From a candidate division WOR-3 bacterium (GTDB taxonomy: Bacteria; Hydrothermota; Tepidihabitantia; Tepidihabitantales; Tepidihabitantaceae): a stretch of DNA of 64,000 bases. Below, in pieces: positions 1-64,000 of this stretch. Numbering within the stretch: position 1 is the first letter of the stretch; every line of letters begins with the position of its first letter. The notes under the pieces are model-generated. The model saw nothing but the letters and a program-made list of their open reading frames with translations, was not told the origin of the DNA and did not search any database. The DNA is taken from positions 952,576 through 1,016,575 of the forward strand of contig JANLFQ010000001.1 of NCBI GenBank assembly GCA_024653355.1, given 5' to 3'. The position numbers and the translations under genes are program-made.

Positions 1-51
1 CTCCTCGTTGCCACAGTCGCTCTCTTTATCCAGATTCCAATGGCACCATAA
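1..51 (+). CDS. C-terminal end of an unidentified protein (partial)
   Basis: The window opens in frame with 16 codons closed by TAA at 49-51. The residues are mostly hydrophobic and end in Ile-Pro-Met-Ala-Pro, as in the last membrane segment of a transporter. The UspA-like gene starts 20 nt later behind a clear AAGGAG ribosome site, so the two are probably co-transcribed. Too little is present to name a family. Confidence 0.45.
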   Translation, partial: LLVATVALFIQIPMAP

Positions 52-71
52 ATAAAAAGGAGAAAAACAAA

Positions 72-485
72 ATGTTTGAGCGAATTCTCTATATCATCAG
101 TGAAAAACAGGAAGAAAAACACGCAGTGATGGAACTCGCCCGCCACTATCAAAGCACCGTGCTCCTTTCTGCGGTCAGTCCGGTCGCAGAGTGTCCTCCC
201 CCCCGTAACGAGGGAGGAACCCGACAGGCGGTACGGAAAGAAGAGCATGAGCGCCGTTGCTGGCAGGACATTTACCGCCTTGAAGATGAGTTTAAGAAGT
301 CCGGTATCAAGGCATCGGTTGTTGCCCAGCTGGGCACACTTGATAATCTCCAGTTTCTCACCAACTCCACCCGCTGCGACCTTGTTATTCTACCCACCAG
401 TATCCTCGAAAACTTTGACTACAGGTTACCGGAAGAACTTCTGCCCAATCTGCCCTGTCCTCTTCTGCTAATTGGCAAATCCTGA
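72..485 (+). CDS. UspA-like universal stress domain protein
   Basis: 137 aa, one alpha/beta domain of universal-stress-protein length. It begins with a beta strand (MFERILYIIS) and ends with the family-like 'CPLLLIGKS' strand. The usual nucleotide-binding G-x2-G-x9-G motif is not visible before that last strand, so it is more likely a non-ATP-binding member. An AAGGAG site precedes the ATG by 8 nt. The stop codon is one base before the ATG of the EIIA-permease gene, so translation is probably coupled. Small Usp domains often occur beside or fused to ion antiporters, where they are thought to regulate transport; that role here is inference from the neighbour. Confidence 0.7.
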   Translation: MFERILYIISEKQEEKHAVMELARHYQSTVLLSAVSPVAECPPPRNEGGTRQAVRKEEHERRCWQDIYRLEDEFKKSGIKASVVAQLGTLDNLQFLTNSTRCDLVILPTSILENFDYRLPEELLPNLPCPLLLIGKS

Positions 486-486
486 A

Positions 487-2421
487 ATGTCCCTGATTGC
501 CAATTACCTGAAACCGGAGCTCGTTTTTGACCTGGAACGGGTCGATACGCCGGCTGATCTTTTCATCGTTGTTGCTGAAAAACTGGCTCGTTTTGGTGTC
601 GAACCGAAAACAGCAATTTCGGCACTTGTCCAGCGGGAAGAAGCAGGTTCAACCGGCATCGGTCACGGTGTCGCATTACCCCATGCGATAATTCCCAGTA
701 ATATACCGGGACCGCTTCTCGCCTTCATCCGGGTGCGCAAAGGTGTAAACTGGCACGCCGTCGACTCCCAGCCGGTGAAACTCATCTGCCTCATTGTCGC
801 CGGGGAAAATCAGCGACCCGAATATCTAAAACTCCTTGCCGAAATCAGCCGCATTGTTGCTCAACCTCACCTTCGCCAAAGGCTACTCAAAGCAAAAGAT
901 GTCCTCGCTTTAAGAAAACTCCTTATCCAGGAACCGGCCCCGGGCTTCTTTGCCCGGTATCATAAGGCATTAATCCTTGTTGGAGCAATTGTCGGCACCT
1001 ATTTTCTCAGCCGATTTTTCTTCCCCGCATTGAAACTGCCCGCAACGGACATTTACGAAAAACTGGGGTACATCAAATTTAATTATGAACCCTGGCTCAT
1101 GCGCGAAGCGCTCGCCGCTGCCATTTTCCTCGGGATGATCCTCGGCACGATCTTCTTCTGGCGCTACCGCGTTGCCCTGGCGGCAACGAGCATCGCTTTA
1201 CTTTTGCTACTGAGAGTAATGGACATCGAAAGTGCTGTGGAATACATGTCCATTCCCACTGTCATCTTCATTATGGCGATGATGGCTTTAATTAAATGGT
1301 TAGAAAATATCGGCGTCTTCCGGACCGTTGTTGCCCGTGTTGCGCAGCAGGTAGGAAACTCACCAGCATTGATGCTTATCGTACTGATGCTTTTCTCAAT
1401 CATCCTCTCCGGATTTGCTGGAGAAGTGTCTGGTATCCTTGTAACCTTTGGGCTGGCACTGGAAATCGCACGCCGCAGCAAAAGTTCTCCTTTACCATAC
1501 CTGCTTTCCCTCGTCTTTGCCACCAATGTTGGCTCGGCATTGACACTGGTTGGTAACCCGATTGGGGTCTATATTGCATTTGCCGGCGGTCTCACATTTG
1601 AAAACTTTCTGCGCTGGGCAACGCCGGTATCACTAATCGTTGGTCTGGTAACGATATTTCTCTGCGTTTTACTCTTCCGACATCTTCTATCTAAACCAAA
1701 AGAGAGTATCTCACCGGCATTCACCGTTGAAGCAAACCCAGCAGAGGTGCGATTTGGTATTTTGGTCTTCTTAGTGCTAATTTTGCTCATTGTCCTGCAC
1801 GCCCGGATTGAAACCTGGCTGCGCCTTGGTGAAGGGACAATGCTCGTCGCCGCGCCGATTGCCGCCCTTGCCTTTGTCATATTTACTGAACAGGAACGCG
1901 GGAAAATATTGATTGAACGCGGTGTTGACTGGTGGACAATCCTTTTCTTTATGTTTCTCTTCGCCAATGCCGCCTGCCTTGAACACACCGGAGTCACCAC
2001 CAAGTTGGGTTATCTCATCCTCAAGGTCGCGGAAAAACTGCCTGTCACCCGCTGGATGGGCTCATCGGGTTTAACCGGTTCCAGTCTTATCCTGATGCTT
2101 TGGTTTTCCGGAATCAGCTCCGGTTTTGTTGACAATATGCCAATTGTCGCTGCTCTTGTGCCGATTGTCAAAACTTTGGTCCAGATTGGTCTGCCCCACG
2201 CTTCAATTCTCTGGTGGAGCCTCTTGCTCGGCGGTTGCTACGGTGGAAACCTGACGATGATTGGCTCCAGTGCCAATCTGGTTGCCGTGGGTGCATATGA
2301 AAAAGCAACCGGTCAGTCACTCAAGTTTGCCGATTGGATTGCTACCGGTGCGATTGTCACCCTGATTACCCTGGTAATTGCCACCATCCTGCTTCTCTTT
2401 CAGACTTCTCTCTCTCCCTGA
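487..2421 (+). CDS. PTS EIIA domain fused to an ArsB/NhaD-type ion permease
   Basis: 644 aa from the ATG at 487, one base after the Usp stop; an in-frame TTG at 472 is less likely. Residues about 1-150 form a PTS EIIA type-2 (fructose/Ntr) domain with the phospho-acceptor histidine at about 66 in 'GVALPHA'. A first membrane segment follows near 158-178. From about 200 there are some ten membrane segments typical of the ion-transporter superfamily (ArsB, NhaD, SLC13), with family-like 'NPIGVYIAFAGG' and 'DNMPIVAALVP' stretches. It presumably exports Na+ or exchanges Na+/H+ or an anion, with activity gated by EIIA phosphorylation. The ion is unknown, and no EI or HPr gene lies in the window. 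Confidence 0.85.
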   Translation: MSLIANYLKPELVFDLERVDTPADLFIVVAEKLARFGVEPKTAISALVQREEAGSTGIGHGVALPHAIIPSNIPGPLLAFIRVRKGVNWHAVDSQPVKLICLIVAGENQRPEYLKLLAEISRIVAQPHLRQRLLKAKDVLALRKLLIQEPAPGFFARYHKALILVGAIVGTYFLSRFFFPALKLPATDIYEKLGYIKFNYEPWLMREALAAAIFLGMILGTIFFWRYRVALAATSIALLLLLRVMDIESAVEYMSIPTVIFIMAMMALIKWLENIGVFRTVVARVAQQVGNSPALMLIVLMLFSIILSGFAGEVSGILVTFGLALEIARRSKSSPLPYLLSLVFATNVGSALTLVGNPIGVYIAFAGGLTFENFLRWATPVSLIVGLVTIFLCVLLFRHLLSKPKESISPAFTVEANPAEVRFGILVFLVLILLIVLHARIETWLRLGEGTMLVAAPIAALAFVIFTEQERGKILIERGVDWWTILFFMFLFANAACLEHTGVTTKLGYLILKVAEKLPVTRWMGSSGLTGSSLILMLWFSGISSGFVDNMPIVAALVPIVKTLVQIGLPHASILWWSLLLGGCYGGNLTMIGSSANLVAVGAYEKATGQSLKFADWIATGAIVTLITLVIATILLLFQTSLSP

Positions 2422-2435
2422 ATAAACAAACAGTT

Positions 2436-4298
2436 ATGAAGAAAAAGGGCATTAACAAAGGGGGCAAGCCCCGGGCTGCTATCCATACCGCTCTCCCTTC
2501 TGCGGTTGGTCAACCCGTCAATTTTTCCTCCCTACTGCCTTTGGTCCCGGTGCTCCTCACCCTCATTATCCGCATTCTGTTCATCCTTGAAGTACGCCAT
2601 CTTCCATTTTCCTGGGTATCGCCTTATGTTGTGGACTCCTGGGCTTATCATCGCTGGGCGCTGGAAATTGTAAACGGCGATTTCTGGGGCTCAGAAGTCT
2701 TCTTCCTCCGACCCATCTATCCTTACCTGCTCGCTCTCCTCTATAAACTTTTTGGACCGAAAGTGCTCATCGTTCAGGTGTTCCAGGCCCTCCTCGCTAC
2801 CGCATCCAGTTTCCTGCTTTACCGCTGTACCGAAAAAATCTTTAACCGGTCTGCCGCTTTTGTTGCCGGCATCGGTTTCGCTCTGTGTGGAGTGCTAACT
2901 TTTTATACCGGCGCCCTGCTCTATGTCGAAATCACGATATTTTTCAGTCTCCTTACGCTGTATCTCTTTACCGCTACCCGCTTCCCATTACCCACTTACC
3001 GCCTCGTTTTTGCCGGCATAACCTTTGGACTGCTGGTCATCTGCCGACCGGAACTTTTGCTCCTTGCGCCTCTTTTACTGATTTATCTTTGGCAGAATAA
3101 AACCTCGCTCAAAGGCGTTGCTCTGTTCAGCCTGATTTCGCTGCTGACGATTGGCATCGTGCCCCTGCGGAACTTTGCAGTCGCCCGCGACCCGGTTTTC
3201 TTTACCGCCCACTCCGGCATCAACTTTTACTACGGCAACAACCCTTCGGCGGACGGTACCTGGCAATCCCCGCCCGAACTTTCCACCGGATTGGGTTTCT
3301 CCCACGAACGGCTAAAGAAAGTCGCCAAAGTAGTCGAAGGCAAAGAGTTAACCTGGTCCCGGGCTTCAAGTTACTGGACAAAAAAGGGGGTAAACTACAT
3401 TCTCACCCACCCCCTGAAATGGCTCCAACTGCTCCTCAGAAAGTTTCTGCTATTCTGGAGCAACTACGAAATCCCCAATAACTACTACCCGGAAACGGTG
3501 CGCCCATTTTCCCGTGTATTAAAAATCGCCTTTATCAATTACGGCGTGGTCGCGGCACTGGGCATTATCGGTATGTTTTTAGCAAGACGTAACCGCCGGG
3601 CTTTGCCAGTTTATCTTTTCGTTCTTGGCTATCTCGGTTCCGCACTAATTTTTTATGTCCTGTCCCGGTTACGCGCCCCGGTTATCCCATTCCTGTTGAT
3701 GTTTACCGGTTCTGCTGTTACAGAGATTTACCAACTTCTACGCCATGCGCCGAAAAGAAGGGTCGGTATTGTCAGCCTTGGTATCGCTGCCCTCATCTAT
3801 TTCGCTACCAACCTTATCCCGGTTAACCGCAACCCTTATTCGGCGCAAGCCTGGACCCAACTGGGTAACATCTACCTTGAGAGACACCGCACCTCTTCAG
3901 CAATTGAGGCGCTCAATCGTGCCCTCCAGTTTGACCAAGACAACGCCGCTGCCCGCTACAGCCTGATTCTCGCCTACGCCAGCGTGCGCCGTGTCCCCGA
4001 AGCAGAAAGGGAATTTTTCACCCTCACCCAAAACAACCCCGATGCTTTGGAATTACACCATCTTGCCGCTGCTCGCATCGCAATTGCCACCCGTGATTTC
4101 AGCCGCGCCATCGAGCATTATCATGCCGCACTGGAACACGACCCGAACAATCCAGAGACGTTGTATCTACTGGGAATGGTCTTCATCAGTATTAACAAAC
4201 TGGACAGCGCCGAATTTTACCTTGAACGGGCAACGCTTCTTGACCCCTGGCACGATGCCGCCCGAAATGCGCTGGCAATGTTAAGGACAAAAAGATGA
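2436..4298 (+). CDS. GT39-like membrane glycosyltransferase with C-terminal TPRs
   Basis: 620 aa from the ATG at 2436, 14 nt after the permease stop; the open frame extends upstream but overlaps that gene. Residues about 40-450 hold roughly ten membrane helices with a large luminal loop. 'VVDSWAYHRWA' near the first loop resembles the acidic motif of PMT/GT39 polyprenyl-phosphate-mannose transferases, and 'RPIYPYLLALLYKLFG' is typical of the family. From about 480 to the end are three to four TPR units ('AWTQLGNIYLERH', 'AIEHYHAALEHDPNNPETLYLLG'). It probably transfers a lipid-linked sugar to proteins or glycolipids at the outer face of the inner membrane, with the TPRs recruiting partners. 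Substrate unknown. Confidence 0.8.
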   Translation: MKKKGINKGGKPRAAIHTALPSAVGQPVNFSSLLPLVPVLLTLIIRILFILEVRHLPFSWVSPYVVDSWAYHRWALEIVNGDFWGSEVFFLRPIYPYLLALLYKLFGPKVLIVQVFQALLATASSFLLYRCTEKIFNRSAAFVAGIGFALCGVLTFYTGALLYVEITIFFSLLTLYLFTATRFPLPTYRLVFAGITFGLLVICRPELLLLAPLLLIYLWQNKTSLKGVALFSLISLLTIGIVPLRNFAVARDPVFFTAHSGINFYYGNNPSADGTWQSPPELSTGLGFSHERLKKVAKVVEGKELTWSRASSYWTKKGVNYILTHPLKWLQLLLRKFLLFWSNYEIPNNYYPETVRPFSRVLKIAFINYGVVAALGIIGMFLARRNRRALPVYLFVLGYLGSALIFYVLSRLRAPVIPFLLMFTGSAVTEIYQLLRHAPKRRVGIVSLGIAALIYFATNLIPVNRNPYSAQAWTQLGNIYLERHRTSSAIEALNRALQFDQDNAAARYSLILAYASVRRVPEAEREFFTLTQNNPDALELHHLAAARIAIATRDFSRAIEHYHAALEHDPNNPETLYLLGMVFISINKLDSAEFYLERATLLDPWHDAARNALAMLRTKR

Positions 4299-4321
4299 AG
4301 CCCGGTCCTGAATACAAAAAA

Positions 4322-4350
4322 TTGACATTGTTCCCAGTCGTTGCTAAATG
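4322..4350 (+). promoter_or_regulatory. recJ promoter, predicted leaderless
   Basis: Consensus -35 TTGACA at 4322-4327, 17-nt spacer, then TAAATG at 4345-4350 (3 of 6 matches; CTAAAT one base upstream is equally weak). The predicted +1 is 4356-4357, on the GTG codon proposed as the recJ start. The weak -10 makes this the least certain of the leaderless set. Confidence 0.45.
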
Positions 4351-4355
4351 TTAAC

Positions 4356-6074
4356 GTGGCAGCAATAGTTCCCAATCACCACTGGCAAATAACCTCTCCT
4401 TCCCCTGACGCCGTCGAGCCGCTTGCCGCCGCTGCTCAAGTACCACCGCTTATCGCTCAACTGCTCTATCAGCGCGGTTGCCGCACCCCCGAGGCAATTG
4501 ATGAGTTTTTAAACCCTTCGGCATCTCGTCTGCACCGACCTGAGACACTGCCCGACATCGCCCGGGCAACAGAACGCATCATCGCCGCCTTGGAGAAAAA
4601 GGAACCAATCCTTGTCTATGGTGATTACGATGTTGACGGCGTCTGTGGCACCGCACTGCTGGTTAGCGCCTTAAAAAATTTAGGGGGAGAAGTACGCGCC
4701 TATCTGCCGCACCGCGCCAGCGAAGGCTACGGCGTATCTTTTGCCGGTATTGAATTCGCCCGCAACCACAACATCAGGCTGATTATCACCAACGATTGCG
4801 GCTCCTCAGACATTGAAGCCCTGAATCTGGCTCGGGCAGCAAAAATTGATGTCATCGTCACCGACCATCATGAAATTGGACCCCAGCCGCCGCCGGTGCT
4901 GGCATTTGTAAATCCCAAGCGCCCTGATTCCCGGTATCCATTTCGGGAACTCGCCGGTAGCGGCGTCGCCTTCAAACTTGCCTGGCATCTCCTTTCAACA
5001 CTCGGTCGCTCCAAAGAAGAACTGATCGCCCTTCTTGACCTTGCCGGATTGGGAACAATCGCCGATGTTGTCCCGTTAATAGGTGAAAACCGGCTTATCG
5101 CCCGGCTCGGTCTTATCGCCCTTAACCAGACAACCCGTCCCGGAATCAGAATGCTTATTGAATCCAGCCGGCTGAAGTCAAAAGTTTTAACCGCCCGCGA
5201 CATCGGTTTCGTCCTTGCCCCCCGCATCAACGCCGCCGGCCGTGTTGGTCATGCCCGGACCGCATTAGAACTGCTCCTTACCGAGGACGAAACTCGCGCC
5301 CGGACAATTGCCCGTGAACTGGAAATACTGAACCGCACCCGTCAGGCACTTGAGGACCAGATTATCAATGAAGCAAGCACCTTTATCGAGGCGGAAAAAA
5401 TGGCGGAAAACCGCGTGCTGGTCCTGGCCCAGCCGGGTTGGAACGAAGGGGTAATTGGCATCGTTGCTGCTCGGCTGGTTGAACGGTTCTGGCGCCCCTG
5501 CATTATGATTGCCCTGAAAAAAGAAATCGGCAAAGGTTCAGGCCGTTCTGTGACTGGATTCAACCTTTATGAGGCACTGCACCACTGCTCAGAACACCTC
5601 GTCGCCTATGGCGGCCACCGCTACGCCGCCGGCTTAAAGATATTACCGGAAAGAGTACCCGACCTTCGGACCGCCCTCAACCGCTTTGCTGCCGAACTGC
5701 CGGAAGAGATTTTCCAACCCACTTTGCATATCGAAGCGGTCGCAAGTCTGAACGAGGTCGACGAAAATTTGCTCTCGCTCCTTGCCCGATTCGAACCGTT
5801 CGGGCCCGAGAACCCGGAACCGGTTTTTGCGTCACTTGGTTTAGAAGTGGTTGGCTATCCGCGCCGTGTTGGACGGGATAAAGCCCATCTGAAATTCCGG
5901 GTCCGTTCGGGTAATAAAGTCCTCGACGCCATTGCCTGGCAAAGAAGTGATGAACTGCTGAACCTCGAAATCGGCAAACCCGGTCACCTTGACATCTGTT
6001 ATACCGTAACCCGGGACAGTTATGCGGGCCGCACCAAAGTCCAGTTAAATATTATCGATTTGAGAACAAAATAA
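4356..6074 (+). CDS. recJ: Single-stranded-DNA-specific exonuclease RecJ
   Basis: About 572 aa. Degrades single-stranded DNA 5' to 3' in recombination and mismatch repair. The DHH phosphoesterase motifs are intact: 'YGDYDVDG', 'TNDCGSSD', 'VTDHHEIG' and 'GTIADVVPL'. The DHHA1 domain carries 'GGHRYAAG', followed by an OB-like C-terminal domain. Start choice: the open frame reaches back to TTG 4341. A TTGACA box at 4322-4327, with a weak -10 at about 4345-4350, puts the transcription start at 4356-4357, so I prefer the GTG at 4356 as a leaderless start. No Shine-Dalgarno site is visible. It converges on rpsG. Confidence 0.93.
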   Translation: MAAIVPNHHWQITSPSPDAVEPLAAAAQVPPLIAQLLYQRGCRTPEAIDEFLNPSASRLHRPETLPDIARATERIIAALEKKEPILVYGDYDVDGVCGTALLVSALKNLGGEVRAYLPHRASEGYGVSFAGIEFARNHNIRLIITNDCGSSDIEALNLARAAKIDVIVTDHHEIGPQPPPVLAFVNPKRPDSRYPFRELAGSGVAFKLAWHLLSTLGRSKEELIALLDLAGLGTIADVVPLIGENRLIARLGLIALNQTTRPGIRMLIESSRLKSKVLTARDIGFVLAPRINAAGRVGHARTALELLLTEDETRARTIARELEILNRTRQALEDQIINEASTFIEAEKMAENRVLVLAQPGWNEGVIGIVAARLVERFWRPCIMIALKKEIGKGSGRSVTGFNLYEALHHCSEHLVAYGGHRYAAGLKILPERVPDLRTALNRFAAELPEEIFQPTLHIEAVASLNEVDENLLSLLARFEPFGPENPEPVFASLGLEVVGYPRRVGRDKAHLKFRVRSGNKVLDAIAWQRSDELLNLEIGKPGHLDICYTVTRDSYAGRTKVQLNIIDLRTK

Positions 6075-6127
6075 CCGCACTAAAGCACTTTTACCGCTGC
6101 ATCGAATATATACTTTAAGGTCGGTCT

Positions 6128-6598
6128 TTACCAGCGGTAATGAGCAAAGGCACGGTTGGCTTCTGCCATCTTGTGGGTGTCTTCCCGTTTCTTAACCGCG
6201 CCCCCCTGCTTTCGGCTGGCATCGACCAACTCTCCTGCCAGCCGTTCAATCATTGTGTGTTCACTCCGACCACGTGCGGACTCAACAATCCATTTTATCG
6301 CCAGGGCGTCCCGACGCTGCGGCGGCACCTCCATTGGAATCTGGTAGGTTGCCCCGCCCACCCGCCTGGGTCGAACCTCAAGCACCGGTTTCACATTGTT
6401 AATTGCCTTCTGAAACACCGCATAGCCATCTTCCCCGGTACGCTCCTGTGCCAGCTCCAAAGCTTTGTAGAAAATCCGCTGCGCAACAGTTTTCTTTCCA
6501 TCCCACATCAGTTTGTTGATAAATCGCGCCACCAGTATTGAATTAAATCGCGGGTCCGGTGCTGGTGTCCGCACCTTAAATTTACCGCGCCGCGCCAT
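6128..6598 (-). CDS. rpsG: 30S ribosomal protein S7
   Basis: 156 aa, the standard uS7 length; it nucleates folding of the 3' domain of 16S rRNA. Family residues are clear, from 'VRTPAPDPRFNSILVARFINKLM' -like N-terminal basic arm to 'EVRPRRVGGATYQIPMEV' and a C-terminal 'NRAFAHYRW'. It lies 35 nt after rpsL with a GGAGG site and is the last gene of the long rpoBC operon. In many bacteria fusA follows rpsG; here the next gene is convergent recJ. Confidence 0.98.
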   Translation of the reverse strand: MARRGKFKVRTPAPDPRFNSILVARFINKLMWDGKKTVAQRIFYKALELAQERTGEDGYAVFQKAINNVKPVLEVRPRRVGGATYQIPMEVPPQRRDALAIKWIVESARGRSEHTMIERLAGELVDASRKQGGAVKKREDTHKMAEANRAFAHYRW

Positions 6599-6633
6599 AA
6601 GCCTCCCTCATGGTGTCGTCGTTAATTTTCATA

Positions 6634-7017
6634 CTATCCCGCCTGTCCCTTGGGCTTCTTGACTCCGTACTGACTGCGTGCCTGCCGTCTTCCTTCAACA
6701 CCGCCACAGTCGTAAACCCCGCGCACCACATGATACCGCACACCAGGTAGGTCTTTTACTCGGCCACCCCGCACGAGCACAATCGAGTGCTCCTGCAGGT
6801 TATGCCCCTCACCCGGAATGTAAGCGGTAACCTCATAACCCGATGTCAATCTCACCTTACACACCTTGCGCAGCGCCGAATTGGGCTTTTTGGGTGTCGT
6901 AGTGTATACCCGCACGCAGACGCCGCGCCGCTGCGGACACCCCTTCAAAGCCGGGCTCTTGGAGCGGGCGCGTAACTGCTTGCGGGGTTTCCGCACCAGT
7001 TGATTAATCGTCGGCAT
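6634..7017 (-). CDS. rpsL: 30S ribosomal protein S12
   Basis: 127 aa uS12, part of the decoding centre. '[14 protein letters not shown]' and '[14 protein letters not shown]' contain the conserved lysines whose mutation gives streptomycin resistance; both look wild type. It follows rpoC by 24 nt with AAGGAGG before the ATG. The order rpoB-rpoC-rpsL-rpsG is widespread in bacteria. Confidence 0.98.
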
Positions 7018-7041
7018 AAGCCTCCTTAAAGTTTAACATCT

Positions 7042-10000
7042 TCATGCCGCTTCCTGTCCTTTCTTTTCTTCTTCCTGTACCAGTTTTATGCGACTGAACT
7101 CCCGGAATCCGGTACCCGCCGGGATCAATCGGCCAACGATAACATTTTCCTTTAAACCCCGCAGTTTGTCAACTCTCCCTTGAATTGCCGCTTCCGACAG
7201 AACCCGGGTTGTCTCCTGAAACGAAGCCGCCGACAGGAAACTGTCGGTTAACAACGCTGCCCGGGTGATTCCTAAAAGGATGGGCTGGTAACTTGCCGGC
7301 TTTAGACCATCGGCAAGTAACCGGTCATTCTCCTCCAGTACCCGCCGGCGTTCTACAATCTCCCCCTCAACAAAATTGCTATCACCCGCATCCTCAATTC
7401 GCACCTTGCGTAACATCTGACGCACAATCACCGAAATGTGCTTGTCGTTGATTTTAACCTTTTGTAACCGGTAAACTGCCTGAATCTGGTTAGTCAAAAA
7501 TTCCTGGACCGCCAGCCACCCTTTGACGCGCAGAACATCATGCGGGTCTACCGAACCCTCACACAACTTATCACCGGCCTTCACCGTATCACCCGATTTT
7601 ACCAGCAAAAATTTGCCGTAGGGGATTTCATACTCTTTCACCGCCCCGCCCTCGGACACAACCCGAACCATCCGTTTACCCTCCTTGGGTTCCCCGACTT
7701 CCACCATGCCGTCAATTTCGGAAATTATCGCTGGTGATTTAACATGTTTCGCTTCAAACAGTTCGGCAACCTTGGGAAGACCACCGGTGATATCGCGCGT
7801 CCGCGCCATCTCCTTAAGCAATCGTGCCAGGATGTCACCGGCAACGACCGCCTGTCCATCATCCACTACCAGATATGCCCCGGCGGGTAGCGCATGCGAA
7901 TCAACCACCTTGCCCTTTTCGTTTACCACCTCCAGCGCCGGGTGCAGTTTCCGCTCCCGGTCCTCGACAATAATGCGCTGTTTTTGTTCCGTGCGTTCGT
8001 CAATATCTTCCCGCAATGTCCGGCCAATTTCAATATCACGGTAGCGCACCTTACCCTGACCCCGCGCCAGCAGCGGAATTGAATAAGGTTCCCACTCAAA
8101 CAAGATATCATCCTCTTTTACCTCTGCGCCGTCCTTCACCCGCACCAATGCGCCCGGCGGCACGGTAAACGGCACCACACGGTCGCCAGCCGATAAAATC
8201 AGTCTTCCCTGCTCCAGTGCGGTTGTCTCGCCATCACTGCGCTGCACAACCATCATCCCTTCGAACTTAACCTTGCCCGCAAACCGGGCCGTTGCCTTGG
8301 TTTGTTCTGCCACCCGCGCCGCAACACCACCCACATGGAAGGTCTTTAATGTCAACTGTGTCCCGGGTTCGCCAATCGACTGGGCAGCAACAATCCCTAC
8401 CGCTTCGCCAATCTCAACAACCCGTCCTGTCGCCATGTTCCTGCCGTAACACTTAACGCAAAGTCCGTAAGGAGCCTCACAGGTCAATACCGAACGCACC
8501 CGTACCATCTCAATACCGCTCGTCTCAATCTCCTCTGCCGCCTTGTCCGTTATCTCTTCGCCGGCTCTAACAATTACCTCACCGGAAACGGGATTAACGA
8601 TATCATCCAGGGCAAACCGCCCGGCAATTCGTTCACTCAGAGGTTCGATGACATCGCCCCCTTCCCGCAGCGCCGTAACCTCCTGACCCACGATTGTACC
8701 ACAGTCTTCCATGGTAATAACCACATCCTGGGCAACATCCACCAGTCGGCGGGTCAGATAACCGGCTTCGGCTGTCTTCAACGCCGTATCGGTCAATCCC
8801 TTGCGCGCACCGTGTGTTGAGATGAAGTACTCCCATACCGAAAGCCCTTCCTTAAAAGAACTCTTAATCGGGGTTTCAATCACCTCCTCACCCACCGTGC
8901 GCCGCTGCGGTTTTGCCATCAAACCACGCATGCCACCGAGCTGTGCCGCCTGGGTACGAGAGCCCCGGGCGCCGGAGTCAATGAGAATAAACACCGGGTT
9001 AAAACCTTCCTGGTCTTTCTGCAAGCGCATCATCAACGCCTCTTCAACTTCGGCTGTTGCCAGCGTCCAGGTGTTGACGACTTTATTGTACTTCTCCGAG
9101 TCGGTCATCAACCCCTGTTCATAAGCCCGTTGCACGCGACGGACATCATTCTCGCTCTCCCGCAGAATGGCGCCCTTCTCCTCAGGCACGACGATATCGT
9201 CCATACCGATCGACAGTCCGGAGCGAGTTGCCATCTCAAAACCCAAATCTTTCAGGTCGTCCAGCAACTTAACGGTCGCATCCAATCCCAATGTCCGCAC
9301 ACACTTATCAATCAATCCGATGAGTTTGTCTTTGGGATACACCTCATTTACAAATCTCAACCGTTCCGGTAAAACCTCATTGAACAAAACCCGCCCCACC
9401 GTCGTGACAAAATCGCTACCCTGATACCGGAACAAAATCCATTCGTGTAAATCTACTTCACCCAAATCCTGTGCCGAATGAACCGTTGCAAAATCGTCAA
9501 ACAAACGGAGCTGTTCTTTTGCCGGCGCTTTACCCCGGGCTTTTGTCAAGTAATAAATTCCGGCGACGATGTCTTGCGAAGGAACCATCAAAGGCCGACC
9601 GTGCGCCGGTGACAAAATGTTATGCGAGGAGAGCATCAACACCGCCGCCTCCAGCACCCCTTCCGGGGTCACCGGCACATGAACCGACATTGTATCACCG
9701 TCAAAATCGGCATTAAACGGTGGGCATACCAGCGGGTGAATACCAATCGCCCGATGCTCAGATAGGACTGGATAAAAGGCTTCGATTGAAACCCGGTGCA
9801 AAGTCGGCGCCCGGTTGAGCAGTACCGGATGTTCTCTGGTTACCTCCTCCAGTACTTCCCACACCTCCGGTGTCTCTTTCCGGTACATACTCTTCGCCCC
9901 GCGTTCACTCTCTGCCAGTTTTCGCTCCTCCAGCCGACGCAAAATCATCGGCTTGAACAACTCCAGCGCCATCTCTTTTGGTAAACTACACTGATGCAAC

Positions 10001-11058
10001 TTCAGCGTCGGGTCAACAACAATCACCGAGCGACCGGAATAATCAACCCGCTTACCAAGCAGATTTCGGCGAAACCTTCCCTGCTTACCGCGCAACGCCT
10101 CACACAGCGACTTGAGCGGTCTACTGCCCCGGCCCCGAACCGGCCTTGGCCTTGTTTCGTTAGAAAACAGCGCGTCAACCGCATCCTGTAGCATCCGCTT
10201 TTCATTTTTTAGTATTATTTCCGGTGTCCGGATGGACATCAAATGGCGCAAACGATTGTTGCGAACAATCACCCTTTTGTAGAGGTCGTTTAAATCCGAA
10301 GTGGCATACCGTCCGCCCTCAAGCGGCACCAACGGACGCAGGTCAGGCGGTATTACGGGAAGGACATCAAGAATCATCCATTCCGGTTTTGCCCCCGAAG
10401 TCCGAAAGGCTTCAACCACCCGCAACCGCCGCAACAGGTTAAAGCGCCGCGAACTCTCATGCTTAATCCGGGTCCGCAATTCCGCTGCCAGGTCCTCCAG
10501 TTCTATCGCACTCAGCAAGCGTTTAAGTGCCGGTGCCCCGGTATCGGCATCAAATCCTTCATATTTCCCCAGCGCCTGGCGGTAATCATCTTCGGAAATC
10601 AACTCCATCCGCTTATAGGGTGAACTACCTGGTTCAATCACTACATAAACCTCGTAGTTCAAAACCGTCTCCACCTCATTGATTGACAAATCCAGCATCA
10701 AACCGATTTTCGATGGGGGAACCTGATAAAACAGAGTGTGCGCCACCGGCACCACCAGTTCGATATGACCCATCCGATAACGACGCACCGCCGAACTTGT
10801 CACTTCAACCCCACAACGGTCGCAAACAATGCCTTTATAGCGCACCTTCTTATATTTCCCGCAGTTACACTCGTAATCCTTTACCGGGCCAAATATCCGT
10901 TCACAGAACAAACCATCCCGTTCGGGCTTCTGGGTGCGATAGTTAATCGTTTCTGGCTTAATAACCTCCCCGCTGGACCATTTGCGAATCGTCTCTGGGG
11001 ACGCAATCCTCAAACGCAGGGCATCAAAATCAAATGCAAACTCACGCATTGTGCTCAT
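7042..11058 (-). CDS. rpoC: RNA polymerase beta' subunit
   Basis: 1338 aa. Catalytic subunit of RNA polymerase. The N-terminal zinc-binding domain ('CNCGKYKKVRYKGIVCDRCG') and the magnesium-binding 'NADFDGD' loop are present. 'TLKTFHVGGVA' marks the trigger loop and the second zinc site uses 'CEAPYGLCVKCYG'. It starts 3 nt after the rpoB stop and ends in a lysine/glutamate-rich tail. It is full length and unsplit, unlike the divided cyanobacterial subunit. Confidence 0.99.
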   Translation of the reverse strand: MSTMREFAFDFDALRLRIASPETIRKWSSGEVIKPETINYRTQKPERDGLFCERIFGPVKDYECNCGKYKKVRYKGIVCDRCGVEVTSSAVRRYRMGHIELVVPVAHTLFYQVPPSKIGLMLDLSINEVETVLNYEVYVVIEPGSSPYKRMELISEDDYRQALGKYEGFDADTGAPALKRLLSAIELEDLAAELRTRIKHESSRRFNLLRRLRVVEAFRTSGAKPEWMILDVLPVIPPDLRPLVPLEGGRYATSDLNDLYKRVIVRNNRLRHLMSIRTPEIILKNEKRMLQDAVDALFSNETRPRPVRGRGSRPLKSLCEALRGKQGRFRRNLLGKRVDYSGRSVIVVDPTLKLHQCSLPKEMALELFKPMILRRLEERKLAESERGAKSMYRKETPEVWEVLEEVTREHPVLLNRAPTLHRVSIEAFYPVLSEHRAIGIHPLVCPPFNADFDGDTMSVHVPVTPEGVLEAAVLMLSSHNILSPAHGRPLMVPSQDIVAGIYYLTKARGKAPAKEQLRLFDDFATVHSAQDLGEVDLHEWILFRYQGSDFVTTVGRVLFNEVLPERLRFVNEVYPKDKLIGLIDKCVRTLGLDATVKLLDDLKDLGFEMATRSGLSIGMDDIVVPEEKGAILRESENDVRRVQRAYEQGLMTDSEKYNKVVNTWTLATAEVEEALMMRLQKDQEGFNPVFILIDSGARGSRTQAAQLGGMRGLMAKPQRRTVGEEVIETPIKSSFKEGLSVWEYFISTHGARKGLTDTALKTAEAGYLTRRLVDVAQDVVITMEDCGTIVGQEVTALREGGDVIEPLSERIAGRFALDDIVNPVSGEVIVRAGEEITDKAAEEIETSGIEMVRVRSVLTCEAPYGLCVKCYGRNMATGRVVEIGEAVGIVAAQSIGEPGTQLTLKTFHVGGVAARVAEQTKATARFAGKVKFEGMMVVQRSDGETTALEQGRLILSAGDRVVPFTVPPGALVRVKDGAEVKEDDILFEWEPYSIPLLARGQGKVRYRDIEIGRTLREDIDERTEQKQRIIVEDRERKLHPALEVVNEKGKVVDSHALPAGAYLVVDDGQAVVAGDILARLLKEMARTRDITGGLPKVAELFEAKHVKSPAIISEIDGMVEVGEPKEGKRMVRVVSEGGAVKEYEIPYGKFLLVKSGDTVKAGDKLCEGSVDPHDVLRVKGWLAVQEFLTNQIQAVYRLQKVKINDKHISVIVRQMLRKVRIEDAGDSNFVEGEIVERRRVLEENDRLLADGLKPASYQPILLGITRAALLTDSFLSAASFQETTRVLSEAAIQGRVDKLRGLKENVIVGRLIPAGTGFREFSRIKLVQEEEKKGQEAA

Positions 11059-11061
11059 TCC

Positions 11062-14000
11062 TCACACCTCCCCTTTTTCGCCCTTCTTCTCCTGTTCGGG
11101 CACCAGTTCCAATCCCAGCCCCTGCAACTCCTTTACCAGCACCATAAACGAAGCCGGTGCCTTCGGTTTTGGCGGGTTTTTACCCCGTGCCAGTGCCTCG
11201 TAAAGCGCGCTCCGTCCCTCCACATCATCCGACTTAATTGTCAAAACCTCCTGCAGCGCATGCGCCGCTCCGTAAGCCTCAAGCGCCCATACCTCCATTT
11301 CGCCAAACCTCTGGCCTCCGAACTGCGCCTTACCACCTAAAGGCTGCTGCGTAATCAACGAATAACGACCCGTTGAGCGAGCATGAATCTTATCATCAAC
11401 CATATGGATAAGCTTCATCATATACATCACGCCGACCGTGACCTTGCCCTGGAACCGCTCGCCCGTCCGTCCATCGTAAAGCACCACCTTACCATCTTCC
11501 GGCAAACCGGCTTTCCGCAACTCCTCCTTAATCTCCTCGGGCGTGGCACTTTCAAACACCGGACATATCGCCTGATATCCTAAAATCTTCGCCGCCCAGC
11601 CCAGATGCGCCTCAAGCACCTGTCCGATATTCATTCGTGATGGCACCCCCAGCGGATTCAACACCATATCCACCGCGACTCCCCGCAACTCCTTCAAAGT
11701 ACCTGACTCCTTATCCTGCCCCGGGTCCACCGCAAGATACGGCATATCCTCCACCGGCAAAACCTTTGCCACCACACCCTTATTACCATGGCGCCCGGCC
11801 ATCTTATCACCCACCGCAAGCCTGCGCTTCTGGGCGATAAAAACCGTAACCCAGCGCAACACCCCATGCGGCAGCTCATCCCCGCGGGTAACTCGTTCAA
11901 CCTCTTCATCCCGCTCCTGTTTCGCTCGGGCCACCGCCTCTTCATACTCTTCGGTCGCTTTGTTTATCTGTTCCTGGAGCCGGGGGTTCGAAACCAGCTG
12001 GGCAAAATTCACCACACTCGTGAAATCGTCGCTGTTCAGGAACTCATCGTCCATTACCAGACCAGCCTTGTGAACAACTTTTCCGCTCCGAGTTTTGGCG
12101 TTCGCTGCCGCCTTGTGGCCCCGGAGAATTGAGCGCAACTTTTCGTTCCGGCGTTCCGCAAAAAACTCCTTCTTCACCTCGAACTTTCGATTTGCCTCCT
12201 CGATACGCTCCCGTTCCAGCCGGCGGGAGAGCGCGTCGTTGAGTTTCCGCGAGAGCACCCGGCGTTCTACAACCGTTCCAAAAACCCCGGGTTCTACGCG
12301 CAGCGAACTATCGCGCACATTGGCCGCCTTCTCTCCAAAAATCGCCCGCAACAAACGTTCCTCCGGAGTGTACTCGGTTTCGCCTTTCGGTGTAATTCTG
12401 CCCACTAAAATATCGCCCGGGCCCACTTCCGCGCCGACCCGAACAATTCCAAATTCATCAAGATTCCGCAGTTCATCCTCACTGGCACCAGGAATATCAC
12501 GGGTAATTATCTCAGGACCTAATCTCGTCTCCCGAGCCTGAATTTCAAACTCAAGAATTTGAATCGATGTAAAGGCATCCTCTTTCAGAAGATTTTCCGA
12601 CACGATAATAGCATCTTCATAATTGTAACCCCGCCAGGGCACAAATGCGACCAGAACATTCCGCCCTAGTGCCAGTTGACCACTCTCAGTCGCTGGCCCA
12701 TCAGCAAGAATATCACCCTTTTTCACTTCATCTCCGGGCTGAACCACCGGACGCTGCGTAAGGCAGGTATACTGATTTGACTTTCGAAACTTTGTCAAAC
12801 GGTACTCCTTCAGCCCGCTCTCAGTACGCAGGGTAATTGTCCGGGCATCAACCCGCGTCACAACACCATCCTCTTCCGCAAGCAGCACCGCACCCGATTC
12901 AGCGGCAAACTTACCTTCCACTCCGGTTGCCACAACCGGCTTCTCCGGTACAAGAAGCGGGACCGCTTGCCGCTGCATATTCGCACCCATCAATGCCCGG
13001 TCGGCGTCGTCATGTTCGAGGAAGGGAATCATCACCGTGGAAGGTGCAAACAGCTGCTTGGGCGAAACATCCATAAAGTCAACCTGCTCCGGCGGTACAC
13101 TTATCACATCACCCCGTCGCCGACAGATCACCTCTTTATCCGCAAACCGTCCGTCGGGCAAAAGTTCACTCGTGTACTGGGCAATTGTATAGCGGTCCTC
13201 CTCCTCTGGTGTAAGATAAATCTCCTTGCCCTTACCCATAATCACCCGGCCATCTTTTACCCGCCAGTAAGGTGTGCTGATAAACCCGTAATGGTCGATA
13301 TCGGCATAAGTAGAAACGGTGGCAATCAAACCGATATTAGGTCCCTCGGGTGTTTCAATTGGACAAATCCTGCCGTAATGTGAGTAATGGACATCGCGCA
13401 CCTCGAAGCCCGCGGTCTCTTTTGTTAACCCACCGGGCCCAAGTGTGGAAACCCGCCGCTTATGAGTCAACTCCGCCAGCGGATTGGTCTGCTCCATAAA
13501 CTGACAGAGCTGATTCTGGGTAAAAAACTGCATTATCGCATTGGCAACAACTCGGGTGTTTACCAACTCCTGAGGAACGAGCGAACTGTCATCGATAAAC
13601 GCCGCCCGTTCCCTGATGTTCTGAGCAAGTTGTAACAAAGCCTGCCGAACCTGATTCTCTAATAGTTCCCCGACCCGGCGCACTCGACGACTTCCTAAGT
13701 GGTCAACATCATCGGTATTGTACCGGACTATATCGCCATCAGATTTGAAACCGGCAGAACGCAGTCGTGCCTGTGCCTGTTCCCCCATCTTACTGTCCCA
13801 GTAAGTTAAGAAAATTGAGCGCCGATACTGGTCATAGATATAACCATCTGGTTGACAGTTACCATCCTTCAATGTCCTTAGAATCCGGTCCCGTTCCTCG
13901 GCACTCTCGCAGGTAGAAAGAATCGTGTAGTACTGACTTTCGTCGGCGAGCCGTATTAGATACCTGGTGATGGCAACGATATCCTCCGGCGTAAGGGTCG

Positions 14001-15042
14001 TAACCGCATCAGGTGTGCTCAAATACAAACGGCGATTCAACTTATACCTTCCGACCGCACCCAGGTCAAAGCGCCGATTGTCAAACAACATCCCGATAAT
14101 CATCTGCTGGGCAATATCAAGCGAATGGGGCGCAATTGAACGCAATCGGTAGTAAATCCGTTTAATCGCATCTTCCCGTGAAGTTGAACGGTCTTCTTTC
14201 AGCGTGTTGACGATGATGCCAAGACCCGCCTGCCCCTGCGGTACCACTAGGGCAGTGGTTACGCCGCGGTTATTAAGCAACTCAATCAACCCTTCGGTCA
14301 GCCGTTCACCCGCCCGCGCATAAACCTCACCCGTGGACGCGTCCGCGATATCCTGAACCAAAACATCGCCCACCTCAAGCGTCCGTTCCTCAGTATAAAA
14401 AAGGCGCTTCAGTACATCGCTGTGTGTCAATCCGATGGCGCGGAAAAAAGTCGCCGCCGGAATTCGCCGTTTGCGGTCGAGCAAAACAACCAGTTCCCCG
14501 CTTTTGTCAACAACCATCTCAAACCACGCGCCGCGCAAAGGTACCAGTAAAGCCGAAATCTCCTCACCTTCGCGGGTGAAATAAACTCCCGGGGAACGGT
14601 GTAACTGACTGACCACAACCCGTTCCACGCCGTTGATAATAAAAGAACCACCGCGGGTCATCCAGGGAAACTCACAGAAGTAAACCTCCTGCTCAATAAG
14701 GTCCCGAACTTCCTCCGAGCCTTTGCCAAACCCCTTCTTCACCAGCCGGAATACAACTTTAAGCGGCCGGGAGTAGGTTACACCCCGAGCGGTTGCCTCC
14801 TCCGGTGAATAACGCGGGCTACCGAATTCATAACGGACATACTCGAGCCGGAAGTTTTTGTGCTCGTCCTCAATCGGAAACATCTCTTTAAACACCGCCT
14901 CAAGACCCTGGGCCCGGCGTTCCGCAGGCGGCACATCCGCTTGGGTAAAGGAGGCAAAAGATTCAATCTGCAGGGAGAGCAAACTGGGAACTTCCAGCGG
15001 CGTCTCCCGGTGGGCAAAGTTCTTCTGTTTCGTTTTCAACAC
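11062..15042 (-). CDS. rpoB: RNA polymerase beta subunit
   Basis: 1326 aa. 'GPGGLTKETAGFEVRDVH' and 'CPIETPEGPNIGLI' identify the rifampicin-pocket fork region; 'GDKMAGRHGNKG' and 'KDIL..GRITPKGETE'-like segments are also present. In the rifampicin cluster the sequence reads 'QLCQFMEQTNPLAELTHKRR'; relative to E. coli, Ser512 is Cys and Asp516 is Glu, while His526 and Ser531 are retained. A 97-nt gap with small hairpins separates it from rplL. The ATG follows 'GGGGGTA'. Confidence 0.99.
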   Translation of the reverse strand: MLKTKQKNFAHRETPLEVPSLLSLQIESFASFTQADVPPAERRAQGLEAVFKEMFPIEDEHKNFRLEYVRYEFGSPRYSPEEATARGVTYSRPLKVVFRLVKKGFGKGSEEVRDLIEQEVYFCEFPWMTRGGSFIINGVERVVVSQLHRSPGVYFTREGEEISALLVPLRGAWFEMVVDKSGELVVLLDRKRRIPAATFFRAIGLTHSDVLKRLFYTEERTLEVGDVLVQDIADASTGEVYARAGERLTEGLIELLNNRGVTTALVVPQGQAGLGIIVNTLKEDRSTSREDAIKRIYYRLRSIAPHSLDIAQQMIIGMLFDNRRFDLGAVGRYKLNRRLYLSTPDAVTTLTPEDIVAITRYLIRLADESQYYTILSTCESAEERDRILRTLKDGNCQPDGYIYDQYRRSIFLTYWDSKMGEQAQARLRSAGFKSDGDIVRYNTDDVDHLGSRRVRRVGELLENQVRQALLQLAQNIRERAAFIDDSSLVPQELVNTRVVANAIMQFFTQNQLCQFMEQTNPLAELTHKRRVSTLGPGGLTKETAGFEVRDVHYSHYGRICPIETPEGPNIGLIATVSTYADIDHYGFISTPYWRVKDGRVIMGKGKEIYLTPEEEDRYTIAQYTSELLPDGRFADKEVICRRRGDVISVPPEQVDFMDVSPKQLFAPSTVMIPFLEHDDADRALMGANMQRQAVPLLVPEKPVVATGVEGKFAAESGAVLLAEEDGVVTRVDARTITLRTESGLKEYRLTKFRKSNQYTCLTQRPVVQPGDEVKKGDILADGPATESGQLALGRNVLVAFVPWRGYNYEDAIIVSENLLKEDAFTSIQILEFEIQARETRLGPEIITRDIPGASEDELRNLDEFGIVRVGAEVGPGDILVGRITPKGETEYTPEERLLRAIFGEKAANVRDSSLRVEPGVFGTVVERRVLSRKLNDALSRRLERERIEEANRKFEVKKEFFAERRNEKLRSILRGHKAAANAKTRSGKVVHKAGLVMDDEFLNSDDFTSVVNFAQLVSNPRLQEQINKATEEYEEAVARAKQERDEEVERVTRGDELPHGVLRWVTVFIAQKRRLAVGDKMAGRHGNKGVVAKVLPVEDMPYLAVDPGQDKESGTLKELRGVAVDMVLNPLGVPSRMNIGQVLEAHLGWAAKILGYQAICPVFESATPEEIKEELRKAGLPEDGKVVLYDGRTGERFQGKVTVGVMYMMKLIHMVDDKIHARSTGRYSLITQQPLGGKAQFGGQRFGEMEVWALEAYGAAHALQEVLTIKSDDVEGRSALYEALARGKNPPKPKAPASFMVLVKELQGLGLELVPEQEKKGEKGEV

Positions 15043-15051
15043 ATTACCCCC

Positions 15052-15079
15052 TTAGATTGCTAAGGCAAAACAGTTTGCC
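15052..15079 (-). other. Adjacent hairpins in the rplL-rpoB gap
   Basis: On the transcribed strand, GGCAAA-CTGT-TTTGCC (6-bp stem, 4-nt loop) is followed at once by CTTAG-CAAT-CTAAG, just ahead of the rpoB start. The place matches the rplL-rpoB attenuator or RNA-processing site of other bacteria. No U-run follows, so processing or translational control is as likely as termination. Function is inference. Confidence 0.4.
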
Positions 15080-15139
15080 TAAAAGTCAAAACCGGCAACC
15101 CTGATGGGGTCACCCCTGGCCTACGGTGGCTCCGCCCGC

Positions 15140-15532
15140 TCACTTTATTTCCACCTTCGCGCCCACCTCTTCCAGTTTTGCCTTGAGCCGCTCTGCCTCC
15201 TCCTTGGTGGCGTTTTCTTTTATCACGCTCGGCGTCTTATCAATGATATCCTTTGCCTCTTTAAGACCCAGCTGGGTCAGAGCCCTGAGCTCTTTTAACA
15301 CCTGAATCTTCTTGTCGCCGACTGAAACCAGCGTTACGGTAAACTCGGTTTTCTCCTCGGCCTTCGACTCACCCGCTGGGGCAGCGCCGGCTTGCGGTAC
15401 CGCACCGGCGGCAACAAATGCGGGTGCTGTCACACCGAACTTATCTTTTAGCTCTTTAACCAGTGCTGCCAGTTCCGTAACGGTCAGACTCTCAATTGTT
15501 GAGACTAACTGCTGGATTTTATCCTCTGCCAT
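15140..15532 (-). CDS. rplL: 50S ribosomal protein L7/L12
   Basis: 130 aa bL12, the flexible stalk protein that recruits translation GTPases. N-terminal dimerisation helices (about 1-35), an Ala/Pro/Gly-rich hinge (about 40-60) and a C-terminal domain with '[18 protein letters not shown]' and '[20 protein letters not shown]'. CAGGAGGATT precedes the ATG. It sits 129 nt after rplJ. Confidence 0.98.
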
Positions 15533-15574
15533 AAATCCTCCTGTTTTCTTTTTCTTTGCCGAAAAGTGGGGACA

Positions 15575-15598
15575 GATTTAGACATCTGCCCCTGCCCA
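15575..15598 (-). other. Hairpin in the rplJ-rplL gap
   Basis: On the transcribed strand the gap contains GGGGCAGA-TGTCTAAA-TCTGTCCCC, a stem of 8 pairs with one bulged U. Nearer rplJ there is an AT-rich dyad AAAGAT/ATCTTT. L12 is needed at several copies per ribosome while L10 is needed once. A hairpin protecting an rplL-only transcript, or a processing site, would fit, but that is inference. Confidence 0.35.
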
Positions 15599-15661
15599 TA
15601 GTTAGGTCATTCGACAAAGATTTATATCTTTTACCTACGCCTTCACTTAGAAGCAGCAATC

Positions 15662-16213
15662 TTACGCTCCGGTTGGGACTTCAGGTTTGGCTCCTGGTTG
15701 CGGACGACGGGCGATCTCCTCCAGCGCCCAAACCAACTCGCCTAACAACCCTTCCAGCACACCAACCAGTCCAGAAAGCGGCGAACTGAGTACACCCACC
15801 AGTTGCGCCCGCACATCCTCTTTGGTCGGTAGCGCTGCCAGCAACTCAAACTGTGCTGCCGAATAAATCGCCTTTTCCAGATAAGCACCCTTAAACTTAA
15901 TCCCGGGCACATTCTCCTTCGCCTCCTTCAGGAGCCGTGCTGGTGCTACCGGGTCTTCAGACGAAAATATCAGCGATGTCGGACCGCGCAGAATTTCCGC
16001 AATCGACTCCGGTACACCGCACTCTTGCAGCGCCCGCAGCGCCAGGGTGTTCTTCACCACCTTCACCGTCAAATTCTTCTCCCGGGCACGGCGGCGCAAC
16101 TCGTTAAAATCGTTTGCTGCCACGCCGGTAAAGTCCACAAAAAAAATCGACTGTGCCCGTTTAATCTTGTCTCTTATTTCATCAATAGCCTTTGACTTCT
16201 CTTCTGTTGCCAT
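15662..16213 (-). CDS. rplJ: 50S ribosomal protein L10
   Basis: 183 aa uL10, base of the L12 stalk. 'DFTGVAANDFNELRRRAREKNLTVKVVKNTLALRAL' is the RNA-binding N-terminal domain pattern (quoted loosely; the core is 'VVKNTLALRAL'). The C-terminal helix (about 150-175) binds L12 dimers. It begins one base after the rplA stop with GAGGTG as ribosome site. Autoregulation through a leader is known in other bacteria, but there is no room for an L10 leader in this spacing. Confidence 0.97.
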   Translation of the reverse strand: MATEEKSKAIDEIRDKIKRAQSIFFVDFTGVAANDFNELRRRAREKNLTVKVVKNTLALRALQECGVPESIAEILRGPTSLIFSSEDPVAPARLLKEAKENVPGIKFKGAYLEKAIYSAAQFELLAALPTKEDVRAQLVGVLSSPLSGLVGVLEGLLGELVWALEEIARRPQPGAKPEVPTGA

Positions 16214-16214
16214 A

Positions 16215-16925
16215 TCACACCTCGCGTCTTACCGAATCGGTAAACTCTTTTGGGTCAACCCGCACCCCAACTCCCATCGTTGAGGAAAGTACAACCTTAC
16301 GAATAAACTGTCCTTTGGCGCTTGCGGGCTTACTCCTTATCAACTCCGCCATAAAAGAACGGATATTCTCAATCAGCTTCTTCTCATCAAAAGAAACCTT
16401 TCCCACTGCGGCATGAACATTACCGGTCTTATCTGTGCGATAACTGATCCGCCCCGCCTTGAGCGCCTTTATTGCCGCGCCGATATCAAAAGTCACGGTC
16501 TGGCTCTTAGGTGACGGCATCAACCCCTTAGGCCCCAAAATTTTACCCAGCCGTCCTACACCTGCCATCGTGTCCGGTGTCGCCACCGCGACATCAAAAT
16601 CGGTCCAGCCGGAACTGATTTTTTCCACCAAATCCTCAAAACCCACATAGTCTGCCCCGGCTGCCTGGGCTTCATCCACCTTGTCACCCTTCACAAAAGC
16701 CAGGACCCGAACCTTCTTGCCCGTGCCATGCGGTAAACTTACCGTGCCCGAAACCATCTGGTCCTGCTTCTTCGGGTCGATTCCCAGCTTTACCGATACT
16801 TCAACCGACTCATCAAACTTCGCATTTGCGTTCTCTTTTACCAACCGCACCGCTTCATCAAGCGAATAAAGTCGATTCCGGTCTACCTTCTGGCGCAACT
16901 GCTCATATCGTTTGCTGTGCCTCAT
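16215..16925 (-). CDS. rplA: 50S ribosomal protein L1
   Basis: 236 aa uL1, the movable L1 stalk protein. '[18 protein letters not shown]' and '[18 protein letters not shown]' are the family signatures, and the C-terminus has '[12 protein letters not shown]'. It abuts rplK with no spacer, so translation is likely coupled. Confidence 0.98.
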
Positions 16926-17357
16926 TTAATCCTCCTCAACGGTCAGACCCATCGACTTCGCCGTACCTTCAATAATCCGCATCGCCGCCTCGATACTGGC
17001 AGCGTTCAAATCCTTCATCTTCCGCTGCGCAATCTCCCGCAAAGCCGACCGCTTAACCACACCTACCTTTGCCCGATTAGGTTCACCCGAGCCCTTTGCC
17101 AGACCGGCGGCCTGTTTCAACAACACCGATGCCGGTGGACTCTTCGTTTCAAAAGTGAATTTACGGTCCGAGTAAATCGTCACCACAACCGGAATTATCA
17201 TCCCGGGTGGCTCTTTACGAGTTGCCTCGTTAACCGCTTTAATAAACTCCCCGATATTAACACCGTGCTGACCCAGTGCCGGGCCCACCGGCGGTGCGGC
17301 TGTTGCCTGACCCGCCGGTATCTGAAGTTTAACCACCGCCAGAACTTTCTTCGCCAT
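16926..17357 (-). CDS. rplK: 50S ribosomal protein L11
   Basis: 143 aa uL11, part of the GTPase-associated centre. '[20 protein letters not shown]' and '[19 protein letters not shown]' are diagnostic, and the C-terminal RNA-binding domain ends '[14 protein letters not shown]'. It starts 11 nt after nusG with a GGAGG site. Confidence 0.98.
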
Positions 17358-17368
17358 AACCTTGCCTC

Positions 17369-17899
17369 CTAAATCGGCTGGACCTCAAGAAAATCGAGGT
17401 CAATTGGCGTCGGTCTGCCAAATATCGTCACAATAACTTTGACCCGCCGCCGCTCACTCATAATCTCTTCCACAGTACCGGTAAAACCGGCAAACGGACC
17501 CTTGGTTACCTTTACCGTCTCACCCTTCTCAAATGGCGCCTCGGGCTGGACCTTATCCGCACCGCGCTCCACCTGTTCCAGCATCGCGGTAACCTCACCC
17601 TCGGTAAGTGCCAGCGGTTCCTTCCGTGTCCCGAGCATATGGGTAACACCAGGAATCGAAGTTACCAGCTTAAGCGCCTCCTCGGTCGGCTCCATTTCAA
17701 CAACGATATAACCCGGATAAAGTCGCCTTTCCTCAGCAACAATCTTCGACTTACGCACGCGTGCCACCCGTTCCGAAGGAACCATTACCCGACCAAAAAA
17801 CTCCTTCAAGCCTTTCGCCTCAATCGCCTTCTCTAACAGCTCCTTCACCTTCTTCTCCCGCCCGGTATAGGTGTGAACAACAAAGAACTTCATCGCCAT
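17369..17899 (-). CDS. nusG: Transcription elongation/antitermination factor NusG
   Basis: 176 aa. The NGN domain ('[21 protein letters not shown]', loosely; core '[12 protein letters not shown]') contacts RNA polymerase. The C-terminal KOW domain ('[20 protein letters not shown]') contacts S10 or Rho. Normal length, no insertion. Follows secE by 14 nt in the usual order. Confidence 0.98.
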
Positions 17900-17913
17900 T
17901 ACAGCTACCTACC

Positions 17914-18105
17914 TCAACGAAGTATCAGGGCTAGCAGATGGGAAAAGACGAAATCACACAACCCGATAAACGCCGCCAGCACCGCCGAAAACACAATGAC
18001 AACCAATGTTGTCGTCCACAACTCACGTGGTTTCGCCCAGGAAACCTTCTTCATCTCGGCAACCACGTCTTTGATATACTCTTTAATTCGTTTTATTAAG
18101 TTCAT
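17914..18105 (-). CDS. secE: Preprotein translocase subunit SecE
   Basis: 63 aa, the short single-helix form. An amphipathic N-terminus ('KEYIKDVVAEMKKVSWAKPRE') is followed by one membrane helix (about 29-55). The 'EMKKVSWAKPRE' surface is diagnostic. It is a partner of SecY in the inner membrane. It lies between tRNA-Trp and nusG. Confidence 0.97.
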   Translation of the reverse strand: MNLIKRIKEYIKDVVAEMKKVSWAKPRELWTTTLVVIVFSAVLAAFIGLCDFVFSHLLALILR

Positions 18106-18115
18106 CTTTCTTCTA

Positions 18116-18188
18116 CAGGCCAGGAGGGATTTGAACCCCCATCCTTCGGATTTGGAGTCCGCTGCTCTACCGTTAGAGCTACTGGCCT
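18116..18188 (-). tRNA. tRNA-Trp (CCA)
   Basis: A 73-nt cloverleaf with acceptor AGGCCAG/CTGGCCT, D-arm GCTC..GAGC, and anticodon loop ACT-CCA-AA reading UGG. The T-arm is GGGGGTTCAAATCCC and the discriminator is G, as usual for bacterial tRNA-Trp. CCA is not encoded. Its first two bases are also the last two bases of the rpmG stop codon. Confidence 0.97.
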
Positions 18189-18333
18189 ATTTAACCTCCT
18201 TGTGCACGGTGTGTTTCCGGCAGACTGGACAAAACTTCTTAATCTCCAGCCGCTCGGTCTTCTTCTTATTCTTGTTGGTATGATAATTCCGGTTTTTACA
18301 CTCGGTACAGGAAAGGGTAACAAATATCCGCAT
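18187..18333 (-). CDS. rpmG: 50S ribosomal protein L33
   Basis: 48 aa bL33, with the start at ATG 18333 rather than the longer upstream frame. Two CxxC pairs ('CTEC' and 'CPVC') form the zinc-binding version of L33; '[13 protein letters not shown]' is the family core. It begins 4 nt after tuf. The TAG stop (18189-18187) overlaps the first two bases of tRNA-Trp. Confidence 0.97.
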
Positions 18334-18337
18334 CGCA

Positions 18338-19540
18338 CTACTCGATAATCTCCACGACCGTGCCTGCACCAACGGTCCGCCCACCCTCACGGATGGCGAA
18401 CTTAGAATTCTGCTCCAGCGCCACGGGCGTAATCAACTCAATCTCCATTGTCACATGGTCTCCGGGCATCACCATTTCCACCCCGGGTGGCAACTGCACC
18501 GTTCCGGTAACATCTGTCGTCCGGATGTAAAACTGCGGCCGATATCCCGGGAAAAACGGCGTGTGCCTGCCGCCCTCTTCCTTCGTAAGAACATAAACTT
18601 CCGCCTTAAACTTCTTGTAAGGCTTAATTGAACCGGGGGCAGCAATCACCATCCCGCGTTCCACCTCATCTTTCCCAACGCCCCGCAACAAGAGACCAAC
18701 ATTGTCGCCAGCCCGGGCATCATCTAAGACTTTGCGGAACATCTCGATGCTGGTTACCACAACCTTGTCGTGTTTCCCAAATCCAACAATCTCGACCTCG
18801 CTACCCGGTTTCAGAATACCACGCTCTACCCGGCCCGTAACCACGGTTCCTCGTCCGGTAATGGAAAAGATGTCCTCAATCGGCATCAAGAACGGTTTGT
18901 CAATATCGCGCACCGGCTCCGGAATAAACTCATCCAGCGCCTTTACCAGTTCCCAGATTGAGTCGACATCCGGTCCGGAATCCGACTGCAACGCCTTCAG
19001 CGCGCTACCCTTAATAATCGGTGTTTTATCCCCGGGGAATTCGTACTTGTTAAGAATGTCCCGAATTTCTTCAGAAACAAGTTCCACCAGGTCCGGGTCA
19101 TCCACCAGATCAACCTTATTCAGATAAACAACGATTGCCGGCACATTGACCTGCCGCGCCAGCAGGACATGTTCCGTTGTCTGGGGCATCGGACCATCTG
19201 CCGCTGATACAACAAGAATCGCACCGTCCATCTGTGCCGCGCCGGTAATCATATTCTTGATATAGTCGGCGTGGCCCGGACAGTCGATATGAGCATAGTG
19301 CCGTTTTTCACTCTCATACTCCACATGAGAAACGGCAATGGTCAGAATTTTGGTCTCATCCCGACGGCCATGGGCTTCACTTGCCTTTGCCACCTGGTCG
19401 TAGGTTGTGTAGGTGGCGAGACCTTTTGTTGCCAGCACCTTGGTGATGGCAGAAGTCAGTGTCGTCTTGCCGTGGTCCACGTGACCGATCGTTCCGACAT
19501 TGACATGCGGCTTCTTGCGTTCAAACTTTGCCTTAGCCAT
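18338..19540 (-). CDS. tuf: Elongation factor Tu
   Basis: 400 aa GTPase that delivers aminoacyl-tRNA to the ribosome. P-loop '[14 protein letters not shown]', switch II 'DCPGHADYI', and 'NKVDLVDD' for guanine recognition; domains 2 and 3 follow. AGGAGG lies 8 nt before the ATG. It is preceded by the four-tRNA cluster, as tufB is in enterobacteria. Confidence 0.99.
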
Positions 19541-19640
19541 TTTTCTTATCCTCCTTACTTAACTATGTTCACTCCCACAACTTTAAACAAAACGTCCACT
19601 CCTTGGCGCTTCTGCCTGAGCGACGCAACTCTAACTCTTC

Positions 19641-19713
19641 AGCCCACGGCCGGAATTGAACCGGCGACCTCTTCCTTACCAAGGAAGTGCTCTGCCGACT
19701 GAGCTACATGGGC
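19641..19713 (-). tRNA. tRNA-Thr (GGU)
   Basis: 73-nt cloverleaf. Acceptor GCCCAYG paired with CGTGGGC, anticodon arm CTTCC-TTGGTAA-GGAAG with anticodon GGT, T-arm GCCGGTTCAATTCCGGC. No encoded CCA. Last tRNA before tuf. Confidence 0.96.
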
Positions 19714-19784
19714 AATTTTCAAAGTTCAACAATTATACGATTAAATTTTCTTCTGTCAACAACTAACCACAAAAGCATTACGCC

Positions 19785-19855
19785 AGCGGGCGATGGGAGT
19801 CGAACCCACGCAAACAGCTTGGAAGGCTGTTGTGCTACCATTACACCACGCCCGC
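19785..19855 (-). tRNA. tRNA-Gly (UCC)
   Basis: 71-nt cloverleaf. Acceptor GCGGGCG/CGCCCGC, anticodon arm ACAGC-CTTCCAA-GCTGT with anticodon TCC, T-arm GTGGGTTCGACTCCCAT, discriminator U. No encoded CCA. Confidence 0.96.
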
Positions 19856-19877
19856 ACCGTACGGGCAACAGCAAAAA

Positions 19878-19960
19878 TGGACGGGGAAGGATTCGAACCT
19901 CCGTAGGCGTTCGCCAGCAGATTTACAGTCTGCCCCCTTTAACCACTCGGGAACCCGTCC
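19878..19960 (-). tRNA. tRNA-Tyr (GUA)
   Basis: 83 nt with the long class II variable arm (CTGGCGAACGCCTAC region). Acceptor GGACGGG/CCCGTCC, anticodon arm GCAGA-CTGTAAA-TCTGC with anticodon GTA, discriminator A. No encoded CCA. Confidence 0.96.
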
Positions 19961-19969
19961 AAATTTTCC

Positions 19970-20042
19970 AGCCGACAGAGGGAGTCGAACCCCCGACCTG
20001 AGGTTTACAAAACCTCTGCTCTACCGGCTGAGCTATGTCGGC
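19970..20042 (-). tRNA. tRNA-Thr (UGU)
   Basis: 73-nt cloverleaf. Acceptor GCCGACA/TGTCGGC, anticodon arm GAGGT-TTTGTAA-ACCTC with anticodon TGT, T-arm CGGGGGTTCGACTCCCT. No encoded CCA. First gene of the Thr-Tyr-Gly-Thr-tuf transcript. Confidence 0.96.
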
Positions 20043-20106
20043 AAAACTGTCGGGCGGTCCAACCCGCCCTGTCGGTAACTATAACCCAAAATTTACTTTC
20101 GGTCAA
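20043..20106 (-). promoter_or_regulatory. Promoter and leader of the tRNA-tuf operon
   Basis: -35 TTGACC (20106-20101), 17-nt spacer, -10 TATAGT (20083-20078). The predicted start is near 20071, giving about 28 nt before tRNA-Thr(UGU). The leader contains GGGCGG-GTTGGA-CCGCCC, a strong hairpin that could assist 5' processing. No other strong promoter was seen before rpsG, so this one may drive much of the block. Confidence 0.7.
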
Positions 20107-20174
20107 GTTTTATTGTTTAGGTACTTTTGCTCCTCTTTTTTTTATATTCAAACATTGAATTGGCTACCGCGCAA

Positions 20175-20323
20175 TCACCAACCGGTTTGCGTCCTCTTCT
20201 TACCCCGCACAAAATACACCCCGGGGCTCAAACCCCGCACATCGTTTCGCCCGCACAACTTCATTAACACTTTGGCAGATTTTTCCCACCACTCCGGACA
20301 TCTCCTATAAAACCTGATTTTTA
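20175..20323 (-). pseudogene. Decayed C-terminal sorting-domain remnant
   Basis: On the minus strand an open stretch of about 48 codons ends at TGA 20177-20175. It reads '...KVLMKLCGRNDVRGLSPGVYF' and then 'VRGKKRTQTGW'. 'DVRGLSPGVYFVR' is the hallmark last strand pair of the secretion/sorting domains at the ends of big exported proteins in FCB/WOR-3-type bacteria. No start, signal peptide or protein body is attached. It lies immediately downstream of the subtilase terminator, so it looks like the tail of a lost or recombined secreted-protein gene. This accounts for most of the 339-nt gap between the tRNA promoter and the subtilase. Confidence 0.45.
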
Positions 20324-20336
20324 AATATAATAGAAA

Positions 20337-20366
20337 CCGGGGCTGAGATTTGTCTCCCAGCCCCGG
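20337..20366 (-). terminator. Rho-independent terminator after the subtilase
   Basis: Starting 16 nt past the subtilase stop: CCGGGGCTG-(12 nt)-CAGCCCCGG, a 9-bp stem extended by a few inner pairs. It is followed on the minus strand by TTTCTATTATATTT. Confidence 0.8.
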
Positions 20367-20381
20367 CGTTTATCTTTTGCT

Positions 20382-23279
20382 CTATCTGGTCAGAACCAGT
20401 TTACCCCACGCTTCGTCGGTTGCGGTCTTCACCCTGTAGAAGTAAACACCACGCGCCACTTCGTTGCCGGCATCGTCTCTGCCATCCCAGACAAAATCGG
20501 TCCGCGTTGTTACCGACTTTGCCCGCGCCACACTCTTTATCAACCGACCGGTGTTGTCGTAAACCATCAGGTCAACATTAGAGGGCTGATAGAGTGTTAC
20601 CGACAGCATCGTTTTACCGGTGAACGGATTGGGATAGGCAGAAACCGCTACCGCCTTGCCCATTCCCGGTAGTTTAACATGTTCCTCTTCGGTGCCGGTC
20701 GCACCCATATTGAACCCGACCACCTTGAGAATTTGGTTGTTGGAACCGGAATTGTACTGCATAATCGTCACCCAGTAGGAACCGTCGCGCGGGTCGTATT
20801 CAATCCCCCGCATATTCCACTCGGTATTGGTGAACCGGAATCGATTGCGCAGTGTGCCCGTTACCCGGTCAATCTCCATCATCGCACAGGAGTCAAGGGT
20901 TGTGCCTGAGGCATCAAAGAAGGAGTACATATTGAGCAGTGATGGGGTATTGCTCGGTGAGCGGTAGTCCAGTGCCAGACAGCGCGTGCCATAGTACCAG
21001 GCAACCGGATGAACAATCGTGTCCTGAATATTGCCCAGTGTATCGTAAACGAAAATCAGCTGCTGGTTGGAGGTACGCCGGTCGCTGACATAAACCTGAT
21101 GAGTCGCCTCATGTTCAACAACACCGCAGGGGTACTCTGCCTGAGGAACGGTAAAGTATCTTATCACCGAACCGGTGGGCGTAATCTTGTACACCCGCTT
21201 TGAAGGGTTGGCAACAACCCAGAAGGTGTTGTCGTAAGCGTTGTAAGCGATGTCCGTACAGGAGTCTTCAGGTAAGGTAATCGTGCCCCGCGCCTGAAGC
21301 AAGGAGTCGGATGTGTACTTGTAGAGGGTGGCACTCATAAAGTAGATGCAGTAAATCAGGCTATCCCGGCTGTTGTAAGCGACACCGTAAAGACCCCAGT
21401 CACTCGGCATTCCCGGACAGACTCTCGGTCCCCAGATGATGGTTCCAGGCTGCGGTGGTGGTTCACCAACACGCAGGGTAATCGGGATTTTGGTCGCGTA
21501 GTCGGCGCTGTCACCGCTCACATACAGGGTGCAGGCGACATTTGTTCCCGGAGGAATCGTTCCCGCTGCTGTAACCGCAATCGGGTCGGTGGTGTTCGTC
21601 GCCTCACCGCCGGAAGGGATATTGCCCCAGGTGCCGAGCGAATCGGTCACGGTCAAGCGGGCATCAAACGCCCGGAATGTTCCAGCGGTGTTGTTGCAGT
21701 TCGCAGCACCGGAGTTACGCAAGGTTATCCGCAAGCGCGCCGACTCGCCTGGATCAAGCCGACCATTGTTGTTGCCGCCCGGTTGCGAATCGTGAACCGC
21801 CACACCCCGAAGCACAATCATCGGTCCACCGGAACCGGTCACATAGTTCACCGCAGCAAGGGCGTCGATTCGTCCCGCACCAAAGTCGTTGTCCTTACCC
21901 GAAGGACCAAGGTCAACCGCCGTCACCTCAAGTATTGAATCCACCACCGCCGGGGTCAAATTCGGATTCTTCGACAACATCAAGCACACCGTGCCCGCCA
22001 CATGCGGCGTCGCCATCGAAGTCCCATCCATTTCGGTGTAGCCACCACCTACCCGGCACGACTTCACCTGCACACCGGGCGCACTCACATCCGGCTTGGT
22101 CAATCCCGGCGGATACACATAGTCGTTGTAGGGCGCAACCGTCTGCCAGGTCACAGGACCAGGACTGGAAAAGTACGCAATCTGGTCCGACGCATCGGTC
22201 GCACCAATCGAAATTATCCCCGACAAACTACCACTGCCCGTGTTCTGCGGATTCCACCACGGCGGCGGCACATTGCCCGGACAGCGCAACGCATTGGGCG
22301 GCGTCGCACTACCACGCTCGTTGCCCGCCGCAACAATCTGGATCACACCCGCCGCATTCACATTGTCCGCCACCTGCCGCCACGTCGCCTGATGCGGCGC
22401 CCACGCAATCATCCACCCCAACGACATCGTGTACAAATCCGCACCATTGCCCGGCGACAAAGGCGGCGACACCACAAACTGCATCGCCTGCCAACACTGA
22501 CTCTCCGCCACCGAATCCGCCACCGTCCGCACCCGACAAACCATTATCCGCGCATCCGGCGCCACACCACACTGACTGCCACTCGTCCCATCACTCGCCA
22601 CCGTCCCCGCCGTGTGCGTACCATGACCCTGCACATCCATCGGGTCGTTGGTGTTTAACTCAAAGTTCCAGCCATATCGAGGATAATTGGGGTCCTCCCA
22701 CATATGGTCGGCAAGGTCCGGATGGGTGTAATCACAACCGGTGTCAATGTGACCACACACCACACCCGCACCGGTAAAACCCTGCGCCCACACCTCTGGC
22801 GCCCGTATCTTCTGTACACCCCAGGCAACCTCGTCACCACCATCAACCTCAACCTGCGGCTCAAGCAAATCCGGACACTGCACCAAATCGTAGTTCACAT
22901 AGTGCACATCCGCACGCGCCGCAATCCGCCGAATCACCTCCGGCGTCGCCTCACAGTACACCGCATTCACAATCCACATCGGCCTGATGTCCGCCACCGC
23001 ACCCGACTCAACATAAGAACCAAGCTCTTTAAGCAAATCCGCCTGCTCCCGCGCCGCAAAATCACTCAATATCCGCGCCACCTCCACCCGCCGCTCACGC
23101 CGCGGCAAACCATCAACCAGCGAATACAGCAACTCACGGTCAAACTGCCGCTTCAACACAATCTGCACCGGCAGCCGACCACCATCCGCCTCTCCCAGCC
23201 GCCGCTCAAGGTCCGGACTAATCAGCCCGAAACCTGCGCCGATGAGAAGCGCCAGGAGCACCAGGACCACTCTCTTCAT
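20382..23279 (-). CDS. Secreted subtilisin-like (S8) serine protease with C-terminal sorting domain
   Basis: 965 aa. Signal peptide at residues 1-18, propeptide-like region to about 145, then the S8 catalytic domain. Catalytic Asp179 ('GHIDTGCDYTHPDL'), His219 ('QGHGTHTAGT'), oxyanion Asn320 ('AAGNERG') and Ser421 ('DGTSMATPHVAG') are all in place. After it come a CARDB-like beta domain ('DSQPGGNNNGRLDPGESARL'), a beta-propeller-like segment (about 615-860) and a FlgD-type tail ('AYPNPFTGKTML...GVYFYRVKT'). It is probably exported and surface-bound or released for protein scavenging. The first ~1.2 kb of the coding strand is unusually rich in G-ending codons compared with the tail. AAAGGAGG precedes the ATG. 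Confidence 0.93.
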   Translation of the reverse strand: MKRVVLVLLALLIGAGFGLISPDLERRLGEADGGRLPVQIVLKRQFDRELLYSLVDGLPRRERRVEVARILSDFAAREQADLLKELGSYVESGAVADIRPMWIVNAVYCEATPEVIRRIAARADVHYVNYDLVQCPDLLEPQVEVDGGDEVAWGVQKIRAPEVWAQGFTGAGVVCGHIDTGCDYTHPDLADHMWEDPNYPRYGWNFELNTNDPMDVQGHGTHTAGTVASDGTSGSQCGVAPDARIMVCRVRTVADSVAESQCWQAMQFVVSPPLSPGNGADLYTMSLGWMIAWAPHQATWRQVADNVNAAGVIQIVAAGNERGSATPPNALRCPGNVPPPWWNPQNTGSGSLSGIISIGATDASDQIAYFSSPGPVTWQTVAPYNDYVYPPGLTKPDVSAPGVQVKSCRVGGGYTEMDGTSMATPHVAGTVCLMLSKNPNLTPAVVDSILEVTAVDLGPSGKDNDFGAGRIDALAAVNYVTGSGGPMIVLRGVAVHDSQPGGNNNGRLDPGESARLRITLRNSGAANCNNTAGTFRAFDARLTVTDSLGTWGNIPSGGEATNTTDPIAVTAAGTIPPGTNVACTLYVSGDSADYATKIPITLRVGEPPPQPGTIIWGPRVCPGMPSDWGLYGVAYNSRDSLIYCIYFMSATLYKYTSDSLLQARGTITLPEDSCTDIAYNAYDNTFWVVANPSKRVYKITPTGSVIRYFTVPQAEYPCGVVEHEATHQVYVSDRRTSNQQLIFVYDTLGNIQDTIVHPVAWYYGTRCLALDYRSPSNTPSLLNMYSFFDASGTTLDSCAMMEIDRVTGTLRNRFRFTNTEWNMRGIEYDPRDGSYWVTIMQYNSGSNNQILKVVGFNMGATGTEEEHVKLPGMGKAVAVSAYPNPFTGKTMLSVTLYQPSNVDLMVYDNTGRLIKSVARAKSVTTRTDFVWDGRDDAGNEVARGVYFYRVKTATDEAWGKLVLTR

Positions 23280-23341
23280 AATGCCTCCTTTTGAGTCTAA
23301 AACTTACCAGCCAGCGGCACAACACCCGCTACTTAGTTTTA

Positions 23342-23369
23342 ATTATAAATATAATCCCATTTCGGTCAA
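23342..23369 (-). promoter_or_regulatory. Promoter of the subtilase gene
   Basis: -35 TTGACC (23369-23364), 16-nt spacer, perfect -10 TATAAT (23347-23342). Predicted start near 23335, giving a leader of about 55 nt with an AAAGGAGG site. This is a conventional leadered promoter, in contrast to several others in the window. Confidence 0.8.
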
Positions 23370-23515
23370 TATATAGCAATTCCCCCGCCTCACCTCAATC
23401 ACCAACCGACGCATCAACAATCAATTGTAAGCGGTATCAGGTAAACTGAAATAGCAAGCCATGTGCAATTAAGGCGCGGGGGATAAAAAAACACCACCCA
23501 CCTCTTCTTTAACTT

Positions 23516-23880
23516 GTATACTTTAAAGTATACAGATGCAAAATGACTTCTTTCGTGTAACCTTTTATTATTCATTGTGTTAGCAAATCGCCCCCCATTT
23601 TCCATACCCAACCCCGGGATAGTCTCGGGGATGGTAATGGATATTGCCCATTTCCGGCTTTCTTGTCCTGGTTGCGCGGTTATCTTTAATTCCCAGCCCG
23701 ACATTCAACCATCAAACACGAACCATCGGCTATTAATCGCCCTGAAGCATTTAATCTGTCCGATGACAAATGAGTGGCTGGGGCATCAAATCGCAGTTGC
23801 CGTTTTGAACCTGCTAACTTCCCACCATTAGCGGTTGATAGAATCTAAATAGCAGGCATTGGCATTACCTCTTGACTGTA
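23516..23880 (+). repeat. Modular intergenic element, copy A (upstream of cutA)
   Basis: The 627-nt gap 23280-23906 holds no convincing gene. It carries four blocks also found at 36771-37048. Block 1 (23516-23535) is 20 nt, identical in both copies, and contains the perfect palindrome GTATACTTTAAAGTATAC. Block 2 (23597-23642) is 46 nt, 42 identical. Block 3 (23735-23751) is AATCGCCCTGAAGCATT, 15/17. Block 4 (23855-23869) is GGCATTGGCATTACC, 14/15. TTGACTGTA, the -35 box of cutA, follows. The distance from block 1 to block 2 is 81 nt here and 82 nt in copy B, though the spacers differ. Function unknown. Confidence 0.75.
23613..23631 (+). ncRNA. Conserved hairpin within element copy A
   Basis: CCCCGGGA-TAG-TCTCGGGG forms an 8-bp stem with one G.U pair. 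In copy B the same stem reads CCCCGGGA-CAG-TTTCGGGG, where a G-C pair is replaced by G.U. Pairing survives only if the + strand is the RNA. This suggests a small structured RNA or leader element; two sequences are too few to prove it. Confidence 0.35.
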
Positions 23881-23907
23881 CATAAAACTGCGGGCACACT
23901 TTTAGTA
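23872..23907 (+). promoter_or_regulatory. cutA promoter, predicted leaderless
   Basis: -35 TTGACT (23872-23877), 17-nt spacer, weak -10 CACACT (23895-23900, matching the key A2 and T6). The predicted +1 is 23907, the A of the cutA ATG. No Shine-Dalgarno site lies before the ATG. Confidence 0.5.
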
Positions 23908-24254
23908 TGAAAAGTCGCTTTCCTTATCTTCAGGTGTTTATCACCGTTCCGAACCGGACAACCGCGCAAAAAATCACCCGTACATTACTTGAAAAAAAAG
24001 TCGCCGCCTGTGTTCAGATTACCGGACCGATTATCAGCCGCTACTGGTGGCAGGGAAAAATTGCGCTCTCCCGCGAGTACCTCTGCATTGCGAAGACCGA
24101 CAAATCATCCTACCCCGCGCTGGAAAAAACGGTTAAAGCCCTTCACCCCTACGAAGTTCCCGAAATCATCAGCCTGCCCATTGCCACCGGTTACGGGAAA
24201 TATCTTGACTGGCTCAAAAGCGCGCTGCACCGACCAGACCGTCATTGCAAGTAA
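23907..24254 (+). CDS. cutA: CutA1 family protein
   Basis: 115 aa, the usual trimeric, ferredoxin-fold, PII-like protein. 'VFITVPNRTTAQKITRTLLEKKVAACVQI' and 'HPYEVPEIISLPI' (both trimmed to family cores 'KKVAACVQI' and 'HPYEVPEI') are diagnostic. CutA was linked to divalent-cation tolerance, but its molecular role is unsettled. The stop is one base before the HEAT-protein ATG, so the two are probably translated together. First gene after intergenic element copy A. Confidence 0.95.
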   Translation: MKSRFPYLQVFITVPNRTTAQKITRTLLEKKVAACVQITGPIISRYWWQGKIALSREYLCIAKTDKSSYPALEKTVKALHPYEVPEIISLPIATGYGKYLDWLKSALHRPDRHCK

Positions 24255-24255
24255 T

Positions 24256-25857
24256 ATGCCCTTAACCGCCCTGCTCGCTCAGCTCCAGCACCCGGATCCG
24301 GAAATCCGCCGCCATGCGATTGACCAGTTGCGCACCATTGACCCGGAAACCGCGGCCGGCGCTCTCGTATTCCTTCTTGACGACCCGGAACCAGCCATCC
24401 GCACCAAAACCATCGCCGTACTCAATAAGATGGGAAAAGCAGCAGCCGAACCGGTTGTTCGCTATCTCAACAGCAGGCAGGGACCTCTTGCAATTGAGAT
24501 TGTTGAACTGCTGGGCAATCTGAACCATCCGGGCGCAATTGACATTTTGCTCCGCCATTTAAATGAACCAGACCCGGCACTGCGTAAAGCACTTGCCCAA
24601 GCGTTGAAAAAAATCAACACCGACCAAGCGGTCTTCGGTTTACTCGAACTGCTCCGCGACCTCAACCCGGAAGTTCAAATTACCGCTGCCAACGCCCTGG
24701 GCGAAATCGGCGCTCAAGAAGCGGTCAACCCGCTCATCGATGAACTGGCTGACAGCCATCCTGAAGTCCGCCTCGCCGCCGCCCAGGCACTGGGTAAAAT
24801 TGGCGACCGTGCTGCCGCGACCGCCCTGGCACGGCTTGCTGCCGAAGACCCGGCACCCGAGGTGCGCAACGCCGCGACCCGGGCGCTGCAAGAACTTTCC
24901 GACCGCTCGGTTAAAAATATCCTTCACTCCCTGTCACCCGACGACCCCGGTGTCGTAAACCAGGTTTTAAATCGGCTGGTCGAAATGGGCGATGCCGCGA
25001 TTCCGCCCCTTACCGAACTACTCAACCACGACAACCAGTTTATCAGGGCAATCGCCGCCGAAGCCCTGGGAACGCTCGGCAAACCAGTAACAATTGACCT
25101 GCTCGCCCGGCTGTTACTTGACCCGGATGCCAATGTGCGCATTGTTGCCGCCCGAGCACTGGGTAAAATCCGCCATATCCGTTCTGCGGAAAAACTGAGC
25201 CACGCCCTTGAAGACGCCGACCCGAAGGTCGCCGGACTTGCGGCAAACGGACTGGAACTACTCGGTGAACTCGCCGTGGAGCCGGTATTTGCCCTCTTGA
25301 CCCATCCTTCGGCTGAAGTCCGCGCCCGGGCGATAGATGTGCTGGGCCGGTTGCGCTATCAGGGCGCCTGTGAACGGCTCTGCGCCGGCTTGACCGACAA
25401 TAATGTCTGGGTGCGCATCGTCTCGGCTCAGGCACTGGGCGAAATTGGTGAACCGTCAGTTGCACCGGCACTGGTTGCGGCTCTGGACGACATTAATCAT
25501 ATCGTCCGGGCAATGGCTGCCCAGGCACTGGGTAAACTGCGTGACTACCGGGCGAGCATCAAACTCATCGAGATGACAAACGACCCCAGCGATTTGGTGC
25601 GTAGTAACACTTTGCGTGCCCTGGGAAAGATTGGCAACCCGGCTGCCATCCCATTACTGATCAAAGCCCTTGACGACCCCGAACCAGAAATACGCATTGC
25701 AGCGATTGAGGCACTTGCAGACCTGCGGGTAACCGATGTAATTGAAAAACTGCGCCGGATTGCCCGGCCCTGGCCTCTCAGTGTCGAACCCCGAGAAGTA
25801 AAAGAGGTGGCGCGCTGGGCAATTGAAACCCTTTCCCGGATAACACCAAAGGATTAG
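24256..25857 (+). CDS. HEAT/PBS-lyase-repeat protein
   Basis: 533 aa from ATG 24256. Essentially the whole chain is HEAT repeats of about 31 residues, with recurrent 'DPDPEIRRHAIDQL', 'ALGEIGAQEAVNPLIDEL' and 'AAQALGKIGDRAAATAL' units, roughly 16-17 in all. No signal peptide, membrane segment or catalytic domain is seen, so it is probably a cytoplasmic scaffold. Such proteins bind partners or, in the phycobilin-lyase-like subgroup, act on chromophores; no phycobilin context exists here. Coupling to cutA is the only clue to its job. Confidence 0.88.
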   Translation: MPLTALLAQLQHPDPEIRRHAIDQLRTIDPETAAGALVFLLDDPEPAIRTKTIAVLNKMGKAAAEPVVRYLNSRQGPLAIEIVELLGNLNHPGAIDILLRHLNEPDPALRKALAQALKKINTDQAVFGLLELLRDLNPEVQITAANALGEIGAQEAVNPLIDELADSHPEVRLAAAQALGKIGDRAAATALARLAAEDPAPEVRNAATRALQELSDRSVKNILHSLSPDDPGVVNQVLNRLVEMGDAAIPPLTELLNHDNQFIRAIAAEALGTLGKPVTIDLLARLLLDPDANVRIVAARALGKIRHIRSAEKLSHALEDADPKVAGLAANGLELLGELAVEPVFALLTHPSAEVRARAIDVLGRLRYQGACERLCAGLTDNNVWVRIVSAQALGEIGEPSVAPALVAALDDINHIVRAMAAQALGKLRDYRASIKLIEMTNDPSDLVRSNTLRALGKIGNPAAIPLLIKALDDPEPEIRIAAIEALADLRVTDVIEKLRRIARPWPLSVEPREVKEVARWAIETLSRITPKD

Positions 25858-25890
25858 CCCCTGCTCTGCTGCACGGCCGCAACAACCTGT

Positions 25891-26739
25891 TTACCCTTCA
25901 AACAACGCCTGAACATACTCTTCCGGCACAAAGGGCACAAGGTCTTCCACCCCTTCACCAACACCGACAAACCTCACTGGTAATCCCAGCTCCAGCACCA
26001 CCGGAATCAAAACCCCGCCTTTTGCGGTGCCGTCCAGTTTTGCCATAATTATCCCCGTAAGTCCGAGCTCTTGATGAAAAGCCATTGCCTGCCTGATGCC
26101 ATTCTGGCCCACCGTCGCGTCAAGCACCAGCCAGATTTCTTCCGGGGCATCGGGTTTAACTTTAGCACAAACCCTTTTTATCTTCACCGCCTCCGCCATC
26201 AAATCTTTTCGCGTGTGCAAACGACCCGCGGTGTCAATCAGCACGACATCCCGCTTCTCCCGCACCGCCTTTTGCAGAGCGTCAAAAGCCACCGCTGCCG
26301 CATCCTGCCCCTTCTGAGAAAACACCAGTTCCACATCCGAACGGTTTGCCCAGATCCGCACCTGCTCCGCTGCCGCATCGCGAAAGGTATCCGCCGCCGC
26401 AACCAAAACCTTCTTACCCTCACGGGCAAATCGGTAACACAACTTACCGATGGTCGTGGTCTTGCCCGAACCGTTCACGCCCACCACCATTATGACCAGT
26501 GGTGGCTCAACAGCCTTCAAAGGCACTTTGGATGCCGCCGAAAAAATCTTGACAATCTCCTTTTTCAGCGCTTCGGTCGGGTCAGCGCCACTGCGCCGCA
26601 CCGCCTCAACCAGTTGCGCCGTCGCCCGCACCCCGACATCCGCCGCCAATAACAACTCTTCCAGCTCCTCGGTGTTAACCGATTTTACCAACTGGCGCAA
26701 AAACGCCCTTGTCTTTGCCAGCCCCTGCCAGATACCCAT
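25891..26739 (-). CDS. ftsY: Signal recognition particle receptor FtsY
   Basis: 282 aa SRP GTPase. The N domain (about 1-75) and G domain carry 'GVNGSGKTTTIGKL', 'DTFRDAAAEQV', 'DTAGRL', 'AKLDGTAKGG' and 'GVGEGVEDLVPF'. The acidic A domain of enterobacterial FtsY is absent and the N domain is short, as in many bacteria where a single amphipathic helix contacts the membrane. It directly abuts smc with no spacer, a known pairing (smc-ftsY) in several phyla. Confidence 0.97.
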   Translation of the reverse strand: MGIWQGLAKTRAFLRQLVKSVNTEELEELLLAADVGVRATAQLVEAVRRSGADPTEALKKEIVKIFSAASKVPLKAVEPPLVIMVVGVNGSGKTTTIGKLCYRFAREGKKVLVAAADTFRDAAAEQVRIWANRSDVELVFSQKGQDAAAVAFDALQKAVREKRDVVLIDTAGRLHTRKDLMAEAVKIKRVCAKVKPDAPEEIWLVLDATVGQNGIRQAMAFHQELGLTGIIMAKLDGTAKGGVLIPVVLELGLPVRFVGVGEGVEDLVPFVPEEYVQALFEG

Positions 26740-29700
26740 TCAGTTCTGCGCCCTCTGTTCGGGCGCCTTATTATCCTTTGCCCGATATTCAGCGAGACTC
26801 ACCGCAACAACTTTAGACACACCCGGCACTTCCGCGGTCACACCGAGCAGCACATCAGCCCGTTCCACCGTGGCACGGTTGTGGGTTATCACAATCACCT
26901 GAGTTCGCTCCGAGAGCCGTTTCAGGTAATCGGCAAATCGCGCAACATTGACATCGTCCAGCGGTGCGTCAACCTCGTCAAGAAAACAGAACGGCGCCGG
27001 CTTCACCTGATAAAAGGCAAAGAGCAACGAGACCGCGAGCAGTGCTTTCTCTCCGTCGGAAAGTTGTTCCAGCCGTTTCGGGTTCTTGCCCCGGGGCTTG
27101 GCGATTATCGCCACCTCCGACTCCAGCGGATTGCTGTCATTGACGAGAATCAGGTCCGCTTCCCCCTCCAGAAACAGCTCCTTAAAAATCTTCTGGAACT
27201 CAGTCCGTACCTCCTGGTAAGTTGCGATGAACTGCTCGCGGGCATGGCGGTCAATCTCAAGCAGAGCCTGCTGCAGATTTTCCCGTGCCTGCATCACATC
27301 GTTGCGCTGAAACAAAAGCCGCTCCAGGTCCTTTCGTTCCTCTTCATACTCGGTGAGCGCCAGCGGATTGACCTGTCCCAGCGCCTCAATTCGGTGCCGG
27401 ACCTTCTGCAGCCTTTCTTCAAACCCCTCAACCGCTTCGGGCACAAATGTGGTAATGTCCGTCTGATAACTGGTCTGCGCCTCTTCAACCACCGTTTTAA
27501 TCCTCGACTCCAACTCGGCAATCCGCAGCCGCCGCTCAAAAAGCACCCGTTGGTTCTGCTCCTGATGCTGGCGCAACTCGGCGATATTTTTCTCCAGCGC
27601 CTCCTCAGCCCGGGCAATTTCCTGGGTGCTGAAACTTTCCAGTTCCTGTTCCAGCGCCTGCAGTTCACGCCGCAGCCTTTCTATCGTCTCCTGCCGCTCT
27701 TGCTCTTTTACCGCGGCACTTTTCCTCTTCGCTTCGGCGCCTTCAATTATCTGCCGCGCCTCGTTAATCTGGTGCCGCTTCATCTCAATCTCCTGACGGA
27801 TGTGCCCGCTTTCCACTTCAAGACGCTCGATATGGCGTTGTTCTTCACCGACCGCCGCAAGAAGTTGTGACGCCTGCTCCAGTCCTTTTTTCACCACCGC
27901 CGTTCCCTCCCCGACAGCCTTTTCCAGCCGTTCCAGTTCTCCTTTCGCCGAACTTATTGTTTGAGAAACATTAGCCAACCGCTCGTTGATTTCTTGCATC
28001 TTTTCCGCAAGACGCTGCTGAATCCCTTCCAATCTCGCCGCCTCTTTTCTTAATCGCTCCCTATCCCTTTGTAACTCCGCCTGCAGTGTCTGGTTCATTC
28101 CCAATTTTGACTCCGCCCGTATTTGTTCCTTTTCCAAAACAACCGATTGGCTTTCTACCTCTTCCCGTTCCCTCAACAGTTGGGTTTTTCTTTGCTCCTC
28201 TGCGGTCTCCGCGGCGTTGAGTCGTTCCATCTCCTCTCTTATCTCGGTAAGACGCCGTTCCTTCTCCGCAATTTCCCGACCGAGTCCTAGCCGGCTTGCG
28301 ACCGAGCCCACAAACACCAGTCTGCCATCACCAAACCAGGCAACACCATCTTGGGTTACAAAAAACCTGTGAGGAAACTTCGCTCGCAACTCTTCCAGTG
28401 CCTGCCGGTCCTTCACCACGACAAAACTTCGCGCTATCCGGGAAAGCAGTTTTGGCGCCCCGGGTTTAATCTGGACAAAATCGGCCAGCATCCCCAGCAC
28501 CCGCTCATCTTTAATTAACCCCTCTGACTTATCATCTAACTCCGTTGCCTGCTGGTCAACGAGAAACCCGATGCGCAACTTTACCGCATTCGCTTCCAGT
28601 GTCGCCAGGTGCCGGGCGCCAACATCGGCACAAAAGATAAAATCGAGCAAAGGAAAGAACGCCGCTTCACAAGTCCGCTCCCAGCCCGGCATCGGTTCGA
28701 GAAATTTCCCTACCTCAGCGGTTTCTTCCGCACCGAAAACACCCTTCGCAACACCGGTCTCTTCCCGGGCAAACCGTGCGGCAAGTGCCGCAAGCTCTTG
28801 CTCCAGCCGCCCTTTCTCATCCTGCAGCACCATTCTTGTCTTCTTCTTTTCCTCCAGCCGGTCGTTGACCGCTTTTAGCTCGGCGCTGAGCGCTGCCACC
28901 CGGTTCTGCAAACTCCGCTTTGCCTCTCGCGCCTCCGCCACCTCGCTGTGCAATTCCGTTAACTCCTTCTCAACCTGCCCGATGCGCTCGTCCAGTAGCG
29001 TTAGTTCCTGTTTCACCCGCTCTTGCGCACCAGTCGTGTTTTCCAGTTCGGCTTCGGCTTTTGCTCGGTCATTGCGGAGTTTCTGCTCCTCCTCAAGGAG
29101 TGCTTGCAACCGCGCCCGGGCATTTCGCTCCTCCTCTTGCAACCGATACAACTGCTCTTCCTGGGCGCGGGTTTGCAATCGCGCCTTCTCCAGTTCCGCC
29201 CGTATTTCATCGAGCCGGCGATTTCGCTCCTCTAATTGCTGAACGGTCCGGGCAAAAAGTTGCTCAAGGCGCGCCCCATCCTCTTCAAGCTGTGTCTGGA
29301 TTAATCTTGCCTCTGCGGCGCGCTGATTGAGGAAAGTCAGCTCCTGCTGCTCCATCGCCGCCTCTTTTTCAATTTCGGCAATCATCTCCCGCTGCCGCTG
29401 TACCGCACCAAGTGCCCTTTCCCGGTCGCCTTCAACATCGAGCAACCGGGAATGGAGTCCGCGCAACTCCTCCTCCAGCCTTTTAATCTCTGCCAGCCGT
29501 TCCGCCTCGGACTGCTCTAACGCCGCCACTTGCGACCTTACTTGTTCCAGTTCATCGGTGAGCCGCTCATAATTTCTTTTGAGTTCAATTAACCGTAGCC
29601 CTTTTTCCTCCTCCTTCAGCCTTTGAAATGCGCGTAATTTTCCCGCCTGCCGCTGCAGGCTGCGCACAATCCGCTCCCTTTCCGCAATGATATCCTCGAG

Positions 29701-30282
29701 TCGGGTCAAATCTGCTTGCGTCAACTCCAGTTTGCGCTGACACTCCTCCTTGGCATCCCGGAACTTTGCCAGCGATGCCGCCTCCTCAAACATCTTCCGG
29801 ATATTACCGGCGATTATCTCCCTCATCTGGCGTAGGTCAAATATCGAATACGCCTTGGTACCAATACCCTGGGAAAGAAACAGGTCCTGAATATCACGCA
29901 ACCGGCAGGGTTGGCGATTCAGATAGTACTCGCTTTCCCCGGAACGGAAAAAACGCCGCCGGATTTCCACCTCGGCAAGACCCTCACCCTGCCACCAGGT
30001 GCTGCCCAACTCCGGCCGGTCTTCAGTGGAAAGCAAGAGTTTAACCTCGGCGTAGTTCACCGCCGGTGCGGTTGCCGTTCCGGCAAAAATCAAATCCTCG
30101 GTTTTCCCGCAGCGCAAAACTGAAAACGACTGCTCGCCCAGCACCCAGCGCAGCGCATCAAGGATGTTGGATTTTCCGCAGCCGTTAGGTCCGACAATAC
30201 AATTTAAGCCCGGCGCAAACCGGACAGTTGTTTTCTCCTGAAACGACTTGAAGCCAAAAATCTGCAGTTCTTTTATGTACAC
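26740..30282 (-). CDS. smc: Chromosome condensation ATPase SMC
   Basis: 1180 aa starting at GTG 30282. N-terminal Walker A 'GPNGCGKSN', two long coiled-coil arms (about 165-500 and 660-1000), a hinge at about 510-640, and C-terminal Walker B 'FCFLDEVDAPLDD'. The ABC signature reads 'QLSDGEKALLA' instead of the usual LSGGEKALTA. It organises the nucleoid with ScpA/ScpB, which are not in the window. No Shine-Dalgarno site is visible; the promoter places the transcript start about 4 nt before the GTG. ftsY follows directly. Confidence 0.97.
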   Translation of the reverse strand: MYIKELQIFGFKSFQEKTTVRFAPGLNCIVGPNGCGKSNILDALRWVLGEQSFSVLRCGKTEDLIFAGTATAPAVNYAEVKLLLSTEDRPELGSTWWQGEGLAEVEIRRRFFRSGESEYYLNRQPCRLRDIQDLFLSQGIGTKAYSIFDLRQMREIIAGNIRKMFEEAASLAKFRDAKEECQRKLELTQADLTRLEDIIAERERIVRSLQRQAGKLRAFQRLKEEEKGLRLIELKRNYERLTDELEQVRSQVAALEQSEAERLAEIKRLEEELRGLHSRLLDVEGDRERALGAVQRQREMIAEIEKEAAMEQQELTFLNQRAAEARLIQTQLEEDGARLEQLFARTVQQLEERNRRLDEIRAELEKARLQTRAQEEQLYRLQEEERNARARLQALLEEEQKLRNDRAKAEAELENTTGAQERVKQELTLLDERIGQVEKELTELHSEVAEAREAKRSLQNRVAALSAELKAVNDRLEEKKKTRMVLQDEKGRLEQELAALAARFAREETGVAKGVFGAEETAEVGKFLEPMPGWERTCEAAFFPLLDFIFCADVGARHLATLEANAVKLRIGFLVDQQATELDDKSEGLIKDERVLGMLADFVQIKPGAPKLLSRIARSFVVVKDRQALEELRAKFPHRFFVTQDGVAWFGDGRLVFVGSVASRLGLGREIAEKERRLTEIREEMERLNAAETAEEQRKTQLLREREEVESQSVVLEKEQIRAESKLGMNQTLQAELQRDRERLRKEAARLEGIQQRLAEKMQEINERLANVSQTISSAKGELERLEKAVGEGTAVVKKGLEQASQLLAAVGEEQRHIERLEVESGHIRQEIEMKRHQINEARQIIEGAEAKRKSAAVKEQERQETIERLRRELQALEQELESFSTQEIARAEEALEKNIAELRQHQEQNQRVLFERRLRIAELESRIKTVVEEAQTSYQTDITTFVPEAVEGFEERLQKVRHRIEALGQVNPLALTEYEEERKDLERLLFQRNDVMQARENLQQALLEIDRHAREQFIATYQEVRTEFQKIFKELFLEGEADLILVNDSNPLESEVAIIAKPRGKNPKRLEQLSDGEKALLAVSLLFAFYQVKPAPFCFLDEVDAPLDDVNVARFADYLKRLSERTQVIVITHNRATVERADVLLGVTAEVPGVSKVVAVSLAEYRAKDNKAPEQRAQN

Positions 30283-30320
30283 TTAACTGTAAAATATATT
30301 CTACCTTATTAATTAGTCAA
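30282..30320 (-). promoter_or_regulatory. smc promoter, near-leaderless
   Basis: -35 TTGACT (30320-30315), 16-nt spacer, -10 TATATT (30298-30293). Predicted +1 about 30286, leaving a leader of about 4 nt before GTG 30282. It begins directly after the terminator of the Spy operon. Confidence 0.6.
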
Positions 30321-30326
30321 CATAAA

Positions 30327-30354
30327 AACCGGGAGCCCACAGGGACTCCCGGTT
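30327..30354 (-). terminator. Terminator of the sigma/Spy operon
   Basis: AACCGGGAG-(10 nt containing CCC-TGT-GGG)-CTCCCGGTT, a 9-bp stem with an extra inner stem. It is followed on the minus strand by TTTTTATG. It lies 22 nt past the Spy-like gene stop. Confidence 0.85.
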
Positions 30355-30376
30355 AGACCGAGCCGAAAGGAGGCGT

Positions 30377-30928
30377 TTAGCGCTGCGGACAGCAGGGCAT
30401 CGGCATCACGCCCGGCCCATCCATCTCTTCAGTAAAATGTCGGAAATGTGCGCCGCGCCGCTTCATACCACCCATACCGCGCATCCTGCCTTGCCCCATA
30501 CCAGGTCGGAACGCCTTACGCTGTTCCGGCGTCAACAGATTGTAAATCTCAATCCGGTGGTTCACCCGTGCCAGTTCCAGTTTATTCCTCAGTTCATTAA
30601 TCTCTTTTACCTTTGCCACAATCTGCTTCGCATCAAGTTTCTCCGCCCGCCAGAGCATTGCCAGTTCCAACCTTTTAATCCTCATATCGGTTTCAAGGGG
30701 CATAACCTCTTTCAAATGCTTAATCTGTAAACTCTGAATCTGCATCCGCTGGTCATCGGTAAGGTTGGGCAAATTCAGCAACCCAAATGGCGGTAGTGCC
30801 ATTTCCGGGTTGGGTGGCACCATCGCTTGTTCGGCTGGTTCCTGCCTTTGCTCTGGTACTGCCGGCTGTGCGATTGCCCATCCGGTAATGACCAAAACAG
30901 CTAGTGCTGCTATCTTTGTTATTTTCAT
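30377..30928 (-). CDS. Spy/CpxP-like periplasmic LTxxQ protein
   Basis: 183 aa from the internal ATG at 30928, which has AGGAGGAGA just upstream; the longer frame starts inside the preceding gene. Signal peptide at residues 1-20 ('MKITKIAALAVLVITGWAIA'). Two LTxxQ motifs ('NLTDDQ', 'LLTPEQ') flank the antiparallel helices of the Spy/CpxP fold. A Gly/Met/Arg-rich tail ('GMGQGRMRGMGGMKRRG') and terminal His/Met/Cys residues could bind metal. Spy-type proteins act as periplasmic chaperones or sensors of envelope stress. Last gene of the sigma-factor operon. Confidence 0.85.
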   Translation of the reverse strand: MKITKIAALAVLVITGWAIAQPAVPEQRQEPAEQAMVPPNPEMALPPFGLLNLPNLTDDQRMQIQSLQIKHLKEVMPLETDMRIKRLELAMLWRAEKLDAKQIVAKVKEINELRNKLELARVNHRIEIYNLLTPEQRKAFRPGMGQGRMRGMGGMKRRGAHFRHFTEEMDGPGVMPMPCCPQR

Positions 30929-30945
30929 ATTCTCCTCCTGTTTTA

Positions 30946-31425
30946 TTAAAATCTTCTCGGACCTCGTCTCCATCCCGGCCGATGAAACCTTTCTCGTCGG
31001 GGCGGCGGATAAGGACCTTCCATCATTTCACAATACCGGCGCCGAACCATCTCTCGATACGGTGGGGGTAAAAGGGTTTCACTCTGCCTGCCCATTTCAA
31101 ACACCTGACGGTGCATCTCCTGATGCAAAAACCCGATTCGTTCCAGCGTCCTCTGCACCTGAACCGGGTCCGGTTTTTCCGCAAACCCCAATCGTGCCAG
31201 TTCCTGTCTTGCTTTCCAGTACTCGATGCGTAGCGAATCCATTTTAAACCGGTGCTGGTCCAGAATCGGTGCTAATCCGGGCGTTAACCGTTGGGCAAAA
31301 TAACGAAAATCGCTCCGCTGCCAGTGCCAGCGCCGGTAACGGTAATAAGCCAGTGTGCCGAACACCGCCAGATTCAGTGCCACCGAAACCGCAAGAATAA
31401 GATAAACCCAGCGCCCTTTCATCAT
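30946..31425 (-). CDS. Membrane-anchored periplasmic heavy-metal-sensor-like protein
   Basis: 159 aa. One N-terminal helix (about 6-26) could be an uncleaved anchor. A helical periplasmic domain follows, with the pattern of the Spy/metal-resistance family: 'FRYFAQRLTPGLAPILDQHR' and 'LERIGFLHQEMHRQVFEM'. The tail is rich in Pro and Arg. It overlaps the anti-sigma stop by 4 nt and overlaps the upstream part of the second Spy-like frame. With the anti-sigma gene it suggests a sensor and effector of envelope or metal stress. Confidence 0.75.
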   Translation of the reverse strand: MMKGRWVYLILAVSVALNLAVFGTLAYYRYRRWHWQRSDFRYFAQRLTPGLAPILDQHRFKMDSLRIEYWKARQELARLGFAEKPDPVQVQRTLERIGFLHQEMHRQVFEMGRQSETLLPPPYREMVRRRYCEMMEGPYPPPRRERFHRPGWRRGPRRF

Positions 31426-31871
31426 CTACCCCCTGTCAGAAACTGCTCAAACGATGGCTCGGCATTGAGTGTCGCAATTTCTTCACTGATGACACCGTTA
31501 CCCGCCAAACCCCGGCCAATAACAACCCCGAGTCCCAGACCCACCGCAATCAACAACACCGCCGCAATGCGCCAGAGAACAGATATAACCGGTCGGTAAG
31601 AGTCTTCTGTTTCCCGCAACCGGGCGATGGTTTTTGCCGTCAGATAAGACGGCATCTCTGGAGCCGGCACCGATGTCAGTAGCCTCTTCAGCGCTTTTAA
31701 CTCTTCAAACTCCCTGCGACAGGCATCGCATCGGGCAATGTGCTGCTCAACCTGTGCCAACACCGCTATCGGTGCCTCATTGTCGAGCACCAGAGATAAC
31801 ATCCTTTTAACCTTCGCACACTTCATATTCATCTTATTAGACCCCTTTCCCGGCACTTTTCCTGCGGTCAT
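31422..31871 (-). CDS. Zinc-finger anti-sigma factor
   Basis: 149 aa. The N-terminal ZAS domain has 'HIARCDACRREFEEL' (HxxxCxxC) plus an early Cys, as in RsrA/RskA/ChrR-like anti-sigmas. One membrane helix lies at about 92-112, followed by a short periplasmic tail. The ATG overlaps the sigma stop (ATGA), so the two proteins are made in step. It presumably holds the ECF sigma at the membrane until a periplasmic signal arrives. An alternative start 13 codons in (MNMKCAK) is possible. Confidence 0.85.
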   Translation of the reverse strand: MTAGKVPGKGSNKMNMKCAKVKRMLSLVLDNEAPIAVLAQVEQHIARCDACRREFEELKALKRLLTSVPAPEMPSYLTAKTIARLRETEDSYRPVISVLWRIAAVLLIAVGLGLGVVIGRGLAGNGVISEEIATLNAEPSFEQFLTGGR

Positions 31872-32419
31872 AAGATACCCTTTTTTCTTGCCGGGGTGAG
31901 AATCTGCCGCAGATTGGTTTTTGCCCGAAACAAAAGGGCATCTACCGCACGCACCGAGCGCCCCATAACCCTAGCAATCTCTTGATAACTCATCCCTTCA
32001 TAAATGTTCAGGACCAGCGCGGTCCGCTGGTCGGGCGGTAACTGAGCCAGCGCCGCTTGGATTACCTGTTCCCGGCGTTTCTGTTCAAAAACCGCAACCG
32101 GCTCAACTTTGTTTGCTGCGGGCAAAATTTCGCTCAACTCTTCTGCGGGCTTTCTCCTCTTCTTTAAATTAAAAGCAAGGTTCATTCCTATCTTAAAAAG
32201 CCAGGTTTTGAACTCACTTTTCCCTTTAAAACCGCCCAGCGCCCGCCACGCCTTGACCCACGCTTCCTGAGTCAACTCCTCAGCATCTGCCGGGTCACTG
32301 ACCATCCGGTATATAAAGGAATAGAGCGCTTGGTTGTGACGCCGGATTAGTTCGTCAAATGCGGCCAAGTCGCCGGCTTTTGCCGCTTGAACCAGTGCTT
32401 CGTTACTGTTTTTTTCCAA
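31868..32419 (-). CDS. ECF-family RNA polymerase sigma factor
   Basis: 183 aa, starting at TTG 32419. Region 2 ('DPADAEELTQEAWVKAWR') and region 4 ('LPPDQRTALVLNIYEGMSYQ', then 'EIARVMGRSVRAVDALLFRA') are clear; regions 1 and 3 are absent, as in group IV sigmas. It heads a four-gene operon with its anti-sigma and two periplasmic Spy-like proteins. The promoter (-35 TTGGGC, -10 TATATA) fits the housekeeping form and overlaps the 3' end of the preceding gene. The first base of the TTG is within one base of the predicted +1. Confidence 0.93.
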   Translation of the reverse strand: MEKNSNEALVQAAKAGDLAAFDELIRRHNQALYSFIYRMVSDPADAEELTQEAWVKAWRALGGFKGKSEFKTWLFKIGMNLAFNLKKRRKPAEELSEILPAANKVEPVAVFEQKRREQVIQAALAQLPPDQRTALVLNIYEGMSYQEIARVMGRSVRAVDALLFRAKTNLRQILTPARKKGIL

Positions 32420-32453
32420 ATATCTATATAATTAGACCCATAAATTAGCCCAA
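32417..32453 (-). promoter_or_regulatory. Promoter of the ECF sigma operon, predicted leaderless with TTG
   Basis: -35 TTGGGC (32453-32448), 17-nt spacer, -10 TATATA (32430-32425). Predicted +1 at 32418, against a TTG start codon at 32419-32417. There is no upstream ATG and no Shine-Dalgarno site. Confidence 0.55.
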
Positions 32454-33104
32454 TCCTGCATCCACATCCACCACCTTGAGAACCTCCTGCAAAAAACGCT
32501 CTTCGGGCAACGCACCCTCAAACTGATGATGCTGATTGAGCACAGTCTTGGGCACCGCCATCACCTCGTAGTAGTTCGCCAGAACCGGAAACTCCTGGGC
32601 GTCAATTGCGCTCGCTGTAATCTTATCGTTCGCCATTGCAAACCGATGGGCTAAAGAAACCATCATCGGACAGTAAGGGCAGGTCAGAGTGACAAACACA
32701 TCAATTTTAACCGGCTGGGCAATAAGGGTTAATTTCTCTTTCGTTTCCGGCTTTAGCCCGGGGTCTCTTTTCCCGACCATCTGAATCGCATTGACCAGCG
32801 AGGTGAACTCATAACCCGCAGGAACACCGTAAAACCTTATCCCGTAATCCTTCTCGCCCGCCACCACCAGCGCCGGCACCCTTTCCACCTTAAACTCCTC
32901 CACCTTCTCTTTATCAACGAGGAAGTCGTAAACTTCCAGTTTAACCTTATCCGAAAGCGCCGCGATCTCCTCTGCCAGTTGCCGGTTTTCCCGGCAGAAC
33001 TGACACTCCATCTCCTGGGTAAAAACAGTCAGCCGCACCGGATTGGTCAAATTGCTCAGCAACTGCTCAAGCTGTTTCTTCACCGAATTTTGAATCAAAC
33101 TCAT
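32445..33104 (-). CDS. Glutaredoxin-like protein disulfide oxidoreductase (PDO)
   Basis: 219 aa with two tandem thioredoxin folds. Active sites are Cys34-Cys37 ('CQFC') and Cys142-Cys145 ('CPYC'). 'KVERVPALVV' and 'VMAVPKTVL' are the cis-proline loops. PDOs are cytoplasmic disulfide-forming or -reducing enzymes typical of thermophiles, often paired with a thioredoxin reductase, which is not seen here. GGAGG lies 6 nt before the ATG. It follows the CapA-like gene by 35 nt in the same direction. Confidence 0.9.
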   Translation of the reverse strand: MSLIQNSVKKQLEQLLSNLTNPVRLTVFTQEMECQFCRENRQLAEEIAALSDKVKLEVYDFLVDKEKVEEFKVERVPALVVAGEKDYGIRFYGVPAGYEFTSLVNAIQMVGKRDPGLKPETKEKLTLIAQPVKIDVFVTLTCPYCPMMVSLAHRFAMANDKITASAIDAQEFPVLANYYEVMAVPKTVLNQHHQFEGALPEERFLQEVLKVVDVDAGLG

Positions 33105-33139
33105 AAATCCTCCGTTTTTATTAATTAGACCCTGAGCAG

Positions 33140-36067
33140 TCAGAATTCGGTGCTTAACACCACCACCCGGGCACCGCTTGTTTTGCCATCAATCTCCAAT
33201 CGGAAGAAGTAGGTCCCGCTTGGCACCCGTTTATTGCGCCCGTCTTTCAAATCCCAGTTAACAGTCATCAGACCGCGTGTTCTGCCCTCCTCATGCCAAT
33301 TCCGCACCATCTGACCAAGACTGTTGTACACCTTTAAATCTGCCCGCTGCCCAGCGCCCAGATGGTAATTTATCGTCAACCTACCTTTTGCCGGATTGGG
33401 CTTGACAGTTAGGTCAGGCTTAAAGACAATTGCCCGGTTTCTTATCTCAACGCCCAGCAACGGCTGGAACTCAGTCGCCTCGTATCTGACCACCGCATTC
33501 GGAATTGAGTCATCGGTCCGAACCTGAATCCAAGTGTAGTCGTTGGGCGCTGTAACCAACCGCGGCGCACCAAACTCCTGCCAGTCTTCCCACTCAATCA
33601 CCCTGATGTCGTCAAACCACACCCTACCTGTGCCCGAATCCGGTCCTGCGCTCTTCAACAGGACATCAAAATATCCGCCTGCGCGCGGTGTTGGTATCTC
33701 GGCATAGAACTCCTGCCATTCATTTGTCCCGTTAACCGCCGGCAGACTGCACACCGCAACTCGCATACCGCCGCTGCGGCTATTGTAAACATTTAAGACC
33801 ACGGTTGCGCCCGCGCCATTGTCTGTTTTCATCCAGCCGTAAACCCCCAGCCGGTGCGAATCCAGAGGGCACGCCATCCGCTCCTCCAGATTGGTAACAA
33901 TCACACCCGTGCCCGCGCTCCGGCGGTGACATAACGACCGCGCCCCGCGGCGCGCCTGGCAATCGTAAAACTCATCCGCCTGATTTAGCAGCCAGAAAGT
34001 TGCTCCTTCATCTTCCATATTGCCCATCCACAACAAGTCCCGGCCCAGCCGCATTTGCCATGCCCCGGCCGGTGCAACAGTCATAACCATTGACAGGTCC
34101 CCGGTATCACTCAAACTGTGCGGCAAAGACCTAAAACCATTGGAATCGGGCAGCAGTTCCAGTGCAACCTCGTACTGTTGCCGGCGCCGGTTCAGATTGG
34201 CACTGTCCAGCACCACCTCGGCAATCACACTCTCCCGGTCCACAACAAGGTAACTGTTTAACTCCCGGGAACGCCGTGCGACATAACGCAAAATTCTTGT
34301 CCCCAATTCGCCTCTTGCCCGATGCGGAATATAATCATCGATGTAAACCGGCACGAGCCAGTAACGGTAAAAACCCCTTTCATCCAGCAGCCCATTGAGA
34401 ATCACCGATGGATAGGTTTCGGGATACTCCTGGTCAAACGCAAAATTGCCCAGCGAATGGGCGATCAACTTTCCCTGATAGACCTCAAAACCCTGCAGAA
34501 TATGGGGGTGGTGACAGACAACCAGTGCTGCGCCCTGGTCAACAATTCGGTGGCGCAACGCAATCTGGCTTGCGGTCGGCTGAACCCAATCTGTTGTAAA
34601 CCACCCTTCATCTATCGGCTCGGGCTGGTACTCCTCACCCGAATGCAGTTCCAGCACCAGAAAGTCGGCAACCGCTTTTGCCCGCCGCATCGCCTGGAAT
34701 ACCCGAAATGTGTCAAGGTTGGCAAACCCCGGTTTGTTCTCCCCGGCATCAAGATAAGGCTGATAGTTGTCGTATTGCCCGGTGCGGTCACTGTAAGCAA
34801 GGAACCCGAGCGCCACCCCGCACTTCACAAGAAAAACAGGTTGATACGCCTCATAGGCGGACCCACCTGCGCCCGAGTAAACTATCCCGAGTGTATCCAG
34901 CACCGCCTGAGTCTGACGCAGCCCCTCCAGCCCGTAATCAACGATGTGGTTGTTGGCGAGCGAGACCACATCGATGCCGGTAAACTTCAGTCCCTGCCCG
35001 TTAGCAGGCCGACCCCGAAAAACAATCGGCTTGGTCGGATGCGGCGTACCACGGTCGGTCAAAGGACATTCAAGATTCGCCACCGTGATGTCGGCAACAT
35101 CACCCAGGTCGGGCTTTATCTTCTGGAAAATCGCTTCCACACCCAGACTGTCAATCAGCGGCTCATAGCGCCTTGCCAGCATCAAATCACCGACAAAATT
35201 CAACCGCAAAGGAAAAGAGCCCGGTCCGGGCGCCAGGTTCACCCGGCACGAATCCCTGCCCAACCTGCCGCTTTCATCCATCACCTGCAGCAAAACCGTA
35301 TAGGTGTGATTGTCCTTGACAACATAGGTGTGAATCGGCCAGGAATCACTGCTTGTGGCGTCATCGCCGAAATCCCAGTGATAAAAATGTTCTCTGCTGT
35401 CCGGGTCTCGCACCCGGCTATAAAACTGTACCGTCACACGCCAGGTGCCATCCCGATTTGCCACCAACTCTTTGGTCTCAAACCACGCCTCCACCTCGGG
35501 CGCCAGCGGCTGGTCAAATGTAACATCGGAAACATCGTCAAAATACACCTTGCCCCTGGCACCGCGGTCCGCATCGTTGATAAACACCATTCCGTTCAAA
35601 CTCGTCAGATGCCCGAACCGGCTGAGCCAATCCTCGCCCACGGGCAAAAGATACCGATTCCAGGACCGTTCTGGAAATGCCCCCTGATAAACGGTGTTCC
35701 AGCGCGCGGGCTCAACTCGCTCCCGACCCGCAAAAGAGTACAGCAATGTCTCTGTTTCCGACACCAGACCAAACCCCTGGACCGCACCGACACTCTCCAC
35801 ATAAACCCACACCTCCCAGACCGTTGATGAGTCCAGCGCCATTGGCGCAATCGGCTCAACCTTCCAGGTGTTGCCGAACAGTTTCAAGGCGTAACGGGAA
35901 CTGTTATGGGTTACCGCTGAATCCAGTGCCCAGGAGTCGGGCTGGACATCTTCGCCCGGAAAGGAAACCAGAAACACATTTCCCGTCTCAAAGTCCTCAA
36001 TCGTATCCGCGAAAAACGGTGCACCAACCGCGCCGAGCCCGCATATCAGCGCTGCGAAAAAAGTCAC
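33140..36067 (-). CDS. Secreted CapA-like phosphoesterase-fold protein with PKD and sorting domains
   Basis: 975 aa starting at GTG 36067, whose last two bases are part of the macro-gene stop (GTGA). A short signal peptide (1-20) is followed by a carbohydrate-binding-like beta domain, then a PKD domain ('YHWDFGDDATSSDSWPIHTY'). The CapA/PGA_cap metallophosphoesterase-like domain is at about 290-560 ('NFVGDLMLARRYE', 'SLANNHIVDYG', 'HHPHILQGFEVY', 'SLGNFAFDQE'). A second beta domain and a C-terminal FlgD/sorting tail ('VKPNPAKGRLTINYHL', 'VPSGTYFFRLEIDG') complete it. CapA proteins act in poly-gamma-glutamate capsule anchoring; the capBC partners are absent, so the substrate is unknown. Confidence 0.88.
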   Translation of the reverse strand: MTFFAALICGLGAVGAPFFADTIEDFETGNVFLVSFPGEDVQPDSWALDSAVTHNSSRYALKLFGNTWKVEPIAPMALDSSTVWEVWVYVESVGAVQGFGLVSETETLLYSFAGRERVEPARWNTVYQGAFPERSWNRYLLPVGEDWLSRFGHLTSLNGMVFINDADRGARGKVYFDDVSDVTFDQPLAPEVEAWFETKELVANRDGTWRVTVQFYSRVRDPDSREHFYHWDFGDDATSSDSWPIHTYVVKDNHTYTVLLQVMDESGRLGRDSCRVNLAPGPGSFPLRLNFVGDLMLARRYEPLIDSLGVEAIFQKIKPDLGDVADITVANLECPLTDRGTPHPTKPIVFRGRPANGQGLKFTGIDVVSLANNHIVDYGLEGLRQTQAVLDTLGIVYSGAGGSAYEAYQPVFLVKCGVALGFLAYSDRTGQYDNYQPYLDAGENKPGFANLDTFRVFQAMRRAKAVADFLVLELHSGEEYQPEPIDEGWFTTDWVQPTASQIALRHRIVDQGAALVVCHHPHILQGFEVYQGKLIAHSLGNFAFDQEYPETYPSVILNGLLDERGFYRYWLVPVYIDDYIPHRARGELGTRILRYVARRSRELNSYLVVDRESVIAEVVLDSANLNRRRQQYEVALELLPDSNGFRSLPHSLSDTGDLSMVMTVAPAGAWQMRLGRDLLWMGNMEDEGATFWLLNQADEFYDCQARRGARSLCHRRSAGTGVIVTNLEERMACPLDSHRLGVYGWMKTDNGAGATVVLNVYNSRSGGMRVAVCSLPAVNGTNEWQEFYAEIPTPRAGGYFDVLLKSAGPDSGTGRVWFDDIRVIEWEDWQEFGAPRLVTAPNDYTWIQVRTDDSIPNAVVRYEATEFQPLLGVEIRNRAIVFKPDLTVKPNPAKGRLTINYHLGAGQRADLKVYNSLGQMVRNWHEEGRTRGLMTVNWDLKDGRNKRVPSGTYFFRLEIDGKTSGARVVVLSTEF

Positions 36068-36606
36068 GCCGACCTCTTTGCCATCCGGACCAGGGCAGTT
36101 TGGTAAACTTCAAAATCGGCCTCACTGAACAAGACAAACCTTATCCGCCGGACAAACCTCAACTCCGGTATCTTCTTAATCACGGTCCTGAGCGCCACCG
36201 CTGCCGCCTCTTCAACTGGATAACCGAAATACCCGGTGGAAATTGATGGAAAGGCAATGGACTTAACTTGATGCCGCTCGGCGACCTCCAGGGCGTTCTC
36301 ATAACATCGGGCAAGAACCCTTTCTTCCGGCTTATCAACCCCATAAACCGGTCCGAGACAGTGAATCACATACTTATTGGGCAGATTGTGCCCGGCAGTA
36401 ATCACCGCATCACCCGGTTTAATCGGTGCCAGGGGCTTACACTCCTCATAAAGTGCCGGACCTGCTGCTCGATGAATCGCACCCGCAACACCACCGCCCG
36501 GTGCCAATCGAGCATTCGCCGCATTCACCACCGCATCAAAACCTTCCTGCTTTGTAATATCCCCCCGCACACACTCCAGTTCAAAATCACCGACTTTAAT
36601 TTGCAT
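36064..36606 (-). CDS. Macro-domain ADP-ribose-binding hydrolase
   Basis: 180 aa, a complete MacroD/YmdB-type macrodomain. 'VVNAANARLAPGGGVAGAIH' is the ADP-ribose loop and 'SISTGYFGYPVEEAA' the second phosphate-binding loop. Family members remove ADP-ribose from proteins or deacetylate O-acetyl-ADP-ribose. It is translationally coupled to the secreted CapA-like protein by a GTGA overlap, an odd pairing of a cytoplasmic and an exported protein. The promoter contains a dyad that may be an operator. Confidence 0.93.
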   Translation of the reverse strand: MQIKVGDFELECVRGDITKQEGFDAVVNAANARLAPGGGVAGAIHRAAGPALYEECKPLAPIKPGDAVITAGHNLPNKYVIHCLGPVYGVDKPEERVLARCYENALEVAERHQVKSIAFPSISTGYFGYPVEEAAAVALRTVIKKIPELRFVRRIRFVLFSEADFEVYQTALVRMAKRSA

Positions 36607-36646
36607 AAAAATCCCTTTTTACTTTAGACAAAAAATAGGTTAATCT

Positions 36647-36676
36647 ATTATAAACTGTAACAGTCCCTCTTGTCAA
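36647..36676 (-). promoter_or_regulatory. Promoter of the macro-domain operon with dyad operator
   Basis: -35 TTGACA (36676-36671), 18-nt spacer, -10 TATAAT (36652-36647). The leader is about 34 nt with a weak AAAGGGA site. The spacer contains the perfect dyad ACTGT-T-ACAGT (36664-36654), well placed for a repressor to block polymerase. Its regulator is unknown. Confidence 0.65.
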
Positions 36677-36770
36677 TAAACCGGGTTTTCATCCAACCGC
36701 ATTTTGGTCTCTTTCTAAAATTTTTCGGTCGTCTTATCCCGAGACCAACAGGCAATTATAAACTTATCAA

Positions 36771-37048
36771 GTATACTTTAAAGTATACAGCCAAAAATCG
36801 GGTGAAAAGGAACAAGATATTGTAATTCAGGAAGTTAAGCAATTTTGACCGCATTTTCCCTACCCAACCCCGGGACAGTTTCGGGGATGGTATTGGATTT
36901 TACTGGATTAACGGCTTGCCCGTGAGTTTTCTAAACCATTTCGGGCGCCAAACTTGATATTAAATCTTTCCTGGTATTGATGTTGAATCGCCCTGCGGCA
37001 TTGGCAATACCGGCTCAGGTTCAGCGGCAACTGTTCCTATTGACTGTA
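36771..37048 (+). repeat. Modular intergenic element, copy B (upstream of yjbQ)
   Basis: The 471-nt gap 36607-37077 holds no credible gene. Block 1 at 36771-36790 contains the palindrome GTATACTTTAAAGTATAC plus AG. Block 2 at 36853-36898 matches copy A in 42 of 46 positions. Block 3 is at 36986-37002, with block 4 (GGCATTGGCAATACC) overlapping it at 36997-37011. The yjbQ -35 TTGACTGTA is at 37040-37048. Both copies lie between divergent genes and point toward the + strand gene. Confidence 0.75.
36869..36887 (+). ncRNA. Conserved hairpin within element copy B
   Basis: CCCCGGGA-CAG-TTTCGGGG, an 8-pair stem with two G.U pairs in + strand RNA. It corresponds to the hairpin of copy A. No run of U follows, so it is not an ordinary terminator. 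RNA function is inference. Confidence 0.35.
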
Positions 37049-37078
37049 AGGTAATCTCGGTTAATATAGGTAAGGGTA
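37040..37078 (+). promoter_or_regulatory. yjbQ promoter, near-leaderless
   Basis: -35 TTGACT (37040-37045), 16-nt spacer, -10 TAATAT (37062-37067). Predicted +1 at about 37074, leaving 4 nt before the ATG at 37078. The AAGG before the ATG would then lie mostly upstream of the transcript. Confidence 0.6.
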
Positions 37079-37479
37079 TGATTTCCTTTACGGTCAAAAC
37101 CCACCGCCGCACCGAACTTGTTGACATCACCAGCCAGGTCCAGGAGGCGGTGGCAAAAACCAACATTTCATCCGGGGTCTGTTTTGTCTATGTGCCCCAC
37201 ACAACCGCCGGCATCTGCGTAAACGAAAGTTATGACCCCGATGTTGCCGAAGACATTACCCGGACGCTGTCGAAACTTGTCCCACCGGATGCCCATTATC
37301 AGCACACCGAAGGCAATGCCGATGCCCATATCAAATCGGTACTGGTCGGCACCAGTCAGGCGATTCCGGTAGAAAACGGCAAACTGCGTCTGGGCCGGTG
37401 GCAGGGGATATTTTTTTGCGAGTTTGATGGTCCGCGCATCAGGACCTGTTTTGTTCAGGTAATCAAAAGTACTATTTAA
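37078..37479 (+). CDS. yjbQ: YjbQ/UPF0047 family protein
   Basis: 133 aa, full length for the family. 'VPHTTAGICVNESYDPDV' and 'HTEGNADAHIKS' carry the conserved His, Glu and Asn residues around the putative metal site. 'GRWQGIFFCEFDGPR' is the C-terminal signature. Family members show weak thiamine-phosphate-synthase activity in vitro; the physiological role is unclear. It leads an operon with an aminotransferase and a subtilase. Confidence 0.93.
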   Translation: MISFTVKTHRRTELVDITSQVQEAVAKTNISSGVCFVYVPHTTAGICVNESYDPDVAEDITRTLSKLVPPDAHYQHTEGNADAHIKSVLVGTSQAIPVENGKLRLGRWQGIFFCEFDGPRIRTCFVQVIKSTI

Positions 37480-37491
37480 AAAGGAGGATAA

Positions 37492-38565
37492 ATGAGTCAT
37501 AAGAAACTTTTTGTTCCCGGTCCAACCGAAGTCCGGGAAGAGGTCCTTAAGGCACAGGCGAAATGGATGATTGGTCACCGTTCTAAGGAGTTTGGTGACC
37601 TGAATGCCCGCTGTATTGAAAAGACCCAGAAGATTTTGAAGACGAAGAACTATGTTTTCTGGTGGACCGCATCCGGAACCGGTCTGATGGAAGGCACCAT
37701 CCGGAATGTGGTGCGGCGCAGGGTGCTGCACTGCGTCAATGGCGCATTCTCGGACCGCTGGTTTAAAATCTCCCAGGCTTGTGGCAAAGAGCCTGAGGCG
37801 CTGCGCGTTGAATGGGGCAAGGCGATAAAGCCCGAGATGGTTGACCAGGAACTTGCCAAAGGCGGTTTTGAGGCGGTCACGATTACCCAGAACGAAACCT
37901 CAACCGGGGTTCGCTCGCCGATTGAGGACATCGCCCGGATGGTACGCAGTAAGTATCCGGATGTCTTGATTCTGGTTGATGCCGTTTCCAGTTTGATGGG
38001 CGACTGGTTTGACATCGACGAACTGGGCCTGGATGTGGTCGTCGCATCAAGCCAGAAGTGCGTCGCTTTGCCGCCCGGTCTTGCCGTTGCCATCGTCTCG
38101 TCCCGGGCGATGGAGAAGTGCCGGAACAATCCCGAGCGTGGTTACTACTTTGATTTTGAGGCGATGCTCAAGCGGTACGAAAAGGACAAGCAGACCCCGA
38201 CCACGCCGGCAATTTCTCTTTTCTGGGCGCTTGATGTCCAGTTAGACGCCATCCTTGCCGAAGGGATGGAAAATCGGTATCAGCGCCATTTGCAGATGGC
38301 GCAGTTCACCCGGGAGTGGGCAAAGAAATACTTTGCCGTGTACCCGGAACCGGGCTATGAGTCGGTGACATTGACCACCGTGACCAACACCCGGGGCATC
38401 AGCGTCAAGGATTTGAACAGCGCGCTCGGCGAGCGGGGAATGCAAATCTCCAACGGTTACGGCGACCTGAAGGAGAAGACCTTCCGCATCGCCCATATGG
38501 GTGATTTGACAATGGAAGATATGGAGGCGGTGACCACGGCGATTGTCGAAATCCTGAAATTGTGA
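37492..38565 (+). CDS. Class V aminotransferase (alanine/serine-glyoxylate type)
   Basis: 357 aa PLP enzyme of the AGXT/serine-pyruvate subgroup. 'LFVPGPTEVREEVL' is the subgroup N-terminus and the PLP-binding lysine is about Lys189 in 'VASSQKCVALPPG'. 'LVDAVSSLMGDWFD' supplies the cofactor-contacting Asp. It probably transfers the amino group from alanine or serine to glyoxylate, or works in a serine pathway; the substrate cannot be fixed from sequence. A strong AAGGAGG site lies 5 nt before the ATG. The stop overlaps the GTG of the following subtilase. Confidence 0.92.
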   Translation: MSHKKLFVPGPTEVREEVLKAQAKWMIGHRSKEFGDLNARCIEKTQKILKTKNYVFWWTASGTGLMEGTIRNVVRRRVLHCVNGAFSDRWFKISQACGKEPEALRVEWGKAIKPEMVDQELAKGGFEAVTITQNETSTGVRSPIEDIARMVRSKYPDVLILVDAVSSLMGDWFDIDELGLDVVVASSQKCVALPPGLAVAIVSSRAMEKCRNNPERGYYFDFEAMLKRYEKDKQTPTTPAISLFWALDVQLDAILAEGMENRYQRHLQMAQFTREWAKKYFAVYPEPGYESVTLTTVTNTRGISVKDLNSALGERGMQISNGYGDLKEKTFRIAHMGDLTMEDMEAVTTAIVEILKL

Positions 38566-40844
38566 GTCTCTTTCTTTGGCTCGGCTGGGCGCTCCTTTCA
38601 TTTGCCGGGCCAGGAATCGTTAAAACGCAGAGCGCCGCAACCTTTACACCGGAGCCTTATGCCTCAGCTGGTGAGATTCGTTTCGCCAATGGCACCGTTT
38701 TAAGAATTAACCAGACCGAACCGAACCACGAAAAGAACAGCACCCGCTACTGGCTAATCCACTTTTCTCAGCCCGTCCGAAAGGAGATGCTGGATTATTT
38801 ACACAGCCTCGGGCTGGAGCCGGTCTGTTACATCGCTTATCAGACGGTCGTTTGTCGAAATTCAACCACCGTTTCCGTTCCCGCCTTACTCCCCCGGCTC
38901 AAAGGATATTCTGTTGACTGGGCAGGACCATTTCTGCCCGAATACAAGATGAGCCCGGATGTCACACCATCAACCGAATTTAGCGAACTCGCCTTTGCCC
39001 TCTGGCGCCCAAAACAGAACCTGTTGAAACTGTCAAACCTGAACGCCGGTCAACTAACCGAACTTGATGAAGTCAACTGGGTTGAGCGCCGGCACCGGTT
39101 TGAACCTTTTAACCGTGATGTTCAATGGGTGGTGCAAACCGGCTGGGACTCACTGGGCCCAGTTGAACCCAATAACAACTTTCGCCGCTTCTGGAATGCC
39201 GGGCTACGTGGTCAGGGTATAATTGTCGGGCTGTTTGATTCAGGAATAAACACCGAGCACGATATGTTTCGCGACCCCTGGGTACCATTAGAAATGCCGG
39301 GCATCTATCTCAACCACCGTAAAATTGTCGCCTATAAACTGTTCCGCAACGCCGCCTTTGGTGACCCGAGTGCCGTAGTCTATCACGGCTCGGCGGTTGC
39401 AGGAACGCTTGCCGGCAACGACTCTTTGTGCGGCAATTTAAGCGACCTCGACGGTGTCGCACCCGATGCCCGCATCTACTTCCTTGATATCGCTACCGCC
39501 AGTGGCCAGTACATTTTTGATAACGATATGACCGAAATGCTGGACTCAATCCGGCTCAGTTATGGCATGCCCGAACCGGTGCGCCAGGTATCCGGCTCTT
39601 TCGGCTCAATGGACCAGACGGGTTACTATACGCTTGCCGATGCGACCCTTGATGCGGTCACCTGGCAGGACAAAAATTTTCTTGTTGTCTGGGCAGCAGG
39701 TAATGGCGCCGGCACTCAGTATCGGATTGGCCACCCCGCCTGTGCGAAAAACTGCCTCACGGTCGGCGGCTCCGGTAACGGCACAAGAAGCAATTTGATT
39801 TACTCCCTTTCTTCTGCCGGTCCAACCCGGGACTTAAGAATCAAACCCAACCTTGTCGCGCCCGCGGACAGCATCTACACCGTTTACGGTGCCGGCATCA
39901 ACACCTATCGCGTCCGCGCCGGCACCAGTTTTGCCGCTCCGGCGGTCAGCGCCGCCCTGACTTTACTCCGTCAGTACCTCAAAGAGGGCTGGTATCCGTC
40001 CGGAAAACCGGACCCAAAAAGGTCACTTGTTGCGCCCAGTGCCGCACTGATGCGCGCCCTTGCCATCTGTGCTACCGACACCGATGTCGGCGCGGGCACA
40101 ATTCCGGACAACAGAACCGGCTGGGGCAGGCTCAACCTGTCCCGGATTATGCATCTACCGGACGACTCAATCGCCTTCACCTTTGTTGACGACTCAATCG
40201 GGTTAGAAACCGGGCAGTTTGATGAGTACGAAATTGTCCTCGACCGCAGGGAGCCGTTGTTCATCACCCTTGCCTGGACCGACACCGCGGCGCTGCCTGC
40301 GGCTGAAATCGCCCTGGTCAACGACCTGAACTTAGAGGCGATAAGCCCGGACGGCAACCGTTATCGGGGCAATCAACTTTACCTCAATCAATCAATGCCC
40401 AACCCGGGTGAATGGGACGAAAGGAATGTCGAAGAGGTGATTCGCATCGCCCATCCGCTCCCCGGAACCTGGAAGGTACGCATTTATGCCCGTAATGTTT
40501 ACACCCCGCGCCAGCCTTACGCGCTGGTAATCAGGGGCGGCATTCAGGGCTTACCAATCGGAATCTCGGAACATTTTCCGCCCCTTAGGGCAAAACTATC
40601 GCCTGACCTGTACCCCGGTTTACAAAACAGCCGGCGCTCTTTTTTGATTGTGCCACCCAACAGCGTAATACGGGTGTGGAGTTCGGATGGCAGGCAGGTT
40701 GTCCGCCTTGCTTCTCAACACCGGCCATTTGCCTGGCACTATACCGACCGCACCGGGAAAAAACTGCCCGCTGGCGTTTATCTCTATCAAATCGAAGGTT
40801 TGCATACAGGTTCGCACCAGGGAAAAGTTGTCCTTATCAGGTAA
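38562..40844 (+). CDS. Second secreted subtilisin-like (S8) protease with sorting tail
   Basis: 760 aa starting at GTG 38562, overlapping the aminotransferase stop (GTGA). Signal peptide about 1-16; propeptide-like region to about 190. Catalytic Asp226 ('GLFDSGINTEHDMF'), His275 ('YHGSAVAGTLAG'), Asn381 ('AAGNGAG') and Ser456 ('AGTSFAAPAV') are intact. A P-domain-like beta region follows (about 540-660), then a FlgD-type tail ending 'LPAGVYLYQIEG...KVVLIR' without a clear PNPF motif. It differs in architecture from the subtilase at 20382. Coupling to cytoplasmic enzymes is unusual. Its last 8 nt overlap the convergent Lrp-like gene. Confidence 0.92.
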   Translation: MSLFLWLGWALLSFAGPGIVKTQSAATFTPEPYASAGEIRFANGTVLRINQTEPNHEKNSTRYWLIHFSQPVRKEMLDYLHSLGLEPVCYIAYQTVVCRNSTTVSVPALLPRLKGYSVDWAGPFLPEYKMSPDVTPSTEFSELAFALWRPKQNLLKLSNLNAGQLTELDEVNWVERRHRFEPFNRDVQWVVQTGWDSLGPVEPNNNFRRFWNAGLRGQGIIVGLFDSGINTEHDMFRDPWVPLEMPGIYLNHRKIVAYKLFRNAAFGDPSAVVYHGSAVAGTLAGNDSLCGNLSDLDGVAPDARIYFLDIATASGQYIFDNDMTEMLDSIRLSYGMPEPVRQVSGSFGSMDQTGYYTLADATLDAVTWQDKNFLVVWAAGNGAGTQYRIGHPACAKNCLTVGGSGNGTRSNLIYSLSSAGPTRDLRIKPNLVAPADSIYTVYGAGINTYRVRAGTSFAAPAVSAALTLLRQYLKEGWYPSGKPDPKRSLVAPSAALMRALAICATDTDVGAGTIPDNRTGWGRLNLSRIMHLPDDSIAFTFVDDSIGLETGQFDEYEIVLDRREPLFITLAWTDTAALPAAEIALVNDLNLEAISPDGNRYRGNQLYLNQSMPNPGEWDERNVEEVIRIAHPLPGTWKVRIYARNVYTPRQPYALVIRGGIQGLPIGISEHFPPLRAKLSPDLYPGLQNSRRSFLIVPPNSVIRVWSSDGRQVVRLASQHRPFAWHYTDRTGKKLPAGVYLYQIEGLHTGSHQGKVVLIR

Positions 40845-41754
40845 GGGAAACGACATTTTTTACCCACCGGTCATTGATGATTATCTCCCGATTGTGAACG
40901 ACCCCGGCAACACGCACCCCGTTAATTTTGTCAAGAAACGACACCCGATCTAATAGGTCGGCAACACCCCAGACATCGGACTCAACCTCAACATAGCGCC
41001 GATTGCCCGTCCTGCCCCCAAACACAAGTTCAAAACCCTGTCCGGCAATCATCTTTTCGAGCAGTTCCGGCTTGAGACCGGTTTCAAGCAGAAAATGGAA
41101 ATGGCCAAAGTTGGCACAGCGACTCCAGTCAATACTCGGTTGCATCCGGAAGATTCCCGAAGGGTTGTTTCGCGACCAGTACAGACGGGAGATTTTAGCC
41201 TTGACCCAGTTGTCACTCTGCCCGAATGCCCGGGCAATTTCCCCCGGGGGGAGAGTTGGGTTCTGATAGAGGAACTGCAGAAACGCCCGCTCCTCGCGTG
41301 ACAGCGGCATGGAGACCGGAAATGTGTACTCCTCCACCCGAAAAACCTCAACCTCAGATGTGGGGCTAAAGGTCTGGATGAATCGGGTTTCATTCTTAAA
41401 ATCCCGCGAGTAAAATATCAATGCCAGGCTGTGGCCAATACCCGATGGAAGCGAGGTGTTGATAAAAATTTCCGTAACAAATGGCAGTCGGCTGACGATG
41501 TCTTCGGCAAGTGAAATGGGGTCATCACTTTTAACCTGCAAAGCCGCCATCACCCAGTTTCCCCCTAAAAGCGGCGGTACAACCAGCGTCAGGTGGAACG
41601 ACCGAATCAAGCCCCCCTGCAGCAGCTGCTCGAGCCGTCGCCTGTACTCCGCTTCGTCCAATCCTGCCGGACTTAAATCCGCCTCTTCGGGAAACCATCC
41701 CCGGACCTCGGCAATTCTGAGCACCTTTAGGTCTGCCGGCTCAAGCACAATCAT
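40837..41754 (-). CDS. Two-unit Lrp/AsnC-like regulator
   Basis: 305 aa. Two successive modules of winged helix plus ferredoxin-like domain: the first at about 1-140 ('DLKVLRIAEVRGWFPEEADL') and the second at about 150-305 ('SREERAFLQFLYQNPTLPPG', 'EIARAFGQSDNWVKAKISRL'). The second HTH is the better match to Lrp; the first is diverged. It probably binds DNA and responds to an amino acid or other small ligand, but tandem Lrp-like folds also occur in heme-pathway decarboxylases (AhbA/B type), so an enzymatic role is possible. AAAGGAGG precedes the ATG. Confidence 0.7.
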   Translation of the reverse strand: MIVLEPADLKVLRIAEVRGWFPEEADLSPAGLDEAEYRRRLEQLLQGGLIRSFHLTLVVPPLLGGNWVMAALQVKSDDPISLAEDIVSRLPFVTEIFINTSLPSGIGHSLALIFYSRDFKNETRFIQTFSPTSEVEVFRVEEYTFPVSMPLSREERAFLQFLYQNPTLPPGEIARAFGQSDNWVKAKISRLYWSRNNPSGIFRMQPSIDWSRCANFGHFHFLLETGLKPELLEKMIAGQGFELVFGGRTGNRRYVEVESDVWGVADLLDRVSFLDKINGVRVAGVVHNREIIINDRWVKNVVSLT

Positions 41755-41813
41755 CCTGCCTCCTTTTCTTATCTTTCTGTTTTTTTATGTTAACAGCCGC
41801 CTTACTCCGCAAA

Positions 41814-43109
41814 TCAGTATGCGCCCCGCCGGGAAAGAACCGCCGGAACTGTTTTCAAAATTATGACCAAATCGCCGGCAAGCGTCCACTCCCGGACATA
41901 GCGGGTGTCAAGTTTGACCCGCTCCTCATAGCTGGTATCGGTGCGACCGGAAACTTGCCAGAGCCCGGTAAGCCCGGGCGGAACCCGAAACAGGAGCAGC
42001 GAGTAGTCCCGATAGTACTCGACCTCTTTCTCCACAATTGGCCTGGGTCCGACAAGACTCATCTGACCAACAAGGACATTGAACAGTTGGGGCAGTTCGT
42101 CGATGCTGAATTTACGCAGCCAGCGCCCCAACGGCGTAACCCTTGGGTCGTCTTTCAACTTAAAGGTGCGGGCGAACTCCTCCCGCTTTTTCGGGTCACT
42201 TTTTAAAATCTCCTCAAGCCGTTGCCCGGCATCCTTGTACATCGTCCGGAACTTCAATAAATCAAACTCCCGCATATTTCTGCCCAGCCGGCGATGTTTG
42301 TAGAAAACTGGCCCCGGGCTGGTAAGTTTGATTAAGATTGCCACAACCAGCATCGGCAGCGCGAGCAACAACAGAGCAAGCAATGAAATTATCAAATCGA
42401 CGATGCGCTTCAAACGGCGTCCAATACTGTAGGGCACAAATGGTCCAATCGGCCGGGGATGTGGACTGAGAAAATAGGCTGACATCCGAAACGATGGGAT
42501 ACCAACAAAGTCGATAAAATAGCGCGGTGCCACCTGCACAATCAGGTAATCGGTTTTCGGGTCGGTAATGTCAACAACTATCAAATCGACCTTATCAATT
42601 CTCCCCGCTTTATCACTATTTTCCTTCATCCACCGTTCTAAATCTTCAATGAGAATCCGCTCCCGACACTGAAAACCCCACCAGCGCAAAAGCCCGACCT
42701 TATCACTGTTGAAATCGGTCACAAACAGCACCTTCTGGGGTACGAACCAGCGCAGCACAACCCCGATAACCGGAGCGACAAAATTCAGGTAGCACCAGAG
42801 TGCCAGCCAGAACTTTACCGTGAGCGGCTCACACCAGGACCAGAGCGAATGGACAACACTGTAAGCCACATAGGCAAGGGCAAATGCTGCCTGGGTCCGG
42901 ATTGTTAAACCGTAGTTGGCGCGCGCCGTGGACTCAAATTCGCCCACCAGATAACTGGCAAGGGCAAGGAGAAACCAGACAACAACGACGGTGGTGACCC
43001 CGATGGAAAAGGGCACAAAAAGAAGGCGCAGCAGTGCAATGACGATAAAAAGCAGCAGCAGCTCAAGAAAAATTAAAATTGCGTTACTTCGCCCGCTGGC
43101 AAGGTTCAT
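41814..43109 (-). CDS. Polyprenyl-phosphate sugar-phosphate transferase (WbaP/WcaJ type)
   Basis: 431 aa. An N-terminal block of four to five membrane helices (about 10-120) and a soluble CoA-binding-like domain precede the catalytic bacterial-sugar-transferase domain (about 230-431). Signatures: 'RLKRIVDLIISLLALLLLAL', 'LTSPGPVFYKHRRLGRN', 'FDLLKFRTMYKDA', 'ELPQLFNVLVGQMSLVGPRP' and 'GLWQVSGRTD'. It starts surface-polysaccharide synthesis by linking a sugar-1-phosphate to undecaprenyl phosphate at the inner membrane. No other polysaccharide genes are adjacent, so it may serve a dispersed pathway. No convincing promoter was found. Confidence 0.95.
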   Translation of the reverse strand: MNLASGRSNAILIFLELLLLFIVIALLRLLFVPFSIGVTTVVVVWFLLALASYLVGEFESTARANYGLTIRTQAAFALAYVAYSVVHSLWSWCEPLTVKFWLALWCYLNFVAPVIGVVLRWFVPQKVLFVTDFNSDKVGLLRWWGFQCRERILIEDLERWMKENSDKAGRIDKVDLIVVDITDPKTDYLIVQVAPRYFIDFVGIPSFRMSAYFLSPHPRPIGPFVPYSIGRRLKRIVDLIISLLALLLLALPMLVVAILIKLTSPGPVFYKHRRLGRNMREFDLLKFRTMYKDAGQRLEEILKSDPKKREEFARTFKLKDDPRVTPLGRWLRKFSIDELPQLFNVLVGQMSLVGPRPIVEKEVEYYRDYSLLLFRVPPGLTGLWQVSGRTDTSYEERVKLDTRYVREWTLAGDLVIILKTVPAVLSRRGAY

Positions 43110-43135
43110 ACAATCTAATTTCTCGCGCTGCCGCG

Positions 43136-43163
43136 AAAAGCACGGCTGAAGGCATCAGCCGTG
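43136..43163 (-). terminator. Terminator after the bS22-like gene
   Basis: CACGGCTGA-TGCCT-TCAGCCGTG (9-bp stem, 5-nt loop) followed by CTTTTC on the minus strand. It starts 1 nt after the TAA. The short U run makes it moderate. Confidence 0.65.
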
Positions 43164-43164
43164 G

Positions 43165-43260
43165 TTAGCGAATCTTCTTTTTATGACGCAGTGCTTTACG
43201 ACGTTTCTTGTACTTGTGCCGTTTGACTTTCCGTAATTTACGCTTCCGACCGCAGGGCAT
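43165..43260 (-). CDS. 31-aa bS22-like (AURKAIP1/COX24-domain) small basic protein
   Basis: A 31-codon reading frame, ATG 43260 to TAA 43165, encoding a very basic peptide: 'MPCGRKRKLRKVKRHKYKKR' and then 'RKALRHKKKIR'. The K-R-K-x-x-K-x-x-H-K-x-K-K-R pattern is that of the AURKAIP1/COX24 domain, found in mitochondrial mS38 and in bacterial bS22-type ribosomal proteins, notably of Bacteroidetes and Actinobacteria. AAAGGAGTG precedes the ATG and a terminator follows. It probably sits on 16S rRNA of the small subunit. It lies directly after HU, too short for common gene-finder cut-offs. Confidence 0.85.
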   Translation of the reverse strand: MPCGRKRKLRKVKRHKYKKRRKALRHKKKIR

Positions 43261-43280
43261 TAACACTCCTTTTTACTCTG

Positions 43281-43580
43281 TTATTGCACTCCACCTTTCA
43301 TCAAACTTGCCTTCAAAAGACGCGAGGCTTTGAATACCGGTACGCGCCGGGGTGGAATGTTCACCGTCGCCTTTGTCCGCGGATTCCGGGCAACCTTGGG
43401 CTTGCGCAATTTGGTTGACAGGACGCCAAACCCTCTGATTTCTACCCGGTTACCCTCCTGAAGGGCGCGACACAACTCTTCAATAAACAACTGGACAATT
43501 CTACCCACATCGCGCTTGGTAATGTTTGGTGCCATCTGACGGGAGATGGTCTCAACAATGTCGGCTTTAGTTATCGTCAT
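43281..43580 (-). CDS. HU/IHF-family DNA-binding protein
   Basis: 99 aa. The helical N-terminus is 'TKADIVETISRQMAPNITKR' and the beta arm carries 'EIRGFGVLSTKLRKPKVARN' with the 'RNPRTKATVNIPPRRVPVFK' DNA-intercalating tip. It bends DNA and compacts the nucleoid as a homodimer. Whether it is the HU or the IHF subtype cannot be settled from sequence alone. GAGGGTAAG precedes the ATG; it lies between the FmdB-type protein and the bS22-like gene. Confidence 0.96.
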   Translation of the reverse strand: MTITKADIVETISRQMAPNITKRDVGRIVQLFIEELCRALQEGNRVEIRGFGVLSTKLRKPKVARNPRTKATVNIPPRRVPVFKASRLLKASLMKGGVQ

Positions 43581-43592
43581 AATCTTACCCTC

Positions 43593-43814
43593 CTATGAGC
43601 AACTACTGCAATTGTGAGAACTGCAACTACTGCAGCTCTTACTCGCAGACTGAACCTTCTTTTCCGCACCGGCAACACCGAATACGGAAAAAACCTTGGA
43701 AATCTTTTTGCCCCCACAGTTAGGGCACACTAAACCTTTCTCCTCTTCCTCATTCCATAACAGCTCCTCAAATACCTTACCACAGGAGCCGCAACAAAAC
43801 TCTCTAATTGGCAT
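43593..43814 (-). CDS. FmdB-type zinc-ribbon protein
   Basis: 73 aa. The N-terminal zinc ribbon is 'CCGSCGKVFEEL...CPNCGG', the FmdB/CxxC_CxxC_SSSS family pattern, followed by a Ser/Cys tail 'SCSSCSSHNCSSCS'. The tail adds about six cysteines and one histidine, enough for a second metal site. The family was named for formamidase regulation but is now seen as small zinc proteins of unknown role. It heads the operon with HU and the bS22-like gene from a perfect promoter whose +1 coincides with the ATG. Confidence 0.9.
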   Translation of the reverse strand: MPIREFCCGSCGKVFEELLWNEEEEKGLVCPNCGGKKISKVFSVFGVAGAEKKVQSASKSCSSCSSHNCSSCS

Positions 43815-43848
43815 AACTAATTATAAAAATGAGACTTCTAAATGTCAA
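43813..43848 (-). promoter_or_regulatory. Promoter of the FmdB-HU-bS22 operon, predicted leaderless
   Basis: Perfect -35 TTGACA (43848-43843), 17-nt spacer, perfect -10 TATAAT (43825-43820). Only TAGTT separates the -10 from the ATG at 43814, so transcription must start on or next to the start codon. This is the strongest promoter match in the window and the clearest leaderless case with uvrB. The -35 overlaps the 3' end of folC. Confidence 0.85.
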
Positions 43849-45155
43849 GCAATCCGTTTGGCAACCCGGCCCCGGCTTAGAAGAGTTAGCACCTCGCCGG
43901 CAAGGTAAAACGACCCGGCAACAACAATCGGCAACCTGCCGGCGGAAAGCTCCTCGGCCCGTTTGAGCGCCGCCTTCAAATCCGGTGCCGCCTCTGCTAG
44001 AACCCCGAGCCGCCGAAACAATCCTTTCAACACCACCGGGCTCATCGCCCGCGGTGAGTTCGGGGCAACCAAAATTGCCGTATCGGTGTAAGGTGCGAGG
44101 GGCGCTACCGTCTTTTTTACCAGTTTACCGCGCAACGAACCGTAAATTAATACTACCTTGTCTTTTAGGTACTCCCGGATGACACCGGCAAGTGCCGCGC
44201 CCGACTCCGGATTGTGACAAGAGTCAACAATCAAGATCGGATTGGCACGAACAACCTGACAGCGGGCAGGAATTTTAACCTGGGACAAACCTTGCGCCAC
44301 GGGCTCAAATCTAATCCGGTTATCGGTTTTTGCCAAAATCCCGAGTGCGGTTAGCGCTGTCCGACAGTTCTCAATTTGATGCCGGCCTAAAAGATTGAGA
44401 TTGACCCTGCCCCCACCCAGTTCGGTCCAGCAGGAAAAACTGACACCGGGATAAGCGACGCTCTCATCCCAGACCCGTGACCGCTCATCAACCCAGAACG
44501 GTTTTGCACCCACTTTACGGGCTTGAATTTCCAGCTCCTGCCGCGCCTCATTAAATTGCGACCCAATCACCACCGGCTTACCGGTTCGCATTATCCCCGC
44601 CTTTTCCCGGGCGATTTTCCGCAGCGTACCGCCCAGTACCCGAATATGGTCATAACCGATTCTCGTAATCACCGACAGAGCCGGCTCCGACAGATTGGTT
44701 GCATCCAGTCTACCCCCCAGCCCAACCTCAATTACCGCATAATCAACCCGGGTGCGGGCAAAAAAATCGAACGCCATTGCGGTAAGCAGTTCAAAATAAC
44801 TTACCCGCTGACGTTTGAGCAGCGGTTGAAATTTTTCTATTAAACGGGCAAAAACCTTTTTCGTTACCATTTCTCCATTCAGTTGAATCCGTTCCCGAAC
44901 CGAGACAACATGGGGAGAAACAAATAACCCGGTCTGGAGCCCGCAACCCCGCAAACCCGCCTCAATCATATACGCCACCGAACCCTTGCCTTTGGTTCCG
45001 GCAATAAGAATTACATTCTCAATTCGGCTTTGCGGATTCCCGGCAATCTCAAGCAGACGCCGGATGTTATCAAGTTTAAACTCGTTCCGGACCAAAACTT
45101 TCTTTTCGTAATTTATTAGCGAGTCAAGAAACGCCCGTGCCGTTTTATAGGTCAT
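43845..45155 (-). CDS. folC: Folylpolyglutamate synthase / dihydrofolate synthase
   Basis: 436 aa from ATG 45155, which has GAGGTG 7 nt upstream; the longer frame to 45179 lies mostly inside lpxA. Mur-ligase fold: ATP loop 'GTKGKGSVAYMIE', 'SPHVVSVRERIQLNGE', 'VEVGLGGRLDATN' (trimmed from the dihydropteroate-binding region), and 'DSCHNPESGAALAG' in the C-terminal domain. It adds glutamate to dihydropteroate or folates in the cytoplasm. It is the last gene of the long envelope/translation operon. Confidence 0.95.
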   Translation of the reverse strand: MTYKTARAFLDSLINYEKKVLVRNEFKLDNIRRLLEIAGNPQSRIENVILIAGTKGKGSVAYMIEAGLRGCGLQTGLFVSPHVVSVRERIQLNGEMVTKKVFARLIEKFQPLLKRQRVSYFELLTAMAFDFFARTRVDYAVIEVGLGGRLDATNLSEPALSVITRIGYDHIRVLGGTLRKIAREKAGIMRTGKPVVIGSQFNEARQELEIQARKVGAKPFWVDERSRVWDESVAYPGVSFSCWTELGGGRVNLNLLGRHQIENCRTALTALGILAKTDNRIRFEPVAQGLSQVKIPARCQVVRANPILIVDSCHNPESGAALAGVIREYLKDKVVLIYGSLRGKLVKKTVAPLAPYTDTAILVAPNSPRAMSPVVLKGLFRRLGVLAEAAPDLKAALKRAEELSAGRLPIVVAGSFYLAGEVLTLLSRGRVAKRIA

Positions 45156-45930
45156 CCGACACCTCATCAGGACCGGCACGCAACTCTATACCCCGTTTCG
45201 AACGGTAACAGAACTCAAGAAACTCGTTGACCTCATCATCAGCACAACCGGCACGCAGTTCACGCTCAATTTTCCCAAGTGCCTGACTCAAGTTAAGCCC
45301 GGAACGGTATATAATCCGAAACAGTTCGGCAAGGATGGCAATTTTTTCTTGTGCCATTCCGGCGCGTCTTAGTCCCACGAGATTTAAACCGCGAACCCGA
45401 CATGGTCGTCCTGCCGCCAGCACATAAGGCGGGATGTCACGGTTAACATAAGAATGGGCACCAACCATCGCCAGTTTACCTACGCGGCAGAACTGATGAA
45501 CCCCGGTCAATCCCCCAAGATTGGCACCATCTGCCACCTCACTGTAACCGCCCAATTGCACGCCGTTGGTCAGGACGCAGTTGTTGCCCAACCGGCAGTT
45601 ATGGGCAATGTGCACATAGTTCATTATGTAGTTGCCGTCGCCAATCACCGTCATTTTTCCCGCACCACAGGCGCGGTGCACCGTAACATACTCAAAAAAC
45701 ACATTGTTCTGCCCAATCACAACCCCGCTCTCTTCGCCCTGATAAGAACGGTCCATCGGCTCGGTCCCGACAACTACACCGGTACCAAAACGACAACCCG
45801 CACCGACCGTCACCTTACCTTCAAACCGGCAGAAAGGTCCAACTTCGCATCTGGGACCCAACATTACTTCCGTGCCAATGATGGCACTCGGGTGCACTAA
45901 CGGACTGCGCCCATTACCACCGCCTCGCAC
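45145..45930 (-). CDS. lpxA: UDP-N-acetylglucosamine acyltransferase LpxA
   Basis: About 250-261 aa. Left-handed beta helix of hexapeptide repeats with the LpxA core 'YVTVHRACG' and 'IGDGNYIMNYVHIAHNCRLG' (His of 'IAHNC' is the catalytic base position), then a helical C-terminal domain ('IAILAELFRIIYRSGLNLSQ'). It adds the first 3-hydroxyacyl chain in lipid A synthesis. Start is uncertain: GTG 45930 has GGAGC upstream but overlaps fabZ by 34 nt; GTG 45897, joined to the fabZ stop as TAGTG, gives the family-like '(M)HPSAIIG'. Confidence 0.93.
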   Translation of the reverse strand: MRGGGNGRSPLVHPSAIIGTEVMLGPRCEVGPFCRFEGKVTVGAGCRFGTGVVVGTEPMDRSYQGEESGVVIGQNNVFFEYVTVHRACGAGKMTVIGDGNYIMNYVHIAHNCRLGNNCVLTNGVQLGGYSEVADGANLGGLTGVHQFCRVGKLAMVGAHSYVNRDIPPYVLAAGRPCRVRGLNLVGLRRAGMAQEKIAILAELFRIIYRSGLNLSQALGKIERELRAGCADDEVNEFLEFCYRSKRGIELRAGPDEVSDDL

Positions 45931-46319
45931 GCCAGCTCCGTTCCGACAAACACACTGCCCTCAAACTTGTACAAACCGGCTTTTGCTGTAACCAGTCGTA
46001 CCACAATCCGCAACCGTTCTCCAGGGCGAACCACGCGCCGAAACCGCACCCGTTCAATCCCGGCAAAAAGGGTGGTTTTGCCTTTCTTTTCCGGTTCCTT
46101 TACCAGTGCCAGCACAATGCCCGCCTGAGCAATCGCCTCAACCATCAAAACCCCGGGGAGAATCGGATTACCGGGAAAGTGCCCTTGAAAGTAAAACTCA
46201 TCCCCCCTAACATCGCGCCACGCTTCAATCTCATCCGTTTCAAGCCGCTCCACACCATCGATAAACAGAAATGGCTCCCGATGGGGAAGGTACTCCTTAA
46301 CATCTATATCAACTGCCAT
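45897..46319 (-). CDS. fabZ: 3-hydroxyacyl-ACP dehydratase FabZ
   Basis: 140 aa from ATG 46319, which overlaps the lpxC stop (TGATG) and has AAAGGAGG upstream. Hot-dog fold with 'LPHREPFLFIDGV' and 'FQGHFPGNPILPGVLMVEAI'; the His and Glu of these motifs form the active site. It dehydrates 3-hydroxyacyl-ACP in fatty-acid synthesis and so competes with LpxA for substrate. In some bacteria fabZ is fused to lpxC; here the two are separate but overlapping. Confidence 0.96.
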   Translation of the reverse strand: MAVDIDVKEYLPHREPFLFIDGVERLETDEIEAWRDVRGDEFYFQGHFPGNPILPGVLMVEAIAQAGIVLALVKEPEKKGKTTLFAGIERVRFRRVVRPGERLRIVVRLVTAKAGLYKFEGSVFVGTELACEAVVMGAVR

Positions 46320-47134
46320 CAATCCTCCTTTGCCGAAACACGCCATAAGGTGTCAATTAGTAAATGCCTTAACTTATGGACCAGAATAAGGTTTAACCTG
46401 TGCCCGGGATTGAATGCGATGACCTCCGCCTCAAGCCCGCACCCCAGAAGCGACAGGTCACCAAGCAAATCAAGCAGTTTGTGCCGGCACGGCTCGTTTA
46501 AAAACCGTTTTCGCGCCGGAAAAAACCAGCCGTTCACCTCGCGCAATTTAAAACCGATATGACTTTCCACCTGTCGGACATCAAACACCCGCCCGAATGT
46601 CCTGGCGGGCGCAACCTCCCGAATAAAACTACCTGGTGTCACCCGACAGGAAAAAAATTGTTCCGGGACAATGCCCTTCATCCTAAAAAAGACATTCACC
46701 CGCAATCCAGTACCGGGGAGTAAGATGATAAATCGGGCGCCCGACTTCACCGCTACCGGTTTGTTGAGTTTCAACACCCTGCCTTTGATACCCCGCCGCC
46801 GTAAACCCGCTCGCTGTAAAAGCCGGACAAAGTGCCGGGCACTGCCATCGCCCAAAGGGAGCTCATCACCGACAACATCAACCTCGATATCGGTTACGCC
46901 GAGTGCGAAACAACACGAAAGAAAATGTTCAACCATCAGCAGCCGCCTCGTGCCGTTTACCAGGTAAGTGTAACCATCCCTTGCTACGGCATTTTTCCAA
47001 TCGGCTTTAATCACCCGATTAAAAACAATACCTGAACCCGGAACCCCGGGCCGCACTTTCATCATTACCGGTTTATTGGTTACTATTCCCCAGCCCAAAA
47101 TCACGGCATCTTCTCGAATGGTAAACCGGCTCAC
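46319..47134 (-). CDS. lpxC: UDP-3-O-acyl-N-acetylglucosamine deacetylase LpxC
   Basis: 271 aa zinc amidase, the committed step of lipid A synthesis. Zinc-site motifs are present: 'LLMVEHFLS' (His70), 'HKLLDLLGDLSLLG' and a final His in 'GHRLNLILVHKL'. It is a little shorter than the roughly 300-aa E. coli enzyme, mainly in the insert regions. It overlaps both lpxD-like (4 nt) and fabZ (1 nt), so expression is tightly coupled. Confidence 0.93.
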   Translation of the reverse strand: MSRFTIREDAVILGWGIVTNKPVMMKVRPGVPGSGIVFNRVIKADWKNAVARDGYTYLVNGTRRLLMVEHFLSCCFALGVTDIEVDVVGDELPLGDGSARHFVRLLQRAGLRRRGIKGRVLKLNKPVAVKSGARFIILLPGTGLRVNVFFRMKGIVPEQFFSCRVTPGSFIREVAPARTFGRVFDVRQVESHIGFKLREVNGWFFPARKRFLNEPCRHKLLDLLGDLSLLGCGLEAEVIAFNPGHRLNLILVHKLRHLLIDTLWRVSAKED

Positions 47135-47823
47135 TTATCCCTTCCTGATGTCCGCCACAACCTTGCCCAGAATCGTGTCATCTCATCATAAGGTCGTGCC
47201 GGAATTCCCCAGTACTTTGCATTGGCAGGAATCGACCGGAACACCGCTGATTTAGCGTAAATCACGCTGTTAGCACCGATTTCAATATGGTCCTTTATTC
47301 CGCTCTGACCCGCAATCACCACCCCGTCCCCTATTTTCGCGCTGCCCGCAATCCCGCTCTGGGCAACAATGATACAGTTTTTACCAATCTTCACATTGTG
47401 GGCGATATGGACCTGGGCATCAATCTTTGTCCCCTTGCCAATTATCGTCTCTCTGCCGGTTTTCGCCTGTGCCACCGTAACATTGGGACCGATTTCAACA
47501 TCGTCCTCAACAATCACCCAACCGTTGTGCTCCAGACGCTGATAAACCGCACCCTCCTTTTTGTACCCGAACCCATCCCAGCCAATCACCGTGCCCGGAC
47601 CAATCCTTACCCGGCATCCGATTTTCGCCCTCCGCCAGATGATTACTCCGGCACCGAGCATCGTGTCCGCACCAATCTCCACCTCCGGACCGATGTAAAC
47701 AAACGGTGCCAGCTGTACTGTATCGGCAACCTTGGCTCCGGGGTCAATCCAGACAAAAGCACCCGGGCCGAATTTAACCAACCCTTCGGCTTCTTGCTCT
47801 TCCGGCTTTCCCGGCGCCTTCAC
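47131..47823 (-). CDS. LpxD-like acyltransferase lacking the uridine-binding domain
   Basis: 230 aa. The left-handed beta helix has the LpxD core 'IDAQVHIAHNVKIGKNCIIV', then 'AQSGIAGSAKIGDGVVIAGQ'; the acceptor region 'GWDGFGYKKEG' matches 'DGFGYA' of LpxD. Standard LpxD is about 340 aa with an N-terminal uridine-binding domain of about 100 residues; here only some 15 residues precede the first hexapeptide. It stands in the usual place between the skp-like gene and lpxC/fabZ/lpxA, so a second-acyl-chain role is likely, but UDP-GlcN binding must differ. A different acyltransferase specificity is possible. Confidence 0.8.
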   Translation of the reverse strand: MKAPGKPEEQEAEGLVKFGPGAFVWIDPGAKVADTVQLAPFVYIGPEVEIGADTMLGAGVIIWRRAKIGCRVRIGPGTVIGWDGFGYKKEGAVYQRLEHNGWVIVEDDVEIGPNVTVAQAKTGRETIIGKGTKIDAQVHIAHNVKIGKNCIIVAQSGIAGSAKIGDGVVIAGQSGIKDHIEIGANSVIYAKSAVFRSIPANAKYWGIPARPYDEMTRFWARLWRTSGRDK

Positions 47824-47834
47824 TATTATTAGAT

Positions 47835-48809
47835 TTAAGGGTTAATACTGGAATAAAGCGCCTGGACCACACTGCTCACCCGTTCGCGCAACACCTCTTT
47901 TCGCTCCGCAGTGCCATCCTGCGATTTAATCGATACGCCGGTGCGGGCATCAACAACCGTCAACTGGAAATTTATCTGCCGCTCCCGCTTGGAACAGTCA
48001 CCGAAGATACAGTAATCGGCGTCCAGCGCCCGGGCAACATCAAGCGCCTGGTCCATCTGAATCTGCTGACTCCCATACCCTCGTGCCTGCACCACCTCGT
48101 CTACCTTTCGGTCAGGCACCATTTCGACATTGGTTTTGGATTTAAGCAGGGCGTTAACAAATCCCCTGATCTGGGCGCCAATCCGTTCCCGCTGCGCCTC
48201 ATCGTTTCCGTCGTAAATCGGCATAATCACATATATCTTCTTGACCGGGCCGGTTGCCGGTACCGGCGCATAACGTCGATTCAACTCGTCCAGAACCAGT
48301 TCGGTCAAGTCCAGCCCCACATCACCAAAGATAATTCCCGCCTTATCCGCATCAACAACCAGGGAAAACCCCTCCTGCTGTGCCACCTTTCGCACCGCCG
48401 AATCAATCTGGGCAACAATCGGCGCCAGCAGTTCCCGATTCTTTTGCTCAATCTTGCCATTTTTGCCGTAAACCTGGGTGAGGTAACTATCATAACGGCG
48501 CTTCCGGCTTTCCACCTCCGCCATCTTTGCCCGCTTTCCCTCCTCGGAAAGGGAAAGCTGCTGCGACTCGTACTCCTCCTTTGCCTGCTCATACTCCTGT
48601 CGCAACGACTCCGCCTTTGCCTCGTAGGCGGCAATCTCCTTATCCAGTTCCTTCTTTGCCGCCCGGGCACCTTCATACTGGGCGATAATCATTTCCGAGT
48701 TAACATAACCGACTTTAAACTCTTTGCCCCGCGCCCGCGCCCCCGGCAGCAAAACCAGAAGCCAACCTATTGACAGTAGTACCGCGAGGCAATGTCTTGT
48801 TCTTAACAC
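47835..48809 (-). CDS. OmpH/Skp chaperone fused to a FlgO/TolB-N-like domain
   Basis: 324 aa. I choose GTG 48809, which has AGGAGG 5 nt upstream and starts at the signal peptide; ATG 48845 would add 12 unlikely residues. After the signal peptide (about 1-27), residues about 30-170 are the Skp domain: 'KVGYVNSEMIIAQYEGA', a long charged coiled coil, then 'EGFSLVVDADKAGIIF'. Residues about 195-324 form a second alpha/beta domain ('KIYVIMPIYDGNDEAQRERI', 'VEMVPDRKVDEVVQA', 'ADYCIFGDCSKRERQINFQL') resembling the FlgO/CsgG/TolB-N group. It probably escorts outer-membrane proteins across the periplasm. The fusion is unusual. Confidence 0.8.
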   Translation of the reverse strand: MLRTRHCLAVLLSIGWLLVLLPGARARGKEFKVGYVNSEMIIAQYEGARAAKKELDKEIAAYEAKAESLRQEYEQAKEEYESQQLSLSEEGKRAKMAEVESRKRRYDSYLTQVYGKNGKIEQKNRELLAPIVAQIDSAVRKVAQQEGFSLVVDADKAGIIFGDVGLDLTELVLDELNRRYAPVPATGPVKKIYVIMPIYDGNDEAQRERIGAQIRGFVNALLKSKTNVEMVPDRKVDEVVQARGYGSQQIQMDQALDVARALDADYCIFGDCSKRERQINFQLTVVDARTGVSIKSQDGTAERKEVLRERVSSVVQALYSSINP

Positions 48810-48841
48810 CTTTTCCTCCTGACAGGTGGGCGCTAAACCTT

Positions 48842-50077
48842 TCATAACGCCTCCTCTTTAACTAAAGCATATTCCGGACAGTCGGGCAAACAACCCGTCA
48901 TTAGCGGACCATCCGCCTCAAACCTCAACTTAACCCGCGCCAGTTGCCCGCAGCGATAACCTTTCCCCTCTGGAGTAAGAGCAACCCGCAGGTAGTTATC
49001 GGTCAATGCCTTGTAACCCGGTTCGAGCACCACCTCCCGCACCGTTTGGTCAAATTGCCGATAATAAGCCGCGCGCCTTCTTTCTGAAAAATCCCGCAGC
49101 CGCTGAACTCGCTCCTGTTTTATCGACCGGTCCACAACATCGCCCAAAACCGCCGCCGGTGTCTCGGGACGCAATGCATAAGGAAACACATGGAGATACT
49201 TAACCGGCACCGACTCCAGAAAATGCTCGGTACGGGCAAAAGACCGTTCATCTTCACCGGGAAATCCTGTGATTACATCCGCCCCGATGTTCACCGCCGG
49301 CTTTACTAGTTCCAATCGCTCCAGTAACCGTCGATAGTAAGCCGTAGTGTAACGCCGTCTCATTGCCGCTAAAATACGGTCATCGCCGCTCTGCAAAGGA
49401 ATGTGAAAATGGGCGCAGACCTTTGAATCCTGTATCACCTCCAGCAACTCATCGTCAAAACAGTCTGGTTCAATCGACGCCAGTCTGATTCGGAACCGCC
49501 CCGGGATTTTAAGCAACAGGGCAAGCAACGCCCCCAGTTTAAAATCACCACTCTGGTACTTCCCCAGGTTCAGACCGGTAAGAACTATTTCACCGAAACC
49601 CTGGTTTATAAGCTGGTTAAACTGCTCCTGCACCGTTGCCACCGGCACCGAGACGGGCTTGCCTCTTACCCGAGCCACCACGCAGTAACTACAACCGTTG
49701 TCGCATCCGTCCTGAACCTTAAGAAGTGCGCGGCTGCGCACCGCCATCGGCACAACGCCCGCAATCTCCTCCTGCTTGCGTCGATTACTCCACACTTCGT
49801 CCACCCCGGGAATCAAAGCCAGCCTTTCCCCGACCCGCTCCGCATAACAACCGAGAACCACAATACGCGGTTTGGGCTGCAACTTACTGAGGTGCCGAAT
49901 CAAGGCTAACGAATTCCGGTCCGCATTCCCGGTAACGGTGCAGGTGTTGACATAAACCGCATCTGCCTCCCGCGGGTTTGCTACCAGAACGACCCCTTGC
50001 TGCTGGAGCCGCGCCCGCAAACAGTCACTCTCCGCCTGATTCAGCCGACAGCCAACGGTAATAACCGCTGCGGTCAT
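48842..50077 (-). CDS. mtaB: tRNA t6A37 methylthiotransferase MtaB
   Basis: 411 aa from ATG 50077 (a TTG one codon earlier is possible). Radical-SAM methylthiotransferase that turns t6A37 of tRNA into ms2t6A37. N-terminal cluster cysteines are in 'VGCRLNQAE', 'NTCTVTG' and 'LGCYAE'; the SAM cluster is 'CDNGCSYC'; a C-terminal TRAM domain runs from about 340. The strict 'GCRLNQAE' start distinguishes MtaB from MiaB and RimO. It follows rpsA directly. Confidence 0.95.
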   Translation of the reverse strand: MTAAVITVGCRLNQAESDCLRARLQQQGVVLVANPREADAVYVNTCTVTGNADRNSLALIRHLSKLQPKPRIVVLGCYAERVGERLALIPGVDEVWSNRRKQEEIAGVVPMAVRSRALLKVQDGCDNGCSYCVVARVRGKPVSVPVATVQEQFNQLINQGFGEIVLTGLNLGKYQSGDFKLGALLALLLKIPGRFRIRLASIEPDCFDDELLEVIQDSKVCAHFHIPLQSGDDRILAAMRRRYTTAYYRRLLERLELVKPAVNIGADVITGFPGEDERSFARTEHFLESVPVKYLHVFPYALRPETPAAVLGDVVDRSIKQERVQRLRDFSERRRAAYYRQFDQTVREVVLEPGYKALTDNYLRVALTPEGKGYRCGQLARVKLRFEADGPLMTGCLPDCPEYALVKEEAL

Positions 50078-50080
50078 CAA

Positions 50081-51769
50081 CTAAAGACCCTCAATATCGC
50101 GCAGATGGTCTTCAAGGGTAAACTTGTCTGGAGGTAACTCTTCTTCAATGACCTCTTCCGTCTCCTCTTCCTGCTTGAAACGGGGCTGAAGCGCCTTTTC
50201 ACTTAAAATCACCCGACGGTTGTTAAGATCAATCCGCAGCACCTTCAACTCCAACTCCTGGCCAATCTGATAACTCTCCTTCACCTTTTTCCCCGCACCC
50301 TGGGCTAACTGGCTCAACGGCACAAACCCTTCAATTCCGTAGTTCAGCCCGACAACAATTCCGGGTTTGGGAATATCAAGGATCCGCGCCTTGACAATAT
50401 CACCCTCCTTCATCTCCTGAGTCAGTCGGTAGAATGGGTCTTCCTGCGTCTGCTTTAAACCGAGTGAAATCCGACGGTTCTCCTTATCAATTTCGAGAAT
50501 AATCGTCTCCACCGTCTGTCCCTTCTTTACCACCTCGCGCGGATGTTTAACCTTCTTCGTCCAGGATAGGTCGCCATTGTGAATCAAACCCTCAATACCC
50601 TCCTCCAATTCAACAAACGCCCCAAAATCCTTTAACGCCTTCACCTTGCCCGTAACCCGCTGCCCCACCTGATAGCGTTCCTCAATCAGCGACCAGGGGT
50701 CGGGCATCGTCTGCTTCAAACCCAGTGAAATCCGGCGATTCTCCTTGTCAATATTCAAAACAACCGCCTCCACCTCCTGGTCAACTGAAAGAATCTGTGC
50801 CGGATGGTGAATCGTCTTCGTCCAGGACATTTCCGAGATATGAATTAGCCCTTCAATGCCCTTTTCCAGTTCCACAAAAGCCCCGTACTCCGCCAGAGTT
50901 GTCACCCGACCTTTCACCCGGGAACCAATCTGATACTTCTCCTCGACCTTCTCCCAGGGATGTGGTGTCAGCTGCTTCAACCCCACCGTAATCCGACCCG
51001 TGTTCATATCGGCCGAAAGCACCTTCACTTTCAACCTATCGCCCACCTGCACCACCTCACTGGGATGAACAACCTTAACCCATGCTAAGTCTGAAATGTG
51101 GAGCAGAGCATCAACACCGCCGATATCGATAAAAGCCCCAAACTCCGTTATCGTCTTAACCGTTCCCTCAATCACATCGCCGACATTTAGTTTCGACAGC
51201 AACTCCTGACGCAACGCCGCCTGCCGTTCCTCAAGCAGCGCCCGCCGTGACACGACGATATTCTTCTTGTGCCAGTTTACCGACAGAATCTTCACCTCAA
51301 ACATTTTACCCACCAGAGCATCAAGATTTGCCACCGGCCGCATATCAACCTGGGAACCGGGTAAAAAGGCGTCCAGTCCTAAAACATCAACCGCCAGTCC
51401 ACCCTTCACCCGGCGCAAAACCACCGCATCAACCGGCTCACCCTGCTCTGACTTCTGCTTGATCGTCTCCCATGCCAGCTGAAAATCCGCCTTTTTCTTG
51501 GAGATAACTGGAAAACCTTCCTTATCCTCCAGTGCGTCAATATACACCTGCACCTGTCGTCCCTCAACCGCTTCCTCAGGATTACGGAACTCATCAATCG
51601 GCAAAATACCTTCTGCCTTCAGACCGATATCTACCAGCACCGCGTTGGGTAACCTCTTAATGATCGTGCCGGTAACAATCTCACCTTCCCGATAACACGG
51701 GAAACAATCGGCGTAAACATCTCCCGATGCTATCCGTGATTCACTGCTCTTATTAAGACTTTCACTCAT
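50081..51769 (-). CDS. rpsA: 30S ribosomal protein S1
   Basis: 562 aa with six S1 domains: about 27-95, 112-180, 198-266, 283-352, 370-439 and 456-525. Domains 3-5 are the best RNA binders ('GTVKTITEFGAFIDIGGVDA', 'GRVTTLAEYGAFVELEKGIE', 'GKVKALKDFGAFVELEEGIE'). S1 unfolds mRNA and guides it to the 30S subunit, mostly for leadered messages. AAGGAGG lies before the ATG, which overlaps the ispH end by 8 nt. The cmk-plsC-ispH-rpsA order is a widespread cluster. Confidence 0.97.
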   Translation of the reverse strand: MSESLNKSSESRIASGDVYADCFPCYREGEIVTGTIIKRLPNAVLVDIGLKAEGILPIDEFRNPEEAVEGRQVQVYIDALEDKEGFPVISKKKADFQLAWETIKQKSEQGEPVDAVVLRRVKGGLAVDVLGLDAFLPGSQVDMRPVANLDALVGKMFEVKILSVNWHKKNIVVSRRALLEERQAALRQELLSKLNVGDVIEGTVKTITEFGAFIDIGGVDALLHISDLAWVKVVHPSEVVQVGDRLKVKVLSADMNTGRITVGLKQLTPHPWEKVEEKYQIGSRVKGRVTTLAEYGAFVELEKGIEGLIHISEMSWTKTIHHPAQILSVDQEVEAVVLNIDKENRRISLGLKQTMPDPWSLIEERYQVGQRVTGKVKALKDFGAFVELEEGIEGLIHNGDLSWTKKVKHPREVVKKGQTVETIILEIDKENRRISLGLKQTQEDPFYRLTQEMKEGDIVKARILDIPKPGIVVGLNYGIEGFVPLSQLAQGAGKKVKESYQIGQELELKVLRIDLNNRRVILSEKALQPRFKQEEETEEVIEEELPPDKFTLEDHLRDIEGL

Positions 51770-52628
51770 TACTATCAGACCTCCTTAAACTTGGTTGTTT
51801 ATCACAACCAGAATTTCTAACTGTTCGGGCGATTTCTTCCACCACTCTGGCCGGAGTCGATGCACCCGCCACGATTCCGATTACCTTAAATCGACCCCAG
51901 CGCCTTAAATTCAACCCCGAAGCACCGGTTAGATGGACCACCGGTTTCCTGGTTGAGCGGGCAATCTCTGCCAGACGCCGGGTATTGGCACTGTTTTTTC
52001 CTCCTACCACAACAATCGCATCAACCCGCTTTGCCAGCCGTAAAACCGCTTCCTGCCGTGCTACAACTTCGGCACAGACGGTGTCGAAAACCCGGATTTC
52101 ATTATAGCGAAAATTAAGCGAATTGGCAACTGCTTCTTTCAGCCGCTCCCGACCGACCGTTGTCTGTGCCACAATTCCAACCCTGCCCGCTAATTTAATT
52201 CGGGGGGAAAACACCTTTGCCCCCTCACCCGCAGCAGCAAGAATCGCCCTGACTTCAGGATGATTTCTTTCGCCAACGACAACAACCTGATAACCTTCTG
52301 CTGCAAGCCGCCGGGCAACCTCCTGAACACGGCGCACATAAGGACAGGTTGCATCAATCACCTCAATTCCTCTTTTTTCACACTCTTTAAAAACTTCGGG
52401 TGGACACCCATGTGCCCTGATCACCAGTGCCCCATCCCGCACCTCATCAAGTTTACGCACCGCCTTTATTCCGGCACGGGACAGTTCATCCAGTACTTGC
52501 GGATTGTGAACCAGTTGCCCGAATGTATAAACCTTCCCAAACCGTTTCAACCCCTCTCTTGCCAGGGTAACCGCTCTTTCAACTCCAAAGCAAAATCCGG
52601 TTGGTTTTGCAACTATCACCCTGGGCAT
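51762..52628 (-). CDS. ispH: 4-hydroxy-3-methylbut-2-enyl diphosphate reductase IspH
   Basis: 288 aa. Last enzyme of the MEP isoprenoid pathway. Iron-sulfur ligands Cys13 ('GFCFGV'), Cys95 ('DATCPYV') and Cys185 ('DTVCAEV') are present, as are His41 ('LVHNP'), His74 ('RAHGCP') and the His of 'RNHPEV'. A 15-residue polar tail follows the fold. In many Firmicutes and related groups ispH and rpsA are fused; here they overlap by 8 nt. Confidence 0.97.
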   Translation of the reverse strand: MPRVIVAKPTGFCFGVERAVTLAREGLKRFGKVYTFGQLVHNPQVLDELSRAGIKAVRKLDEVRDGALVIRAHGCPPEVFKECEKRGIEVIDATCPYVRRVQEVARRLAAEGYQVVVVGERNHPEVRAILAAAGEGAKVFSPRIKLAGRVGIVAQTTVGRERLKEAVANSLNFRYNEIRVFDTVCAEVVARQEAVLRLAKRVDAIVVVGGKNSANTRRLAEIARSTRKPVVHLTGASGLNLRRWGRFKVIGIVAGASTPARVVEEIARTVRNSGCDKQPSLRRSDSNE

Positions 52629-52633
52629 AAAGG

Positions 52634-53272
52634 CTAACTTTCTCCTAAAGCCTGGAGCCGTCTAAAAAGTTCGGCGGTCAGGAGTTCATAACCGGTTCGA
52701 TTTGCCTCGTAACCATCCGGGTAAATGGGCGGACCAAACCGCACCTCTATTACGCCACGCCGATGGGGCTTCGTCCTTAACCCGGCCCTTACAAAATCCC
52801 GGTCAAACCAATAACTAACGATTGACCGCGTCACGCCGGAAATTCGGGCAGGTACAACGGGTACCCGATACACAACCGACAGCATCCCGACCCCGGGTTT
52901 AAACTCCCCAATTTCGCCGGTTCTACTCCTCGTTCCCTCAGGAAACAAAATCAGTGTCCGATTCCGCCGCAAAATCGCCCCGCAGCACCTTATCGCCTTC
53001 ATATCCACGCCGCCGCGACCAACCGGCAGCGCATTCCAACTCCTAATTAGCCAGGCAAAAGGTCGATACCGAAAAAGTTCCTCTTTGGCAAGAAAATAAA
53101 CCTCTCGTGCCGCAGCCCAACCCAGAATCAAAGGGTCAAAGTTAGATGTGTGATTTGCCGCAATAATCTGCCCGCCTGTAACCAGATGCTTCCGTCCCGA
53201 AACCCGCAACCCCAGAAAAAGCTTTGCCAGGGGATAAGTCAAAACCCAGGTCAACCACCACCGCAGCCTCAT
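52634..53272 (-). CDS. plsC: 1-acyl-glycerol-3-phosphate acyltransferase
   Basis: 212 aa from ATG 53272, whose A is the last base of the cmk stop (TGATG); the longer frame lies inside cmk. A membrane-associated N-terminus precedes the acyltransferase motifs 'AANHTSNFDPLIL' (catalytic HX4D), 'NALPVGRGGVD', 'LFPEGTRSRTGE' and 'VPVVPARISG'. It converts lysophosphatidate to phosphatidate at the inner membrane. Could instead act on another lysolipid. Confidence 0.93.
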   Translation of the reverse strand: MRLRWWLTWVLTYPLAKLFLGLRVSGRKHLVTGGQIIAANHTSNFDPLILGWAAAREVYFLAKEELFRYRPFAWLIRSWNALPVGRGGVDMKAIRCCGAILRRNRTLILFPEGTRSRTGEIGEFKPGVGMLSVVYRVPVVPARISGVTRSIVSYWFDRDFVRAGLRTKPHRRGVIEVRFGPPIYPDGYEANRTGYELLTAELFRRLQALGES

Positions 53273-53958
53273 CACCTTCCTGCCAGGCGCTGCTGTGCCA
53301 GCGCACAAACCACCGCCACCTGCTCTGCAACTGTCAAATGGGTGGTATCAATCAAAATTGCCTCCGGTACCCGGCGTAAAGGAGAAACGCTCCGCTGCGA
53401 ATCAATCCGGTCCCGCTTCAGGATGTTCTTCTTTACCACACCCATCCCGATTCTTGTGCTCTTGCCTCCATTGAGTTCTTTTTTCCGCCGTTTTACCCGT
53501 TCCTCAAGGTCACAATCGAGAAAAACCTTTAACTGCGCCTCGGGAAAAACAACGCTGCCGATATCCCGCCCTTCACACACCACATTCTTACCCTTTGCCA
53601 GACGGCGCTGCTCCTCAACCATCTTTTCCCGTACCGCCTTAATCGCACTCACCTCGGAAACCCGCTCGCTCACCTCCGGGCTTCTTATCGACTCGCTCAC
53701 ATCCTGTCCGTCCAGCTTTACCTGCAATTTACCTCTGCACCACACCACATCAACATTCGTTGAATTGAGCAACCGCTTCAACGCCTGCCCGTCCCTGATG
53801 TCAACCCCACTTTTCAGCACCTTCAAAGTTATCGCCCGATACATCGCCCCGGTATCGAGATAAAAAAAGCCCAGCCTTTGCGCGCACAACCGCGCCGTTG
53901 TTGACTTTCCGGACCCCGCCGGTCCATCGATTGCAACAACAAACCCCTTTCCCTTCAC
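53272..53958 (-). CDS. cmk: Cytidylate kinase
   Basis: 228 aa. P-loop 'IDGPAGSGKSTTA', 'FFYLDTGAMYRAITL' substrate loop, 'VCEGRDIGSVVFP' and 'VKRDR'-like LID segment 'ILKRDRIDSQRSVSPL'. It phosphorylates CMP and dCMP. Starts 1 codon inside the CNB-domain gene end (4-nt overlap). Adjacent plsC, ispH and rpsA are its usual partners. Confidence 0.97.
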   Translation of the reverse strand: MKGKGFVVAIDGPAGSGKSTTARLCAQRLGFFYLDTGAMYRAITLKVLKSGVDIRDGQALKRLLNSTNVDVVWCRGKLQVKLDGQDVSESIRSPEVSERVSEVSAIKAVREKMVEEQRRLAKGKNVVCEGRDIGSVVFPEAQLKVFLDCDLEERVKRRKKELNGGKSTRIGMGVVKKNILKRDRIDSQRSVSPLRRVPEAILIDTTHLTVAEQVAVVCALAQQRLAGR

Positions 53959-54440
53959 TCCACCGACTCCCGCAGCGCGTACATCTGTGCCAGTTGTAAC
54001 TGCATATGGCGCAACCGCGACGCAATCGTCCGTGCCACCAGCCGCATCAGCACATAGCCCAACCTTGGGTCCTCCTCAAACAAACGCTCCAGCTCCTTTA
54101 CATCAAACTCCAGATAACTGCAATCGGTAATCGCCCGACTGCCGGCGGTGTAATAGGGGTTTCCAACCAATCCCGACCAGGCAAACATCTGCCCCGGTCC
54201 CAGTGTCGTCAACTGATAGGTCTGGTGAGCCACCCCGAAATCCAGTGTCAGAACAACCGCCAGTCGCCCTGAAATTAGAATGTAAAACTTATCCGCCGGC
54301 GCCCCCTGGACATCAATCGCCTCTCCCGCTTTAACCGAACCTACGCGGGCGATACGCACCACCTGTTCCAGTTCCCCATCCGCCAAACGTTCAAACCCCT
54401 CAATACCTTTGAGAAAACTTTTCAGGCTATTGGTATCCAT
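53955..54440 (-). CDS. Cyclic-nucleotide-binding-domain protein without HTH
   Basis: 161 aa. One CNB/CAP effector domain (about 10-125): 'FERLADGELEQVVRIARVGS', 'GAPADKFYILISGRLAVVLT', 'LGPGQMFAWSGLVGNPYYT' and 'ITDCSYLEFDVKELERLFEE'. The final helix (about 128-158) resembles the CAP dimer helix, but no helix-turn-helix follows. The phosphate-binding Arg of true cAMP receptors is not evident. It likely acts by protein-protein contact; the target is unknown. AGGAGG precedes the ATG. Confidence 0.85.
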   Translation of the reverse strand: MDTNSLKSFLKGIEGFERLADGELEQVVRIARVGSVKAGEAIDVQGAPADKFYILISGRLAVVLTLDFGVAHQTYQLTTLGPGQMFAWSGLVGNPYYTAGSRAITDCSYLEFDVKELERLFEEDPRLGYVLMRLVARTIASRLRHMQLQLAQMYALRESVE

Positions 54441-54448
54441 CGTTCCTC

Positions 54449-55144
54449 CTAAAAATGGTCCTGAATCGACACCCAGAAAACCCGGTTAAGTCGGGTTTGT
54501 TGATTATTGCCCAGGATATCGCGTAGAGCAAAGCCAAGCCGAACCCGCTCCTGAAAGGTCCAGGCAATCCCTGCATTCAGCCATCCCCCACGCCATTGGC
54601 TTCCAGCTGGCAGGTCATTTAACGCCGGGTCAAACTCCACCGCCGCTTCGACATTTCCGGGCAGTAACTGATTGACAACTAAAAACCCGTTAAAACCCTG
54701 CCACCAGTTCACACCCAGTTCGCAGTAAGTTCGGCTCACATCTATCGTCTTCCCCAACGCCAGGTATACCCCTTTTTCTTTCACCGTAAACCGCTCCTCG
54801 TTACAGTAATCGTACCCCTGACTCTCAAACCCCACCGTTAGGTCGGGAACATATCCCATTTCTTTCAGAATTGCGAACCGCGCCATAAGTTCCGGTCGCG
54901 CGCGCGACATCTCGGGCGTCCCACTGCCAATCAGTCGATTCGCACTGTAAGACATCCCCATCGTTAACCGGTCAAAAAACCCCACGCCAAAGCGCGCCAG
55001 TATTCCGCCTTCGCCCCACATTCGGAGTCCGACATAGTACTCGCCATGGGCGAGAGAAATCGGCACCGGCTGGTCGATGTGATAAATCACCCCGTCCGCC
55101 GGTAAAACAAAAACCGCCCATAAAACCAAAACAAAATTCCTCAT
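54449..55144 (-). CDS. Putative outer-membrane beta-barrel protein
   Basis: 231 aa. Signal peptide about 1-18 ('MRNFVLVLWAVFVLPADG'). The rest is made of alternating aromatic/glycine strands ('EYYVGLRMWGEGGILARFGV', 'DRLTMGMSYSANRLIG', 'GGWLNAGIAWTFQERVRLGF') ending in aromatic 'WVSIQDHF', the C-terminal Phe typical of barrels inserted by BamA. It resembles short YjbH-like barrels; no specific function is recognised. It is the first gene of the 13-gene operon ending at folC. Confidence 0.75.
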   Translation of the reverse strand: MRNFVLVLWAVFVLPADGVIYHIDQPVPISLAHGEYYVGLRMWGEGGILARFGVGFFDRLTMGMSYSANRLIGSGTPEMSRARPELMARFAILKEMGYVPDLTVGFESQGYDYCNEERFTVKEKGVYLALGKTIDVSRTYCELGVNWWQGFNGFLVVNQLLPGNVEAAVEFDPALNDLPAGSQWRGGWLNAGIAWTFQERVRLGFALRDILGNNQQTRLNRVFWVSIQDHF

Positions 55145-55180
55145 ACTGGTTCAGCATAAACCAAAACCAACTTAAGTCAA
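55144..55180 (-). promoter_or_regulatory. Promoter of the 13-gene envelope/translation operon, near-leaderless
   Basis: -35 TTGACT (55180-55175), 16-nt spacer, -10 TATGCT (55158-55153). Predicted +1 about 55146, two bases before the ATG at 55144. No Shine-Dalgarno site. It is divergent from the uvrB promoter in a 117-nt gap. Confidence 0.6.
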
Positions 55181-55227
55181 GTGGAATACCAATAAACCTG
55201 TCATCGCTTTTTCCCTAATCAGCCTAC

Positions 55228-55262
55228 TTGACCGAAAATTGCTTACCAATACAATGTATCTA
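55228..55262 (+). promoter_or_regulatory. uvrB promoter, predicted leaderless
   Basis: -35 TTGACC (55228-55233), 16-nt spacer, -10 TACAAT (55250-55255, 5 of 6). Only GTATCT separates the -10 from the ATG, so the predicted +1 is exactly the A of the start codon at 55262. Confidence 0.75.
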
Positions 55263-57295
55263 TGAGCAGGGGTTTCAAACTCCGGGCACCATTCAAACCC
55301 GCCGGTGACCAGCCAGAAGCAATCGAACGGCTTGTCCGGTTCATCGAAACCGGCGCCCGCTTCTCCACCCTTTTAGGGGTAACCGGCTCGGGCAAAACCT
55401 TCGTGATGGCAAACTGTATCGCCCGGCTCAACCGTCCCACCATCGTCATTTCCCACAACAAAACCCTTGCCGCCCAGCTCTATGGCGAATTCAAACAGTT
55501 CTTTCCGGAAAATGCGGTAGAGTACTTTATCTCCTATTACGACTACTATCAGCCCGAAGCCTATGTCCCGGAACACGACCTTTATATAGAAAAAGACGCA
55601 TCCATCAATGAAGAAATTGAAAGATTACGACTTCGGGCCACCTCCAGTTTAATCGAACGGCGCGATGTCATTATTGTCGCATCGGTCTCCTGTATCTACA
55701 ACCTCGGTGAGCCCTGGGAGTTCAAAGAGGCCCTTTTCCCAATAGAACTCAACCGGGAGTTAAGCCGGGAAGACCTATTGGAACACCTGGTCAAACTCCA
55801 GTACACTCGCAACGACTTTGAATTAAAAAGGTCCACTTTTCGCGTCCGGGGGGATGTCGTTGAAATCCACCCCTCGCATCGCGACTACGGAGTCCGCTGC
55901 GAGTTTGATGGCGACCGGGTTGCTCGGCTGAGCATCTTTGACATCCTCACCGGGGACTTAATCGAACGCCGGGAACGAGTCGTAATCTACCCCGCAAGGC
56001 ACTTCGTTACCGGAGAGCAACGGGTTGAGCGGGCACTAAAATCTATTGAAGAGGAGCTGCACCAGCGAGTTGTGGAACTGGAAGCCCAGGGCAAACTACT
56101 TGAGGCGCAACGCTTGAAGACCCGCACAAAGTTTGACCTTGAGATGATAAAAGAGTTCGGCTACTGCCCGGGGATTGAAAACTACTCGCGTCACTTTTTA
56201 GGTAAACCACCGGGTGCCAGACCCTACTGTCTCCTTGACTACTTTCCTGCCGACTATCTAATGTTCATTGACGAATCCCATGTAACGGTTCCCCAGATTA
56301 AGGGAATGTTCAACGGCGACCGCGCCCGTAAACAGGTTCTCGTCGATTACGGATTTCGCCTTCCTTCCTGTCTTGACAACCGCCCATTAAGGTTCGACGA
56401 ATTTGAGCAACTAATCAATCAGGTGGTCTTCACCTCCGCAACGCCGGGCGACTATGAACTCACCATAAGTCAGAATCGGGTCGCTGAACTTATTGTTCGG
56501 CCCACCGGACTGGTGGACCCGAAATTAACGGTCAAACCAACCCAAAACCAGATTGACGACCTGATTAACGAAATCCGCATTCGGGTTGGCCGGCAGGAAA
56601 GAGTTCTCGTCACCACTTTAACCAAAAGAATGGCGGAAGACCTTGCCGACTATCTAACCGAAATGGGCATCCGGGTCCGCTATCTTCATTCGGAAATTGA
56701 GCCCATTGAACGAGTTGACATTCTCCGTCGTTTGCGTCTTGGTGAGTTTGATGTTCTAATTGGCATCAACCTATTACGCGAAGGACTGGATTTGCCCGAG
56801 GTGTCCCTTGTTGCTGTGCTTGACGCCGACAAAGAAGGTTTTCTCCGTGACGCCCGTTCCCTGATTCAAACTGCGGGCCGGGCAGCGCGCAATGTCCGGG
56901 GCGAAGTTATCCTCTATGCCGATAACCTCACCCGCTCAATACGCAACGCCCTCGCCGAAACCGAGCGCCGTCGGCAAAAGCAGATTGAGTTCAACAATCT
57001 CCACGGAATCGTGCCGCGCTCAATCGAAAAGACCGCGGCAGAGGTCCGGGAAACCACCGCAGTTGCTGACGCTAAACAGGAAACCGAACCTCTTGAGGAC
57101 GAAAAGTGGCTCGCCGCCGAAGGGAAGAACCCGCTCGAGCTGCTCGCACAACTGGAAAAAGAGATGACCTCGGCGGCACAGGCGCTGGAGTTCGAGAAGG
57201 CAGCAAAACTGCGTGATCGAATCCGGGAACTAAGACAGAAGATTGAAGACGAAGAATGGAAAAAGGCGCGGCGCAAAAGGCTGAAGCGGCGTTAA
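55262..57295 (+). CDS. uvrB: Excinuclease ABC subunit B
   Basis: 677 aa damage-verifying helicase-like subunit of nucleotide excision repair. P-loop '[14 protein letters not shown]', beta-hairpin region '[20 protein letters not shown]', '[20 protein letters not shown]', motif V/VI '[20 protein letters not shown]' and 'QTAGRAARN'. The C-terminal UVR domain ('[19 protein letters not shown]') binds UvrC. Ends overlapping the convergent DUF362 gene by 4 nt. Confidence 0.99.
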
Positions 57296-58425
57296 CTTTC
57301 CTTTTCCTCATTACGAGCGCCTGAAACGCTCGTCCCGAGAATGCGCAACAGCAGACTCTTCGGTAAAGAGGCGATGGCCATCGCCTGCACCGGACATATT
57401 TCCGCACAGCAAAAACAGGCGATACATTTCTTACGATTTACCACCGGATAAGGCGCAAGGTTGATCGCCTTAACCGGACAGTTGAGCGCACATTCACCGC
57501 ACTGAATACACCGGCGGCGGTTCAGATGGGGAGTCCGGCGCAAAAGCGGGTATATCAGGGTGCTTACCTTACTGACCGCGGAAGCGAGTTCAACCGGCGG
57601 CAGGCGAAACCCTCTTATCGGCTGGAAATCACCAGCAATCTCAATCTCATTCTGTCCTATCGGGCTTAAACCCCGCTCGGTAGCGATTTGCAAGAGCGGT
57701 ATTCGCTCCGGTTTACCGCCCGCAAGGAGCACCATCACCGCATCCAGCGCAACGGCGTTTCTACTTGCAATAACCATTCCGAGTTTCAGCACTCGCCCGC
57801 CACTGGGACCATTTGGTCCATCCATTCCCCTAATTCCATCCATAATGTTTAAAATCGGAATCGGCACCGCCTGGTAGATGTCGACAAGCAGTTCAGCAAA
57901 CTCCCGTCCATTCCTCGCCACTGAGTGGAGATAGGTTTTGTGCCCGCCCGGAATGATACCAAAGATGTTCTTGACCGCCCCGGTTATTACCGTTAACCCG
58001 TGAGTCTTGAAAACGGGCAAATTTAAAATCACATCCGCCTTTTGCACCAAACCTGAAACCGGTATCTCCGGGACGAAGCGCGACCTTAGCGGCAGATTGA
58101 ACACCTCCAACCCTGGGTTGACAAAATGTCCTTCTGCCGCCTCAACAACACCGGTTGGTTTCAAATACTGCTCAAGCGGAGTTTTATGCACTCCTGCCGG
58201 ATTATCTCCAACCCAGATTTGGCTTGCGCCCCGGCGTTTAAGCTCCGAGACTACCAACCGGATAAGTTCGGGATTGGTGGTTACACTGCGCTCGGGTGGA
58301 TGGGGCGCCAGGAGATTGGGCTTAACCCAGACCTTTTTCCCGACGAAATCAAACCCGAGAAAGTCAAAAACCTCGGTGACCGTCTGCTCCAGCGCAACAA
58401 ACTTCCGAACCAGGACGCGATTCAA
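57292..58425 (-). CDS. DUF362 protein with 2x[4Fe-4S] ferredoxin domain
   Basis: 377 aa, starting at TTG 58425 (no nearer ATG). Residues about 1-270 are the DUF362 domain ('[20 protein letters not shown]', '[19 protein letters not shown]', '[18 protein letters not shown]'). Residues about 300-350 hold two ferredoxin motifs, '[12 protein letters not shown]' and '[12 protein letters not shown]'. DUF362-ferredoxins are thought to be electron carriers or assembly factors near oxidoreductases. The neighbours (acyl-CoA dehydrogenase, 2-oxoacid:ferredoxin oxidoreductase) make redox coupling likely. Confidence 0.88.
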
Positions 58426-58437
58426 GCAGAAATGCGG

Positions 58438-58620
58438 TTATTGACCGGGAATTATGTAAAGCACATTGGCAAGGGAAACAATCGCCTCGGGCTGCTTCTC
58501 CTTGCCCTCCGGCAGACCGGCGTCCTTAAATGTTACATCGACCATCTTCACCACACCTTCTTTAACGGTGTAGCCGCCGCAGACCGCGCTTCCCCCTGAT
58601 TTGAGAAATACGACTGGCAT
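58438..58620 (-). CDS. 60-aa conserved-looking orphan in the redox operon
   Basis: 60 aa, ATG 58620 with AAGGAGGAG upstream, 12 nt after the acyl-CoA dehydrogenase stop and 12 nt before DUF362. The chain 'MPVVFLKSGGSAVCGGYTVK', then 'EGVVKMVDVTFKDAGLPEGK', reads as a small mixed alpha/beta protein; there is one cysteine and no signal peptide. I do not recognise the family. The ribosome site and tight spacing argue that it is real. Confidence 0.65.
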   Translation of the reverse strand: MPVVFLKSGGSAVCGGYTVKEGVVKMVDVTFKDAGLPEGKEKQPEAIVSLANVLYIIPGQ

Positions 58621-58632
58621 TTACTCCTCCTT

Positions 58633-59835
58633 TTAAACTTCGGGCCGGGGTAACGGGCAACGCAACGGTTTGTCAACCCGAAACCCCAAGGCGTAGTCAG
58701 CCTGAAGCAGTTTGTGAATCTCCCGTGTCCCCTCGTAAATCTGGGCGCCTTTGGCGTTACGGTAAAAACGTTCCACTGGATACTCATCCGAAAACCCGTA
58801 GGCACCGAAAATCTGCACCGCATTACTTGCCGCTTTTTCGGAAGCGGCGCAGGCGTAAAACTTCGCCGCCGAAGTCTCTCTTGTCCCGGTTCGTCCCTGA
58901 TTCTTCACCCAGCCGGCTTTCAAGTAGAGCAATCGGGCGATTTCGTAATCCAGCGCCATCTCGGCAATCATCTCCTTGACCAGCTGGTGCTCGCCCAGCG
59001 GCTTGCCAAATGTGTACCGGGTCTTGGCGTAATCAACGGAAGCGTCAAGACAGGCACGGATTAAACCGGTGGCACCGGCACCAACGGTGTAGCGACCCTG
59101 GTCCAGGGCAAACATCGCAATTTTAAACCCTTCGTTCGGCTGACCGAGCATATTCTCCTCCGGCACCGCAACATCCATCATCGCAATCGAACCGGTATTG
59201 CCCGCACGCACGCCCAGTTTCCCTTTAATCGTCGAAGTTGTCAACCCCGCCATTCCCCGTTCAAGAATAAAGCAGGAGATACCTGAATGGTCGCGGCGTT
59301 TTTGCTTCTCCAGGTCAGTCCAGGCGAAGATGAGAAATGTATCGGCGACATCGGCAAGCGAAATCCAGGTTTTCTCACCATTGATGATGTAACGATTCCC
59401 CTCCTTGCGCGCCCAGCTTTTCAACCCTACCACATCGGAACCAGCACCCGGTTCGGTAAGACCAAAAGCTCCAAACCTTTCCCCTTTTGCCAAAGGGATG
59501 AGGAACCGCTGCTTTTGCTCCTCACTGCCCCAGGTAAGAATTGTGAGTGATGTCAATCCGATGTGCACCGACAGAATCACTCGTAAAGAAGTGTCAACGT
59601 ACTCCAGTTCCTCACAGGCAAGCCCGAGGGCAATGTAGTCCTGCCCGGTACCGCCGTAACGGGAGGGAATGGTCAAACCCAGCAGCCCCAGTTCCGCCAT
59701 CTGACGCTTGATGTCGCGGTTAAACTCATGCCGGACGTCCCACTCCTTGATGTTCGGGCGTACCTCTTTTTGCGCCCAGTTGCGGGCGAGGTTCGCAACC
59801 GCCTGTTGCTCTTCAGTCAGTGTGAAATCAATCAT
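58633..59835 (-). CDS. Acyl-CoA dehydrogenase
   Basis: 400 aa FAD flavoprotein. '[17 protein letters not shown]' and '[20 protein letters not shown]' are the FAD and substrate-binding signatures. The catalytic base is about Glu368 in '[10 protein letters not shown]', the position used by short-chain and glutaryl-type enzymes. It oxidises an acyl-CoA to the enoyl-CoA, passing electrons to ETF, which is not in the window. AAGGAGG before the ATG. Chain-length preference cannot be told. Confidence 0.95.
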
Positions 59836-59898
59836 TATGCCTCCTTAAAATTTACTCCTGATTTTAAAATTGAACCCTTAGCTTCTTACATCTACCTG

Positions 59899-61212
59899 TT
59901 AATCCCTTTCTTTTGCCACCTCATTACTGTCCGATTTACCCTCTAATTGTCCCAACTGTTTCTCAAGCCGAGAGGCGACTTCTGGCCCTTCCCGGCTCGC
60001 CATCTTAATTTCGTTTAAAAGCGCCGCAACCGGAACTGTCTCCGTAATTTTCAAAAGGTAAAGTAGTGCTAACAGTGCGGCGTTTTTGGTCCCGGCGGTT
60101 TTAACAAAAGGCTGTGTTACCACCTTTGCCCCGGTTGACGGTGAATTAAGCGCCTCATCGATGAGCAACAACCCACCCTTCATTTCGCCCAGCAACCCTT
60201 CTGAATAGGAAAGACCATCCGGAGAAACAATCACCGCCACTTCGGGAACCTCAATACCCGAATACCTTATTGGCTGTCGGGCAAGAATCAGCTCGGCAAT
60301 TGAGTAACCTGTACCCACCGTAACCGGATAGGTTCCCTTTTTTGTTGCATAAAGACCACTGGCGATTGAGGCTCTTGCCAGCATCTCAGCGGCTTGCTGA
60401 ACCCGGCCCCCTGCTGAACCTCCCACCAAAATACCCAACCGATTTTGCAGTTTTGCCGTCCACTGTACGGCAATGGAACTTTCTTTAAAAAGTGAACCCC
60501 GGTTGGTGTTCAAAGACAACCGGAACACGGACTTTCCCGGGTTGCGCCACACACCAAACTCCAATCCGGCATTGTGCGCAATCTCACCGGTCTTCTGTCC
60601 GGGATTGAACTTTAACCCGTAACTCGTACAGGTCTCCACCACCTCGACAAGAGAAAACCCGGGTATTCCAAACGCCTCGACAAGTGCCGCGGAAAAATCA
60701 CCCGTCCCATTGACCCGGCTCACATATTCGGCACCCGCGCTGTGAACTATCCGGCACAGGTCGTAATGGGGCTCTAATTTGCCCTCGGGACGCAATGGGG
60801 TTCGGAATCCGCAGGGGGTAAGAGAACTTGGCTGACCGCCCGTCATTCCATAGAGCATATTGTTCAACACCAGAACCGTCAGCGGGAAGTTCATCCGGGC
60901 GCACTCAATCAGATGCTGAAGTCCGATTGAAGCCCCCCCATCACCGAGGTAAACAACAACCTTGCCCCCTTTCCGCGCCGCCGCAATTCCTGCCCCGAGC
61001 GCTGAAGAACGGCCGTGTAAACCGTGAACCGTGTGGGTGCGAAAATACGGGTCAACAATGCCGTGACAACCGATGTCGGTTACCAGAACCACCTCCAGCG
61101 GTTTCAAACCAAGTTGCTCCAGCGCCTTGGCGGTGTGGCGCACCACAAGATGGTGCGAGCAGCCGGGACAAAACGGCAGCGGTTTTGTTGATAAAAATAA
61201 TGACTCAGCCAT
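59899..61212 (-). CDS. 2-oxoacid:ferredoxin oxidoreductase, beta-gamma fusion
   Basis: 437 aa. Residues about 1-250 are the TPP-binding beta subunit: 'FCPGCSHHLVVRH', 'VTDIGCHGIVDPYFRTHTVH', TPP motif 'GDGGASIGLQHLIECARMN' to 'VLNN', 'YGMTGGQPSSLTP'; Cys of CPGC, DIGC and 'ETCTSYG' can hold the [4Fe-4S] cluster. Residues about 265-437 are a gamma domain ('GILVGGSAGGRVQQAAEMLA', 'SPDGLSYSEGLLGEMKGG'). It decarboxylates a 2-oxoacid to acyl-CoA and reduces ferredoxin. Overlaps the alpha gene by 8 nt. Confidence 0.9.
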   Translation of the reverse strand: MAESLFLSTKPLPFCPGCSHHLVVRHTAKALEQLGLKPLEVVLVTDIGCHGIVDPYFRTHTVHGLHGRSSALGAGIAAARKGGKVVVYLGDGGASIGLQHLIECARMNFPLTVLVLNNMLYGMTGGQPSSLTPCGFRTPLRPEGKLEPHYDLCRIVHSAGAEYVSRVNGTGDFSAALVEAFGIPGFSLVEVVETCTSYGLKFNPGQKTGEIAHNAGLEFGVWRNPGKSVFRLSLNTNRGSLFKESSIAVQWTAKLQNRLGILVGGSAGGRVQQAAEMLARASIASGLYATKKGTYPVTVGTGYSIAELILARQPIRYSGIEVPEVAVIVSPDGLSYSEGLLGEMKGGLLLIDEALNSPSTGAKVVTQPFVKTAGTKNAALLALLYLLKITETVPVAALLNEIKMASREGPEVASRLEKQLGQLEGKSDSNEVAKERD

Positions 61213-62311
61213 TTTTCCCCATCACCTTCGCGACAATCTCTTCGGGAGTAATCATCTTTCCGAGTGAGTTTACGCCCACCACACCATTGCGTCCTTGCGT
61301 GCCGAACAGAACAGTCCGTAAATGACCCGACAGATTCTCCTCCACAACAAACACCCGGCGATAACGGGACATAATGGCAGGATATTCAGCGGGTACCGGA
61401 AGCAGGGTGTTGGGAAGCAAAAGCGAAACTTTTTCCCCTCTCAGGCGTAGCCTTTCTAGCGCCTCTTCGGCGGCAAGCGCCGCATTGCCCCAGGCAACAA
61501 TCAGGGTGTCCGCTCCGTTCTCCTCGTCAAGATGATATCTGGTGTACCGGCTCAAATTCAAGGTTATCTTTTTCTCCAATCGGGCGGTGTTCTCCAGCCC
61601 TTCGGCGGAAAGGTGCTGAATGATACCCTGCCGGTTATGGGTTGAGGCGTTAAGTCGAACCTGGTGCCGGCTGTTACCGACGGGCAAAAAATCGGGCACC
61701 AGGTCATCTCCTGGAGCATAAGATTCGTAATGGTCATCACAGGAACATCCGCGGCGGTTTACCGGCTTGACCTCAGACAGTTTTTCAAGTTCAAAACTGA
61801 ACTGAGTCATCACCATCTCCTTCGAAGTCAGGATAACAACCGGCGTGCGCAACATCGCGGCGGTCTCCAGTGCCAGCGGTGGAATCGTCCAGCAATCCTC
61901 CAGCCTGTTGACTGCAAGCACAGGCAGTGGATGGCCCCCGGAAATCGTCCCCCTTAAAAGTAAAAGGTCACCATCCGCGCCCGCAGTTGCTGAACCGGTT
62001 GCTGGACCAAGCCGCTGGGCAAGTACCACCACTACCGGCAACTCCATCATATACGCCATATTGATCGACTCGAGCATCAGGGCAAAGCCGGGGAATGATG
62101 TTGCCGTCACCGGCAGCAGTCCGGTCGCAGAAAAACCGCACAGCCACTGCATCGTGGTGATTTCATCAGGCGCGCTGAGCGCCGCCGGAAACCGCATAAT
62201 TGCGTAGCGGTAAAGAAGATTTGCCGGGGTAATTGGATAACCGACAAACACATCGGCACCAGCTCGAGCCAGCGACTCGATTATCAGCCGTGAGCCGTCA
62301 ATTAAAACCAT
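61205..62311 (-). CDS. 2-oxoacid:ferredoxin oxidoreductase, alpha subunit
   Basis: 368 aa. Pyrimidine-binding alpha domain: 'GSRLIIESLARAGADVFVGY', 'PITPANLLYRYA', 'ATSFPGFALMLESINMAYMM', 'VVLAQRLGPATGSATAGADG'. A C-terminal domain (about 260-368) has 'DTLIVAWGNAALAAEEALER' and 'VFVVEENLSGHLRTVL'. It pairs with the beta-gamma protein downstream; a delta (2x[4Fe-4S]) subunit is not adjacent, though the DUF362 ferredoxin three genes away could serve. KGOR- or VOR-like substrate range is likely but not provable. Confidence 0.92.
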   Translation of the reverse strand: MVLIDGSRLIIESLARAGADVFVGYPITPANLLYRYAIMRFPAALSAPDEITTMQWLCGFSATGLLPVTATSFPGFALMLESINMAYMMELPVVVVLAQRLGPATGSATAGADGDLLLLRGTISGGHPLPVLAVNRLEDCWTIPPLALETAAMLRTPVVILTSKEMVMTQFSFELEKLSEVKPVNRRGCSCDDHYESYAPGDDLVPDFLPVGNSRHQVRLNASTHNRQGIIQHLSAEGLENTARLEKKITLNLSRYTRYHLDEENGADTLIVAWGNAALAAEEALERLRLRGEKVSLLLPNTLLPVPAEYPAIMSRYRRVFVVEENLSGHLRTVLFGTQGRNGVVGVNSLGKMITPEEIVAKVMGKNG

Positions 62312-62359
62312 ACCCGAGAATGCTTCGCCTCGCCCAAGCGATGAGGAGAAGGCTCAATT

Positions 62360-63679
62360 TTACCCCTGACCTTTTGCCCCTCTGCCCGGCAAAAGCCCAA
62401 GTCGCCGGTAAACCGCCTTAACATTCTTCAAAAGTCGCTTGATGTCAAACACCCGTTCCAGCTCTTCCGGTGTTAATAACCTCTGGACCTGCCGGTTCTG
62501 CCGTGCCCGCTCGGGAAACCTTTCGCCCCGTGCCGTTGCCTCAAAGGCAAGTTTTTGAACCAGCCGGTACGCACGGGTGCGACTCAGCCCCTTTTCCACC
62601 AGCGCTGAAAGCAAAGACTGGGAGTAAAATGTCTCCCCGGATAAAACCAAATTCCTTTTCATCTTCTCCTCATCGACCACCAGTCCGGCAAGCACCTTGT
62701 TCATCTGACGCAGACAGTAATGCAGCAAAATGAACCCTTCAGGAATAACGATTCTCTCAGCCGCGGAGTTGGTCAGGTCCCGCTCGTGCCACAGGGCGAT
62801 GTTCTCGAGCGACACCAGTGCATAGCCGCGAATCACCCGGACCAGAGAACAGACCCGCTCGCAGACAATTGGGTTCTTCTTGTGGGGCATCGCGGATGAG
62901 CCCGCCTGACCTTTCCCAAACGGTTCTCCCAGTTCACCGATTTCGGTCCGCTGCAGATTTCTTATTTCGGTTGCGATGCGTTCCAATCCACCGGCAATCA
63001 GTGCGATGGTAAGCAGGGTTGATGCATGTCGGTCCCGGGGAATAACCTGCGTCGAAACCGGCTCCACCTTCAAACCCAGACGCTTAAGCACCTCTCTTTC
63101 CACTTCAGGGGGGAGTATCGTATAGGCACCGACAACCCCGGAAATCTTCCCGTAACCAATATCCTCCTTTGCCCGGCGCGCCCGCTCAATACCCCGCGCA
63201 ACCTCTGCCAGCCAGGAAAGGCATTTTAGACCGAAGGTAATCGGCTCGGCGTGGACGCCATGCGTCCTGCCCATCATCGGCGTGTCCTGATACTCAATCG
63301 CCAACCGGACAACGGTCGCCTTTAACTCCTCAAGCGCTGTTATGACAACCTCCCAGGCACGAGTACAACGCAACGCCAGCGCCGTATCCACAACATCGTA
63401 AGAAGTCAGCCCATAATGAACAAACCGCCCCCACTCACCAATACTTCGGGCAACACTGCGGGTAAAGGCAATCACATCGTGATTGGTAATTTTTTCAAAC
63501 CGCTCAATCTCCTTGACCTTAAAACTGGCACGCTGGATGGCGCGCGCTGCCTCCTTTGGGATAATCCCCATCTCTGCCTGAACGGTTGCCACCGCCTTCT
63601 CAACCTCAAGCCAGGAGCCGAATTTTGCCTCTTCGCTCCAGAGTTGTGCCATTTCCGGGGTTGTATATCTCAAACTCAT
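62360..63679 (-). CDS. purB: Adenylosuccinate lyase
   Basis: 439 aa from ATG 63679 (joined to the PDZ-protein stop as TAATG). Fumarase/aspartase-superfamily signature 'GSSAMPHKKNP', 'GRTHGVHAEPITFGLK' with the catalytic His, and 'KVEPVSTQVIPRDRHA'. It acts twice in purine synthesis, on SAICAR and adenylosuccinate. Length is typical of the short bacterial form. Confidence 0.97.
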   Translation of the reverse strand: MSLRYTTPEMAQLWSEEAKFGSWLEVEKAVATVQAEMGIIPKEAARAIQRASFKVKEIERFEKITNHDVIAFTRSVARSIGEWGRFVHYGLTSYDVVDTALALRCTRAWEVVITALEELKATVVRLAIEYQDTPMMGRTHGVHAEPITFGLKCLSWLAEVARGIERARRAKEDIGYGKISGVVGAYTILPPEVEREVLKRLGLKVEPVSTQVIPRDRHASTLLTIALIAGGLERIATEIRNLQRTEIGELGEPFGKGQAGSSAMPHKKNPIVCERVCSLVRVIRGYALVSLENIALWHERDLTNSAAERIVIPEGFILLHYCLRQMNKVLAGLVVDEEKMKRNLVLSGETFYSQSLLSALVEKGLSRTRAYRLVQKLAFEATARGERFPERARQNRQVQRLLTPEELERVFDIKRLLKNVKAVYRRLGLLPGRGAKGQG

Positions 63680-64000
63680 TACCACTGGTACAGAATCCTT
63701 AACTGTTCACCCTGGCGGTCAATTACCAGGTCGATAAAACGCCCCTGCCGGTCGATACGCTCCTTCAAACTGCGCGCACCATCAACCACCTTGCCGTTGC
63801 TCAAAAGAATCACATCACCCGGCATTAAACCAATCTTCTCCGCGATACTGTTACTCTTTACCTCTACCATCACCACCCCTTTCTTATGGGCGATGCCGAA
63901 TCTCGTCCGCAGTGCCGGATTGATGTCCGCAACCACCGCCCCAATCCTCGTGGCAAACTTTTCGTAATCGCTTGATGCCTGACCCAGCGCCTCATCGATA
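63679..64000 (-). CDS. C-terminal PDZ domain of an HtrA/Do-like protease (partial)
   Basis: The frame is open to the right edge, so about 106 residues of the C-terminus are visible. They form one PDZ domain: 'KFATRIGAVVADINPALRTR', 'GVVMVEVKSNSIAEKIGLMP', 'GDVILLSNGKVVDGARSLKE'. This matches the second PDZ domain of DegP/DegQ-type periplasmic proteases; the trypsin-like domain would lie beyond the window. A different PDZ protein (for example RseP-like) is possible. Confidence 0.75.
   Translation of the reverse strand, partial: IDEALGQASSDYEKFATRIGAVVADINPALRTRFGIAHKKGVVMVEVKSNSIAEKIGLMPGDVILLSNGKVVDGARSLKERIDRQGRFIDLVIDRQGEQLRILYQW

Follow-up and report, generated by a model that had tools for sequence, protein, structure and literature searches.

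In a bacterium of the candidate division WOR-3, the gene fmdB begins directly behind a perfect housekeeping-type promoter, and its translation very probably initiates in a leaderless or nearly leaderless fashion. As we picture it from the sequence, RNA polymerase would bind TTGACA-17-TATAAT, a sigma-70-type promoter lying directly on the fmdB start codon, and transcription would most likely set out from the A of the ATG, the sixth base past the -10 element with a T before it, giving a leaderless mRNA on which the ribosome would initiate at the 5'-terminal AUG. The HU-like and bS22-like genes that follow would be translated from the same mRNA by way of their own Shine-Dalgarno (SD) sequences. 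The source genome is a WOR-3 MAG of 1.88 Mb in 6 contigs (98% complete), and the window is the whole 64,000-nt stretch of it that was analysed. The locus contains the following features, in order of transcription.

43845..45179, minus strand: folC-like Mur-ligase-family ORF, upstream of fmdB on the same strand (PF08245 and PF02875; FolC is a presumptive name)
43843..43848, minus strand: -35 element TTGACA (TTGACA in 14/15 family fmdB orthologs, TTGACT in 1)
43826..43842, minus strand: promoter spacer of 17 nt, TTTAGAAGTCTCATTTT (17 nt long in 15/15 family orthologs)
43833..43837, minus strand: spacer motif AAGTC (AAGT invariant, then C, G or T; AAGT in 16/16 family promoters), a candidate operator or promoter accessory element
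43820..43825, minus strand: -10 element TATAAT (invariant, 15/15 family orthologs)
43815..43819, minus strand: discriminator TAGTT, 5 nt (family form NNNTT; length 5 in 15/15, final TT invariant)
43812..43814, minus strand: fmdB start codon ATG, predicted leaderless start
43593..43814, minus strand: fmdB, FmdB-family zinc-ribbon protein of 73 aa with a Cys-rich C-terminus (PF09723 2.5e-10, TIGR02605 8.9e-12)
43281..43580, minus strand: HU/IHF-type DNA-binding protein (PF00216 7.7e-25), led by an SD (AGGAGG)
43165..43260, minus strand: bS22-like ribosomal protein of 31 aa (8fmw_V, a 30S ribosomal protein bS22 chain, 2e-5), with an SD-like AAGGAG upstream

The FmdB identity lies above the curated cut-offs of both models (PF09723, 40.6 bits vs 34.4; TIGR02605, 44.9 vs 31.3), and the bS22-like protein had no match by Pfam or NCBIfam models. 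The HU/IHF-type gene begins twelve bases past the fmdB stop, and the stop codon of the folC-like ORF (TGA, 43847-43845) falls within the -35 element. A search for an SD ahead of the fmdB start found none, and the HU and bS22 genes each have an SD-like sequence. The initial annotation saw here its cleanest case for leaderless initiation, driving FmdB, HU and a bS22-like protein; the two genes do follow, but both carry SD-like sequences of their own, so that only fmdB would be leaderless.

On the minus strand, from 43848 to 43820, the promoter scores 12/12 with its hexamers 17 bp apart, within the 16-18 bp of sigma-70 promoters (TTGACA plus TATAAT), and it is the sole site scoring so in 40000-47000. 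The exact TTGACA-17-TATAAT of the initial annotation and TAGTT as the only sequence between the -10 and the ATG at 43814 are thus both correct, and its range of 43813-43848, which does hold the promoter, begins one base late and should read 43812-43848. The window contains 3 perfect matches to TTGACA-N15-19-TATAAT vs 0 in 100 shuffles, and genome-wide there are 40 perfect promoters with 16-18 nt spacers vs 1 match of a reversed control pattern. TATAAT-N4-9-ATG was observed twice in the window vs 1.01 expected. Proximity of a -10 to an ATG is by itself weak evidence; what excludes chance is the presence of the complete promoter and, more than anything, its conservation, in line with the small odds originally claimed. 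Of the other two perfect promoters of the window, at 19732-19759 and 36647-36676 (minus strand), one lies ahead of a tRNA cluster (L020) and one 40 nt ahead of a macrodomain-like ORF (L021).

On the coding side, the FmdB models of Pfam and NCBIfam align from residue 1, and an N-terminal MPI is invariant in the 15 family orthologs. With the 5-nt gap, the TAA within TATAAT closes the fmdB frame three codons ahead of the ATG, so translation of that frame cannot begin further up. A conserved ATG further downstream in homologs, which would have spoken against the assignment, was looked for and not found: 14/15 family orthologs have no Met other than the start, and the fifteenth has one at residue 41. 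ATG 43814-43812 is, on these sequence grounds, the only plausible fmdB start and a secure assignment.

Across the family (18 genomes), fmdB-type matches were found in 18/18 and a true ortholog in 15 genomes from 7 genera; among the other matches are paralogs that are SD-led, have a leader and lack the promoter arrangement. TATAAT, a 17-nt spacer and a gap of exactly 5 nt with TT next to the ATG are common to all 15 orthologs, while upstream of the promoter 0 of 21 aligned columns are invariant. The alignment proposed in the initial annotation therefore finds hexamers and gap kept throughout the family (TTGACA itself in 14/15). The full pattern occurs in 18 of the 147 phylum genomes, once in each, with 0 control matches; these comprise 16 family genomes, G117 (at fmdB, same order) and G041, where it lies at the start of a HAD-type hydrolase and is probably a coincidence. 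The gap is 5 in 16/16 family promoters, one of which stands without fmdB. That one belongs to G016 (L140, G016:C28:20000-23000), in which promoter, AAGT, TATAAT, 5-nt gap and ATG are intact and fmdB is only a 28-aa ORF, with HU and bS22 intact behind it; G017, of the same genus, has a full fmdB. Since G016 keeps the promoter, HU and bS22 despite its reduced fmdB, we infer that the promoter also serves the downstream genes. G006 and G015 were considered as further losses of fmdB and set aside, because both also lack the HU gene and probably reflect missing data or assembly gaps.

For the class, 60 of 62 phylum matches were scored (49 inside the class, 11 outside), leaving out second copies in G002 (L103) and G119 (L104), neither of which shows the promoter. 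In 46/49 class orthologs the start is preceded, 5-10 nt away, by a promoter scoring 10-12/12, the exceptions being G111, G086 and G087; an SD was sought ahead of all class orthologs and was absent in 49/49. Shuffled sequences reached the real promoter score in 0/300 cases for 45 of the 46 and in 1/300 for the other one. Among the homologs outside the class, the promoter was found in 0/11 and an SD in 5/11. The 5-nt gap is fixed within the source family but not across the class, where the 46 gaps measure 5 nt (21), 7 (12), 8 (2), 9 (9) and 10 (2); the other families mostly have 7-10 nt, for which the leader would be 0-4 nt. All 7 fmdB genes of family f6 keep the promoter, 7 nt from the ATG, and neither HU nor bS22 was found within 900 nt downstream of them by regular expression, the HU expression being one that misses divergent HU proteins in f2 and f10.

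Within the spacer, in a feature that the initial annotation did not mention, AAGT occupies positions 6-9 in 16/16 family promoters, including that of the genome that lost fmdB; the between-genus identities of positions 1-5 and 11-17 are 0.244 and 0.324. The tetramer recurs at the same spacer place in three f3 genomes of the same order. A search for TTGACN6AAGTS-N7-TATNNT gave 18 matches in the 18 family genomes, 15 at fmdB and 3 at other genes. In G015 and G013 (L204 and L207), AAGTG stands at this spacer position in a second promoter, which lies 30 nt before the ATG of an ORF resembling a Mur-ligase-type membrane protein. Coding constraint does not account for AAGT, given that the folC-like ORF of the window ends inside the -35 and leaves the spacer outside that gene; neither is AAGT a general promoter feature, as it is nearly confined to fmdB and missing from the spacers of smpB, nnrD and lexA. 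Judged by eye, pairing with TTGAC as half of a palindrome (GAC-N8-GTC) works only where the fifth base is C (12/16), and such a palindrome is therefore not what is invariant. The most likely role of AAGT is that of a gene-specific operator or an accessory contact. An operator within the fmdB spacer would be plausible because four family lexA-like genes of leaderless type (L224-L227, in G000, G008, G005 and G004) carry the palindrome GAACAATCGTTC, which resembles a LexA box, in the spacer between -35 and -10. A second lexA type in other genera (L228-L237) shows a different layout, in which the palindrome GTAAACATATGTTTAC (or a close form) contains the ATG a few nt past a -10-like TAGCAT or TACTAT, giving the impression of a start codon within the operator.

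The fmdB promoter is one of the most tightly fixed leaderless-type cases and not a lone one. At 9 of the 40 perfect promoters, an ORF of 73 aa or more opens with ATG or GTG after a gap of 5-7 nt and has no SD; from their sequences we take these ORFs to include smpB, lexA, nnrD and a type IV pilin. A tRNA gene lies just downstream at 5 of the 40 loci and tmRNA at 1. Counted over 464 kb of G000 ahead of starts followed by 80 or more open codons, strong promoters are most frequent at a gap of 6 (5, 12, 5, 5 and 3 at gaps 5-9) over a comparison level averaging about 1.3 per gap at gaps 11-40. By crude gene calling (longest ORFs of at least 100 aa), which makes the fractions rough, 30/371 ORFs of G000 have a strong promoter at gap 5-10 vs 4-10 in six control ranges, and the signal is weak in the GC-rich relative G003 (62% GC; 9/327 ORFs vs 3-5 in controls). 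Like fmdB, the family's smpB, lexA and nnrD have TTGACx-16/17-TATAAT beside the start and no SD. For smpB (L191 in G000), 10 of the 14 family orthologs compared place the GTG exactly 6 nt behind TATAAT, again leaderless-type; L210 and L215 are out of register (contig edges) and count as misses, L214 and L218 have no site, and L222 and L223 were not among the 14. Unlike fmdB, none of the three has AAGT, the nnrD gap drifts (5-13 nt in the family), and the lexA spacers carry GAACAATCGTTC, the count of four covering the closest lexA homologs, with those of a different type left out. The window holds two further starts of similar appearance, namely a uvrB-like ORF at 55250-55264 (plus strand; TTGACC-16-TACAAT, a 6-nt gap, GTATCT, to the ATG, no SD), a uvrB-like start in G003 (L177) likewise having a promoter 6 nt away, and an SMC-like ORF at 30280-30298 (minus strand; TTGACT-16-TATATT, a 10-nt gap to GTG, no SD).

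The initial annotation allowed no 5' leader at all; leaderless or near-leaderless initiation is still the best reading, but a length of zero does not follow of necessity, for E. coli rules would put the usual start on the U of the AUG. The A of the ATG is position 6 after the -10 in the source family, an offset that the initial annotation did not remark on, and E. coli polymerase prefers position 7, with positions 6, 7, 8 and 9 used at 3, 70, 23 and 4% at one promoter in PMC5730371. By analogy, at a gap of 5 an E. coli-like enzyme could begin at U7 or G8, and the AUG would then be lost. In family f1, T precedes the A in 16/16, and positions 4-7 contain no purine other than that A. In f10 promoters with gaps of 8-9, position 7 is a purine in 10/11, which fits a leader of 2-3 nt; in f6, there is a pyrimidine at position 7 in 7/7, and the A of the ATG is position 8. 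Several further points count against the leaderless reading: the other leaderless-type genes of the genome peak at a gap of 6, not 5; read-through from the folC-like ORF, which runs into the -35, could also carry fmdB; three of the 49 class orthologs lack the arrangement; and the genome-wide signal is weak in G003. A 70S route for translation from a 5'-terminal AUG is described in PMC9031893.

The short gap lends itself to another explanation, in which the choice of start site across the start codon sets fmdB output: starts at A6 would give a translatable AUG, whereas starts at U7 or G8 would break it and still allow expression of HU and bS22, and the point of preserving the 5-nt gap would be to keep FmdB scarce or to tie it to ATP/GTP levels. 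We consider this unlikely. The gap of 5 in every family promoter, one base under the genome's modal 6, the E. coli usage figures above and the presence of an SD before every later gene of the locus agree with it, but a gap of 5 is also found at 3 of the 9 perfect promoters that precede a leaderless-type gene, and related families mostly have 7-10 nt, so that such a switch would operate in few families only. U is, moreover, a poor initiating base, and figures from E. coli may not hold for the WOR-3 polymerase. An extension of the same idea, to which we give similarly little credence, would make the family promoter a compact regulator over the start codon, combining AAGT as the operator of a dedicated factor with the 5-nt gap and letting the choice of A6 vs U7 or G8 set the ratio of FmdB to HU/bS22; it arises because U7 or G8 starts in f1 would destroy the AUG.

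It is more doubtful still that the promoter, though real, serves mainly HU and bS22, with fmdB translated chiefly from folC read-through and without an SD. In favour of this, the folC-like ORF shares the strand of fmdB and reaches into the -35, and in G016 the promoter survives with fmdB cut to 28 aa and HU and bS22 intact. Yet all 7 f6 fmdB genes keep the promoter with no HU or bS22 detected by regular expression within 900 nt, a promoter for HU only has no reason to hold a fixed distance to the fmdB ATG, and a read-through transcript would have no SD. That the whole arrangement is a chance match or rests on a mis-assigned start codon is a negligible prospect: roughly one occurrence of TATAAT-N4-9-ATG by itself is to be expected in the window, but none of the 100 shuffles gave the promoter, class-wide conservation contradicts a chance match, and the upstream in-frame stop together with the lack of any other Met in 14/15 orthologs contradicts a mis-assigned start.

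Leaderless genes with a closely placed -10 are known from other bacteria. Zheng et al. (2011; PMC3160421) describe leaderless genes of bacteria whose start is preceded, at a distance of about 12 bp, by a -10-like signal (TANNNT/TATAAT), and the WOR-3 fmdB resembles them in having its -10 just before the start codon and no SD. Their scheme allows the A of TATAAT to stand 8-14 bases ahead of the transcript start, and in WOR-3 fmdB it stands 10 before the A of the ATG. Unlike the genes described there, fmdB has a full -35, a 17-nt spacer and an extra conserved spacer tetramer. In Deinococcus-Thermus, an ORF-adjacent -10 motif sets the -10 box a few bp ahead of the ORF of a leaderless mRNA, and in Deinococcus the addition of a -35 at 17 bp raised expression (PMC12340547). 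As reported there, most Deinococcus genes with this motif have no classical -35 and their -10 is TANNNT, whereas the WOR-3 fmdB has TATAAT and a perfect -35 that is conserved in 14/15 family orthologs. In -10 placement (gap 5), lack of an SD and assignment of the start codon, fmdB thus has the marks of a leaderless gene, and with its perfect -35 it falls outside the Deinococcus type, defined by promoters mostly without a classical -35. No literature on leaderless initiation in WOR-3 or for FmdB was found in the library searched; the mode itself is already known in bacteria, and the WOR-3 lineage is apparently unreported for it.

Gene callers that rely on SD sequences may misplace the starts of leaderless genes like fmdB. 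With ATG, -10, -35 and gap known to the base, the locus offers a clean natural test of the limits that start-site selection and leaderless translation set on one another, and the spacer element AAGT and the fixed gap, one base short, are features that can be tested directly. From the invariance of AAGT one would expect a regulator, or a contact with the promoter, that has so far escaped recognition. Finally, the distance from promoter to codon at fmdB is fixed over 7 genera and the promoter is kept across most of the class, indicating that leaderless expression is an old, selected feature of this uncultured phylum.
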